DNA of 40,167 nt from Thermoleophilia bacterium (lineage in GTDB: Bacteria > Actinomycetota > Thermoleophilia > Miltoncostaeales > Miltoncostaeaceae), in contig JALOLS010000016.1 in NCBI GenBank assembly GCA_025455865.1, positions 1 to 40,167 on the forward strand, written 5' to 3'. Position numbers and translations under genes: made by a program. Under the pieces are notes generated by a model. The model saw only the letters and a list, made by a program, of their open reading frames with translations, did no database searches and was not told the origin of the DNA. Every line of letters starts with the position of its first letter. The stretch's first letter is position 1. Positions 1 to 40,167 of this stretch are shown here, in pieces.

Positions 1-152
1 AGGAACGCATCGTCGCCGGCGCGGCTGAGCAGCGCGGTGGATCCCACCAGGTCGGTGAACAGCACCACCACGATGCCCGGGGCGGGCGGGTGGCGCACCG
101 GCGGGCAGGGACGGCGGGCGGACGGCCGGCGGCGCGGCAGGGTGGGGGCCAT
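1..152 (-). CDS. Class III adenylate/guanylate cyclase, N-terminal fragment cut by the window edge
   Basis: The gene reads leftward from an ATG at 152 and runs off the window, leaving 50 codons. After a Pro/Arg-rich tail of about 26 residues the frame gives IVVVLFTDLVGSTALLSRAG, the start of a class III nucleotidyl cyclase catalytic domain; the Asp in FTDLVGST is a metal-binding residue in that family. The family makes cAMP or cGMP from the nucleoside triphosphate; substrate cannot be told because the specificity residues lie outside the window. In actinobacteria this domain is often fused to a P-loop ATPase or TPR regulator, so the full protein may be long. A GGAG lies about 10 bases before the start. 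It is divergent from the gene at 423. The family call is firm and the product is incomplete. Confidence 0.8.
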   Translation of the reverse strand, partial: MAPTLPRRRPSARRPCPPVRHPPAPGIVVVLFTDLVGSTALLSRAGDDAF

Positions 153-233
153 GTGGAGGGCTCCGGGGTGGGGGACGGCTGCAGGTCCACCCTCGCGTCC
201 GCGGCGCCCGGGACCGATGGGGAGGGGTCCTCA

Positions 234-258
234 CCGGTGGTGGTGCACACACCACCGG
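234..258. repeat. 9-bp inverted repeat in divergent intergenic region
   Basis: CCGGTGGTG at 234-242 and its exact complement CACCACCGG at 250-258 are separated by 7 bases that are themselves almost palindromic (GTGCAC). It lies midway between the cyclase start (152) and the start at 423, so an operator shared by the two divergent genes is more likely than a terminator. Function is inferred from position only. Confidence 0.5.
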
Positions 259-422
259 GGCGGACGCGCCGATCCGGGCGGGCTTCCCGTACGGTCCCGC
301 AGGTGAGCCGGCCCGGAGTCGACCCGCCCACCCGCCCGAGCGGCCATCACCCCGCCGGGCGCCGGGCGGGCGGAGGGGATCAGCGCCGGCCGGCGCCCAA
401 CCCCGACCCGGGAGCACGCTGA

Positions 423-959
423 GTGGGCCTCTTCCGACGACGCCGGCATCCGGGGGGCGACGACGCGCTCGAGCCGATCGCGGGCGTGAGCCTGGAGCGC
501 TACGCGGACCTCTGCGCGCGCATGGCCGGCGTCGGCGACGACGAGGCGGCCTTCCGCCGGATCGCCGCCGAGCAGGGGGTCGAGGCCGCCGACTGGGACG
601 CCGCCCGCGCCGGGTGGAACGCGCGGATGCACGACCCGGGCACGGCGGGGGCCGTGGCGCTGGCCTACATGCCGCTCTACCAGGCCGCCCTGGCCCGGCA
701 CGGAGGGCCGCCGGCCACCGCCACGCTCGATGAGTACGTGGAGATGAGCGCGCTCATCTCCACCGACGTCGGCCGGCCGGCCTCCTTCGAGGCCATGTAC
801 GCCGCATTCGGGATCGACGCGCCGCGCTGGAGCCAGATCTCGACGCACTGGGTCGACCGCCTGCGCACGGACCCGCGCCTGGGGGCCGAGTACGGGGAGC
901 GCGTCCGGGCCCGGGTGCGGCAGCTGGACGCGGAGTGGCGCCGGGGGCGGCCGGACTGA
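423..959 (+). CDS. Hypothetical protein with two tandem related repeats
   Basis: A 178-residue soluble protein with no signal peptide or membrane segment. The GTG at 423 is chosen because a GGAG (411-414) sits 8 bases upstream. I do not recognise the family. Internally it holds two related units of about 65 residues: the first from about residue 24, the second from about residue 102. Each follows the pattern L-x2-Y ... F ... G-(V/I)-(E/D)-A-x2-W-x5-W-x2-R-(M/L)-x2-DP, followed by a helix with Tyr and Arg. This looks like a duplicated helical domain, perhaps protein-binding. The N-terminus is basic (LFRRRRH). The gene is convergent with the oxidoreductase at 1000-1749 and separated from it by a strong hairpin. 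Coding status is well supported; function is unknown. Confidence 0.8.
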   Translation: MGLFRRRRHPGGDDALEPIAGVSLERYADLCARMAGVGDDEAAFRRIAAEQGVEAADWDAARAGWNARMHDPGTAGAVALAYMPLYQAALARHGGPPATATLDEYVEMSALISTDVGRPASFEAMYAAFGIDAPRWSQISTHWVDRLRTDPRLGAEYGERVRARVRQLDAEWRRGRPD

Positions 960-962
960 CCT

Positions 963-989
963 GCCCCCGCTCCGGCACGGAGCGGGGGC
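963..989. terminator. Bidirectional terminator-like hairpin
   Basis: A perfect 11-bp stem (GCCCCCGCTCC / GGAGCGGGGGC) with the 5-base loop GGCAC sits between two converging genes. There is no T-tract on either side, as is common in very GC-rich actinobacteria. Confidence 0.65.
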
Positions 990-999
990 GAGGCGGGGG

Positions 1000-1749
1000 T
1001 CAGCGGTAGTCGGGGTTCGGGAAGTCCGGCCGGCAGCCGGCGTCCCAGGCCGAGCGCTGGTTGCCGTGGGCCGGGATCCCCCCGGCGTCCTTCAGCATCC
1101 GGGCCAGGTGCAGCAGGTTCCAGGTCAGGAACGCGGTGTTGCGGTTGGTGAAGTCGTTCTGCGGGCCGCCCGAGCCGGGGTCCAGGTAGCTCGGCCCGGG
1201 ACCCGCCTCGCCGAGCCACGCCGAGTCGGCCTGGGGCGGGACGGTGAAGCCGAGGTGCTGCAGCGAGTACAGGATGTTCATGGCGCAGTGCTTCGCGCCG
1301 TCCTCGTTGCCGGTGATGATGCAGCCGCCCACGCGCCCGTAGTAGGCGTACTGGCCACGGTCGTTCAGCAGGTGGCTGTTGCCGTACAGGCGCTCGATGA
1401 CCCGGGTGCAGACCGACGACTTCTCCCCGAGCCAGATGGGGGAGGTGAGGACCAGGATGTCGGCGGCCATGACCCGGGCGAAGATCGCCGGCCACTCGTC
1501 GCGCGCCCACCCGTGCGCGGTCATGTCCGGCTGCACGCCGGTGGCGATGTCGTGGTCGACCGCGCGCACCACCTCGACCGCCACCCCGTTGCGCTCCATG
1601 ATCGCGATCGACAGGTCGGCGAGTCCCTGGGTGTGGGACACCTCGGGCGAGCGCTTCAGCGTGCAGTTGACGACAAGGGCGCGGAGGTCGGAGAAGTCCC
1701 AGCGCGACTCGGCGCACAGGCGCTCCTGCTGGGGGCTGAGCTCGGGCAT
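1000..1749 (-). CDS. Flavodoxin-family / NADPH-dependent FMN reductase-like protein
   Basis: A 249-residue cytoplasmic protein. The region LRALVVNCTLKRSPEVSHTQ is the first beta strand and FMN-phosphate loop of the NADPH-dependent FMN reductase family, and ILVLTSPIWLGEKSS is the typical second flavin-contacting segment; VGGCIITGNEDGAKH follows as the third. Such proteins reduce quinones, nitro compounds or metals using FMN; the substrate here is unknown. The ATG at 1749 is chosen over longer starts because GAGGAG lies 8 bases upstream and a TAGCGT -10 element (1781-1786, complement) sits about 25 bases before that leader. The C-terminal 60 residues (Asn/Gly/Pro-rich) extend beyond the minimal domain. 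It is transcribed alone, facing the gene at 423. Confidence 0.85.
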   Translation of the reverse strand: MPELSPQQERLCAESRWDFSDLRALVVNCTLKRSPEVSHTQGLADLSIAIMERNGVAVEVVRAVDHDIATGVQPDMTAHGWARDEWPAIFARVMAADILVLTSPIWLGEKSSVCTRVIERLYGNSHLLNDRGQYAYYGRVGGCIITGNEDGAKHCAMNILYSLQHLGFTVPPQADSAWLGEAGPGPSYLDPGSGGPQNDFTNRNTAFLTWNLLHLARMLKDAGGIPAHGNQRSAWDAGCRPDFPNPDYR

Positions 1750-1813
1750 CGGCCGCTCCTCGGTCGCGTTTGTCCGGGGGACGCTATCCCGTGGCCCGCC
1801 GGCCGGGGGGCGG

Positions 1814-3739
1814 TCAGTCCAGCCGCGCAGACTGCCGGCGCAGCGCCTGGGCCGCCCCCCGCATGAGGACGACCGCACCGCAGCTCAGCCCGGCGAAGCC
1901 CAGGATCCACAGGGCTATGCGGAGGCTGCCGCTCCCGGTCGCCGCCGCCGCCAGCATCATCAGCCCGGACGACACCACGGTGGCCCCGCCGATGAGCGCC
2001 AGGGTGATGCGGTCGATCCAGCTGTCGACCACGAGGCGGTCGCCGCCGGCGTAGCGCTCGGTGCGCACGGTCAGGCGACCCGCCCGCAGCTGGTTGGCGA
2101 GGGCCTCAGCGTGCTCCGGCAGGGTCCGCACCGCCGGCAGCGTGCGCAGGGCCTCCTTCTGCAGCAGTTCCTGGGGCGTGCCGAAGGCGTCGCGGTGCTG
2201 CTCCATCACCAGCGCCTTGCTGGCCTGCTGGATGCTGAAGCCCGGCTCGATGATGCGCAGCGTGCCCTCCAGCGTGAGCAGGGCCCGGGCCAGCAGGGTC
2301 ATCGACGCCGGCGGCCGCAGCTCGTGCCGGCTCATCACGTTGAGCAGATCGGCGATGAGGGCCGGGTCGATGCCGCCCGCCTCCATGGTCCCCAGGCTGG
2401 CCGCCATGTCGGCCTCCAGCGCACGCAGGTCGGCCAGCCCGCGGTCGCCGGCGAGGTCGCGGGCCGCCCGGGCCAATACGCCCGCGTCGCCCGAGGCCAC
2501 GCCCAGGGCGATGCCGCGCAGTCCGTCCAGGGCCCGCCGGTCGAGGCGCCCGACCGCGCCGAAGTCGAGCAGCCACACGGTGCCCGCCTCGTCGATGAGC
2601 ATGTTCCCCGGGTGGGGGTCCGCGTGGTACAGCCCGTCCTCGAGCACCTGGCCGAGGAACGAGGAGAGCAGCCGCCGCGCGATCTCCGGCCGGGGCACCG
2701 GCGAGGCGTCCAGGGCCTGGATGTCGTCGACCGGTCGGCCGACCACCTCCTCCATCACCAGCACGCGGTCCGTGGACAGCGTGGCGTGGACGGCCGGCAC
2801 CGCGATGCCGACGTCAGCCTTGCGGTTCTCGCGGAGGCGCGTCCCGACCGACGCCTCGTGCAGGTAGTCGAGCTCCTGCTCGACCCCGGCGATGAGCTCC
2901 TCGGTCAGGCCGCGCATCCCGATGGCCCGGGCCGCCTCGACGCGCCGCTCGAGCTGGCGCGCGACCAGCCGCATGACGGCGGCGTCGCGCACCACCAGGT
3001 CGCCGATGCCCGGCCGCTGCACCTTCACCACCACCCGCGTGCCGTCGGAGAGCGCGGCGCGGTGGGTCTGGCCGACCGACGCCGCGGCCAGCGGCTGCCA
3101 CTCGAAGGATGCGAACGCACGCTCGACCGGCTCGCCCAGCTCGGACTCGATCACGCCCCGCACGCTCTCGGCGCCGACCGGCTGCACGTCCGAGCGGAGC
3201 CTGGCCAGCTCGTCGGTCAGCGGCCCGGGCAGGAGGTCGGTGCGCGTGGAGGCGATCTGGCCGAACTTGACCAGCATGCCGCCGGACTCCTCGATGACCA
3301 CGCGCAGCCGGTGCGAGAGGTCGGGCGACTCCAGCGCGGACCGCGAGGCGTAGCGGAGGCTCAGCAGGTTCTCCCGGCGGGCGTTGCCCACCACCTCCCG
3401 GAGCCGCCCGTAGGGGGCCAGCGCGGCCTTCGTGGCACGAACGGGGTGCAGCAGGCGGCTGCGCCGCCGTCTGCGCGGCTGGCGCGGGGTGACCAGGTCG
3501 ATCGCGATCGCCACCGGCATGGCCGCCAGGACGCCGAAGAACACCACCACCGAGACCGCCGCCACCGCCTCGGAGACGCTGTCGATGATCACCTCGCGGC
3601 CGCCCCCGGGCGTCTCCTCGCTCAGGGCGAGGGCCGCGGCCGTCGCGCCCGCCGCCCAGCCGATGAGGCCGACCAGCACACCCCGCCACCGTCCGAGCCG
3701 GACCCCCAGGAGCCGGCCGGAGAGCTTGCCCACGACCAC
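1814..3739 (-). CDS. AarF/UbiB (ABC1) atypical kinase, membrane-anchored
   Basis: About 641 residues. Two N-terminal hydrophobic segments (roughly residues 18-40 and 54-78) precede a UbiB-type kinase domain: KxGQ motif [10 protein letters not shown] near residue 158, the Ala-rich loop [11 protein letters not shown], the lysine in VVVKVQRPG near 239, HADPHPGNM near 372 and the metal-binding DFG near 392. Two more hydrophobic segments close the protein. The family acts on isoprenoid lipid pathways through an unusual ATPase-like kinase fold; the exact substrate here is unknown. The start is uncertain: no ATG is available, GTG at 3739 or 3733 are the nearest conventional starts, and no clear ribosome site precedes them. 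Just upstream on the same strand lies a broken GGDEF domain whose stop is at 3811. Family assignment is strong. Confidence 0.85.
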
Positions 3740-3810
3740 GACGAAGAGGACCAGCAGGACCGGCGGGGAACCGGTGGGGGTGGCGCGCGGCCGCGTGGCC
3801 GGCGACCGGC

Positions 3811-4097
3811 TCAGGGCGCCGGCTCGGCGGGGGCGGGTGGCGTGGGGCGGCGCTTGGCCGCGGAGAGGGCGGCCGGGCCGCCCGCCGCAGCGCCGCCGCC
3901 ACCTCGCACAGCAGCCGGTCCCCGGCCTGGTGACCGCGGCGGTCGTTGACCTGCTTGAAGCCGTCGAGGTCGAGCAGGACCACCGCGAGGGGCCGTCCGT
4001 CCGCCAGGGCGCGCTCGCGGCCCGCCTCCAGGGCCTGGCGGAACGCGCGGGAGTTGGCGAGCCCGGTGAGCGGGTCGGTGGCCGCATCGAGGGGCAT
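3811..4097 (-). pseudogene. Truncated GGDEF (diguanylate cyclase) domain lacking its active-site motif
   Basis: From ATG 4097 the frame reads [16 protein letters not shown] and then [20 protein letters not shown], both hallmarks of the GGDEF domain N-terminal half (metal Asp and substrate loop). It should continue to R-x-GGDEF, but after [14 protein letters not shown] the sequence turns into Pro/Arg-rich residues. Codon third-position bias moves to another frame at about 3890-3870, and that frame ends at a TGA at 3811-3813. Even joining the two frames gives no GGDEF signature, so the protein cannot make c-di-GMP. No sensor domain precedes it. It is best read as a decayed remnant; a half-domain with a regulatory role is possible. 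Confidence 0.6.
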
Positions 4098-4157
4098 CGT
4101 GAAGCACCATAACGATGCTTTCCGTGCAACTCAGGGGCCGAGCCGCGCGGCCGAGGC

Positions 4158-7007
4158 TCAGGAGGCCGTCCGGGTCCCCGGCGCGCGATCCGCCGACCGG
4201 GCCACCTCGGCGGCGACCGCCGCCCGCGTGCGCACGCCCAGCTTGGCGAAGATGCGCCGCATGTGCGCCTCCACCGTGCGCTCGGACAGGTGCAGGACGG
4301 CGGCGATCTCGCGGTTGGTGCGGCCTTCGGCCACCAGGCCGGCGACCTCGCGCTCACGATCGCTGAGCGCGCCGCCCCCGGGGCCTCCGGGCCGCCCGGC
4401 CCGCTGGCCCAGCCGCCGCAGCTCCCGCTGCGCCTCGTCGCGCAGCGAGACGGCGCCGCACGACTCGGCCGCGGCGGCCGCCTGCCTGAGGACCTCGATG
4501 GCCCGGTCGCGCTCCCCGGTGGCGGCGAGCGCACGGCCGACGACCACGCGAGCCCGGGCGCCGGCCAGCGGGGCGCCCGCCCCGTCGGCGGCGTCGACCG
4601 CCTCCTGTCCGCGCATCGCGGCGGTGGCGGGGTCGCCACCGGCCAGGGCCACGAGCGCGGCGGCGGTGCGCGCCTCGGCGACCCGGTACGGCACCGGCGC
4701 GCGCGCGACCACCTCGGCGGCCCGATCCGCCCATCCGGCGGCCGCCTCGACGCGCCGCCGGGCGACCTCCGCGCGCGTGAGCATCAGGTAGACCGCGGGG
4801 GCGAAGCTGACCTCCATCCCCGGCAGGTCGGGTCCGCCGGCGGTGGCCAGCACCACCTCGACCGCCCGGTCGGCCTCGCCCCGCTCGAGCAGTGCCTCGG
4901 CGAGGAAGTGGGCGGTGCCGGTGGCGATGAGCGGCCCGAACGGCCGGGCCAGGCGCAGGCTCTCCTCCCCGAGGCGCAGGGCGTCCTCCACCTGGCCGAG
5001 GCCGGTGCGGGCCGCGATCTGGAAGGGTGCGGCCATGGCGACGAGCTGAGGGTTGCCGGTGAGCAGGCCGAGCTCGGCCAGGGCATCGCCGACGGCCCGG
5101 AGCTCCGCGAGGCGACCGCGCTCCAGCAGGATCATCGCCTCCAGCAACCGGGCCATCGGCACCATGTGCGCCTGGCCGGTGGCCTCCGACACGGTGACGC
5201 ACCGCTCCAGATGGCGCAGGGCGTCATCGGTGCGGCCGACCGCCTGCAGCGGGCGCGCGAGCCAGATGGCGGCGTCCAGGCGGCTCGCGAGCGCGGCGTC
5301 GGAGCAGGCGTCGAGCAGGGGCGACGCCTCGTCCAGCAGCGCGAGGGCCCGCTCGAGGCGTCCGCGACCGATCTCGGACGAGGCGAGGGCGCCCAGGGCC
5401 GCGGCGAGCAGCACCGGGTCGCCCTCATCGCGGGCGGCCCCGACCGACCGCTCCCACCAGCCGGCCGCGGCGTCGAAGCGCCCGAGGGTCGAGTCGACCT
5501 TCCCGAGCTCCAGCGTGAGCGTGGCGGTGCCCGGTGCCCCGGGAGACGGCAGCGCGGCGAGCTCGCCCTCGAGCAGGGCCGTCGCGCGATCCGGGCGGCC
5601 CATGAGGGTGTCGAGCAGCGCGGCGAACGCCGCCAGGCGAACCCGGTCGGGCAGCCCGGGCGGGAGGATGCCGAGCACCTCGTCGAGCGTGGCGCGCGCC
5701 TCCTGCCCCATCCCGGCCGTGCCCTCGGCCATCGCCTGCTGCACCAGCAGGCCGACGCGACGGGCGGGGTCGGCGTCGGCGGGGAGGATCTCGATCGCCC
5801 GGCGCAGCCACACCGCGGCCGTGGCGGGCTCCCGCGGCGATGTCTCGGCCGCCGCGGCCGTGAGGACGTCGGCGGCGGCGGCATCGCCATGCGCGGCCGA
5901 GCGGGCGAGGTGGTGGGCGCGAGCCGACGCGGGGGCGCCCCGGGCCGCCAGGAGCTCGTCGATGCGCGCGTGGGCGGCGATGCGCCATCCCTCGCCCGCC
6001 ACGGTGGCGACCGCGCGGCGCACGATCGGGTGGCGGAACCGGAAGCGCCGGGGCGCGCCGGTGGAGCGCACCAGATCGCGCTCGAGCAGCCCGTCGAGCG
6101 CCTCGAGCGCCGCGTCCTCGTCAAGCCCGGCCGCGGCGGCGGCCACCTCGATCTCGAAGGGGTCGCCGGCCACCGCCGCCCCGTCCAGGAGCCCCCGCAG
6201 CGGTCCGTCGACCGCCGCGATCTCCCCGGCCAGGGCGGCGGCGACGCGAGGCGGCACCCCGAGGTCCGGCTCACCGCCCGGCCGCCGGGCGCGACCCGCG
6301 GTACGGCCGAGCTCCAGCAGGTAGAACGGGTTGCCGCCGGCATCGCGCCACACCGCGTCGTCGACGGGGGCCCCCGCCAGGGCATCCGCCTCGGCGCGGG
6401 AGAGCGGCGCGAGATCGAGGCGGTCGAGGCGGCCGTCGCGCAGCGCGCCGTCGAGGAGCACCCTGAGCTCCGGTGGGACCTGCGCGGGCCGGAGAGCCAG
6501 CACCAGCAGGATCGCCGGCGTGGCCGGACGCCTCACCAGGTGGGCCACCGCGCGGATCGTGCCGGGGTCCGCCCACTGGAGGTCGTCGAGCATCAGGACC
6601 AGCGGTCGCTCCGAGCCCAGGCGGCCCAGGAGCGTCCGCAGGGCGCGGTGGGCCCGCAGGCGCGCGTCGCCCCCCGGCGGCGGCACGCCGAGGCACGGCA
6701 GCACGCCGACGAGGTCGTCGGCCAGGTCGGCCAGGTCGCGGGGCGGGCGGGCGGCGACGAAGTCGTCGAGCGCATCGGCGAGGGCCGCGAACGGCACGTC
6801 GCGCTCAAGCTCCGCGGCGCGCCCGGACAGGGCGAGCAGCCCCGACGCCTCGGCCAGGCCCGCGAGCTCGCCGAGCAGCCGCGTCTTGCCGATGCCGGGC
6901 TCCCCCGTCACGGCCAGCACCCCGCCACGCCCCGCACGCAGCGCGGCGAGGCCGGCCCGCAGCCGGGCCACCTCGCGATCACGTCCGATGACGGTTTCGG
7001 CGAACAC
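4158..7007 (-). CDS. LAL-family transcriptional regulator (large ATP-binding LuxR), first of three
   Basis: A 949-residue protein. Near the N-terminus IGRDREVARL is followed by Walker A GEPGIGKT (35-42) and Walker B LVLMLDDLQWADP (about 136-147), giving an AAA/STAND ATPase. A long helical TPR-like middle region follows, and the last 70 residues hold a LuxR helix-turn-helix (LSDREREVAGLVAEGRTNRE ... ERTVEAHMRRIFAKLGV). LAL proteins bind DNA after ATP- and ligand-dependent activation, often by sugars or peptides; the ligand here is unknown. The GTG start at 7007 has no ribosome site but a TAGTCT -10-like hexamer ends 9 bases upstream. It diverges from the exported-protein unit at 7128-10411, the most likely target, with an inverted repeat between them (7076-7091). 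Confidence 0.9.
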   Translation of the reverse strand: MFAETVIGRDREVARLRAGLAALRAGRGGVLAVTGEPGIGKTRLLGELAGLAEASGLLALSGRAAELERDVPFAALADALDDFVAARPPRDLADLADDLVGVLPCLGVPPPGGDARLRAHRALRTLLGRLGSERPLVLMLDDLQWADPGTIRAVAHLVRRPATPAILLVLALRPAQVPPELRVLLDGALRDGRLDRLDLAPLSRAEADALAGAPVDDAVWRDAGGNPFYLLELGRTAGRARRPGGEPDLGVPPRVAAALAGEIAAVDGPLRGLLDGAAVAGDPFEIEVAAAAAGLDEDAALEALDGLLERDLVRSTGAPRRFRFRHPIVRRAVATVAGEGWRIAAHARIDELLAARGAPASARAHHLARSAAHGDAAAADVLTAAAAETSPREPATAAVWLRRAIEILPADADPARRVGLLVQQAMAEGTAGMGQEARATLDEVLGILPPGLPDRVRLAAFAALLDTLMGRPDRATALLEGELAALPSPGAPGTATLTLELGKVDSTLGRFDAAAGWWERSVGAARDEGDPVLLAAALGALASSEIGRGRLERALALLDEASPLLDACSDAALASRLDAAIWLARPLQAVGRTDDALRHLERCVTVSEATGQAHMVPMARLLEAMILLERGRLAELRAVGDALAELGLLTGNPQLVAMAAPFQIAARTGLGQVEDALRLGEESLRLARPFGPLIATGTAHFLAEALLERGEADRAVEVVLATAGGPDLPGMEVSFAPAVYLMLTRAEVARRRVEAAAGWADRAAEVVARAPVPYRVAEARTAAALVALAGGDPATAAMRGQEAVDAADGAGAPLAGARARVVVGRALAATGERDRAIEVLRQAAAAAESCGAVSLRDEAQRELRRLGQRAGRPGGPGGGALSDREREVAGLVAEGRTNREIAAVLHLSERTVEAHMRRIFAKLGVRTRAAVAAEVARSADRAPGTRTAS

Positions 7008-7075
7008 GGCGGCCGGAGACTAGACGGTTGCGGTCAACGACGAGGCGGCCGATCGGCGAGCGAGGGCATACGGAT

Positions 7076-7091
7076 TCGGTGGTTTCACCGA
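7076..7091. repeat. 6-bp inverted repeat between LAL regulator and exported-protein unit
   Basis: TCGGTG and CACCGA are separated by GTTT, giving a 16-base dyad in the 120-bp region between the divergent starts at 7007 and 7128. A binding site for the neighbouring LAL regulator is a reasonable guess from position alone. A second weak dyad GTTG-N4-CAAC lies closer to the regulator start. Confidence 0.4.
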
Positions 7092-7127
7092 TACCGCCGC
7101 GCCGCCCACGGCCCGAGGGTCGGGACC

Positions 7128-7424
7128 ATGGCGACGTTCATGCTCGAGCACCGCCACGCGGCCCGCGAGTGCGGGGCCGCGTTCGCCGCCTGGCGTGGCT
7201 TCGAGAGCCCGCTGGGCGGCCGGCCGGTCCTGGCGTCCTGCCGGGCCGGCGGCCACCGCATCTGGTGGACGGCCGAGGCACCGGACGCGGCGGGGGCCCT
7301 GGCGCTGCTCCCCCCGTTCGTGGCCGAGCGAACGCTCGCGTACCGGGTGTGGCCGGCCGGGCTTCCAGGCGCCGCGCGGCCCGCCACGACGACCAAGGAG
7401 ACGACGATGGAGGCCCAGACATGA
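7128..7424 (+). CDS. Small conserved hypothetical protein
   Basis: A 98-residue soluble protein. ATG 7128 is preceded by GAGGG (7115-7119) at 8 bases. It contains a His/Cys-bearing N-terminus (LEHRHAARECGAAFAAWRGF), SCRAGGHRIWWTAEAP in the middle and a Thr-rich tail. I have the impression of similar short actinobacterial proteins of unknown function but cannot name a family. Its stop codon overlaps the start of the next gene (ATGA, 7421-7424), so the two are almost certainly co-transcribed and translationally coupled. Opposite it lies the first LAL regulator. The fold looks like a small alpha-beta (ferredoxin-like) domain, an inference from length and pattern only. Confidence 0.7.
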   Translation: MATFMLEHRHAARECGAAFAAWRGFESPLGGRPVLASCRAGGHRIWWTAEAPDAAGALALLPPFVAERTLAYRVWPAGLPGAARPATTTKETTMEAQT

Positions 7425-10411
7425 CCCTCGGCGAGACGTGCCGGCCTCGCAGGACCCCCCGTTCGCTGCGGTGGGCGGCGGTCGCGGCGGGTGCGGCGGC
7501 CGGCTCCGCCGCGTTCCTCGCCGGCGGGGGCGGAACCGCCCTGGGCGCCCCCTGCGCACCCGGACTCACCGTCGCCGGCACCGCCGCGGGCGTCCAGGGG
7601 GCCCCGCTGGCGGTGACCGGTGACGACTGCCTGGTGCAGGGCGACGGCACGATCAAGATCACCAACCCGCGGCTCGGCAACGCGGGCAACGTGGCCGTGG
7701 CGGGGACCATGGTGCTCGCGGCCAACCGGTCCCAGCTCTTCTCCGAGACCCCGGTGCCCTTCGGCCTCCGCGTCGGGGCACAGACCGTCCTGGCGGGGCC
7801 GATCACGGTGAAGGACGTCCGCTTCTGCGACCTGGCGCCACCGAACAGCGGTCCGCCCGCGGGCCTGCCGTTCGCGCCCTTCTCCTTCCTGGAGGAGGAG
7901 GACGGCGGGCTGTCCCTGAGCGGCGTCCGCCTTCCCGCCGAGGTCAACTGCCGGCTGCTTCCCGGGGTGGAGTTCAACAGCCCGACGGTGTCGGCCGGCC
8001 TCAAGCTGCTCGGCCTGGACGTGGTGGGCGAGAACGGGCCCGTCAGCTTCCTGGTCGACAACGCCCGCGGCGGCCGGGTCGCCGGGGTGCTGCCCATCAC
8101 CCTGCCGCCGCCGATCAGCGCCCCGCAGGCGGTGGGAAACAGCAAGGCCCGCATCGGGGTGCTGCTGGAGTTCTCCGCGGACAACGGGCTGGCCCTGATC
8201 GGCCTGTCGGGCCGCTACCCGAAGGGCTTCACGATCCCCGGCACCGACATCGGCTTCAAGAGCCTGCGCTTCAGCATCGTCCCCGCCGAGAACCGCTTCG
8301 GCGGCGGCGCGAGCCTGACCCTGGGCGGGTTCCGGGCGCTCGGCGACGTCGAGATCAAGGACCAGCGGCTCTCGCGCCTGGGCGCCGTCATCGCGCTGCC
8401 CAGCCCGGGGATCGCCGTGTTCCCGCCGTCGCTCTTCGTGAACGCCGTCGGCGCGAGCTTCCAGGGCGGAGAGACCGTCAAGGGACCGGGAGGGGTCCGG
8501 ACCGAGATCCCCACCACGGTGACCGGCACGGTCGGGTTCGGCTTCACCGACCCCACGGGCCGGCTCGGCGTCGGCGGGCCGGTGAACGTGACGTTCGGCG
8601 ACGGCTTCCGCATGGACGGCTCCTACTGCCTCATCACCCCGGTCAAGCCGTGCACCGCGGCGCTGGGGCAGGCGAGGATCCTCGTGCGCCGCGACCCGTT
8701 CCGCTTCGAGGCCCAGAACACCGTCAACGTGCTCTCAGGCCTGCTGGTGGGGTCGGTGTTCGCCGGCGCCACGCTCCAGCCGTTCCACGTCACGCTGCTG
8801 GGCAACCTGACCGCGAAGGTCCCGAACAAGGTGCCCTTCGTGGGCGGCAGCACCCTCGGGAGCCTGAGCGCCGCGGTGTCGGACCGGGGCGCCGGCGCGG
8901 TCACGCGGATCTCGAACCCCTTCGGCGAGGACCCCACCGTCGGCTTCGCGGCCATCTGGTCGCCGTTCGACATCAAGGTGATCTCCAGCCTGAGCTCGGT
9001 CATCACCGTCTCGGCCACCCAGGCCGAGCGCGGGGTGCAGGCCCAGGCGGCGAGGGAGCACGCCACGCGGCTGCGGCTCAAGGGCGGGCTGGGCAACCTC
9101 ATGGTCGTGGTCACCGGGCGGCGCCGGGCACCGACCGGCGCAGCGTTGCGCAGCACCGGCGGCCGGCTGCAGGTCCACCGGGTCCCCGGCGCCAACGGCA
9201 GGTCCGTCGCCTTCATCGTGCGCAACGCGCCGGCCGGCGTGCTCTCGGCCACCGGCCCGGGCATCGCGAAGGTCGAGGCATCGCGCATCGGGCGCTACCC
9301 CTATCTCGACCCCTCCCCGGGCTACGGCACCCGGGAGCGCCCCCCGGTGACCGCGGGCACGCCGGTGCAGGTCTGCTGGGACGTCCGCCAGGCCGGACCC
9401 GGGCTCACGGTCGAGCTGCTGGAGGACCAGAACGGGCAGCTCGGAACGGGCCGGACCATCGCCGACGGACAGCCGGCCAAGGGGTGCTTCGCCGTGCCGA
9501 CCGCCGGGCTCGAGCCCGGGAGGCACTGGGTCTACGGCATCGTCAAGCGCCCGGACGGCGTGGCCCTGTCGGCCCGCTACTGGCCCATCGGCATCACGAT
9601 CACCGACCCGGCGGCGCTGCCCGTCCCCGGCAACGCGAAGGTGGCGCCGACCGCGGACGGCGCGCGGGTGAGCTTCGACCCCGTGGCCGGGGCCGGCGCC
9701 TACCTCATCCGGGCGGAGCCGACCGAGGAGGGCGCCGTCCCGCCGGTCGAGGTGCAGGTGCCCGACGGATCGGGCACGGAGGTGTCGTTGCGGGGGGCCC
9801 GCAGCTGGCGGGTCACCGTCCAGGCCGAGGATCCCGACGGGCGGCCCGGGAACCTCTCCGAGGCCGTCGAGGTGACCCCGTCGGCCGGCGTCGTGGTCTC
9901 CGGCACCCCCACCGGGCTGGCGGAGATCGGCCGGCTCTGGGCGTTCAAGCTGGAGACGGCGAACGTCGCCCGGCTCCGGCTGGTCTCCGGGCCCCCCGGG
10001 ACGCGCCTGGCCCAGGACGGGCTCGTGCGCTGGACCCCGGGCGCCGCGGCCAGCAAGGACGGGTTCGTGACCTTCTCGGTGGAGGGCTGCAGCACCGACA
10101 ACCGCTGCGTCACCCGTGAGTTCGAGGTCACCGCCTTCACCAGGGGGCGCGTGCCCCTCGGCCCCATCCGCGGCTTCGACGTCCTGGAGTCGGCGGCCCG
10201 GCCCGGCCAGCAGATCACCCTGCTGGTCCAGGGCGCCCGGGGCACGTCGCAGGTGCGGATCGACGGCCGGGTGGTGAAGAGCCGGATCGTCGACAGCGGC
10301 ACGGTGGTGGCGACCCTCCCGGCCCGGCTGGGCAAGGGGAGCCACGACGTCTCGCTGCGTCTCGGCGGGAACGCCGTCGAGCAGGCTCCCCAGGCGATCA
10401 CCGTCCTGTGA
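7421..10411 (+). CDS. Large exported protein, 996 residues, with C-terminal Ig/FN3-like domains
   Basis: ATG 7421 overlaps the previous stop and has GGAGG (7409-7413) 7 bases upstream. The N-terminus has an Arg-rich start, a hydrophobic stretch of about 25 residues and an AxA-type cleavage area near GTALGAP, so it is probably secreted. Residues from about 40 to 620 form a beta-rich region of unknown family with a few Cys pairs. The C-terminal third looks modular: a segment starting VTAGTPVQVCWDV, a fibronectin-III-like stretch (VSFDPVAGAGAYLIRAEP), a putative Ig domain resembling the dystroglycan/He_PIG type (LVSGPPGTRLAQDGLVRWTP) and a final IPT-like module. No catalytic motif or cell-wall anchor was seen. 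A strong hairpin ends the unit. It is likely controlled by the divergent LAL regulator, an inference from position. Confidence 0.8.
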   Translation: MTLGETCRPRRTPRSLRWAAVAAGAAAGSAAFLAGGGGTALGAPCAPGLTVAGTAAGVQGAPLAVTGDDCLVQGDGTIKITNPRLGNAGNVAVAGTMVLAANRSQLFSETPVPFGLRVGAQTVLAGPITVKDVRFCDLAPPNSGPPAGLPFAPFSFLEEEDGGLSLSGVRLPAEVNCRLLPGVEFNSPTVSAGLKLLGLDVVGENGPVSFLVDNARGGRVAGVLPITLPPPISAPQAVGNSKARIGVLLEFSADNGLALIGLSGRYPKGFTIPGTDIGFKSLRFSIVPAENRFGGGASLTLGGFRALGDVEIKDQRLSRLGAVIALPSPGIAVFPPSLFVNAVGASFQGGETVKGPGGVRTEIPTTVTGTVGFGFTDPTGRLGVGGPVNVTFGDGFRMDGSYCLITPVKPCTAALGQARILVRRDPFRFEAQNTVNVLSGLLVGSVFAGATLQPFHVTLLGNLTAKVPNKVPFVGGSTLGSLSAAVSDRGAGAVTRISNPFGEDPTVGFAAIWSPFDIKVISSLSSVITVSATQAERGVQAQAAREHATRLRLKGGLGNLMVVVTGRRRAPTGAALRSTGGRLQVHRVPGANGRSVAFIVRNAPAGVLSATGPGIAKVEASRIGRYPYLDPSPGYGTRERPPVTAGTPVQVCWDVRQAGPGLTVELLEDQNGQLGTGRTIADGQPAKGCFAVPTAGLEPGRHWVYGIVKRPDGVALSARYWPIGITITDPAALPVPGNAKVAPTADGARVSFDPVAGAGAYLIRAEPTEEGAVPPVEVQVPDGSGTEVSLRGARSWRVTVQAEDPDGRPGNLSEAVEVTPSAGVVVSGTPTGLAEIGRLWAFKLETANVARLRLVSGPPGTRLAQDGLVRWTPGAAASKDGFVTFSVEGCSTDNRCVTREFEVTAFTRGRVPLGPIRGFDVLESAARPGQQITLLVQGARGTSQVRIDGRVVKSRIVDSGTVVATLPARLGKGSHDVSLRLGGNAVEQAPQAITVL

Positions 10412-10416
10412 GCCCC

Positions 10417-10448
10417 GCGACCCCGGGCGCGATGGCGCCCGGGGTCGC
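10417..10448. terminator. Strong terminator-like hairpin
   Basis: A perfect 14-bp stem (GCGACCCCGGGCGC and its complement) with the 4-base loop GATG starts 6 bases after the stop of the exported-protein gene. It faces the converging universal stress gene, so it can serve both strands. No T-tract follows. Confidence 0.75.
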
Positions 10449-10507
10449 ATCCGCTCCGCCGGGCACCCTGGCGGCGACCGGGACGTGGACCGGCCCGCCG
10501 GGGCCCG

Positions 10508-10954
10508 TCACTCGCGGGGGCGCACCACGAGGACCGAGCACGGGGCGTGCTTGACCAGGTACCCGGTGAAGTCACCGCGCAGCGCCCGGTCCAGGCGGCC
10601 ACGGAGCGCCCCGGCGATGAGCAGGTCCACCCCCTCACGGCCCGCCCAGGCGCAGACCGCCGACGGCCCGGCCCGGCCACCGCCGGCGAGCAGCACCGCC
10701 TCGGCGCCCGGGGTCTCGGCCGCGAGCGCGGCCAGCCAGCGGCGGGTCTCCCCCTCGGGGTCGGCCTCCGCGCTCACCGGGACGAAGCCGGGGTCGATCA
10801 TCGGCATCCCGGGCTCGAACACGTGCACGACGCTGAGCCGGCCGGGCGCGACGGCCCGCAGGCGCCGCGCGTGGGCGAGCGCGATGCGCGACCCGGGGGA
10901 CTCCTCGACACAGCAGGCGATGTGGGCGAAGTCGCCCTCGACCGTCCCGTCCAC
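10508..10954 (-). CDS. Universal stress protein (UspA family), copy 1
   Basis: A 148-residue single-domain UspA protein: FAHIACCVEESPGSRIALAHA forms the first strand and helix, RLSVVHVFEPGMP the second strand, VDLLIAGALRGRLDRALRGD the nucleotide loop and KHAPCSVLVVRPRE the last strand. The classical ATP signature G-x2-G-x9-G-(S/T) is imperfect, with Asp where Ser/Thr is expected, so ATP binding is doubtful. GTG 10954 has a GGAGGGAG site about 5 bases upstream. The gene is divergent from the VapBC pair and convergent with the exported protein. A second copy lies at 37083-37508; both share the unusual HIACC start and the ARRLR helix, suggesting a lineage-specific paralogue pair. Confidence 0.9.
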   Translation of the reverse strand: MDGTVEGDFAHIACCVEESPGSRIALAHARRLRAVAPGRLSVVHVFEPGMPMIDPGFVPVSAEADPEGETRRWLAALAAETPGAEAVLLAGGGRAGPSAVCAWAGREGVDLLIAGALRGRLDRALRGDFTGYLVKHAPCSVLVVRPRE

Positions 10955-10999
10955 CCCACTCCCTCCAACTCGCGGCCGCCGTCAGTATGCCGCGCGCGG

Positions 11000-11027
11000 G
11001 ATGATGCGCTGATGCGTTAGCATCATC
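11000..11027. promoter_or_regulatory. 8-bp inverted repeat at the antitoxin promoter, candidate autoregulatory operator
   Basis: GATGATGC (11000-11007) and GCATCATC (11020-11027) flank 12 bases, and the right arm ends at the GTG start. A direct repeat TGATGCG is also present between them. Ribbon-helix-helix antitoxins normally repress their own promoter by binding such dyads, so this is the probable VapBC operator. Confidence 0.6.
11018..11023 (+). promoter_or_regulatory. -10 element TAGCAT for the antitoxin gene
   Basis: TAGCAT ends 7 bases before the GTG at 11031 and overlaps the right arm of the operator dyad. No Shine-Dalgarno sequence is present, consistent with a leaderless transcript starting at GTG 11031. 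Confidence 0.5.
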
Positions 11028-11030
11028 GTG

Positions 11031-11270
11031 GTGCGGACCACCCTGGACATCGACGACGACGTCCTCCTGGCGGTCAAGGAGCGGGCCCGGCGTGAGCGCC
11101 GGTCCGCCGGCCGGGTGATCTCCGACCTCGCACGCGAGGCGCTCACCGGCCGCGGCGCCGCGGCGGCGGACGCCGGGGGCGGCCGCCACGGCTTCCACCC
11201 GCTGCCGCACCGGGGGCCGGTCGTCTCGAACGAGGTCATCGACCGCCTGCTCGACGACGAGCCGGAGTGA
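11031..11270 (+). CDS. vapB: Ribbon-helix-helix antitoxin (VapB-like)
   Basis: About 79 residues. The N-terminus RTTLDIDDDVLLAVKERARR is a ribbon-helix-helix DNA-binding domain (one strand then two helices, the second in SAGRVISDLAREAL). The C-terminal part, with Gly-rich linker then GPVVSNEVIDRLLDDEPE, is the usual toxin-binding tail. A GTG also stands one codon earlier (11028); 11031 is preferred because it lies 7 bases after a TAGCAT hexamer. The stop overlaps the toxin start (GTGA, 11267-11270), giving coupled translation. It neutralises the PIN toxin and probably represses the operon through the dyad at 11000-11027. Confidence 0.85.
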   Translation: MRTTLDIDDDVLLAVKERARRERRSAGRVISDLAREALTGRGAAAADAGGGRHGFHPLPHRGPVVSNEVIDRLLDDEPE

Positions 11271-11698
11271 GGCGCGCGCTCCTCGATGTGAACGTCCTGG
11301 TCGCCCTGCTGGACCGGGACCACGCCGACCACGACCGTGCGATGGAGTGGATCGACCGCGAGATCGCCCATGGCTGGGCGTCGTGCCCGATCACCGAGAA
11401 CGGCCTCGTGCGGGTGATGAGCCAGCCGCGCTACCCGAGCCCGGTCAGCCCCGCCGCGGCGGTCGAGCTGCTCGCCCGTGCGACCGGGTCCGGGCACCAC
11501 GAGTTCTGGCCGTGCGACCTCAGCGTCCTCGACGCCGCGGTGGTCGACCGCCATCGGCTGCACGGCCCGCGCCAGGTCACCGACGCGTACCTGCTCGCGC
11601 TGGCGGTCGCGCGCGACGGGCGGCTGATCACGTTCGACCGGGCGATCCCGCAGAGCGCGGTGCCCGCCGCGCGGGCGGAGCACCTGACGCTCCTGTGA
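11267..11698 (+). CDS. vapC: PIN-domain ribonuclease toxin (VapC-like)
   Basis: A 143-residue PIN-domain protein with all four acidic residues expected for Mg-dependent RNA cleavage: Asp7 (LLDVNVLVALL), Glu44 (ITENGLVRV), Asp106 (VTDAYLLALA) and Asp124 (LITFDRAI). Length and motif order match VapC toxins, in the subgroup with the TENGLVRV motif. RNA target unknown. It begins by GTGA overlap with the antitoxin and ends at a strong hairpin whose stem includes the stop codon, so the pair forms a closed two-gene unit. All key residues are intact, so the toxin is probably functional. Confidence 0.9.
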   Translation: MRRALLDVNVLVALLDRDHADHDRAMEWIDREIAHGWASCPITENGLVRVMSQPRYPSPVSPAAAVELLARATGSGHHEFWPCDLSVLDAAVVDRHRLHGPRQVTDAYLLALAVARDGRLITFDRAIPQSAVPAARAEHLTLL

Positions 11699-11729
11699 TC
11701 CCACCCCGCCGGCCGGGCGGGGTGGGATC
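11697..11729. terminator. Strong bidirectional terminator-like hairpin
   Basis: A perfect 14-bp stem (GATCCCACCCCGCC and its complement) with a 5-base loop GGCCG begins inside the toxin stop codon and ends 9 bases before the converging PKD-protein stop. Confidence 0.75.
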
Positions 11730-11738
11730 CGGCGCGGC

Positions 11739-13112
11739 TCAGCGGGGGGGTGCGGAGGCCGGCCGCACCACGATGGTCCTGCGGGCCACCGCCGACCCCG
11801 CCCGGACCCGGAGGACGTAGCGGCCGGCCCGCGCCGGGGCGCGGAAGCGCAGGGTGACCGTGCCGGGGCGCGCGAGCCGGCGGGCGCGCGCGAGGACGCG
11901 TCCCACGCCTCCGGAGCGGCTGCGCCGGGCGATCGCCTGGTCCAGGCGGACCGGCGCGGGGGCGGCCAGTGGCACCCGGGCGGTCCCCATCCGGCCGGCG
12001 CGGTAGGCCGTGCGGGTCACGATCCGGCCCAGGCGCACGCGCTCGGGCCGCGCCGGCGCCGAGGGCGCCGATGCGGCGGCCGGGGTGACGGTCACCGTGA
12101 AGGGCACGGCCGCGGAGGGGTTGCCGGCGCGGTCGGCCACCGTGACGCTCCCGCGGAAGACCCCCGGGGCGGTGTAGGCGTGCGCCGGGGCCGGCCCGGT
12201 GCCCGTCGTGCCGTCCCCGAAGTCCCACCGCACGGCGGCCGGGTCGATCCCGGAGTCGTCGGGGCCGTTCCCGTCGTCGGCGCTCGGGGAGGCATCGAGC
12301 GCCACCACCGCCCCGGGCGCCGCCCGCACCGCGTCCGCCACGAGGCGCGCCGTCGGGGCCACGCGATCGAGGAAGATCGTCGCCTCGGCCTCGGCGGAGG
12401 GGTTGCCGAAGGCGAAGACGCCGGTGCTCGGCCGCGCGGCGTCGTTCACCCGCGCCCGCACCCGCCGTGGGCCGTCGGGCCCCTCGGCCAGCTGCAGATC
12501 GCGCCGGGCGGAGAACGGGAACGTGCAGGCCGCTCCCGGCGGGCAGATCGGCGAGTCGCCCTCGATCAGCGTCAGGTGGCCACCCGCCAGGCCGCCGGCC
12601 GGGCCACCGGTCGGCGAGGCGTCGGACGCCTGCACGTCCACGACGACCTCGCGCGCCCGGGTGTAGGCGGCGCCGCCGTTCAGGCTGATGCCGACGGTCG
12701 GCGGGGTCGCGTCGATGCGCGTGGTGATCTCGCCCGCGGTGGTGATGACCCCCACCGGCGGCCCGATGTCGTCGGCGGCGCTCACGACGATCAGGTACGC
12801 CTGACCGTCCTGCAGCGCGAGCGTGGTGCGGGTCTGGGTGACCGGGAGGATCTCGAAGGCGGCCGTGGCGAAGTCGGTCGTCCGGATGGCCTGCACGAGG
12901 TACCGGGGGTCGGCGGCCTGCGGGTCGAACTGCGCGGGCTGCCACGCCACCGTGACGGCGGTCCCCCGGTGGAACGCCGGGAGCGGCACCGGGACCGGCG
13001 CCGTGGTCTGGGCGTGCGCCGCGGCGACCGGGCCGAGCAGCGCGGCCGCGGCCAGCGCGGTCCGCGCCGGCCGGCGCCGCCGGGTGGTGCGGGGGGTGGG
13101 GGTCGGGGCCAT
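11739..13112 (-). CDS. Exported PKD-domain protein
   Basis: A 457-residue protein with an Arg-rich N-terminus, hydrophobic stretch and AHA-QTT cleavage area at about residue 34, so secreted. Residues 35-140 form a beta-rich unit (TVAWQPAQFDPQAADPRYLV); about 140-260 look like a Big/Ig-type module (DATPPTVGISLNGGAAYTR); about 265-355 are a PKD domain with the signature WDFGDGTTGTGPAPAHAYTAPG. The basic C-terminal 100 residues have alternating strands ending YVLRVRAGSAVARRTIVV. PKD domains mediate extracellular protein or sugar contacts. ATG 13112 has GAGGAGG 6 bases upstream. A TAGCGT -10 (13163-13168) and a 23-bp dyad (13187-13209) precede it; the same dyad stands before the small exported gene at 16630, so both are probably controlled by the LAL regulator between them. 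Confidence 0.85.
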   Translation of the reverse strand: MAPTPTPRTTRRRRPARTALAAAALLGPVAAAHAQTTAPVPVPLPAFHRGTAVTVAWQPAQFDPQAADPRYLVQAIRTTDFATAAFEILPVTQTRTTLALQDGQAYLIVVSAADDIGPPVGVITTAGEITTRIDATPPTVGISLNGGAAYTRAREVVVDVQASDASPTGGPAGGLAGGHLTLIEGDSPICPPGAACTFPFSARRDLQLAEGPDGPRRVRARVNDAARPSTGVFAFGNPSAEAEATIFLDRVAPTARLVADAVRAAPGAVVALDASPSADDGNGPDDSGIDPAAVRWDFGDGTTGTGPAPAHAYTAPGVFRGSVTVADRAGNPSAAVPFTVTVTPAAASAPSAPARPERVRLGRIVTRTAYRAGRMGTARVPLAAPAPVRLDQAIARRSRSGGVGRVLARARRLARPGTVTLRFRAPARAGRYVLRVRAGSAVARRTIVVRPASAPPR

Positions 13113-13186
13113 CGTCGCCTCCTCGAGGGGAACGGGGACGCCGGCTGCGCCCCGATGAGACGACGCTACGAGGGGGTCCCTCCCCT

Positions 13187-13209
13187 CTCATCATGAGACC
13201 TGATGATCT
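13187..13209. promoter_or_regulatory. Operator-like 23-bp dyad, copy 1
   Basis: The core ATCATGAGACCTGATGAT is an 8-bp inverted repeat with one mismatch and a 2-base centre. The same 23 bases recur exactly at 16691-16713. Copy 1 ends 18 bases before the TAGCGT -10 of the PKD-protein gene, so its centre falls near -42, the place where activators touch RNA polymerase. It lies between the LAL gene stop (13228) and the PKD gene start (13112). Confidence 0.75.
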
Positions 13210-13227
13210 CCGGCCGCGCGGGCCCGG

Positions 13228-16131
13228 TCAGCCCTCCCCCGCCAGGCCCCGCTCGGCCGCCACCCGGGCCGCCTCGGCCCGGTTCTGGACTCGCAGCTTC
13301 TGGAGGATGTGGGTCACGTGGGTCGCCGCGGTCGGCTCGGAGATGTAGAGCCGCTCGGAGATCTGCCGGTTGGTCAGCCCGGCCGCCACGAGCCGGAGGA
13401 CCTCGAGCTCGCGGCGCGTGAGCCCGGCCTGCCCGGACCCGGATCGCGCCCCCGAGACCCTGCGCCCGAGCGCCCGCATGAGCTGCTCGGCCCGCCGGAC
13501 CCAGGGCCCGGCGCCGATGCCGAGCGCGACCTCGCGGGCCGGCGCCACGATCTCGGCGAGGGCGCGGCGGTCCACCCCGGCGATCCCGAGCACCTCCCCC
13601 GCCCCGAGGCGCATCCGGACCCCCTCCCAGGCCCGCCCGGTGGCCTCCACCTCCCCCACCGCGGCCGCCACGTCGGCGAGGTCCGCGGGCTCGCCGGCCA
13701 CGGCGGCGGCGACCGCCCCAGCGTGGCGCGCACGCGGACCCGGGGCGTGCGCGGCCAGGAGCCCGGCCATCGCCGCCGCCCGGGCGGCGTCGCCGCGCAG
13801 CGCCGCCACCTCGACCGCCCCGCAGAGCAGCGCGCCCTGCATCCCGAGCACCGCCGGGGTCGCCTCGGCCACGCCCACCCACGGCTCGATCACCGCCCAC
13901 GCCGCGTCCACCTCGCCCTCGGCGCGCAGCGCCCGCATGAGGCCGAACCGGGCGTCGTCGTCCTGGTTTCCCGCCCCCGCCGCGGCGTGGCCGACCGCCG
14001 CCTGGAGCTCCGCCCGGGCCCGGCCGAGGTCGCCGAGCAGCAGTGCATGCTCGCCGCGCAGGATCGCCAGGGTGGCCCGCTCATGCACCGAGCCGCCGAT
14101 CTCCTCGGCCACCACCTCGGCGGCGTCGAGGAGCGCCGGGACCGGCGCGGGCTCGGCCGCCCGCAGGTGGATGCCCGCGCGCACGAACAGGAGCCACCCC
14201 TCGTCGGCGCGCAGCCCCGAGGCCCGCGCGAGGGCCAGCGAGCGGTCGGCCCGCGAACCGAGGTCGGCCAGGGCCAGCGGCCCGTCCCGGGCGCCCATGG
14301 ACGCCACGTTGGCCTGCGTGATGACCTCATAGCGCCGGTCCCCGAGCGCGCGGGCCACCCGGGAGGCCTCGTCCAGCCGTCCCGCGCCCTCGGCCGTGCG
14401 CCCGGCCTCCATCTCGGCGACCCCGATCACGTTCAGCATCCGCATCCGCTCCACGGCGCCCCGATCCGGGGGCACCGTCTCGAGCAGGGCCAGGGCCTCG
14501 TGGGCGACGGACGTCGCGGCGATCGCGCTGTCGGCGTTCAGGAGCAGCCGGGCGAGCAGCGACATGGCCGACGCGAGGGCGGCGGGCGGGGCGCCGGGCG
14601 GGGGCGCCCGGACGAGGGCGCGCAGGTCGTCGAGGGCCGCGGGCTCCCCCATCATGAACCGCACCCAGTCCGCCCGGGCCGCGGCCTCGGTCTGCCCGTC
14701 CGGGTCCCCGGCGGCCCGGAACCCCTCGCGCGCCGCGGTGAGCAGGTCGAGGGCCTCGGGGCGGCGGCCGACGTCGGCCAGGAGGTTCCCCCACTCCTGC
14801 AGCAGGGCGGCCGGCGGGGGCGCGCCGGCGGGCCCGGCCCACGCCTCGGCCGCCCGGCGGTAGTGGGCGTCGGCCTCGGCCAGCCCGCCCAGCCGCCGCG
14901 CGGCGCGGGCGGCGGCCAGCGAGAGCTCGTGCACCTGCGCGCGGTCGCCGGCCCCGATGGCGTGGGTCAGCCGCTCGTCCAGGGTCAGGTCCACGCCCTG
15001 CTCCGCCGCGATCCGGAGGACCCGGGCGTGGCGGCGACGGCGGTCGGCGGCGACCAGGCCCGCCTCCACGGCCTCGCGCACCAGCGCGTGGCGCACCCGC
15101 ATCCGCGCCGGGTCGCCGGGCACGTCCTCGACCAGGCCGGCGTCGCGCAGCCGCCCGAGGGCGGCGAACAGGTCGTCCTCGCCCAGCCCGGCGACGGCCT
15201 CCAGCAGGGCCACCGGGAACGGGTCGCCGAGCACGACGGCGTCCTCGATGAGGCGGCGCTCGCCGGCCGCCAGCCGGGCCAGGCGATTGCCGACCATGTC
15301 GCGCAGGCTCCAGGGCAGGGCACCCGGGGGTGCCGGGGCGAGGGCGGCGGTGCCGGGATCCAGCCGCCCGGACTCCAGGCCGTCCTTGACCAGCTCCTCG
15401 ACCGCGAACGGATTGCCGCCGGAGCGGCGGGCGACCTCGGCGACCGTCGGCCCGGGGACCGCGACGCCGAGGATCCCGGCGAGCATCGCGGCCGTGGCCC
15501 CCGGATCCAGCGGCCCCAGGACGACCTCCTCGCCGATCCGGCGGCGGGCGAGCTCGCGGCGGAGCACCGGGACCGCCCCGCCCTCCCCCTCCCCCTCCCC
15601 GGGACGGTAGGTGACGAGGATCGCCACCGGCGCGGCGCGGGCGGTCCGGGCCAGGTGCAGCACCAGCGCCCCGGTCGACTCATCGGCCCAGTGGAGGTCC
15701 TCGAGCACCAGGAGCAGGCCGCGCCGACCGCCCAGCGCGACCGCCCAGCGCGTGGCGGCCTCGAAGAGCCGGCCCCGGTCGGCATCGCCGTCTCCGGGCT
15801 CGGGCAGGAGCATCCGGGGGAACGCCGCGGCGCGGGTGTCCGCCGGCGCGGCGGCGCCGGGGCGGGCCTGCCGGTCGGCGCGCAGCGCGTCCTGCACCGG
15901 GCCGAAGGGCAGCCGGACGTCGTGCTCGCCGGCCTGGCCCTCCAGGACGAGCCGGCCGCCGGCCCGGGCCCGGGCGACCACCTCCTCGGCCAGCCGGCTC
16001 TTGCCGATGCCGGCCTCTCCGCACAGGCCGACGAGGGCCGCACCGGGTGAGAGCAGGCGGGCGAGCCGGTCGCGCTCCTGGTCGCGTCCGGCGATCTCCG
16101 GCGCCCGGAGGCGGGAGCGGGGCGCATCCAC
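13228..16131 (-). CDS. LAL-family transcriptional regulator, second of three
   Basis: A 967-residue LAL protein: Walker A GEAGIGKS (38-45), Walker B LLLVLEDLHWADE (about 139-151), a STAND-type NTPase region, a long Ala-rich TPR-like helical middle, and a LuxR helix-turn-helix at the C-terminus (from about residue 904, LTRRELEVLRLVAAGLTNRQ then EPTAATHVTHILQKLRV). ATP-binding residues look intact. GTG 16131 has no ribosome site but a TACACT hexamer ends exactly 6 bases upstream, the pattern of a leaderless transcript; co-transcription from the gene at 16630 (56 bases upstream) is also possible. It sits between two exported-protein genes whose promoters carry identical 23-bp dyads, which are the best candidates for its binding sites. 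Confidence 0.9.
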   Translation of the reverse strand: MDAPRSRLRAPEIAGRDQERDRLARLLSPGAALVGLCGEAGIGKSRLAEEVVARARAGGRLVLEGQAGEHDVRLPFGPVQDALRADRQARPGAAAPADTRAAAFPRMLLPEPGDGDADRGRLFEAATRWAVALGGRRGLLLVLEDLHWADESTGALVLHLARTARAAPVAILVTYRPGEGEGEGGAVPVLRRELARRRIGEEVVLGPLDPGATAAMLAGILGVAVPGPTVAEVARRSGGNPFAVEELVKDGLESGRLDPGTAALAPAPPGALPWSLRDMVGNRLARLAAGERRLIEDAVVLGDPFPVALLEAVAGLGEDDLFAALGRLRDAGLVEDVPGDPARMRVRHALVREAVEAGLVAADRRRRHARVLRIAAEQGVDLTLDERLTHAIGAGDRAQVHELSLAAARAARRLGGLAEADAHYRRAAEAWAGPAGAPPPAALLQEWGNLLADVGRRPEALDLLTAAREGFRAAGDPDGQTEAAARADWVRFMMGEPAALDDLRALVRAPPPGAPPAALASAMSLLARLLLNADSAIAATSVAHEALALLETVPPDRGAVERMRMLNVIGVAEMEAGRTAEGAGRLDEASRVARALGDRRYEVITQANVASMGARDGPLALADLGSRADRSLALARASGLRADEGWLLFVRAGIHLRAAEPAPVPALLDAAEVVAEEIGGSVHERATLAILRGEHALLLGDLGRARAELQAAVGHAAAGAGNQDDDARFGLMRALRAEGEVDAAWAVIEPWVGVAEATPAVLGMQGALLCGAVEVAALRGDAARAAAMAGLLAAHAPGPRARHAGAVAAAVAGEPADLADVAAAVGEVEATGRAWEGVRMRLGAGEVLGIAGVDRRALAEIVAPAREVALGIGAGPWVRRAEQLMRALGRRVSGARSGSGQAGLTRRELEVLRLVAAGLTNRQISERLYISEPTAATHVTHILQKLRVQNRAEAARVAAERGLAGEG

Positions 16132-16137
16132 ACGAGG

Positions 16138-16143
16138 AGTGTA
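16138..16143 (-). promoter_or_regulatory. -10 element TACACT for the second LAL gene
   Basis: TACACT on the minus strand, 6 bases, then the GTG start at 16131. No Shine-Dalgarno sequence lies between; predicted leaderless. Confidence 0.5.
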
Positions 16144-16186
16144 CGGAGCGCCGTCCTCCCGCCTCCGGGGCGGACCCAGGGGCCCG

Positions 16187-16630
16187 CTACCGGCACGTGA
16201 CCAGGATCCCGCGGGCCCGCGCGAAGGCGGCCTTGCCCTTCGCGGCGGCCTTCTGGGCCTGGTCGTACTCCCCTCGGGTCACCTGGTTGGCCACCACCGA
16301 GACGGCCGACGCCCCGCTGCGCCAGGCGTTGTAGCCGGTCCAGCGGCACATGCTCATGCGCCCGCGCAGGATCACGTCCATCTGGCGGGTGTTGCGGAGC
16401 GCGTTCCGCCAGCCGACCAGGTCGTTGGACGCCAGGCGTGCGCACTCGGGGTCCATGCAGCCGGTGGCGCGGTCCATGAGGCTGAGCGCCTCCGGGATCG
16501 AGCGGAGCATGGCGTTCGCGGCGCGCACGTCGACCGGGGCGGCCACCCCCGGCGAGGGGGCGAGCACGAGCGCGGCGGCGCCGGCGAGGCCGGCCAGGGC
16601 GGCGATGCGGATGGGGATGCGGCGGGACAT
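16187..16630 (-). CDS. Small exported protein of unknown function
   Basis: A 147-residue protein with a typical signal peptide (MSRRIPIRIAAL then hydrophobic run, cleavage near GVAAP at about residue 31). The mature part is mostly helical with four Cys, in ATGCMDPECARLA, MSMCRWTGY and the C-terminal VTCR, which could form two disulfides outside the cell. No enzyme motif was recognised. ATG 16630 has AAGGAG 6 bases upstream. Its promoter region carries the 23-bp dyad (16691-16713) also found before the PKD-protein gene, with a GACGAT -10 candidate (16667-16672) at the same 18-base distance. The second LAL gene follows 55 bases downstream on the same strand, so regulator and target may share a transcript. 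Confidence 0.8.
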   Translation of the reverse strand: MSRRIPIRIAALAGLAGAAALVLAPSPGVAAPVDVRAANAMLRSIPEALSLMDRATGCMDPECARLASNDLVGWRNALRNTRQMDVILRGRMSMCRWTGYNAWRSGASAVSVVANQVTRGEYDQAQKAAAKGKAAFARARGILVTCR

Positions 16631-16690
16631 CGGGGCTCCTTCGGGGCGGTGAGGGGATGCGCCGCCATCGTCCCGGGCCGCCCGTGCCCG

Positions 16691-16713
16691 CTCATCATGA
16701 GACCTGATGATCT
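16691..16713. promoter_or_regulatory. Operator-like 23-bp dyad, copy 2
   Basis: Exact copy of the dyad at 13187-13209, same orientation, 60 bases before the ATG at 16630. Flanking bases differ from copy 1, so the 23 bp are conserved against a diverged background. It also lies just after the MFS gene stop (16746), whose coding sequence it does not touch. Confidence 0.75.
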
Positions 16714-16745
16714 TCCGCCGGCCCCCCGGGGGCGGCGGGGCGGGG

Positions 16746-18023
16746 TCAGGCCTCGGCCGGGGCGGGCGCCGTCGCGCGGGCCGGGGCCGCGTCGGCCGCC
16801 TGGTGCCGCAGCGCCGCGGTGAGGGCGAGCCCGAGCAGGCACACCACGGCCACCCCGAGGACGGTGGCCGAGACCCCGAGCTCCTCCACCGCGATCGGGA
16901 GCAGGAAGATCCCGACCACCGCCCCGGCCTTGCCCGAGGCCGCGGCGAGCCCGTGCCCGGTGGCGCGCAGCGCGTCCGGGAAGACCTCGGCCGGCATGAG
17001 GTAGGTGGTCGGGTTGGGTCCGGCGTTCAGGGCCAGGTTGAACACGGCGAAGCCGATCAGGACGAGCGGGGTGATCTCGTCGCCGTCGCCGGGGGCGGCC
17101 CCGAGCGCCAGCAGCGCCATGGCCGCGGCCATCGTCGCGAACCCGGCCATCTGCAGGCGCACCGCCCCCACGCGCGGGAGCAGGGCGATGCAGACCGCGA
17201 AGCCCGCGACGAGGAACAGGTCCAGGGCCGCCGACCCCTTCGTGGACGCGAGGTCCCTCGCGGCGAAGTCGCCGTCCCCGGTCAGGTCCAGCAGCGCCAG
17301 GATGGTCGGCGTGAAGATGCCCACCCCGTAGAGGGCGACGTCCATGAGGAACCACGACCCGGCGGTCAGGGCGGTGCGCCCCCGCAGACCGGGTCCCATG
17401 AGGGCCCGCAGCCCCGGCCGGGCGGCCGGCGGCGCCTGGCGCGCGGCCGTGAACGCCGGGGTCTCCGGCATCCCCCGGCGCATGAGGGCGATGGCCAGCG
17501 CGGGGACGGCGCCGAACCCGAGCATCCACCGCCAGGCGTCCGGGTCGGGCGCGACGAGCAGGATCACGACGCCGACCAGCGCGCCGGTGAGCATCCCGAC
17601 GGCCTGGAAGGAGAACGCCCCGACCAGGAGCCGCTGGCGCCGGCGCGGCGGCATCGTCTCGGCCACGTAGGAGGCCGCGATGGGGTAGTCGGCGCCCACG
17701 GCCACCCCGAGCAGCAGGCGGAACACGAACAGCGACCACAGGTCCCAGGCGAAGGCGCACGCGAGCGCGAACACCACGAACATCGCCAGGTCGACCTGGA
17801 AGAGCAGCCTCCGGCCCAGCAGGTCGGCGGCCCGTCCCCCGACGGCGGCCCCGAGGACGGCGCCGAAGACGGCCGCCGCCCCGAGCAGCCCCTGCTCCCA
17901 CGCGCTCAACCCGAGGTCGGCGGTGATGAGGGGAAGGGCGACCCCGAGGATGAACAGGTCGAAGCCGTCGAGCCCGATACCCGCCCCGGAGAGCGCCCAT
18001 ACCCGCCACTGCGACCGCGTCAT
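16746..18023 (-). CDS. MFS transporter, phosphate:H+ symporter-like (PHS type)
   Basis: A 425-residue protein with about 12 membrane segments. The first helix has GIGLDGFDLFILGVALPLI; the loop GGRAADLLGRRLLF is the MFS motif A; RLLLGVAVGADYPIAASYVAE matches the helix-4 signature; and NPTTYLMPAEVFPDALRATG followed by HGLAAASGKAGAVVG closely resembles the Pho84-like phosphate:H+ symporter signature. Substrate is therefore probably phosphate or another anion, though organic-acid MFS carriers share part of this pattern. ATG 18023 is chosen because upstream sequence is Pro/Arg-rich noncoding and holds a terminator-like hairpin. No clear ribosome site. A PiT carrier at 24337 would be a second phosphate route. 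Confidence 0.8.
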   Translation of the reverse strand: MTRSQWRVWALSGAGIGLDGFDLFILGVALPLITADLGLSAWEQGLLGAAAVFGAVLGAAVGGRAADLLGRRLLFQVDLAMFVVFALACAFAWDLWSLFVFRLLLGVAVGADYPIAASYVAETMPPRRRQRLLVGAFSFQAVGMLTGALVGVVILLVAPDPDAWRWMLGFGAVPALAIALMRRGMPETPAFTAARQAPPAARPGLRALMGPGLRGRTALTAGSWFLMDVALYGVGIFTPTILALLDLTGDGDFAARDLASTKGSAALDLFLVAGFAVCIALLPRVGAVRLQMAGFATMAAAMALLALGAAPGDGDEITPLVLIGFAVFNLALNAGPNPTTYLMPAEVFPDALRATGHGLAAASGKAGAVVGIFLLPIAVEELGVSATVLGVAVVCLLGLALTAALRHQAADAAPARATAPAPAEA

Positions 18024-18047
18024 GGGCGGGGACGCTGCCCGATGCCG

Positions 18048-18074
18048 CCTCCGCCCGCCCCGGGCGGGCGGAGG
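18048..18074 (-). terminator. Hairpin after the membrane-protein gene
   Basis: CCTCCGCCCGCCC and its exact complement stand around a single C, giving a stem of about 11-12 bp with a tight loop. It lies between the stop at 18133 and the MFS start at 18023, both on the minus strand, so it probably ends the upstream transcript. Confidence 0.55.
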
Positions 18075-18132
18075 TGTTACGAGCTCCGGGTGGGGCGCCG
18101 GGTCGCCCCCCGGCCGGATCGGTGCGGGAGGG

Positions 18133-18834
18133 CTACCCCGCCTCCGCCGAGGCGCGGGCCAGGCGGGCATAGGTCATCGAGACGACCGGGGCGGTGAAGC
18201 AGAGCAGGGCGGCGGTGAGCAGGCCGCCCAGGGTCCACAGCGCCCAGTCGCCGTCCTCGAGCGGCGACTCGGTGAGCACCGAGAGCCACGACTCGGCCAC
18301 CAGCTCGCCCAGCAGCACCAGCCCGGCGGTGAGCAGGGCCAGCCAGAAGTGGCCGCGGGTGAGCGCGAAGCTGCGGCGCACCGCGCCGGCCGGGCCGGCG
18401 CCCTCCACCACCATCGCCGGCACCGTGAGCGCGGTGCGGGTGATGAACCAGACCCCGGGCACGATCAGGAGCGCGAGCAGGAGCGACGCCCCCAGATACA
18501 CCAGCGTGCCGATCAGGGCCACCCAGACCGCCGGCCCGAGGACCTCGCGGACGAGGCGGAGCACCTGGCGCGGGCTCAGGGGCCGGTCGGCCCCGTGGTG
18601 GGCCACCCGCTCCACGTAGGCGATGAAGATGAAGTAGAAATAGGTGGAGATGGCCACGGCGACCACCTCGTCGACCTCCACCTCGTCCGGCAGGAGCTCC
18701 GCGAGCTGGGAGACCATGCCGAGCACCACCGCCGGGACCGCCAGCGCCACCGGATGACGGCGCACCAGCCCCATCGCCGCGGCCCACACCCCGCCGGCCG
18801 CGATGCCCTCGTCGTGTGCGCGCCGCGTGACCAT
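18133..18834 (-). CDS. Polytopic membrane protein, GPDPase membrane-domain-like
   Basis: A 233-residue integral membrane protein with about five hydrophobic segments. The stretch TALTVPAMVVEGAGPAGAVR followed by RSFALTRGHFW is the recurrent motif (P-x2-V-x-E-x4-A-x2-RS-x2-L-x-G-x-W) of the glycerophosphodiester phosphodiesterase membrane-domain group and related YciC/DUF975-type proteins. No phosphodiesterase catalytic domain is attached, so an enzymatic role is not implied. The ATG at 18834 has no Shine-Dalgarno site, but TAGCCT ends 9 bases upstream, suggesting a very short leader. Single-gene unit ending at the hairpin 18048-18074. Confidence 0.75.
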   Translation of the reverse strand: MVTRRAHDEGIAAGGVWAAAMGLVRRHPVALAVPAVVLGMVSQLAELLPDEVEVDEVVAVAISTYFYFIFIAYVERVAHHGADRPLSPRQVLRLVREVLGPAVWVALIGTLVYLGASLLLALLIVPGVWFITRTALTVPAMVVEGAGPAGAVRRSFALTRGHFWLALLTAGLVLLGELVAESWLSVLTESPLEDGDWALWTLGGLLTAALLCFTAPVVSMTYARLARASAEAG

Positions 18835-18895
18835 CGGGCGGGCAGGCTACGCGGGCCCGCACCCCGGCACCCCGCCCGAACGGGCGGGCGGCCGC

Positions 18896-19075
18896 CTACT
18901 GCTGCGGCTCGGCCTCCTCGGCCACCGGGGCGGCGGACGCCTCGGCCCCGGCCGGCGGCTCCTCCTCGGCCCCGCACAGGCGGCAGTACCGGAGGCCGGT
19001 GACGCCGTCGCGCCGCACCTGGGGGCAGCGATCCGGGTCGTCCCAGAGGCAGGAGAGCGCAGAGAGCGGGGTCAT
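18896..19075 (-). CDS. Small Cys-rich, possible zinc-binding protein (59 residues)
   Basis: A short frame with four Cys: SCLWDDPDRCPQVRRDG then LRYCRLCGAEEE. The C-x8-C plus CRLC arrangement looks like a one-site zinc ribbon. The tail is Glu/Ala/Pro-rich and acidic. Coding status is supported by consistent G/C third positions, and by a CATGAT hexamer ending exactly 6 bases before the ATG at 19075, the same leaderless pattern seen at other genes. It is divergent from ltrA (start 19146). Function unknown; a small regulatory or chaperone-like zinc protein is one possibility. Confidence 0.65.
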   Translation of the reverse strand: MTPLSALSCLWDDPDRCPQVRRDGVTGLRYCRLCGAEEEPPAGAEASAAPVAEEAEPQQ

Positions 19076-19081
19076 GGCCCG

Positions 19082-19087
19082 ATCATG
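19082..19087 (-). promoter_or_regulatory. -10 element CATGAT for the 59-residue gene
   Basis: CATGAT on the minus strand, 6 bases, ATG at 19075; no ribosome site. It stands back-to-back with the ltrA promoter. Confidence 0.4.
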
Positions 19088-19133
19088 GCAGAGGCCCGGA
19101 CTGCACGCACCCCCGGAGGGGCCCCGACTGGGG

Positions 19134-19139
19134 CATTAT
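19134..19139 (+). promoter_or_regulatory. -10 element CATTAT for ltrA
   Basis: CATTAT, then 6 bases (GCCGCC), then ATG 19146. It is one of the few AT-rich hexamers in the area. Predicted leaderless. Confidence 0.5.
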
Positions 19140-19145
19140 GCCGCC

Positions 19146-20306
19146 ATGGCCGACGTCGCCCACCCCGCCGAGGAGACCACGGGCGAGGCACGGGTCACGC
19201 CCCTGGAGCTCTTCTTCGACCTGGTGTTCGTCTTCGCGCTCACCCAGGTCACCGGGCTGCTCGCCGCCGACACCACCTGGAGCGGCCTCGTGCGGGGGCT
19301 GCTCGTGCTGGCCGCGCTCTGGTGGGCGTGGGTCGGGTACGCCTGGCTCACCAACAGCGTGAACCCCGACGAGGGCGGCGCCCGCATCGTGGTCTTCGGC
19401 GCGATGGGGGCGATGCTCGTGGCGTCGATCGCGGTGCCCGGGGCCTTCGGGGACGAGGCGCTCGTCTTCGCCCTGGCCTACCTGGCGGTCCGCGTGCTGC
19501 ACATCGCCCTGTACGCGTGGGCGTCGCGGCGCGACCCCGAGGTCCTGGGGGCCGTGCGCCGGCTGGCGCCGGGCCTGATGATCGCGCCGGTGCTCATCCT
19601 CCTCGCGGTCCCCCTGGACGGCTGGGCCCGGGGCCTGGTGTGGGGGCTCGCGCTGGTCGTCGACTTCGCCTCGCCGCTGGTGGCCGGGGCGGGCGGCTGG
19701 CGGGTGTCGGCCGGCCACTTCGCCGAGCGGCACGGGCTCATCATCATCATCGCCCTCGGGGAGTCGATCGTGGCGGTCGGCGCGGGCTCGGCCGGGCTCG
19801 ACATCGACCTCGGGCTCCTCGCCGCCGCGGTGCTCGGGCTGGTGGTCGCGGCGGGCCTGTGGTGGGCGTACTTCGACGTGGTCGCCCTAGTCGCCGAGCG
19901 GCGGCTGCGCGAGGCGCAGGGGCCCGACCGCACCCGCATGGCCCGGGACTCCTACTCCTACCTGCACCTTCCGATGGTCGCCGGCATCGTGCTGTTCGCG
20001 CTGGGGGTGAAGAAGACCCTGGGCCACGTGGGCGATCCCCTGGACGCGGTGCCCGCGATCGCGCTCTGCGGAGGGGTCGCGCTCTATCTGGCCGGGCATG
20101 TGGCATTCCGCCTGCGCAACGTCCGCACGCTGAACCGCCCGCGGGTCGTCGCGCTGGCGTGCTGCCTGGCGCTCATCCCGGTGGCCCTCACGGCCCCCGC
20201 CCTGGTGGCCCTGGCCGGCCTGGCGGTGGTGGTCGCGGGGCTGATCGCCTTCGAGGTCGTCCGCTACGGCGAGGCCCGCAAGCGCGTGCGCCTCGCCCAT
20301 GCCTGA
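19146..20306 (+). CDS. ltrA: Low temperature requirement protein A (LtrA) family membrane protein
   Basis: A 386-residue protein with roughly ten membrane helices. The signature TPLELFFDLVFVFALTQVT near the N-terminus and the central HFAERHGLIIIIALGESIVA are diagnostic of the LtrA family; SYLHLPMVAGIVLFALGVKK follows as another conserved helix. The family is linked genetically to growth at low temperature in Listeria, but its molecular job is unknown; similarity to voltage-sensor-like and transporter folds is debated. ATG 19146 is preferred over upstream starts because it begins the conserved N-terminus and sits 6 bases after CATTAT. The last 8 bases overlap the start of the next gene, so the two are co-transcribed. 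Confidence 0.93.
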   Translation: MADVAHPAEETTGEARVTPLELFFDLVFVFALTQVTGLLAADTTWSGLVRGLLVLAALWWAWVGYAWLTNSVNPDEGGARIVVFGAMGAMLVASIAVPGAFGDEALVFALAYLAVRVLHIALYAWASRRDPEVLGAVRRLAPGLMIAPVLILLAVPLDGWARGLVWGLALVVDFASPLVAGAGGWRVSAGHFAERHGLIIIIALGESIVAVGAGSAGLDIDLGLLAAAVLGLVVAAGLWWAYFDVVALVAERRLREAQGPDRTRMARDSYSYLHLPMVAGIVLFALGVKKTLGHVGDPLDAVPAIALCGGVALYLAGHVAFRLRNVRTLNRPRVVALACCLALIPVALTAPALVALAGLAVVVAGLIAFEVVRYGEARKRVRLAHA

Positions 20307-21228
20307 CGAGCCCGGCCTCCGCGAGCGGGCCGAGGCGGCGCTCGGGCATCCGGTCCCGGTGCTGGTCCCGGCCGCGGGCGGGCTCCCGGCGGTGGCCGCC
20401 TCGATCGCCGGCGACCCCCCGCGGGTGCGGGTGGCCTGGGTGGCGCGCGACGGCCATCCCCTCGCCCGGCTGGGCTGCCCGCCCGGCCGCCCGAGCCGCC
20501 CGCGGCCGGTGGTGGCGTGCGTGGCCGAGGTGTCCGGCCCGGGCCTGGCCGACCGCGTGCTCGTTGCCCGCGCCGCCCCCGGGGTCGCCGCCGTCCGCGC
20601 GGTCCTCGCCGCCGAGGAGGAGCCCCCCGACGTCCGCGTGGGGCCCGGGGGGATCGCGGTGCAGCGCCTGCCCGCGGGCGTGCCGGTCGTGGCGGTCGAC
20701 GCGCTCGACGCCTCCGGGGAGCCGGTCGGCCGCCTGGACCGGGCGGGCATCGCCGAGCTCAGCCAGGCCGGCGGACGCATCTCGGGCCGGCTGGGCCAGG
20801 GCCACGGGATGGGGGCCGGCATCGGCGCGGGCGGCTGGGTGGAGGACCTGGACGTGGCCGCCTTCGCGGCGGGCTTCACGCCGCGGCTGCCCGCCTGGGT
20901 TCCGCAGGGCCTGGCGCGGGGCCGGCCGCGCCTCGAGCCGGACCTGGCCTACCCTGCCGCCCCGCCGGCGATCGTCCTGGCCTGGACCGGGGAGCACGAG
21001 GCCCGGGTGCTGCTGCGTCAGTGCCTCGCCCCGCTGGCCAGCCCGGACCCCGGGGGCGCGGACGTGCGCGAGGCGCAGGTGGGGCGGTGGCCCGGGGTGC
21101 TCCGCCACCGGGGGCTGGTGACCCTGGTCTGGGAGACCGACGACCTCGCGTTCGGGCTGCAGATCCGGCGGATCGCCGACGCGGAGGAGGTCGCCATGCG
21201 GGTCGCGGCCTCGATCCCGGACGGCTAG
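20299..21228 (+). CDS. Hypothetical protein co-transcribed with ltrA
   Basis: A 309-residue soluble protein of unknown family starting inside the last codons of ltrA (ATG 20299), which implies translational coupling. The N-terminal 90 residues are Pro/Ala/Val-rich with alternating strands; the middle has a Gly-rich patch (GRLGQGHGMGAGIGAGGW). The C-terminal 90 residues (PPAIVLAWTGEHEARVLLRQ ... GLVTLVWETDDLAFGLQIRR) end with a helix that pairs with EEVAMRVAASI, a layout similar to DUF4367/MucB-like C-terminal domains in which a beta sheet precedes a helix reading 'ALxIAxS'. That resemblance is weak. No signal peptide. It is convergent with the NYN gene, with only 9 bases between their stops. 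Confidence 0.7.
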   Translation: MPDEPGLRERAEAALGHPVPVLVPAAGGLPAVAASIAGDPPRVRVAWVARDGHPLARLGCPPGRPSRPRPVVACVAEVSGPGLADRVLVARAAPGVAAVRAVLAAEEEPPDVRVGPGGIAVQRLPAGVPVVAVDALDASGEPVGRLDRAGIAELSQAGGRISGRLGQGHGMGAGIGAGGWVEDLDVAAFAAGFTPRLPAWVPQGLARGRPRLEPDLAYPAAPPAIVLAWTGEHEARVLLRQCLAPLASPDPGGADVREAQVGRWPGVLRHRGLVTLVWETDDLAFGLQIRRIADAEEVAMRVAASIPDG

Positions 21229-21237
21229 CGGGCGCCC

Positions 21238-21615
21238 TCAGGCGTCGAGGCGCCGCAGGAGGTCGCCCGGCCGCGCCACCCCGGCCCCCAGCGCACGGAC
21301 CCGGGCGGCCAGCGCCCGGTCGGCGGTGACCACGACGAGGGCCGTGGGATCCGCGGCGCCGGCGACCTCCTGGACGATGCGCTCATCGGCCGCCCCGCGG
21401 CCGCGCCGGCGCGGGAGGAGCACCGGGATGCCGTGGGTCGCGCACCTGCCGACCAGCGCCTCACCGCCGCCGTCGGCCACCAGGGTGAACGGCCCGTCGC
21501 CCGCACGCTGGAGCGCGCCCAGGCGCTCGGCCAGGCGCACCACCGCCCCGTCGCGGTCGCGCCACCAGCCGTCCGGGCGGTGACCGACCACGTTCATCGC
21601 GTCGACCAGGACCAC
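21238..21615 (-). CDS. NYN-domain protein, predicted nuclease
   Basis: A protein of about 125 residues with the PIN-like NYN fold: VLVDAMNVVGHRP at the start (Asp5, Asn8), GPFTLVADGGGEAL, ADERIVQEVAG (acidic helix) and LVVVTADRALAARVRALGAG (Asp after the fourth strand). These match the acidic-site order of the YacP/Rae1-type NYN proteins, which cleave RNA. Start choice: GTG 21615 begins right at the domain and sits exactly 6 bases after a CAGCAT hexamer; an earlier GTG at 21645 would add ten residues but has no promoter or ribosome site. It is divergent from the thioredoxin gene. RNase activity is inferred from the fold. Confidence 0.8.
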   Translation of the reverse strand: MVLVDAMNVVGHRPDGWWRDRDGAVVRLAERLGALQRAGDGPFTLVADGGGEALVGRCATHGIPVLLPRRRGRGAADERIVQEVAGAADPTALVVVTADRALAARVRALGAGVARPGDLLRRLDA

Positions 21616-21621
21616 CCCGGC

Positions 21622-21627
21622 ATGCTG
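21622..21627 (-). promoter_or_regulatory. -10 element CAGCAT for the NYN gene
   Basis: CAGCAT on the minus strand followed by 6 bases and GTG 21615. It supports the shorter start and a leaderless transcript; weaker than the TANNNT examples because the first base is C. Confidence 0.35.
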
Positions 21628-21683
21628 CCCGACGGGCGGCCGCACCTGCGGTCGCGGACCGCCCCGGGGGGCCGCGCCCGCGC

Positions 21684-21689
21684 TACGGT
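21684..21689 (+). promoter_or_regulatory. -10 element TACGGT for the thioredoxin gene
   Basis: TACGGT, 6 bases (GCCGCC, identical to the ltrA spacer), GTG 21696. No Shine-Dalgarno site. Predicted leaderless. Confidence 0.5.
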
Positions 21690-21695
21690 GCCGCC

Positions 21696-22139
21696 GTGAG
21701 CGAGGTCACCTGCCCCTCCTGCGGCGGTCGCAGCCGCGTCCGCGCCGGGGCCCCCGGCCGACCGGTCTGCCGGTCGTGCCGCGCCCGGCTGCCCTGGGTG
21801 GTCGAGACCGACGACACGGGCTTCGCCGCCGAGGTCGCCGGCCCCGTGCCGGTCCTGGTCGACTTCTGGGCGCCGTGGTGCGGGCCGTGCCGGGCGGTGG
21901 CGCCGGTGCTCGAGCGCGTGGCCGCCACCCACGCCGGCGCGGTCAAGGTCGTGAAGGTGAACGTCGACGAGAACCCCGGGCTCGCCCAGCGCTTCGGGGC
22001 GATGAGCATCCCGCTCCTGGTCTTCATGCGCGGCGGCCGGGAGGTCGACCGGGCGGTGGGCGCCCTCCCCGCCCCGGCGCTCGAGGCCCGCCTGGCGCCG
22101 CTGCTCGCCGCCTCGGGCCCTCAGCCTGGGGGCTCGTAG
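21696..22139 (+). CDS. Thioredoxin with N-terminal zinc ribbon (Trx2/TrxC type)
   Basis: A 147-residue protein. An N-terminal zinc ribbon (CPSCG at 6-10, CRSC at 25-28) precedes a complete thioredoxin fold with active site WCGPC (61-65) and the cis-Pro in MSIPLLVFMRGG. The two-part layout matches thioredoxin 2 (TrxC), which reduces protein disulfides and is often induced by oxidative stress. The GTG at 21696 is fixed by the zinc ribbon and by the -10 hexamer 6 bases upstream. Its last 19 bases overlap antisense with the end of the CbpM-like gene (22121-22456). Proximity to the DnaJ unit fits a proteostasis cluster. Confidence 0.93.
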   Translation: MSEVTCPSCGGRSRVRAGAPGRPVCRSCRARLPWVVETDDTGFAAEVAGPVPVLVDFWAPWCGPCRAVAPVLERVAATHAGAVKVVKVNVDENPGLAQRFGAMSIPLLVFMRGGREVDRAVGALPAPALEARLAPLLAASGPQPGGS

Positions 22140-22456
22140 CGGCGCAGCCGCTCCTCGAGCTCCTCGATCCGCGCGAGCAGCTCCGAGGCCATCAGCGCCC
22201 CCGCCCACCCCAGGGCGAGGTCGCGCTGCAGGCGCACCGCGCGGGCGAGGAGCGCCGGGGCGTCGGGGGCGAACGCCGGCGCGTCCGGGGCGCCCCCGGC
22301 GGGCTCGATCAGCCCCGCCGCCACCAGCCGGCGGACCGCCGTCTCGGTGAGCCCGCACTCGGCGGCCAGCCGCTCGACGCCCACCGGCCCCTCGGCCCGC
22401 ACGGCGACCCGCCGCAGCCGCACCTCGGTCCGCACCTCGTTCCGGCCCTCGCTCAC
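22121..22456 (-). CDS. CbpM-like / MerR-type DnaJ modulator
   Basis: A 111-residue protein with a winged-helix N-terminal half (VGVERLAAECGLTETAVRRLVAAGLIEP) like MerR and CbpM proteins, an Ala/Pro linker, then a C-terminal helix rich in Leu, Glu and Arg (LLARIEELEERLRRYEPPG) that should form a coiled coil. CbpM proteins bind the J domain of CbpA and block it; MerR-type HspR proteins repress chaperone genes. Position directly after the DnaJ/CbpA gene, with a GTGA overlap (22453-22456), favours one of these roles. The short length and lack of the DNA-contact features of HspR slightly favour CbpM. Certainty is moderate. Confidence 0.7.
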   Translation of the reverse strand: MSEGRNEVRTEVRLRRVAVRAEGPVGVERLAAECGLTETAVRRLVAAGLIEPAGGAPDAPAFAPDAPALLARAVRLQRDLALGWAGALMASELLARIEELEERLRRYEPPG

Positions 22457-23319
22457 CCTGCCCCCCTCGGGTCGAAGGACGACTCGGCGGCCAGGGCCTC
22501 GAAGAGCTCCCGCTCGCGCGCCGTCGGCTCGCGCGGCACCCTGATGCTCACCGTGAGGTAGAGGTCGCCGGGCCCGTCGGGGCCCGGGAGCCCCTGCCCC
22601 CGCAGACGCAGGCGCCGCCCGCTGGAGCTTCCCGCCGGCACCCGCACGCGCGCCGTCCCGGTGAGCGTGGGGGCCTCCACCCCGGCCCCGAGGACGGCCT
22701 CCCAGGGGCTGACCGGGAGGTCCGCCTCCAGGTCGCGCCCCTCGGCCCGGAACCGCGGATGCGGGAGCAGGCGGAGACGCAGGTACAGGTCGCCGGGGGG
22801 CCCGTCGCCGATGCCCGATCCGCCCTGACCCGCCAGGCGGATGCGCTGCCCGTCGCTCGCGCCCTGGGGGACCCGCACCCGCAGCGCCCGGCCCCCCGGC
22901 AGGCGGATCTCCCGCTCTCCGCCGCGGGCGGCCTCCTCCAGGCCGACCTCGAGATCGGCCTCCACGTCGGGGCCGCGGGCGCGGTACCGCTGGCCGCCGC
23001 CGAACATCTCGGCGAAGAGGTCCTGCAGGTCGTCATCGCCCCCATCCGTCCACACCGCCCCCCCGCCGGGCGGGGGTCCCGGCGGCGCCTCCGCGGCCCG
23101 CCCGGCGCCGGGGTGGTCGTAGGCGGCACGCCGCTCGGGGTCCGAGAGCACCTGATAGGCCTCGTTGACCTCCTTGAAGCGCTCCTCGGCGTCCGGGTCG
23201 GCGGAGACGTCGGGGTGGTGGCGCCGGGCCAGGCGGCGATAGGCCCGCCGCACGGCGTCCTGATCGGCATCGCGGTCGATTCCGAGGACGGCGTAGTGGT
23301 CCGGGCCGGCCGAGCGCAT
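22453..23319 (-). CDS. cbpA: DnaJ/CbpA-type Hsp40 co-chaperone
   Basis: A 288-residue class II-like Hsp40. J domain at residues 1-70 with the HPD motif at 35-37 (RRHHPDVSADPDAEERFKEV), a Gly/Pro-rich linker with an F-rich patch (LFAEMFGGG), then two C-terminal substrate-binding beta domains (VPQGASDGQRIRLAGQG; VRVPAGSSSGRRLRLRGQG). The zinc-finger repeats of full DnaJ are absent, as in CbpA. It stimulates DnaK. ATG 23319 has no ribosome site, but TAGGAT ends 9 bases upstream, indicating a leader of about 3 bases. The CbpM-like gene overlaps its stop, giving a two-gene unit. Confidence 0.93.
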   Translation of the reverse strand: MRSAGPDHYAVLGIDRDADQDAVRRAYRRLARRHHPDVSADPDAEERFKEVNEAYQVLSDPERRAAYDHPGAGRAAEAPPGPPPGGGAVWTDGGDDDLQDLFAEMFGGGQRYRARGPDVEADLEVGLEEAARGGEREIRLPGGRALRVRVPQGASDGQRIRLAGQGGSGIGDGPPGDLYLRLRLLPHPRFRAEGRDLEADLPVSPWEAVLGAGVEAPTLTGTARVRVPAGSSSGRRLRLRGQGLPGPDGPGDLYLTVSIRVPREPTARERELFEALAAESSFDPRGAG

Positions 23320-23359
23320 CGGGGTCAGATCCTACGTCCGCCGGAGGCCGGCGGACGGC

Positions 23360-23365
23360 TACCCT
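23360..23365 (+). promoter_or_regulatory. -10 element TACCCT before a seven-codon reading frame
   Basis: TACCCT, 7 bases, ATG 23373. It drives the micro-frame at 23373 and the membrane-protein gene that overlaps its stop. Confidence 0.45.
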
Positions 23366-23372
23366 GGAGCCG

Positions 23373-23396
23373 ATGCGAGCGGGCCACGCCAGGTGA
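23373..23396 (+). CDS. Seven-codon leader reading frame (MRAGHAR) overlapping the next start
   Basis: ATG 23373, seven codons, TGA at 23394-23396. The TGA overlaps the GTG start of the downstream gene by GTGA, the same coupling overlap used between real genes in this window. The ATG lies 7 bases after TACCCT, so ribosomes loading on a leaderless transcript would translate this frame and restart at the GTG. Translation is inferred; no peptide function is proposed. Confidence 0.45.
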   Translation: MRAGHAR

Positions 23397-23632
23397 CCGG
23401 GATCCCCAGGGTCGCCCGGTGGGGGCTCGCGGTGCTGCTGCTCGGCGCCGCGGTCGGGGAGGCGATCGTCGGGGCGTGGCTGTTCGCCGCGCTCTTCCTG
23501 GCCACCGCCCTGCTGGTGGCCGTCTCCGGGCTCGGGCCCGACCGGCCGGGCCGCGCGGCGGCCGACCGCGTGCTCACCGTGGCCGCCGCCGTCCTGCTGC
23601 TGGCCGCCGCGGTGCTCGCCCTCGCGGGGTAG
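23393..23632 (+). CDS. Small membrane protein
   Basis: A 79-residue protein with two or three hydrophobic helices (GLAVLLLGAAVGEAIVGAWL; FAALFLATALLVAVSGLG; a last one in VLTVAAAVLLLAAAVLALAG) joined by a short Arg/Asp-containing loop. No family recognised. GTG 23393 has no ribosome site of its own; it overlaps the stop of a seven-codon leader frame. It converges with the PhoU-like gene, whose stop is 6 bases away. Confidence 0.65.
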   Translation: MTGIPRVARWGLAVLLLGAAVGEAIVGAWLFAALFLATALLVAVSGLGPDRPGRAAADRVLTVAAAVLLLAAAVLALAG

Positions 23633-23638
23633 CCCGCC

Positions 23639-24337
23639 TCACACGCTCGACACCGAGATGTCCAGCAGCACGCGCCCGGCGTCGTCGAGGCGGTCGGCGG
23701 CGTTGGACAGGTGGCGGTAGACCTCACGCCGGCGCAGCGCGTCGAGCAGGCGGTCGAAGCCGTGCGCCACCTCGTCCCCCGGCGTCGCGCCCTCCAGCAG
23801 CATCCGCCCGTCGGCCGGGAACAGGCCGGCGATCGCCCGCCGGTAGGCCTTCTCCACGTTGCGCTCGCACTTGTGCACCCGCTGCACGTGCGTCTCGACG
23901 GCGGCGGGGTCGTCGCGCAGGGCGGCCACCGCGTCGCGCAGCGCCACCGCCCCCTCGCGGAGCTCGGCCGCCATCTCCTGCATGCCCTCGTCCGGGGCGA
24001 CCTTGAGCACCTCCATCTCGCGCACGCCGGTCTTGGCGTAGTTCAGGACGTCGTCGAGCGCCCGGATGGCCGCCCCGGTGAGGTCGCGGTCCCAGGGGAC
24101 GGCGAAGGCCCGGTTCAGCACGTCGGTGTTGCGCTGGCGCAGCACGTCCCCCGCCTTCTCGAGCTCCCGCACCCGCGCGGCGAGCTCCGGCCGGCGCGTC
24201 AGCAGGAGCTCGACGAACGCGTCGAGCGCGTCGACGGCGACCCCGCACTGGTCGCCCAGCAGGTCGACGAAGTCCGGCACCCGCGGGAACAGGTGGCGCA
24301 TGACCCTGGCGACGAACGGGTTCTGGCGGGCGGGCAT
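23639..24337 (-). CDS. PhoU-like DUF47 protein paired with the PiT transporter
   Basis: A 232-residue all-helical protein of the DUF47/PhoU-divergent family. Typical features are the N-terminal FPRVPDFVDLLGDQCGVAVD, a central helix with LVKA-like VLKVAPDEGMQEMAAEL, and the closing segment RREVYRHLSNAADRLDDAGR. Such proteins are encoded next to PiT phosphate carriers and are thought to regulate them. The ATG at 24337 overlaps the PiT stop (ATGA), so the two are translated together. No metal-binding ExxxD repeats of classical PhoU were obvious beyond the RLDD segment. Confidence 0.85.
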   Translation of the reverse strand: MPARQNPFVARVMRHLFPRVPDFVDLLGDQCGVAVDALDAFVELLLTRRPELAARVRELEKAGDVLRQRNTDVLNRAFAVPWDRDLTGAAIRALDDVLNYAKTGVREMEVLKVAPDEGMQEMAAELREGAVALRDAVAALRDDPAAVETHVQRVHKCERNVEKAYRRAIAGLFPADGRMLLEGATPGDEVAHGFDRLLDALRRREVYRHLSNAADRLDDAGRVLLDISVSSV

Positions 24338-25347
24338 CAGGCCGCCGCCGCGATCCCGGCCCACACCAGCCAGATGAGCGCGCCCATCACCGCCGCGCTC
24401 GGCACGGTGACCAGCCAGGTGAACAGCATCGCCTTGCCCGTCTCCCATCCGACCGACCGCGGCCGCTCGGCCGCCCCGGTCCCCATGATGGTCGAGCTGA
24501 CCACGTGGGTGGTGGACACCGGCCCGCCCATGAGCGCCGCGCCGTAGATGACCCCGGCCGAGGCGAGCTGCGTCGTGGCCCCGTGCAGGGGGCGCAGGTG
24601 GTAGACGCCGAATCCGAGCGTCCGCACGATCCGCCACCCCCCGGTCAGCGCCCCGACGGTGAGCGCCGAGGCGCTCAGGGCCACCACCCAGATCGGGACG
24701 GCGAACGCCGCCAGCGAGCCTGAGAGCACCAGGGCCAGGGTGATGATGCCCATCGTCTTCTGCGCGTCGTTGGCGCCGTGGGCGAACGCCAGGAACGCGC
24801 ACGAGACGACCTGGACCCAGCGAAGCTGCCGGTTGGCCCGGGGGGTGGCCCCGCGCAGGAGCGCCCGGGCGGCCCGCAGGGCCAGGAACCCGCCGAGGAA
24901 GCCGAGCACCGGCGAGAGCAGGAGCGCCGCGGCGATCTTGCACAGGCCCACGAGCTCACCCTGGGCGAGGGCCTCCCCGCCCCACACCACCGCGCCGGGC
25001 CCGGCGCCCATGACCACCGCGCCGGTGAGCCCGCCGACGAGGGCGTGCGTCGAGGAGGAGGGGATGCCGCCCAGCCACGTCACCACGTTCCAGGCCATCG
25101 CCCCGCCCACGCCGGCCGCCACCATCCGCAGCGCGTCGGCGGGCGCCTCGCCGCCGAGCTGCACGAAGGAGCCGATCGTGTCGGCCACCGCCGTCCCCAC
25201 CACCAGCGGCCCGGTGAAGCCGAAGACGGCCACGATGAGCGCGGCCTGCGCGGGGCGCAGGGCCCGGGTGGCGATGCTCGCGGCGGTCAGGTCCGCCATG
25301 TCGTGGAAGCCGCTGGTGACGTCGAAGGCGACACAGGCCAGGATCAC
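24337..25347 (-). CDS. pit: PiT-family inorganic phosphate transporter
   Basis: About 336 residues with 9-10 membrane helices and both duplicated PiT signatures: FDVTSGFHDMADLTAAS near the N-terminus and FLAFAHGANDAQKTMGIITL in the second half, plus LGGIPSSSTHALVGGLTGA and GGPVSTTHVVSSTIMG. It imports phosphate, usually with a cation. Start is uncertain: GTG 25347 is the first conventional start but leaves a short first helix, whereas a CTG at 25371 lies 4 bases after AGGGGGG and would complete that helix, so the gene may begin there. TAGATT upstream could be its -10. It forms a unit with the DUF47 gene. Confidence 0.9.
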   Translation of the reverse strand: MILACVAFDVTSGFHDMADLTAASIATRALRPAQAALIVAVFGFTGPLVVGTAVADTIGSFVQLGGEAPADALRMVAAGVGGAMAWNVVTWLGGIPSSSTHALVGGLTGAVVMGAGPGAVVWGGEALAQGELVGLCKIAAALLLSPVLGFLGGFLALRAARALLRGATPRANRQLRWVQVVSCAFLAFAHGANDAQKTMGIITLALVLSGSLAAFAVPIWVVALSASALTVGALTGGWRIVRTLGFGVYHLRPLHGATTQLASAGVIYGAALMGGPVSTTHVVSSTIMGTGAAERPRSVGWETGKAMLFTWLVTVPSAAVMGALIWLVWAGIAAAA

Positions 25348-25406
25348 CGCGACGACGAGGGCCGTGACCAGGGCGCCCCCCTTCGACGGCCGGCCGGAGC
25401 GGCAAT

Positions 25407-26498
25407 CTACCCGGACGGCTCCGGGGCGCCGGCCGCCCGCCGCACCGCCGCGCGGCCGCGGCGGCGCACCGCGCCGGCCTGCCGCCACGCCCAGACCGCG
25501 GGAGCGGGCAGGCAGGCCAGGCCGACGGCGACCAGCACGCGCGACCAGGTGGCCGGGAGCTCGGACGGCACCACCGCGTGCCACAGCACCCCGAGGCGCC
25601 CGAGGAGCGCGGCCCCGCCCACCAGCCACGCGGCGCCGGCCAGCACCGCCGCCTCGGCCGCCGGGGTGCGGCGCCGGGCGGCGAGCCACGCCGTCACCGC
25701 GGCGACCGGGGCCAGGACCCACAGGGCGACCTGCAGCGCGGGCGGGATCGACGGGGCGATCCCGGTCGTGAACCCCTCCCGCGGCGCGGCGAGCGCGTCG
25801 GCCACCCCGAGCGCCGACCCGGCGCCGACCGCCGCAAGCGCCGCCCCCCGTGCGAGGGCGGCCGCACGGGGCTCGGCCAGGCGGGCCGCGCCGAGCGCGA
25901 GCGCGCCGGCCAGGGCCAGCAGGCCCGCCACCCACCACGCGGTGGCCGGCCGCGGCACCCAGTCGAGCCGCCCGGTCACCACCGCGGCCCGGCCGTCCAC
26001 CCGGATCGGGACCTCCCACCGCTGCACGACCCGGGGCACCCCGGGATCGGCGCGCACCGCCGCCGGCGGGCTGCGGGACATCCAGTGGGCGCGGTGGTCG
26101 TGCCAGACGACGACCGGCCGATCGGCCACCCGCCGCCACTCCGGCGCCGCGCGCGCCGCCTGACGGTCGATGACGACGGCCCCGAAGCGGTCGGCGTTGG
26201 GCGCGACGCTCGGCGACCGGGTGTTCTCCCAGGCGCCGTCCGGGGTCAGCCGCAGGTACGGCTCGCCGGCATAGCCCAGCACCACCAGCTCACCGGGCCC
26301 GCGCCACCGGAGCCGCAGGCGATCGTCGCCCCCGAGGGCGTCGACCTGCACCGGCAGGCCGGCCGGCCGCGGGGTGGCGCCGGCGATGCGGTAGTCGGTG
26401 GCCGTGCCCGCCCCCGCGTGGGCGCGGGCGTCGGGGGCGGCGAGGAGGGTGGCGGCGATCGCCGCCACCAGCACGGCGAGGAGGGCCGGTCGGTGCAC
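25407..26498 (-). CDS. Exported/membrane protein with five C-terminal helices
   Basis: A 363-residue protein with a signal peptide (ALLAVLVAAIAATLLAAPDA, cleavage near ARA-HAG), an extracytoplasmic beta-rich domain of about 160 residues containing VVVWHDHRAHWMSRSPPA, and then five membrane helices with an Arg-rich cytoplasmic tail. I recall similar actinobacterial proteins without firm function, some encoded near copper genes; the HDHRAHW motif could bind metal, but this is speculative. GTG 26498 is chosen because it starts the signal peptide and lies exactly 7 bases after TACCCT. It is read in the same direction as the PiT gene 60 bases downstream. Confidence 0.75.
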   Translation of the reverse strand: MHRPALLAVLVAAIAATLLAAPDARAHAGAGTATDYRIAGATPRPAGLPVQVDALGGDDRLRLRWRGPGELVVLGYAGEPYLRLTPDGAWENTRSPSVAPNADRFGAVVIDRQAARAAPEWRRVADRPVVVWHDHRAHWMSRSPPAAVRADPGVPRVVQRWEVPIRVDGRAAVVTGRLDWVPRPATAWWVAGLLALAGALALGAARLAEPRAAALARGAALAAVGAGSALGVADALAAPREGFTTGIAPSIPPALQVALWVLAPVAAVTAWLAARRRTPAAEAAVLAGAAWLVGGAALLGRLGVLWHAVVPSELPATWSRVLVAVGLACLPAPAVWAWRQAGAVRRRGRAAVRRAAGAPEPSG

Positions 26499-26505
26499 CC
26501 CGCCG

Positions 26506-26511
26506 AGGGTA
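26506..26511 (-). promoter_or_regulatory. -10 element TACCCT for the membrane-protein gene
   Basis: TACCCT on the minus strand, 7 bases, GTG 26498; no Shine-Dalgarno site. Predicted leaderless. Confidence 0.5.
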
Positions 26512-26594
26512 GCCGCAGGACCGGCCCGCCCGGCCCGGCGCGTCGCGGTTACGCGCCCCGCCCTCAAGGTCCGGGGAGGGGCGTCCGATCCGAC

Positions 26595-26628
26595 GGGGGC
26601 GAACGCCCCCCGGCCGCCCGCCCCCGTC
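26595..26628 (+). promoter_or_regulatory. Two mutually exclusive stems in the leader of the 31-residue peptide gene
   Basis: GGGGGC (26595-26600) can pair with GCCCCC at 26605-26610 across GAAC, or, extended leftward to GACGGGGGC from 26592, with GCCCCCGTC at 26620-26628. The two pairings cannot coexist. They lie about 30-60 bases before the peptide start. A switch-like leader is possible, but such pairings arise easily in GC-rich DNA. Confidence 0.3.
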
Positions 26629-26657
26629 AGGCGGCCGCAGAGACCCGAGGAGCCCCC

Positions 26658-26753
26658 ATGCGCCGTCGCCTGATCGCCCTGTACGTCTCCGCCGCCGGCA
26701 TCGCCACCCTGGCCACCGCGGCCGCCGCGTCGGCGGCCAGCTGGATCAAGTAG
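26658..26753 (+). CDS. 31-residue exported peptide
   Basis: A short frame preceded by GAGGAG 6 bases before ATG 26658, one of the better ribosome sites in the window. The product is almost wholly a signal peptide: an MRRR start, a hydrophobic core (LIALYVSAAGIATLATA) and an AxA cleavage area, leaving only a few residues such as ASWIK or SWIK after processing. That layout is seen in secreted peptide signals, but also in decayed exported genes. Its stop overlaps the stop of the converging third LAL gene by 8 bases. No homologue is recalled. Coding is supported by the ribosome site and the coherent signal peptide. Confidence 0.6.
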   Translation: MRRRLIALYVSAAGIATLATAAAASAASWIK

Positions 26754-29460
26754 GGGGCGCCCCGAGGGCGGCGTGGCCGGGCGCGATCCCGGCCACGCGC
26801 CCGGCTCCCGCGCCGGACAGGTCGCCGTCGGTGATGAGCCCGCGCTCGCGGGCCACGTGCACCGCGGCGGTGCGGGTCGACACCCCGAGCCGTGCGAACA
26901 CCCGGGCGACATGCCGGGCGACCGTGCGCTCGCTGATGAACAGGCGCTCGCCGACCTCTCGGTTGGTCAGCCCCATCGCGATCCCCGAAAGCACCTCGAC
27001 CTCGCGGGCCGAGAGCGCGGTGCCCGGCGCCGGCGCCGACGAGGCCCCGCGCGAGGGGACCCGCCGGCCGCGGCCGCGGAGCGCCGCCTCGGCCCGCTGA
27101 CGCCAGCCGCCGGCGCCCATCGCCTCGAACGCCGCCCGGGCGTGCATGAGGTCATCCTCGCCGGCCGCCCCGGCGTCGCGGTCGAGCCCGGCCTGCAGGA
27201 GGGCCCAGGCCGCCCACCAGGCCATGCCGAGGGCCTGCAGCCGGTCGGCGGCCTCCCGGGACGCCGCGGCCCCGCCACCCGAGAGCCGCGCATGGGCGAG
27301 CGGCAGGAACGCCGCGGCGAGCGTGCCCCCGCCCGCGGCCAGGCGCGCGAGGGCGTCGGCGCACGCCCGGGCGGTCCGGTCGTCGCCGGCCATGACCCCG
27401 GCGGTGAGCAGCGGCGGGGCCAGCAGGCGGTCGTCGGTGGCCGACCACATGCCGAGCGCGGCGCCCGCGACGGCCCTGGCCTCCCTCCGCTGGCCGAGGG
27501 CGGCCGAGGCGAGGGCGTGACCGGTCGCGATCCCGGCGAGCTGCTCGAACAGGGTGCGGTCCAGCGTGGCCGCCCCGGCCAGGGCGTGCGAATGCTCCAC
27601 CGCGGCCTCCAGCCGCCCCTCGGCGACCAGAAGCCAGGCGAGCGGCGGGTCGGCCGGGGTCGGCGAGGGCAGGCCGATCGCCTCCCACCCCGCGGCCGCC
27701 TGCTCGAGGCGCTCCCGGGCGCCCTCGAGGTCGCCGAGCGCGGCGAGGGCCTCGCCCAGGTTGCCGAGCAGGACCAGGCGGTGCTCCTCCACCCCGGCCT
27801 CGGCGGCCCGGGCGATCCCCTCGCGGGCGATGCGGGCGGCGGCGGCGGGCTGCCCGGCGCCGAGGAGCGCGTGGCTCTCGTGGATGGCCGCGAACGTGGC
27901 GTTCCGCCGGCCGCCGGCGCCGGCCGCCTCGCGGCGGGCCGTGCCGAAGGCCTCGAGGGCCTCGCCGAGCGCGCCCGCGCCCGACCGCGAATGCCCCCAC
28001 ACCACCAGCGCACGGGTGGCCGCCTCGTGGGCGCCGGCCGAGGTGGCATGCCGGCGGGCCTCGGCGGCCAGGACCGTCGCGCGGCCGTGCCGCGACATCA
28101 TCGCCGACATGTGCGCGGCCGTCGCCAGGGCCTCGGCGCGGGCGGCGCCGACCCCGGGCGCGTCGGCGGCGGCGGCGAGGGTGGCGAAGGCCGCCTCGTG
28201 CTCGCCCAGGCGCCAGCGGGCCGCGGCGGCCTCCTCCGCGCAGGCGAGCGCGCCGCGCCCGTCACCCGCGGCGGCCAGACGGCGGCCGGCCCGCTCGAGC
28301 GCCTCGGCGCCCTCGGCCCAGGCCCCGAGCCCCACCAGCGCGAAGCCCCGCTCGGCGGCGGCGGCGGCCCGGCCCGGGGCGTCGGCGGGCGCCCACGACA
28401 GCGCCCGGCCGGCGTGGGCGAGGGCCGCGGCCGGGTCCCCCGCGGCGCGCGCGGCGGCGGCGGCCCGGGTCCCGAGCACGAGCACCGCATCGGGGTCGGC
28501 CGCGCCGACGGCGTGACGGACGAGGTCCTCGGCGCCGTCGCCGAGCGCCCGCCCGGCATGGAGCGCCGCCTGATGGCGGCGGCGGCGTGCCGAGCGCCCC
28601 TCCCCGGCGGCCAGGGCGGCCAGGGCCAGCGGGTCGGCCACGCGCCAGGCCAGGGGTCCCGGCGCCGGGTCGGGGGCGATCAGGCCGGCCGCCGCGATCT
28701 CGTCGAGCCGGTCCTCGACCCATGCCGCGCCCATGCCGGACAGGCGGGACAGGCGGGCGGCGGTGATGCGGGGCGGGGCGACGGTGAGCCAGCGGGCGAC
28801 CTCGCGGGCACCGGGGGCCAGGGCGCCGAGCGGGGCCAGCGCCCGCGCCGCGAGGTCCGGCGGCACCGGGAACGGCGCGTCGCCCCCGGGCCACCGGTGC
28901 GCGGCCCGGGCCAGGCAGACCAGCCGCCCGGCCAGACCGGCGCCCAGATCCAGCACCCGCCGGGCGGCGTCGGGGTCGAGCCCCGGGGCCGCGGCGGCCA
29001 CCAGCGCGCGGGCGTCGTCCGGCCCGAGCACCCCCGCCTGAGCGACCACGCCGGTGCCCGGGTCGGCCGCGAGCACGGCCAGCGCGACGGTCCCGCTGCC
29101 GGCGAGGGCGATGCGCAGCGCCCGGGCGTCGGCCGTCCCGATCTCGCCGGCGAGCAGGGCCACCGGGCGCAGCCGACCGGCCCGCACGGGGTTCGACGGC
29201 AGGCCGGCGTCGTCCAGCCCCCGGCCGACCCGGATGAGCGCCGGGGCCGGCCCGGCGGGGACCCCGACGACCCGCGCGCCGTGCTCGGCCAGCGCCGCCG
29301 CGGCCTCCTCGACCAGCCGGTCACGACCGGCGCCGTCCGGCCCCACCACGGCGACCAGCCCGGGCTGGGTCAGGGCGCCGGCGACGAGGGCGTCGACGAT
29401 CCCGTCGCGCCCGGTCAGGGCGGGATCGCGCAGACCGCGGACGGCTTGGGGGGCCGACAC
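26746..29460 (-). CDS. LAL-like transcriptional regulator with degenerate P-loop, third of three
   Basis: A 904-residue protein. LTGRDGIVDALV marks the STAND-type N-terminus, but the expected Walker A reads GPDGAGRDRL (about 40-49): the essential Lys is Arg and the Ser/Thr is Asp, and no clear Walker B follows. The middle is a long Ala-rich helical-repeat region, and the C-terminus has a full LuxR helix-turn-helix (LSAREVEVLSGIAMGLTNRE then ERTVARHVARVFARLGV) plus a 45-residue tail. It should bind DNA but probably not hydrolyse ATP. Start: GTG 29460 sits 7 bases after TAGGAT; an in-frame ATG at 29469 overlaps that hexamer and is less likely. It diverges from the EAL gene and converges with the 31-residue peptide gene. 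Confidence 0.85.
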   Translation of the reverse strand: MSAPQAVRGLRDPALTGRDGIVDALVAGALTQPGLVAVVGPDGAGRDRLVEEAAAALAEHGARVVGVPAGPAPALIRVGRGLDDAGLPSNPVRAGRLRPVALLAGEIGTADARALRIALAGSGTVALAVLAADPGTGVVAQAGVLGPDDARALVAAAAPGLDPDAARRVLDLGAGLAGRLVCLARAAHRWPGGDAPFPVPPDLAARALAPLGALAPGAREVARWLTVAPPRITAARLSRLSGMGAAWVEDRLDEIAAAGLIAPDPAPGPLAWRVADPLALAALAAGEGRSARRRRHQAALHAGRALGDGAEDLVRHAVGAADPDAVLVLGTRAAAAARAAGDPAAALAHAGRALSWAPADAPGRAAAAAERGFALVGLGAWAEGAEALERAGRRLAAAGDGRGALACAEEAAAARWRLGEHEAAFATLAAAADAPGVGAARAEALATAAHMSAMMSRHGRATVLAAEARRHATSAGAHEAATRALVVWGHSRSGAGALGEALEAFGTARREAAGAGGRRNATFAAIHESHALLGAGQPAAAARIAREGIARAAEAGVEEHRLVLLGNLGEALAALGDLEGARERLEQAAAGWEAIGLPSPTPADPPLAWLLVAEGRLEAAVEHSHALAGAATLDRTLFEQLAGIATGHALASAALGQRREARAVAGAALGMWSATDDRLLAPPLLTAGVMAGDDRTARACADALARLAAGGGTLAAAFLPLAHARLSGGGAAASREAADRLQALGMAWWAAWALLQAGLDRDAGAAGEDDLMHARAAFEAMGAGGWRQRAEAALRGRGRRVPSRGASSAPAPGTALSAREVEVLSGIAMGLTNREVGERLFISERTVARHVARVFARLGVSTRTAAVHVARERGLITDGDLSGAGAGRVAGIAPGHAALGAPPT

Positions 29461-29467
29461 GGACCCC

Positions 29468-29473
29468 ATCCTA
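29468..29473 (-). promoter_or_regulatory. -10 element TAGGAT for the third LAL gene
   Basis: TAGGAT on the minus strand, 7 bases, GTG 29460. It decides the start in favour of GTG 29460 over ATG 29469, which would lie inside the promoter hexamer. Confidence 0.5.
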
Positions 29474-29688
29474 CGGAAACGTGGGCAGAGATTCCTCAAG
29501 GTCTCGGCGGAAAAGCCGATGGAATCGCCGTCCCACGCCTCTCGGAGACCGCCCCCATCACGCCCCCAGTCGACTCCGCCGTCCCCGCCGGCCCAGCAGA
29601 GGCCGCTGCGGGGCGGGTCCTGCACCCCGCGGGCCTCATCGCCCGGGCCGCCGAGCGGCCTGGGCGGGCCGCCGGGATCGCGGCCCTG

Positions 29689-31824
29689 ATGGCGGTCGCG
29701 ATCGCCTTCTCGGCCTGGATGCTCTGGTTCGCCGGGCTGGCCGGGGACGCTCCGACCGCGACGGTCATGGTCGCGTCCTACAGCCTGACGGCCGCCCTGG
29801 CGGCCGTGCTCGCGGCGCGGGCCGGCCGGCGGGCGCGCGGGCTGCAGGCCAGGGTCTGGCGCCTGTTCGCCATCGGCCTGGCCTGCTGGGCCTTCGGCGC
29901 CATCCCGGTGCTCGGGTGGTTCGCCGCCGGGGGGAGCCCGTGGGACCTGCCGTGGTGGAGCCAGCTGCCCTACCTGGCCGCCTACCCGGCCTGGTACCGG
30001 GCGCTGTGGCTCATGCGCCAGCCGGTGCTCGCCGCCTCCCGCCGGGCGCGGCTCGAGACCTGGGGCATCGAGCTGGCCGCGTTCACCGCGGCGGGGATGC
30101 TGGTGGTGGCGATCCTGTGGAACGACACCCTCGACCTCGGGCAGAACCTGACCTACCTGCTGCCCTCGGTCCTGGACCTGCTGCTGGTCGCCGGCCTCTA
30201 CGCCGCCACCCGCCGGGTCCCGATCACCCGCACCACCGCCCACGCCTGGCTCGCCGGCGCGTTCGCGACCCTCTGGCTCACCGACACGATGGCGAACTTC
30301 CTCATCCCCCGGGCGCACAAGATCGCGACCGGGTTGGTGCTGCTGGGCTACGTCATCCCGATGGGGCTGATGGCCGTCGCCGCCACCCGGCCCATGCGCA
30401 CCACCGAGACCCGGGCCGCGCTCGGGCGCTCGTCGGTCGCCGTCGCCGTCGTGGCCCTGGCGCTGGTCGCGCCGGCGGGCGCCCTGGTCGAGGGCCCGGC
30501 CCGGTGGCTGGCCTGGGGCATCGGCCTGCTCGTCGCGCTGTGGCTGCTCGAGGCGACCAAGCGCGGGGCGGCCGCCGAGACCGACCCCCTCACCGGCTAC
30601 CTCGAGGGGCCCCCGTTCGAGCGCTACCTGGCCGGGATCATCTCGGCGGCGGCCCCGGAACGGCCGGCCTCGCTCCTGGCCATCGACCTGCGCGGCCTGG
30701 GCGAGTGGACCGCCGCCAACGGCGCGGGAGCCGCCGATGCCCTGGTCAGCGACGTGACCGGGCGCCTGAGCGGCGCCGAGCCCCCGGGCGGCGCCTGGGC
30801 GCGCCTGGGCCCGGGGCGCTTCGCCTGGCTCGGGATGGGCGAGGGCGACGAGGCGCCGCTCCTGGCCGCCGCCGCCGCCGCCGCGCTGCCCGATGGCATG
30901 AGCGCCCATGTGGGGATCGTGCTGCTCCCGGCCGACGCCGCCGGCGCGCAGTCGGCGCTGGCCGCCGCCGAGGAGACCCTCGCCGCCGCCGGCCCCGCCG
31001 GACGACCGACGCTGCGCTTCGACGGCGGCCGCCTGGAGGGCGTCACGTCCGAGGGCGCGGGGGCGTCGGCCCGGCGCCGGCGCGCGCGCATCGAGGAGGT
31101 CATGGCCCAGCCCGGCGTCCTCCGTCCCGCGTTCCAGCCCATCGCCGAGCTCGCCGGCGGCGGGGTCATCGGGGTCGAGGCCCTCGCGCGGTTCGACTGC
31201 GAGCCGCGGCGCGGCCCCGACCGGTGGATCGCCGAGGCGCACGAGGTGGGCATCGGCCTGGAGCTCGAGGCCGAGTGCCTGCGCCGGGCGTGGTCCCGGC
31301 GGGGGGCGCTCCCGCCCGGCGTGGGCATGAGCCTGAACGCGAGCCCGGCGCTCCTGGTCTCCCCCGTCCTCGACGACGCGCTCGGCCCGGGGTCGCTCCA
31401 GGGCTGCGTCATCGAGGTGACCGAGCACGCCCACGTGACCGACTACGGGGTCCTGGTCGCCCGGCTCGCCGAGCTGCGGGCCCGTGGGGCCCGGCTGGCG
31501 GTGGACGACGCGGGCGCCGGGCACTCCTCCATGCGCCACATCACCGAGCTCAGGCCCGACTACGTGAAGCTGGACCGGAGCCTGGTGGCCGGGATCGACG
31601 AGGACCAGGTCCTCCAGGCGCTGGTCGCCTCCATCGTGACCTTCGCCGAGCGGATCGGCGCCCAGGTGATCGCCGAGGGGATCGAGCGGGTCGAGGAGCT
31701 GCGGGCGCTGGTCGGCGCCGGCGTGGCCCTCGGCCAGGGCTACCTCCTGGCCCGGCCCCAGGCCGAGCTGTCCGACGCGATGTCGGTCAGCCATCCGCGC
31801 TCCGGGGCGGTCCGCGCCGCCTGA
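29689..31824 (+). CDS. Membrane c-di-GMP phosphodiesterase with degenerate GGDEF and intact EAL
   Basis: At least 711 residues. About eight N-terminal membrane helices precede a GGDEF-like domain (TDPLTGYLEGPPFERYL) whose active site reads GPGRF instead of GGDEF, so it is catalytically dead, and then an EAL domain with the catalytic set present: EAL near residue 497 (GVEALARF), the Asn in MSLNASP, Glu in VIEVTEH, DD in LAVDDAGAGHSS, Lys in VKLDRSLV, Glu in IAEGIE and Gln in LGQGYLLARP. It should degrade c-di-GMP to pGpG. The start is problematic: coding-like third positions extend upstream to about 29530 with no ATG/GTG/TTG in frame, while an ATG at 29519 is in another frame. ATG 29689 is the first safe start. 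Confidence 0.85.
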   Translation: MAVAIAFSAWMLWFAGLAGDAPTATVMVASYSLTAALAAVLAARAGRRARGLQARVWRLFAIGLACWAFGAIPVLGWFAAGGSPWDLPWWSQLPYLAAYPAWYRALWLMRQPVLAASRRARLETWGIELAAFTAAGMLVVAILWNDTLDLGQNLTYLLPSVLDLLLVAGLYAATRRVPITRTTAHAWLAGAFATLWLTDTMANFLIPRAHKIATGLVLLGYVIPMGLMAVAATRPMRTTETRAALGRSSVAVAVVALALVAPAGALVEGPARWLAWGIGLLVALWLLEATKRGAAAETDPLTGYLEGPPFERYLAGIISAAAPERPASLLAIDLRGLGEWTAANGAGAADALVSDVTGRLSGAEPPGGAWARLGPGRFAWLGMGEGDEAPLLAAAAAAALPDGMSAHVGIVLLPADAAGAQSALAAAEETLAAAGPAGRPTLRFDGGRLEGVTSEGAGASARRRRARIEEVMAQPGVLRPAFQPIAELAGGGVIGVEALARFDCEPRRGPDRWIAEAHEVGIGLELEAECLRRAWSRRGALPPGVGMSLNASPALLVSPVLDDALGPGSLQGCVIEVTEHAHVTDYGVLVARLAELRARGARLAVDDAGAGHSSMRHITELRPDYVKLDRSLVAGIDEDQVLQALVASIVTFAERIGAQVIAEGIERVEELRALVGAGVALGQGYLLARPQAELSDAMSVSHPRSGAVRAA

Positions 31825-32630
31825 GGCCCGGCGCACGGCCCCAGGCCGAGCGCGTCGAGCAGCGCCGCCTGGCCGCGGACCTGGTCCAGGCACCCCTGCT
31901 CCTCCAGCAGCGCGCCCACCTCGTCCATCGGCCACGGGCCCGAGCCCCGGCGGTCGGTGAACCAGGGCGTCTCGTCGGCCAGCACCAGCTCGCTGACCAG
32001 GCGCTGGGTGACCGGGTCGGCCTGGATGCAGTGCGCCCGCATCCCGAGCTCGGTGGTGCCCATGAGGAGCGCGGGCGCGCCGTACAGCGGCCGCGGCTCG
32101 CTCATGGCGGTGAACCCGAGCAGGCCGGCGTAGAAGCGGCTCTGGCCCGGGGCGACGCTGATGACCACGCGCCCGTCGCGCTCCTCGTTCACGAAGACGC
32201 GGGCGGCGGCCCCCATCAGGTGCCCGGCGATGGCCCGCACGTGGCGGCGCCAGGGGCGGCGGAGGGCAAGCGACCCGCACTCCCACAGCGGCTCGGGCGT
32301 GGCGCGCAGGGCGTCCAGCTCCTCGCAGAACGCCCGGTCCGACGGCAGCCCGAAGGGCCCGTCGGGCAGGAGGGCCATGGCGGCGATCGGCTCGCCCTCC
32401 GCCCAGGCCAGGTAGAACCAGGTGCCCGGGGTCAGGTAGTGCCGGATCATCCGCCGCCCGGAGGGCTGGGGATCCATGTAGCCCGACTCGACGAACCCGT
32501 CGTGGACGATGGCGAGGGCCTCGCGGACGTCCTCCCACCGGTCGCTGACGGTGACGGTGATCTCGGGGGTGCGGGAGCGGCGGAAGCGGCCGCCGTCGAC
32601 GTCGGGGCCCGCACCGATGGTCGTGCTCAC
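31740..32630 (-). CDS. N-acyl amino acid synthase-like protein (FeeM family, GNAT fold)
   Basis: A 296-residue protein. Residues 61-105 read MIRHYLTPGTWFYLAWAEGE, then AAMALLPDGPFGLPSDRAFC, followed by EELDALR, LWECGSLALRR near 116-125 and a later SRFYAGLLGFTAMSEPRPLY then PALLM. This order matches the FeeM-type N-acyl amino acid synthases, relatives of LuxI-type acyl-homoserine lactone synthases that join an acyl-ACP to an amino acid. Acyl donor and acceptor are unknown. GTG 32630 overlaps the stop of the PaaK-like gene (GTGA). The C-terminal 28 codons overlap the converging EAL gene by 85 bases, unusually long, so the natural stop may have been lost and the tail extended. Confidence 0.75.
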   Translation of the reverse strand: MSTTIGAGPDVDGGRFRRSRTPEITVTVSDRWEDVREALAIVHDGFVESGYMDPQPSGRRMIRHYLTPGTWFYLAWAEGEPIAAMALLPDGPFGLPSDRAFCEELDALRATPEPLWECGSLALRRPWRRHVRAIAGHLMGAAARVFVNEERDGRVVISVAPGQSRFYAGLLGFTAMSEPRPLYGAPALLMGTTELGMRAHCIQADPVTQRLVSELVLADETPWFTDRRGSGPWPMDEVGALLEEQGCLDQVRGQAALLDALGLGPCAGPQAARTAPERGWLTDIASDSSAWGRARR

Positions 32631-34006
32631 CGCTCACCCCCGGGATCGAGATACACCGGCTTGCGCTGGAAGTCCGCCCCCGGGTGCCACGGGTAGGCGC
32701 GGCATGCGTGGAGGACGACGGCCGCCGGGACGCCCGCGAGGGCGCCCACGGCGGCGGCGAGGTCACGCGCGAGGCGCGGTGGCGCGTCGGCGGCGTCGCG
32801 GAACTGCACGTGCACGACCGGCCGGCCGGCCGCGGTGGCGAGCCGGAACCGGCCGGTCAGGCGTCCGGCGTCCTCCATCGCGAAGAGGGCCTCCTTGACC
32901 GGCTCGGGCCGCAGCGACCACCCGTCGCCGGCCAGCGCGCCGACCCGCCCCCACACCGCGAGCACCGGGCCGGGCTCGCCGGGCAGGCCGGCGGCGGCCA
33001 GCAGGCGGGCGAGCGCGCCCGGGGCCACGTGCTCGCCCTGGTCGCCGGGGGCGTAGCGCACGAGGGGCACCAGGCGGGAGGCGAGCGTGGTCACCACCAG
33101 CTCGCGCGCGCCCCCGGGCCGGGGCCGTTCCTCCACCAGCACCCGCCGCGGGTCGTAGGCGAGCAGCTCCGGGGCGTAGCCGGGATCGCGCCCGAGGAGC
33201 GCCCGGCGCGCCCGGGGATCGACCAGGAGCGCCCGCGCCACCCGGAGCACCGGGGTCTCGGCGAACACGTGCAGGCCGAGCTCGGCGGCGCCCATGGAGA
33301 TGAGGGCACCCTGGGCCGGGTCCCCGGGGTCGTCCCCGAGCCCGGTGAGCGCGGCGAAGCGGCGGCGCCAGGACTCGGCCACCCACTCGCCGCCGACGAT
33401 CACGTGCATGCCCCGGGGCGCCCACCCGGGCCCCATGGCCGCGGCGCCCTGCTCGGCGACCTCCTTGAGCAGGAGCGGGTCGCCCACCAGGACCACCCGG
33501 CCGCCGACCGGCGCCGCGCGGCGGATGACCTCGAGGACCAGGTCCGGGCGCGTGCCCGGGGTCGCGACGGCCGCGAGCCGGGCGGGCAGGGCCACCCCGC
33601 CGGGGAGGGCGTTCACCAGCAGCCCGGGTGCGGCGGGCCCCACCCCGAGCGCCTCCAGCGAGCGGTCGACCATGCGCCCGAGGGCGCGGCGCTCGGCCGC
33701 CCCGACCGCGGTCACCAGCGGCCGGCCCGAGCTCCCGCTCGAGCTGACCCACTCCGCCGCCGCGGACGCCTCGCCGCCGGGACACCAGTCCGCGGGTGCG
33801 GCGCCGGCGAGGCCGGCGCGGTCGAGCACCGGCACCGCCGCGAGGTCGCGCAGGTCGTCCGGGGCCAGCCCGTGGCGGGCCAGGTGCGCGGCGTAGGCCG
33901 GGATCTCCGCCGCGGCCCGCCGGGCCACGCGCAGGGCGGCCGCCCGCGCGGGGTCCTCCACGGACCGACGGCGCCGGGGGGCCGCCACGGCTGCGTGTGC
34001 GCTCAT
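32627..34006 (-). CDS. PaaK/LuxE-like adenylate-forming enzyme
   Basis: A 459-residue ANL-superfamily enzyme. Key motifs are the phosphate loop VSSSGSSGRPLVTA (87-100), ISMGAAELGLHVFAETPVLR (core), LVPLVRYAPGDQGE (nucleotide-binding Asp) and VWGRVGALAGDG (hinge). The C-terminal lid domain ends ACRAYPWHPGADFQRKPVYL, in the style of phenylacetate-CoA ligases. It should activate a carboxylic acid as an acyl-AMP; the final acceptor (CoA, protein or amine) is unknown. ATG 34006 has an AAGGGGGG/GAGGGG site just upstream and a TAGCCT -10 at 34039-34044. It is the first gene of a two-gene unit with the FeeM-like synthase, suggesting it supplies or modifies that enzyme's substrate. Confidence 0.8.
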   Translation of the reverse strand: MSAHAAVAAPRRRRSVEDPARAAALRVARRAAAEIPAYAAHLARHGLAPDDLRDLAAVPVLDRAGLAGAAPADWCPGGEASAAAEWVSSSGSSGRPLVTAVGAAERRALGRMVDRSLEALGVGPAAPGLLVNALPGGVALPARLAAVATPGTRPDLVLEVIRRAAPVGGRVVLVGDPLLLKEVAEQGAAAMGPGWAPRGMHVIVGGEWVAESWRRRFAALTGLGDDPGDPAQGALISMGAAELGLHVFAETPVLRVARALLVDPRARRALLGRDPGYAPELLAYDPRRVLVEERPRPGGARELVVTTLASRLVPLVRYAPGDQGEHVAPGALARLLAAAGLPGEPGPVLAVWGRVGALAGDGWSLRPEPVKEALFAMEDAGRLTGRFRLATAAGRPVVHVQFRDAADAPPRLARDLAAAVGALAGVPAAVVLHACRAYPWHPGADFQRKPVYLDPGGER

Positions 34007-34231
34007 CCCCTCCCCCCTTGAGCCACCGGACGGCCCCGAGGCTATGGCCGCCCCGGCTGCCACCTCATGGGCAGGAATGACCAATCGACCCCCGGCGGGG
34101 TGGCACGCCGCCGTGCCGGCCCCGCCCGGATCGCGCGCCCGGGGTCCACATCGCCGGGCGCCGCGGAGGGTCCCGGGCGGCCGCGTCGAAGGACACGCCC
34201 GTCCGACCCCCGCCGCCCCGGAGGCCGCCCG

Positions 34232-34570
34232 ATGTCCGTCCACGCGCTGCCGGACCCCCTGCAGGTCCACATGATCACCCCGACGACCTTCAACGAGGCG
34301 CGCCGGCTGGCCGACCGCCTGAAGGCCGGTCACCCGGTGTTCGTCGACCTGCGCGCGGCCGACTCGGCGCTGGTGGAGCGGCTGCTCGACTTCGCGGAGG
34401 GCCTGAGCGCCGCGCTCCAGGGCTCGGTGACCCGCGTCAGCGACACCGTCGTCCTGGTCGCCCCCGACAACGTGACGGTGAGCGGGGCCGCCGACGGCGC
34501 CGAGGAGGTCCGCCGCGCCGAGGAGGAGATGGCCCGGGTGCGGCCCCTCAGGCGGCTCGGGCTGGCCTGA
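34232..34570 (+). CDS. sepF: SepF-like protein, short form
   Basis: A 112-residue SepF domain: VHMITPTTFNEARRLADRLK, the strand GHPVFVDLRAADSALVERLL, DFAEGLSAALQGSVTRVSDT and VVLVAPDNVTVSG are all typical. SepF binds the FtsZ C-terminus and shapes the division ring. Normal SepF has an extra N-terminal amphipathic helix that docks to the membrane; here only about ten residues precede the domain, so the protein cannot bind the membrane in the usual way. It lies outside any division cluster, so a full-length copy may exist elsewhere. GGAGG (34220-34224) precedes ATG 34232 by 7 bases. Its stop abuts the helicase stop with no bases between. Confidence 0.88.
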   Translation: MSVHALPDPLQVHMITPTTFNEARRLADRLKAGHPVFVDLRAADSALVERLLDFAEGLSAALQGSVTRVSDTVVLVAPDNVTVSGAADGAEEVRRAEEEMARVRPLRRLGLA

Positions 34571-36649
34571 TCACCGGGCGGTCCACTCCTCGACCAGGCC
34601 GTCGAGGTCCCGGTCGAGGAAGCCCCGGCCCGAGTTGATGACCACCGCGTCGGCGCCCGTGTCCCATGGCCGGCGCGCCAGGATGGGCCGGCACAGGTAG
34701 AGCTCGTCCGCCGCCCGGGTGACGGCGACGTGGAAGAGGCGCTCCTCCTCATCGAGACGGCCCTCCGAGACGGCCCACCCGGACGGGAACGACCCGGCCT
34801 CGACCTGCAGCACGAACACCACCGGCCACTCGAGGCCCTTGGCCTGGTGCACGGTGGTGAGCGCGACCCGCCGCGCCGGCCCGGAGACGTCCTCGTCGGC
34901 CTCCACCCGCTCGGCGAGCTGGAGGTCGGCCAGGAACCGCTCGAGCGTCGGCGCCCGCGCCCCGAGCTCGGCGAGCCGCGCGATGTCACCCTCGCGGTCC
35001 CGCCAGTTGGGGTAGGTCCGCTGCAGGTGGTCGCGGTACCACTCCGAGCGGCCCACCGCGGCCACGATCGCCTCGGGCCGGTCCATCTCCCGGATCGGGG
35101 CGATGGCGGCGCGGAACCGCCCGAGCGCCTCGCCGGCCGCCCCCCCGAGCCGCACCTCGTCCACCGCCCGCAGGGGATCCGCCGTCCCCCGCACGCGGTC
35201 CACCACCCGGGCCGCCGAGGCCCGCCCGATGTGGGCGAACAGCCGGAGCGCCCGGTGCCAGGCCAGGTCGTCCCGGGGGTTGTGGCGCAGGCGCAGGAAG
35301 GCCAGCACGTCCTTCACGTGCGCGCTCTCCACGAACCGGGCGCCCGAGTACAGCTCGATCTCCACCCCGGCGGCGGCCAGCGCGAGCTGCAGGTCGACCG
35401 AGTGGTGGTGGGCCCGGTAGAGCACCCCGATCTCGCCGGGGTCGCGGCCGTCGTTCAGCAGGTCGCCGATGCGCTGGGTGACGAACGCGGCCTCGTCCTC
35501 GACCGAGGCCAGGTGCACGACCACCGGCGGCAGCCCGCCGGCCGGTCGCGCCGCGCGCAGGCGCTTGCCGAACCGATTGCCCCCGGGGAGCGTCGCCTGG
35601 GCGAACGCCACCAGCTCCGGGCGTGCGCGGTAGTTGGTGGACAGGGGCAGCACCCGCGTCCCCGGCGTCCCGGCCAGGCGCTCGCAGAGGCCGGGGTCGG
35701 CGCCCCGCCAGGAGTAGATGCTCTGGTCCGGGTCGGCCACCAGCACCAGGTGGCCGTGATGGCCGGCGAGCGCCTCCGCCAGGGCGACCTGGCGGGCGCT
35801 CGCGTCGTGCACCTCGTCGACCAGCACGCAGCGGAACCGCGCCGCGAGGCGGTCACGCACCCGGGGCTGCTCGTCCAGGAGGCGGATGGCCAGCCCCATG
35901 AGGTCCCCGTAGTCCACCGCGGCCATCCGGGCCTTGGCCTCGGCGTACCCCGCCGCGACCTCCTCGATCAGGTCCAGGCGGTCGGCCAGGCGGGGGTTGC
36001 GCTCGGCGGCCACCTCGCCCACCGGCCGGCCCTGCTCGGCGGCCTGGGCCGCCATGCCCGCCAGCACGCCGGGCTTGGGCAGCACCGGGCGCACGTCGCG
36101 CCCGCCGAGCACGCGGTCCCGGGCGACGGCCATGAGGTCGGCCTGGTCCTCCTGGTCGAGGATCGTGAAGTCCCGCGGAAGGCCGACCAGCGGGCCGTAG
36201 CGGCGCAGGATGCGCTGCGCCACGGCGTGGAACGTGCCGGCGGTCATCCCCGAGAGGTCGCGCCCGCTCGCCCGCTCGGCGCGCCGGGTCATCTCCCGGG
36301 CGGCCCGCCGGGTGAAGGTCACCAGCAGGACGGCCTGCGGGTCGGTCCCGGTCTCGACCAGATGGGCGAGCCGGTAGGCGATCGTGCGGGTCTTGCCCGA
36401 CCCGGCGGCGGCGAGCACCAGCACGCGCCCCGGCGGCGCCTCGACCGCCGCCAGCTGCTCGGGGTCGAGCTCGGCCCGGATGCGGGCCGATGCGCCCCGG
36501 GGCGCGACCGGGGGCCGCAGCGTGTAGCGCCGGCGTCCGGAGGGGTCGGCGGCCAGCGCGTCGCGGGGCGCGCGGGCGTCGAGCGCGGCCTTCTGCGCCT
36601 CGATGTGCGGGAGGGTCGGCGGCGCCGACTGGAAACGGGGGTAGCCCAC
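34571..36649 (-). CDS. UvrD/PcrA-type superfamily 1 DNA helicase
   Basis: A 692-residue SF1A helicase. After a 60-residue unconserved N-terminus come the Q motif LDPEQLAAVE (61-70), Walker A AAGSGKT (81-87), motif Ia VTFTRRAAREM, motif II VLVDEVHDAS, motif III VADPDQSIYSWRGAD, motif IV STNYRARPELV, motif V TTVHQAKGLEWPVVFV and motif VI FHVAVTRAADELYL. Motif II differs from the usual DEFQD: Phe-Gln is Val-His, closer to superfamily 2 DExH. The last 45 residues carry no nuclease domain. It likely unwinds DNA in repair. GTG 36649 has no ribosome site; TACCCT ends 10 bases upstream. It diverges from the DCC gene and ends flush with sepF. Confidence 0.92.
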   Translation of the reverse strand: MGYPRFQSAPPTLPHIEAQKAALDARAPRDALAADPSGRRRYTLRPPVAPRGASARIRAELDPEQLAAVEAPPGRVLVLAAAGSGKTRTIAYRLAHLVETGTDPQAVLLVTFTRRAAREMTRRAERASGRDLSGMTAGTFHAVAQRILRRYGPLVGLPRDFTILDQEDQADLMAVARDRVLGGRDVRPVLPKPGVLAGMAAQAAEQGRPVGEVAAERNPRLADRLDLIEEVAAGYAEAKARMAAVDYGDLMGLAIRLLDEQPRVRDRLAARFRCVLVDEVHDASARQVALAEALAGHHGHLVLVADPDQSIYSWRGADPGLCERLAGTPGTRVLPLSTNYRARPELVAFAQATLPGGNRFGKRLRAARPAGGLPPVVVHLASVEDEAAFVTQRIGDLLNDGRDPGEIGVLYRAHHHSVDLQLALAAAGVEIELYSGARFVESAHVKDVLAFLRLRHNPRDDLAWHRALRLFAHIGRASAARVVDRVRGTADPLRAVDEVRLGGAAGEALGRFRAAIAPIREMDRPEAIVAAVGRSEWYRDHLQRTYPNWRDREGDIARLAELGARAPTLERFLADLQLAERVEADEDVSGPARRVALTTVHQAKGLEWPVVFVLQVEAGSFPSGWAVSEGRLDEEERLFHVAVTRAADELYLCRPILARRPWDTGADAVVINSGRGFLDRDLDGLVEEWTAR

Positions 36650-36692
36650 GGGGCGACCCAGGGTAGAGGCGGCCCCGGATGCGCCCTGCTGC

Positions 36693-36698
36693 CATCCT
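36693..36698 (+). promoter_or_regulatory. -10 element CATCCT for the DCC gene
   Basis: CATCCT, 6 bases, GTG 36705. No Shine-Dalgarno site. Predicted leaderless; it lies back-to-back with the helicase promoter. Confidence 0.4.
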
Positions 36699-36704
36699 CG
36701 CCTC

Positions 36705-37073
36705 GTGCCCCCCGACCCACGCCTGCTGGTCCTCTACAACGGACGCTGCCGCCTGTGCCGCGCGTTCGCCTGGTCCCTCGCGCGCCTCGACCGGGGCCGG
36801 CGGATGCGGCTGGTCCCCTTCGCCGACGCCGAGGCCGAGGCCGCCCTGGCGGTGCTCCCGGCGGCCGAGCGGTACGCCGCGTTCCACACCCGGGCCGGCG
36901 GGCGCCTCCGCTCGGCCACGGCCGCGGCACGCGAGGTGCTCCTGTGCCTGCCGGCGGGGCGCGCCGCGGTCGCCCTCGGCCTGCACCGCGCCTACCCGCT
37001 CATCGCCCGCCACCGACGTGCGCTGGGGCGGCTGGTGCCGCGCCTTCCGGTCACGCGCACGCCGCCGCGGTAG
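36705..37073 (+). CDS. DCC-family (DUF393) thiol-disulfide oxidoreductase-like protein
   Basis: A 122-residue protein with the family motif near the start: LLVLYNGRCRLCRAFAW (Cys15 and Cys18), where the family usually has YDGxCxxC; the Asp is Asn here. Downstream, FADAEAEAALAVLPAAERYA and AAREVLLCLP keep the thioredoxin-like fold expected of DUF393. Such proteins are presumed thiol oxidoreductases without known partners. The GTG is placed by the family start and the CATCCT hexamer. The universal stress gene begins 9 bases after its stop and has its own promoter overlapping the stop codon. Confidence 0.8.
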   Translation: MPPDPRLLVLYNGRCRLCRAFAWSLARLDRGRRMRLVPFADAEAEAALAVLPAAERYAAFHTRAGGRLRSATAAAREVLLCLPAGRAAVALGLHRAYPLIARHRRALGRLVPRLPVTRTPPR

Positions 37074-37076
37074 CCT
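37071..37076 (+). promoter_or_regulatory. -10 element TAGCCT for universal stress gene 2
   Basis: TAGCCT, 6 bases, ATG 37083. Its TAG is also the stop codon of the preceding DCC gene. Predicted leaderless. Confidence 0.5.
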
Positions 37077-37082
37077 CGGGGC

Positions 37083-37508
37083 ATGGCCCACTTCCCCCAC
37101 ATCGCCTGCTGCATCGACGACTCATCCGCCGCCGCGGTGGCCATCGCCGAGGCACGGCGGCTGCGCGACCTCGAGCCGGGGCGCCTGACCCTGGTGCACG
37201 CCGCCCGCTGGCCGCTCGGGCCCTCCGGGGGATTCGGCGGCTGGGTCCCCGACCGCGAGCGGCTCGTGTCGGCGGCGCGGGACTGGCTGGCCGCCCGCGC
37301 GGCGGAGGTGCCGGGCGCCGAGACGGCGCTGGTCTGCGGCCACCCCCCCGCCGCGGTGTGCGAGTGGGCCGAGGAGGCCCGGCCGGACCTGCTGGTCGTC
37401 GCCTCGCACCGGGGGGCGGTGGAGCGGGCGCTGCTCGGCAGCTTCGCCGCCTTCGTCGCCCACCACGCGCCCTGCCCGGTGCTCCTGGTGCGGCCCGCCG
37501 GCGGCTAG
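37083..37508 (+). CDS. Universal stress protein (UspA family), copy 2
   Basis: A 141-residue UspA-domain protein, paralogous to the copy at 10508-10954. Both begin with HIACC, then an acidic pair, Ser and ALA-type helix (SSAAAVAIAEARRLRDLEPG). It retains PDLLVVASHRGAVERALLGS and a HHAPCPVLLVRP closing strand; the GS pair of the ATP loop is present here, though the first Gly is replaced, so nucleotide binding is more plausible than in copy 1. Shorter than copy 1 by seven residues. Its TAG stop shares the palindrome CTAG with the stop of the converging ferritin gene. Confidence 0.9.
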   Translation: MAHFPHIACCIDDSSAAAVAIAEARRLRDLEPGRLTLVHAARWPLGPSGGFGGWVPDRERLVSAARDWLAARAAEVPGAETALVCGHPPAAVCEWAEEARPDLLVVASHRGAVERALLGSFAAFVAHHAPCPVLLVRPAGG

Positions 37509-38017
37509 GAGTCCTCGCCCGCCGCCTCGCCCGCCATCCGGCGCGCGGCGTACTGCTCGACCAGCAGCAGGTGCTGCTCGCCCGCGCGGCCCACCACCTG
37601 CCGGAGCTCGCCCATCGTCGCGACCTCCTCCACCTGCTCGGTGATGAACCACTGCAGGAAGACCTGGGTGGCGTGGTCGCGGCGCTGGGCGGCCAGGTCG
37701 GCGATCTCGTTGATCTGCCGGGTCACCGCGAGCTCCTGGTCGAGCGCCAGGGCCACGGCGTCCTCGGCGCTCTCGAAGGCGGGCTTGGGCGCCTCGATCG
37801 CCGGCATGCGGAGCGGCGCGCCCGCGTCGATGATGTAGTGGTAGAACTTCATCGCGTGGGCGTGCTCCTCGGCCGCCTGGGCGGCGAAGAGCCGGGCGAG
37901 CTCGGGGAGGCCCTCCTCCGCGAACCAGGCCGAGATGGCCAGGTACTGCGTATGGGCCGAGAACTCCCGGCCCATGTGGATGTTGAGCGCGTCCGCGACG
38001 TCCTGGTCGATGATCAC
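37505..38017 (-). CDS. Ferritin (FtnA-type)
   Basis: A 170-residue four-helix ferritin. Ferroxidase residues are present: Glu18 (GREFSAHTQYL) with Tyr25, Glu51 and His54 (AAEEHAHAMKF), Glu95 (LDQELAVTRQ) and Gln128 to Glu131 in WFITEQVEE. It oxidises Fe(II) and stores iron in a 24-mer cage. GTG 38017 is chosen because AGGAGG lies 9 bases upstream; a TACACT -10 at 38064-38069 gives a leader of about 40 bases. No classical Fur or IdeR box was recognised in that leader. It is divergent from the exported protein at 38123 and overlaps the stress-gene stop by 4 bases. Confidence 0.93.
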   Translation of the reverse strand: MIIDQDVADALNIHMGREFSAHTQYLAISAWFAEEGLPELARLFAAQAAEEHAHAMKFYHYIIDAGAPLRMPAIEAPKPAFESAEDAVALALDQELAVTRQINEIADLAAQRRDHATQVFLQWFITEQVEEVATMGELRQVVGRAGEQHLLLVEQYAARRMAGEAAGEDS

Positions 38018-38122
38018 CTTGGGGGGCCTCCTGGTCCGGGGGGCGTGATCACCCCGCGGCCCGAGTGTATCGCCGTCCGCCGGTAGCCTTGCCCGAACCG
38101 ACCCATCATCCCCGGAGGCCCG

Positions 38123-38494
38123 ATGTCCCCTCGCACGCTGCTCACCGCCGCGGCCGCCGCCGCGGGCACGCTCGCCCTGGCCGCCGGCCCCGCCCTGGGG
38201 GCCCAGGTGAGCCCGACCGGGACGGCCGTCCCCCGGGGCGGCGACATCCTCGTCATCGGGACGGGCTTCGCGCCGCCGAACGAGTTCTGCCGCCAGCCCC
38301 GCCTCACGATCGGCGGGCGGGCGGCCCGGGTGACCGGGCGCATGTCCGACTCGGTCGGCGGCTGGGCGCTCCGGGTCCGGGCCACCCAGGCACCGGGGAG
38401 CTACGTGCTCGTGATGAGCCAGGCCTGCGAGAACGGGAACACCGGCGCGGTGCGGACCACCCAGGCCCGTGCGCGTCTGCGCGTGCTCGGGTAG
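38123..38494 (+). CDS. Small exported protein with Ig-like fold
   Basis: A 123-residue protein with a clear signal peptide (SPRTLLTAAAAAAGTLALAA, cleavage near ALG-AQV). The mature part is a single beta-sandwich-like unit (TAVPRGGDILVIGTGFAPPN, LTIGGRAARVTG, SYVLVMSQACENG) similar to IPT/TIG modules, with two Cys (in EFCRQ and QACEN) that may pair. Role unknown. ATG 38123 has GGAGG (38114-38118) and a TAGCCT -10 at 38084-38089. The lipoprotein gene starts on the very next base after its stop, so the two are one operon. Confidence 0.8.
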   Translation: MSPRTLLTAAAAAAGTLALAAGPALGAQVSPTGTAVPRGGDILVIGTGFAPPNEFCRQPRLTIGGRAARVTGRMSDSVGGWALRVRATQAPGSYVLVMSQACENGNTGAVRTTQARARLRVLG

Positions 38495-39043
38495 GTGACC
38501 GCCGGCCCGCGCCGCGCCGGCGGGCTGGTCGCCCTCGCCGTGGCCGTGCTCGCCGCCGGCTGCGGCGGGGGTGGCGGGAGCCCTTCGACCGCTCCGCCTC
38601 CCCCGGCCCCCGGCGCGCCGGCCGACGCCCGGACCGCCACCGCGGCCGCCCAGAGCGCCGATGAGTACCGCGAGGCGGCCAACGAGATCTGCCGCCGGTC
38701 CCGCCTCGAGACCCAGGCGCTCGACCCTCCCGGCGCCCCGCAGGAGGTCGAGGCGTTCCTGCGGCGCGGACTCGCCGTCACCGCGGGGCAGGTCGAGGCG
38801 CTCAGGATGCTCCGGCCGCCGCCGCCGCTCGCGGCCCGGCATCGGGAGGCGGTCGCGGTGGTCGAGCGCCAGGCCGCGGTGATCGCGAGGGTCGCCGACC
38901 GCATCGGCGCCGGCGCCGACCCGCAGACGGTGATCGACGCCGCCCGGCCCCGGGTCGCGGCCCTCGCCGCCGAGGCCGACCGCCTGGCGCGCGCGCTCCG
39001 GTTGTCGGAGTGCACCGCCCCCGGGCCCGCGACCTCGCCCTGA
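38495..39043 (+). CDS. Putative lipoprotein
   Basis: A 182-residue protein with a lipobox (VAVLAAGC, Cys at about 23) followed by Gly/Ser/Pro linker, so probably lipid-anchored to the outer face of the membrane. The mature part is helical: DEYREAANEICRRSRLETQA, a coiled middle (AVAVVERQAAVIARVADRIG) and LAAEADRLARALRLSEC at the end, with two Cys that could bridge. I do not recognise the family, though the EICRR pattern followed by an amphipathic helix is common among lipoproteins of this lineage. The GTG at 38495 directly follows the preceding TAG, implying coupling. Confidence 0.75.
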   Translation: MTAGPRRAGGLVALAVAVLAAGCGGGGGSPSTAPPPPAPGAPADARTATAAAQSADEYREAANEICRRSRLETQALDPPGAPQEVEAFLRRGLAVTAGQVEALRMLRPPPPLAARHREAVAVVERQAAVIARVADRIGAGADPQTVIDAARPRVAALAAEADRLARALRLSECTAPGPATSP

Positions 39044-39062
39044 CCGCGGGCGGGCGCCCGGG

Positions 39063-39329
39063 CTAGGTGAGCTCGGCCCGGCGGCGCGCGGCGCGCTCCG
39101 CCTCGGCCCGCAGGCGGCGCGCCCGCTCCGACCGGGTCGCCGCGACGATGACCCCGGTGAGCGGGACCGCCCAGAAGATCGCGTACATGAAGCCCCGCCC
39201 GGTGGGCTGGTTCAGCACGGTGACGTGGGCGGCGAAGAGCAGCCCCAGGGACACCACGAACGCCGCGGCGAGCTGCACCCCGATGGGCAGGTCCTCCCAG
39301 CGGCGCACGATCTCCGGGGTCTGGCTCAC
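39063..39329 (-). CDS. Small two-helix membrane protein
   Basis: An 88-residue protein with two membrane helices (VQLAAAFVVSLGLLFAAHVT and FMYAIFWAVPLTGVIVAATR) and a charged, Arg/Glu/Ala-rich cytoplasmic C-terminus of about 25 residues. No family recognised. GTG 39329 lies 7 bases after TATCCT with no ribosome site. It diverges from the carboxypeptidase gene; the two promoters lie 36 bases apart. Confidence 0.7.
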   Translation of the reverse strand: MSQTPEIVRRWEDLPIGVQLAAAFVVSLGLLFAAHVTVLNQPTGRGFMYAIFWAVPLTGVIVAATRSERARRLRAEAERAARRRAELT

Positions 39330-39336
39330 GCGGCCA

Positions 39337-39342
39337 AGGATA
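39337..39342 (-). promoter_or_regulatory. -10 element TATCCT for the small membrane protein
   Basis: TATCCT on the minus strand, 7 bases, GTG 39329. Predicted leaderless. Confidence 0.5.
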
Positions 39343-39378
39343 CGACGGACGCCGCGGACGCTCCGCCCGGTCCGTCGC

Positions 39379-39384
39379 TACCGT
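39379..39384 (+). promoter_or_regulatory. -10 element TACCGT for the carboxypeptidase gene
   Basis: TACCGT, 7 bases, ATG 39392. No Shine-Dalgarno site. Predicted leaderless. Confidence 0.5.
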
Positions 39385-39391
39385 CCGCGGG

Positions 39392-40167
39392 ATGGACGAA
39401 CGGACCGACGCGGCCTGGGGCCGCCTGCGTGAGTGGATGGGGGTCCTCGCCGACCTCGGGCACACCGGGGGCGTGCTGGAGTGGGACCGCGAGACGATCA
39501 TGCCGCCGGGGGGCGCCGGCGCCCGCGCGGCCCAGCTCGCCACCATCTCGGCGCTCGCCCACCGCGAGCTCCTGCGCCCCGAGGTCGAGGACGACCTCGC
39601 CCTGCTGGACGCCGACCCCGACCCCGACCGCGCCGCGGCGGTGCGCCTCGCCCGCCGGGAGCGCACCCGGGCCGCCCGCGTGCCCGAGGCCCTGGTGCGG
39701 GCGGAGACCGAGGCGGCCTCGCGCTGCCTGAGCGCCTGGGTGGAGGCCCGCCCCCGGGAGGACCTGCCCGGCTACCTGGCCCACCTGCGCCCGCTGGTGG
39801 CGCTCAAGCGCGAGCAGGCGGCCGCGCTCGCGGACGGGGGCGAGCACTACGACGCGCTCCTCGAGGAGTACGAGCCGGGGGCCCGCGCGGCCGATATCGC
39901 GGTCGTGCTGGAGGACCTCATCACCCGGGTGCGCCCCCTGCTCGACGCCCTCGACGGGGCCGGCGCGCCGCCCCTCCCCGCCCGCGCATGGCCGGGGGCC
40001 GAGCAGGTGGGCCTCGGCCGCGAGGTGGCCGCCGAGCTCGGCTACGACCTCCGGTGCGGGCACATCGGGGAGACGGCGCACCCGGTCACCATGACCCTGG
40101 GGGCCGGGGATGTGCGCTTCTCGACCCGGGTGGACGAGGCGGACCCCTTCTCCAGCCTCATGGCGGT
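39392..40167 (+). CDS. M32-family (Taq) metallocarboxypeptidase, N-terminal part cut by the window edge
   Basis: The first 258 residues are present and the gene runs off the right edge. LGHTGGVLEWDRETIMPPGG near residue 22-41 is the characteristic M32 start, followed by the helical region (LATISALAHRELL; LAHLRPLVALKREQAAAL) and YDALLEEYEPGARAADIAVV, and the segment ending HPVTMTLGAGDVRFSTRVDE, all typical of thermostable carboxypeptidase 1. The zinc-binding HEXXH lies beyond the window. These enzymes release C-terminal residues from short peptides in the cytoplasm. ATG 39392 is fixed by the family start and the TACCGT hexamer 7 bases upstream. Confidence 0.88.
   Translation, partial: MDERTDAAWGRLREWMGVLADLGHTGGVLEWDRETIMPPGGAGARAAQLATISALAHRELLRPEVEDDLALLDADPDPDRAAAVRLARRERTRAARVPEALVRAETEAASRCLSAWVEARPREDLPGYLAHLRPLVALKREQAAALADGGEHYDALLEEYEPGARAADIAVVLEDLITRVRPLLDALDGAGAPPLPARAWPGAEQVGLGREVAAELGYDLRCGHIGETAHPVTMTLGAGDVRFSTRVDEADPFSSLMA

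Follow-up and report, generated by a model that had tools for sequence, protein, structure and literature searches.

A PaaK-like ligase and a FeeM-type synthase form a conserved pair beside a membrane GGDEF-EAL protein in Thermoleophilia

The window, a stretch of 40,167 nucleotides from a Thermoleophilia bacterium (contig JALOLS010000016.1), carries on its minus strand two coupled genes for acyl chemistry. The first gene of the pair (32,627–34,006; ATG start) encodes a PaaK-like adenylate-forming ligase of 459 residues; the second (31,740–32,630; GTG start) encodes a FeeM-type N-acyl amino acid synthase of 296 residues. The ligase reading frame ends in GAG CGG TGA and contains the synthase GTG start, such that the stop and start codons share the four bases GTGA (32,627–32,630, minus strand). 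Facing the pair on the plus strand is a gene for a membrane GGDEF-EAL protein (29,689–31,824), recognized by its domain matches, whose 3′ end is convergent with that of the synthase gene and overlaps it by 85 bases (31,740–31,824). Divergent from the membrane protein gene, on the minus strand, is a gene for a LAL-type LuxR regulator of 907 residues (26,746–29,469; GerE match, 3e-16). An earlier note on this DNA had placed the two genes correctly, and the GTGA overlap that it reported is read directly in the sequence, with similar junctions in relatives. The shared promoter that it assumed was not demonstrated: a scan of this high-GC region for sigma-70-like sites gave none. Convergent 3′ overlaps resembling that of the synthase and EAL genes were also seen at two related loci, L028 and L033.

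The synthase matches the Pfam FeeM family (PF21926; E 1.4e-24) with 87.1 bits, well past the curated cut-off of 27. Its AlphaFold model (mean pLDDT 84.5) superimposes on FeeM (2g0b; Z 19.3, 180 aligned residues, rmsd 2.6) and, after FeeM, aligns best with the acyl-homoserine lactone synthases LasI, BjaI, and RpaI (Z about 16). Residue E117 (codon 32,280–32,282, minus strand) is invariant in 14 synthase homologues and aligns with the catalytic glutamate of FeeM, Glu95 by the presumed residue numbering of the structure; the equivalent glutamate is essential in Nas354, as judged by mutation (PMC4897644). Thus, fold, Pfam family, and catalytic glutamate are shared with FeeM, but the window synthase is only about 21% identical to it in structural alignment, has about 90 extra C-terminal residues past the FeeM-like core, and is coupled to a PaaK-like ligase. 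Presumably, the enzyme transfers an acyl group to an amino acid. The premise of the earlier note, that FeeM-type enzymes draw this group from an acyl carrier protein, was too strict: TyzA of Mycobacterium tuberculosis, a FeeM-fold enzyme, takes acyl-CoA (PMC10404671). The CoA-dependent homoserine lactone synthases BjaI and RpaI are likewise similar in fold (Z about 16), and that their acyl donor can be acyl-CoA counts as a further likeness; what sets them apart is that they make lactones from SAM. A crude pattern scan saw no small ORFs resembling acyl carrier proteins around the family loci.

The ligase has no match in Pfam and only weak PaaK-type matches in NCBIfam. Its score against the phenylacetate-CoA ligase equivalog, 21.7 bits against a cut-off of 646.3, rejects the idea that it is phenylacetate-CoA ligase itself. 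Nevertheless, a profile of the ligase family searched against known structures found PaaK (E 3.6e-15); LuxE, a weak match at 1.5e-5 that ranked behind PaaK, was rejected as the closest relative. The ligase model (pLDDT 82.6) aligns with PaaK1 (2y27) over 382 residues (Z 27.9, rmsd 4.2), and with amide- or ester-forming enzymes of the PaaK family at Z about 24. The elements SSGxxG, SMGxAE, PLxRYxxxD, GR...PE, and K449 are invariant in 12 ligase homologues, and the expected subelements of an adenylating enzyme are all present: the phosphate loop (in the window SSGSSGRPL, 33,716–33,742, minus strand); the acidic A5 motif; the A8 region; and a C-terminal lysine. This last, K449 (codon 32,660–32,662, minus strand), is conserved as expected for the catalytic lysine of adenylate-forming enzymes, and is a candidate for that role. 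Compared with PaaK1, NatL2, and ClxA, the window ligase has the same fold over nearly its whole length (Z 24–28) and the same adenylation motifs. It differs from them in lying below Pfam detection and in belonging to a clade with other FeeM-paired ligases and with nitroreductase-linked ligases. Both family assignments made from the sequence alone therefore stand, that of the synthase by its Pfam match and structure model, that of the ligase by its profile match and structure model.

Outside this bacterial family, a phylum-wide search recovered only distant PaaK-like relatives of the ligase. Most distant PaaK-like relatives adjoin nitroreductase-like genes, and no FeeM gene lies within some 10 kb of them on contigs long enough to tell; two distant ligases (L086 and L089) likewise have no FeeM nearby, and no ligase relatives were found in viral contigs. 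A sister branch of the ligase from other Actinomycetota (L090–L096) also adjoins nitroreductase-like genes, with no FeeM within reach, and one of these neighbours is closest to Acg (E 7e-8).

Within the family, ligase and synthase travel together. Among 42 family genomes, FeeM is present in 12, the ligase in 12, and both in 11 (Fisher p 3e-8, kinship ignored); the two genes are adjacent in all 11 pair genomes. The ligase precedes the synthase at every readable family locus. The four-base overlap recurs in 7 of 10 readable relatives; at L029 and L038 the genes share one base (TGATG), and at L032 they are separated by seven. Two genomes are exceptions: G005 has FeeM alone, and in G007 the contig ends within the ligase, its near relative L038 having FeeM directly after the ligase. 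Moreover, FeeM distances rise with ligase distances (r 0.85), and in a sample of 299 Thermoleophilia class genomes FeeM was seen only in this family. Besides the ligase and FeeM, no enzyme is conserved across all genera, so these two would form a complete short pathway. The earlier note had staked its proposal on two points, conservation of the pair and structure models that keep each protein in its family, and both turned out in its favour: the pair co-occurs, adjacent, in 11 of 42 family genomes and also in two planctomycetes (see below). Beyond the LAL gene, two loci carry a gene resembling acyl-CoA dehydrogenases by its N-terminal sequence (L029, 6044–7189; L031, 7345–8520), and an alpha/beta-hydrolase-like gene is common to L024–L026 and L031.

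The conserved unit is larger than the synthase-ligase pair. In each of the 11 pair genomes, and also at L038, the membrane EAL protein is the immediate neighbour of the synthase. It begins with about seven hydrophobic segments, a membrane domain with no match in Pfam, followed by GGDEF and EAL domains. The GGDEF motif is degenerate (GPGRF). The EAL domain matches strongly (7.3e-43), and the nine catalytic positions checked are kept in every copy but that of L027, whose frame is disrupted; from these residues, the protein looks able to destroy c-di-GMP. The membrane domain itself is private: with 42 family and 204 class genomes searched, it occurs in 13 of the 204 class genomes, all from this family. 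These 13 are the 11 pair genomes together with G007 and G008, in both of which the contig stops at the domain, at the place expected for the pair. Two of the pair genomes (G003 and G014) have extra copies of the domain elsewhere. In the L027 copy (11,289–13,646), the frame is lost near the KLDR motif, through either sequencing error or decay.

The LAL regulator, which adjoins the EAL gene in the window, follows the unit less closely. Full-length orthologues (40–49% identity) adjoin the ligase in three other genera, so that the clusters of four genera out of seven include an orthologous LAL and those of the other three do not. With the window's other LAL proteins, similarity is confined to a short segment surrounding the DNA-binding domain. 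The earlier note had pointed to a c-di-GMP phosphodiesterase, a LAL regulator, and a secreted-peptide gene as relevant neighbours. The first is a conserved neighbour of the synthase and the second has conserved orthologues in four genera; no secreted-peptide gene was seen around the relatives' loci, as judged from gene lists.

The pair also recurs in another phylum. A genome scan identified a Phycisphaerales contig (L046) with a full-length ligase relative and an adjacent FeeM gene; an XrtA/PEP-CTERM exopolysaccharide cluster lies close by. In a second planctomycete (L088), the two genes form a tandem, here in reversed order, with a PEP-CTERM protein nearby. In an unrooted tree of 38 FeeM sequences, the ligase-paired FeeMs of L046 and L088 group with each other (100/98) and then with those of the Thermoleophilia family (93/88), support for this deeper branch being moderate. 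Twenty-two other planctomycete FeeMs, including a second one from L088, fall apart from this ligase-paired group, as does the one other actinobacterial FeeM included. As far as the contigs are readable, neither the EAL protein nor the LAL regulator was found beside the planctomycete pairs, so the c-di-GMP link is lineage-specific. Upstream of the FeeM-ligase pair of L088, the second FeeM gene overlaps a gene of the class I/II aminotransferase family, possibly BioF-like (11,945–13,856). For each of two other planctomycete genomes (G675 and G734), 14 FeeM-family matches are listed.

Two known systems invite comparison. The Tyz, Oxz, and Trz clusters for N-acyl oxazolones (PMC10404671, PMC12856293) likewise combine a FeeM-fold acyltransferase with an ATP-dependent carboxylate-activating enzyme. 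However, they use ThiF-type enzymes and a nitroreductase, whereas the window locus has a PaaK-like ligase and no nitroreductase. Neither ThiF-type nor nitroreductase genes were seen in the family-locus gene lists or among the neighbours scanned with Pfam (part of the flank genes), and by this gene content the locus was rejected as an oxazolone cluster of that kind. In the BDSF circuit, the RpfF synthase is encoded beside RpfR, a GGDEF-EAL receptor (PMC6361424). The juxtaposition of signal synthase and GGDEF-EAL protein is the same, a functional analogy. RpfF is not FeeM-fold, however, and RpfR senses through a PAS domain, whereas the window protein has a membrane domain unknown to Pfam. Membership in the RpfF/RpfR circuit was rejected, the window synthase being of FeeM type rather than of the RpfF family. 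A partial literature search found no description of an N-acyl amino acid synthase paired with a phenylacetate-CoA (PaaK-like) ligase, nor of an exosortase with an AMP-ligase.

Together, these results point to a conserved biosynthesis-and-response module, a reading that we favour tentatively, at somewhat short of an even chance. The PaaK-like ligase, whose fold and motifs are those of adenylating enzymes, would activate a free acid as its adenylate and probably hand it on to CoA. The FeeM-type enzyme, with its characteristic fold and catalytic glutamate, would then use this acyl group to acylate an amino acid at its amine, so that an N-acyl amino acid or a comparable amide results. Through the membrane GGDEF-EAL protein, the making or the sensing of that product would be coupled to c-di-GMP breakdown; in over half of the genera that were read, the LAL regulator would couple it to transcription as well. 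For this step the association is observed and a causal role is suggested by it. The arrangement would work like the BDSF circuit, with other signal chemistry and another sensor domain, and the membrane protein may itself sense the product. As the earlier note had surmised, the product of the pair is probably an acylated signal or lipid not described before, one tied to surface or biofilm behaviour. The ligase lineage may provide or modify N-acyl amino acids where other clusters rely on ThiF enzymes.

The ligase might instead act after FeeM and adenylate the FeeM product at its carboxylate; the activated N-acyl amino acid would then close to an oxazolone or be coupled to CoA, an alcohol, or an amine. 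In that case, the ligase would stand in for the ThiF-type TyzB, OxzB, or TrzS of known clusters. Known synthase clusters do pair the synthase with an ATP-dependent carboxylate-activating enzyme that acts on its product, and in the Tyz pathway it is the N-acyl amino acid that a different adenylating enzyme activates (PMC10404671); PaaK-fold NatL2 and ClxA need no CoA to turn adenylates into amides or esters. The sister ligase branch, linked to Acg-like nitroreductase genes rather than to FeeM, points the same way, and TyzC, of the same superfamily as these nitroreductases, desaturates N-acyl amino acids (PMC10404671). But the gene lists of the readable family neighbourhoods include no nitroreductase or ThiF gene, and the ligase is first in the coupled pair at all readable family loci, a weak argument given the reversed order in L088. 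On balance, we consider this order of reactions somewhat unlikely.

Two further readings dispense with sensing, or with any functional link. The product could be a plain lipid or biosurfactant, an N-acyl amino acid for the envelope or matrix whose output the EAL and LAL proteins merely regulate. The planctomycete pairs, with XrtA/PEP-CTERM exopolysaccharide genes beside one and a PEP-CTERM protein near the other, fit such a role, as does the link between N-acyl amino acid synthases and exosortases (Craig 2011, cited in PMC7293339); moreover, other synthases of this type are themselves linked to cyclic nucleotides, examples being PilZ-fused enzymes and the cAMP-activated NasP. By itself, this account leaves unexplained why a private membrane domain should track the pair so closely, and we think it unlikely. 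Alternatively, the genes could be neighbours kept by shared ancestry, with no functional link, as a single family accounts for most loci. Yet the window synthase is merely 33–46% identical to its relatives, the flanks differ and orientation flips, presence and absence of the genes are matched, and a pair with a related FeeM is also present in a second phylum; mere synteny is accordingly very improbable.

The module favoured here has a bolder form: a new actinobacterial cell-to-cell circuit in which ligase and FeeM make an N-acylated signal, an undescribed membrane sensor couples it to c-di-GMP breakdown by an EAL domain in one lineage and an HD domain in another, and LAL provides a second output. 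This form is possible but doubtful. Acyl-type quorum sensing is poorly known in Actinomycetota, FeeM-type synthases resemble quorum-signal synthases, and the literature examined names no receptor for what they make; the synthase, ligase, and private c-di-GMP phosphodiesterase offer a concrete candidate synthase and receptor in this phylum. The favoured module itself is supported by a second lineage: in another actinobacterial family (G377 and G407), the FeeM neighbourhood includes a distantly related membrane-domain protein, with no such ligase nearby. At L137 (633–2837), the related membrane domain is fused to GGDEF-HD, near FeeM; at L138 (2–1012), where the contig ends within the protein, a FadD-type AMP ligase is a further neighbour. 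The related domain matches at 27–28 bits, whereas none of 1000 local hydropathy-preserving shuffles exceeded 8.7, and hhalign gives a probability of 80%. The solitary FeeM of G005, too, adjoins a GAF-GGDEF-HD protein. Finally, at L139 (7367–10,317), a FeeM-type protein is fused to a cyclic-nucleotide-binding domain, and its gene overlaps by four bases that of a patatin-like protein, also with a cyclic-nucleotide-binding domain.
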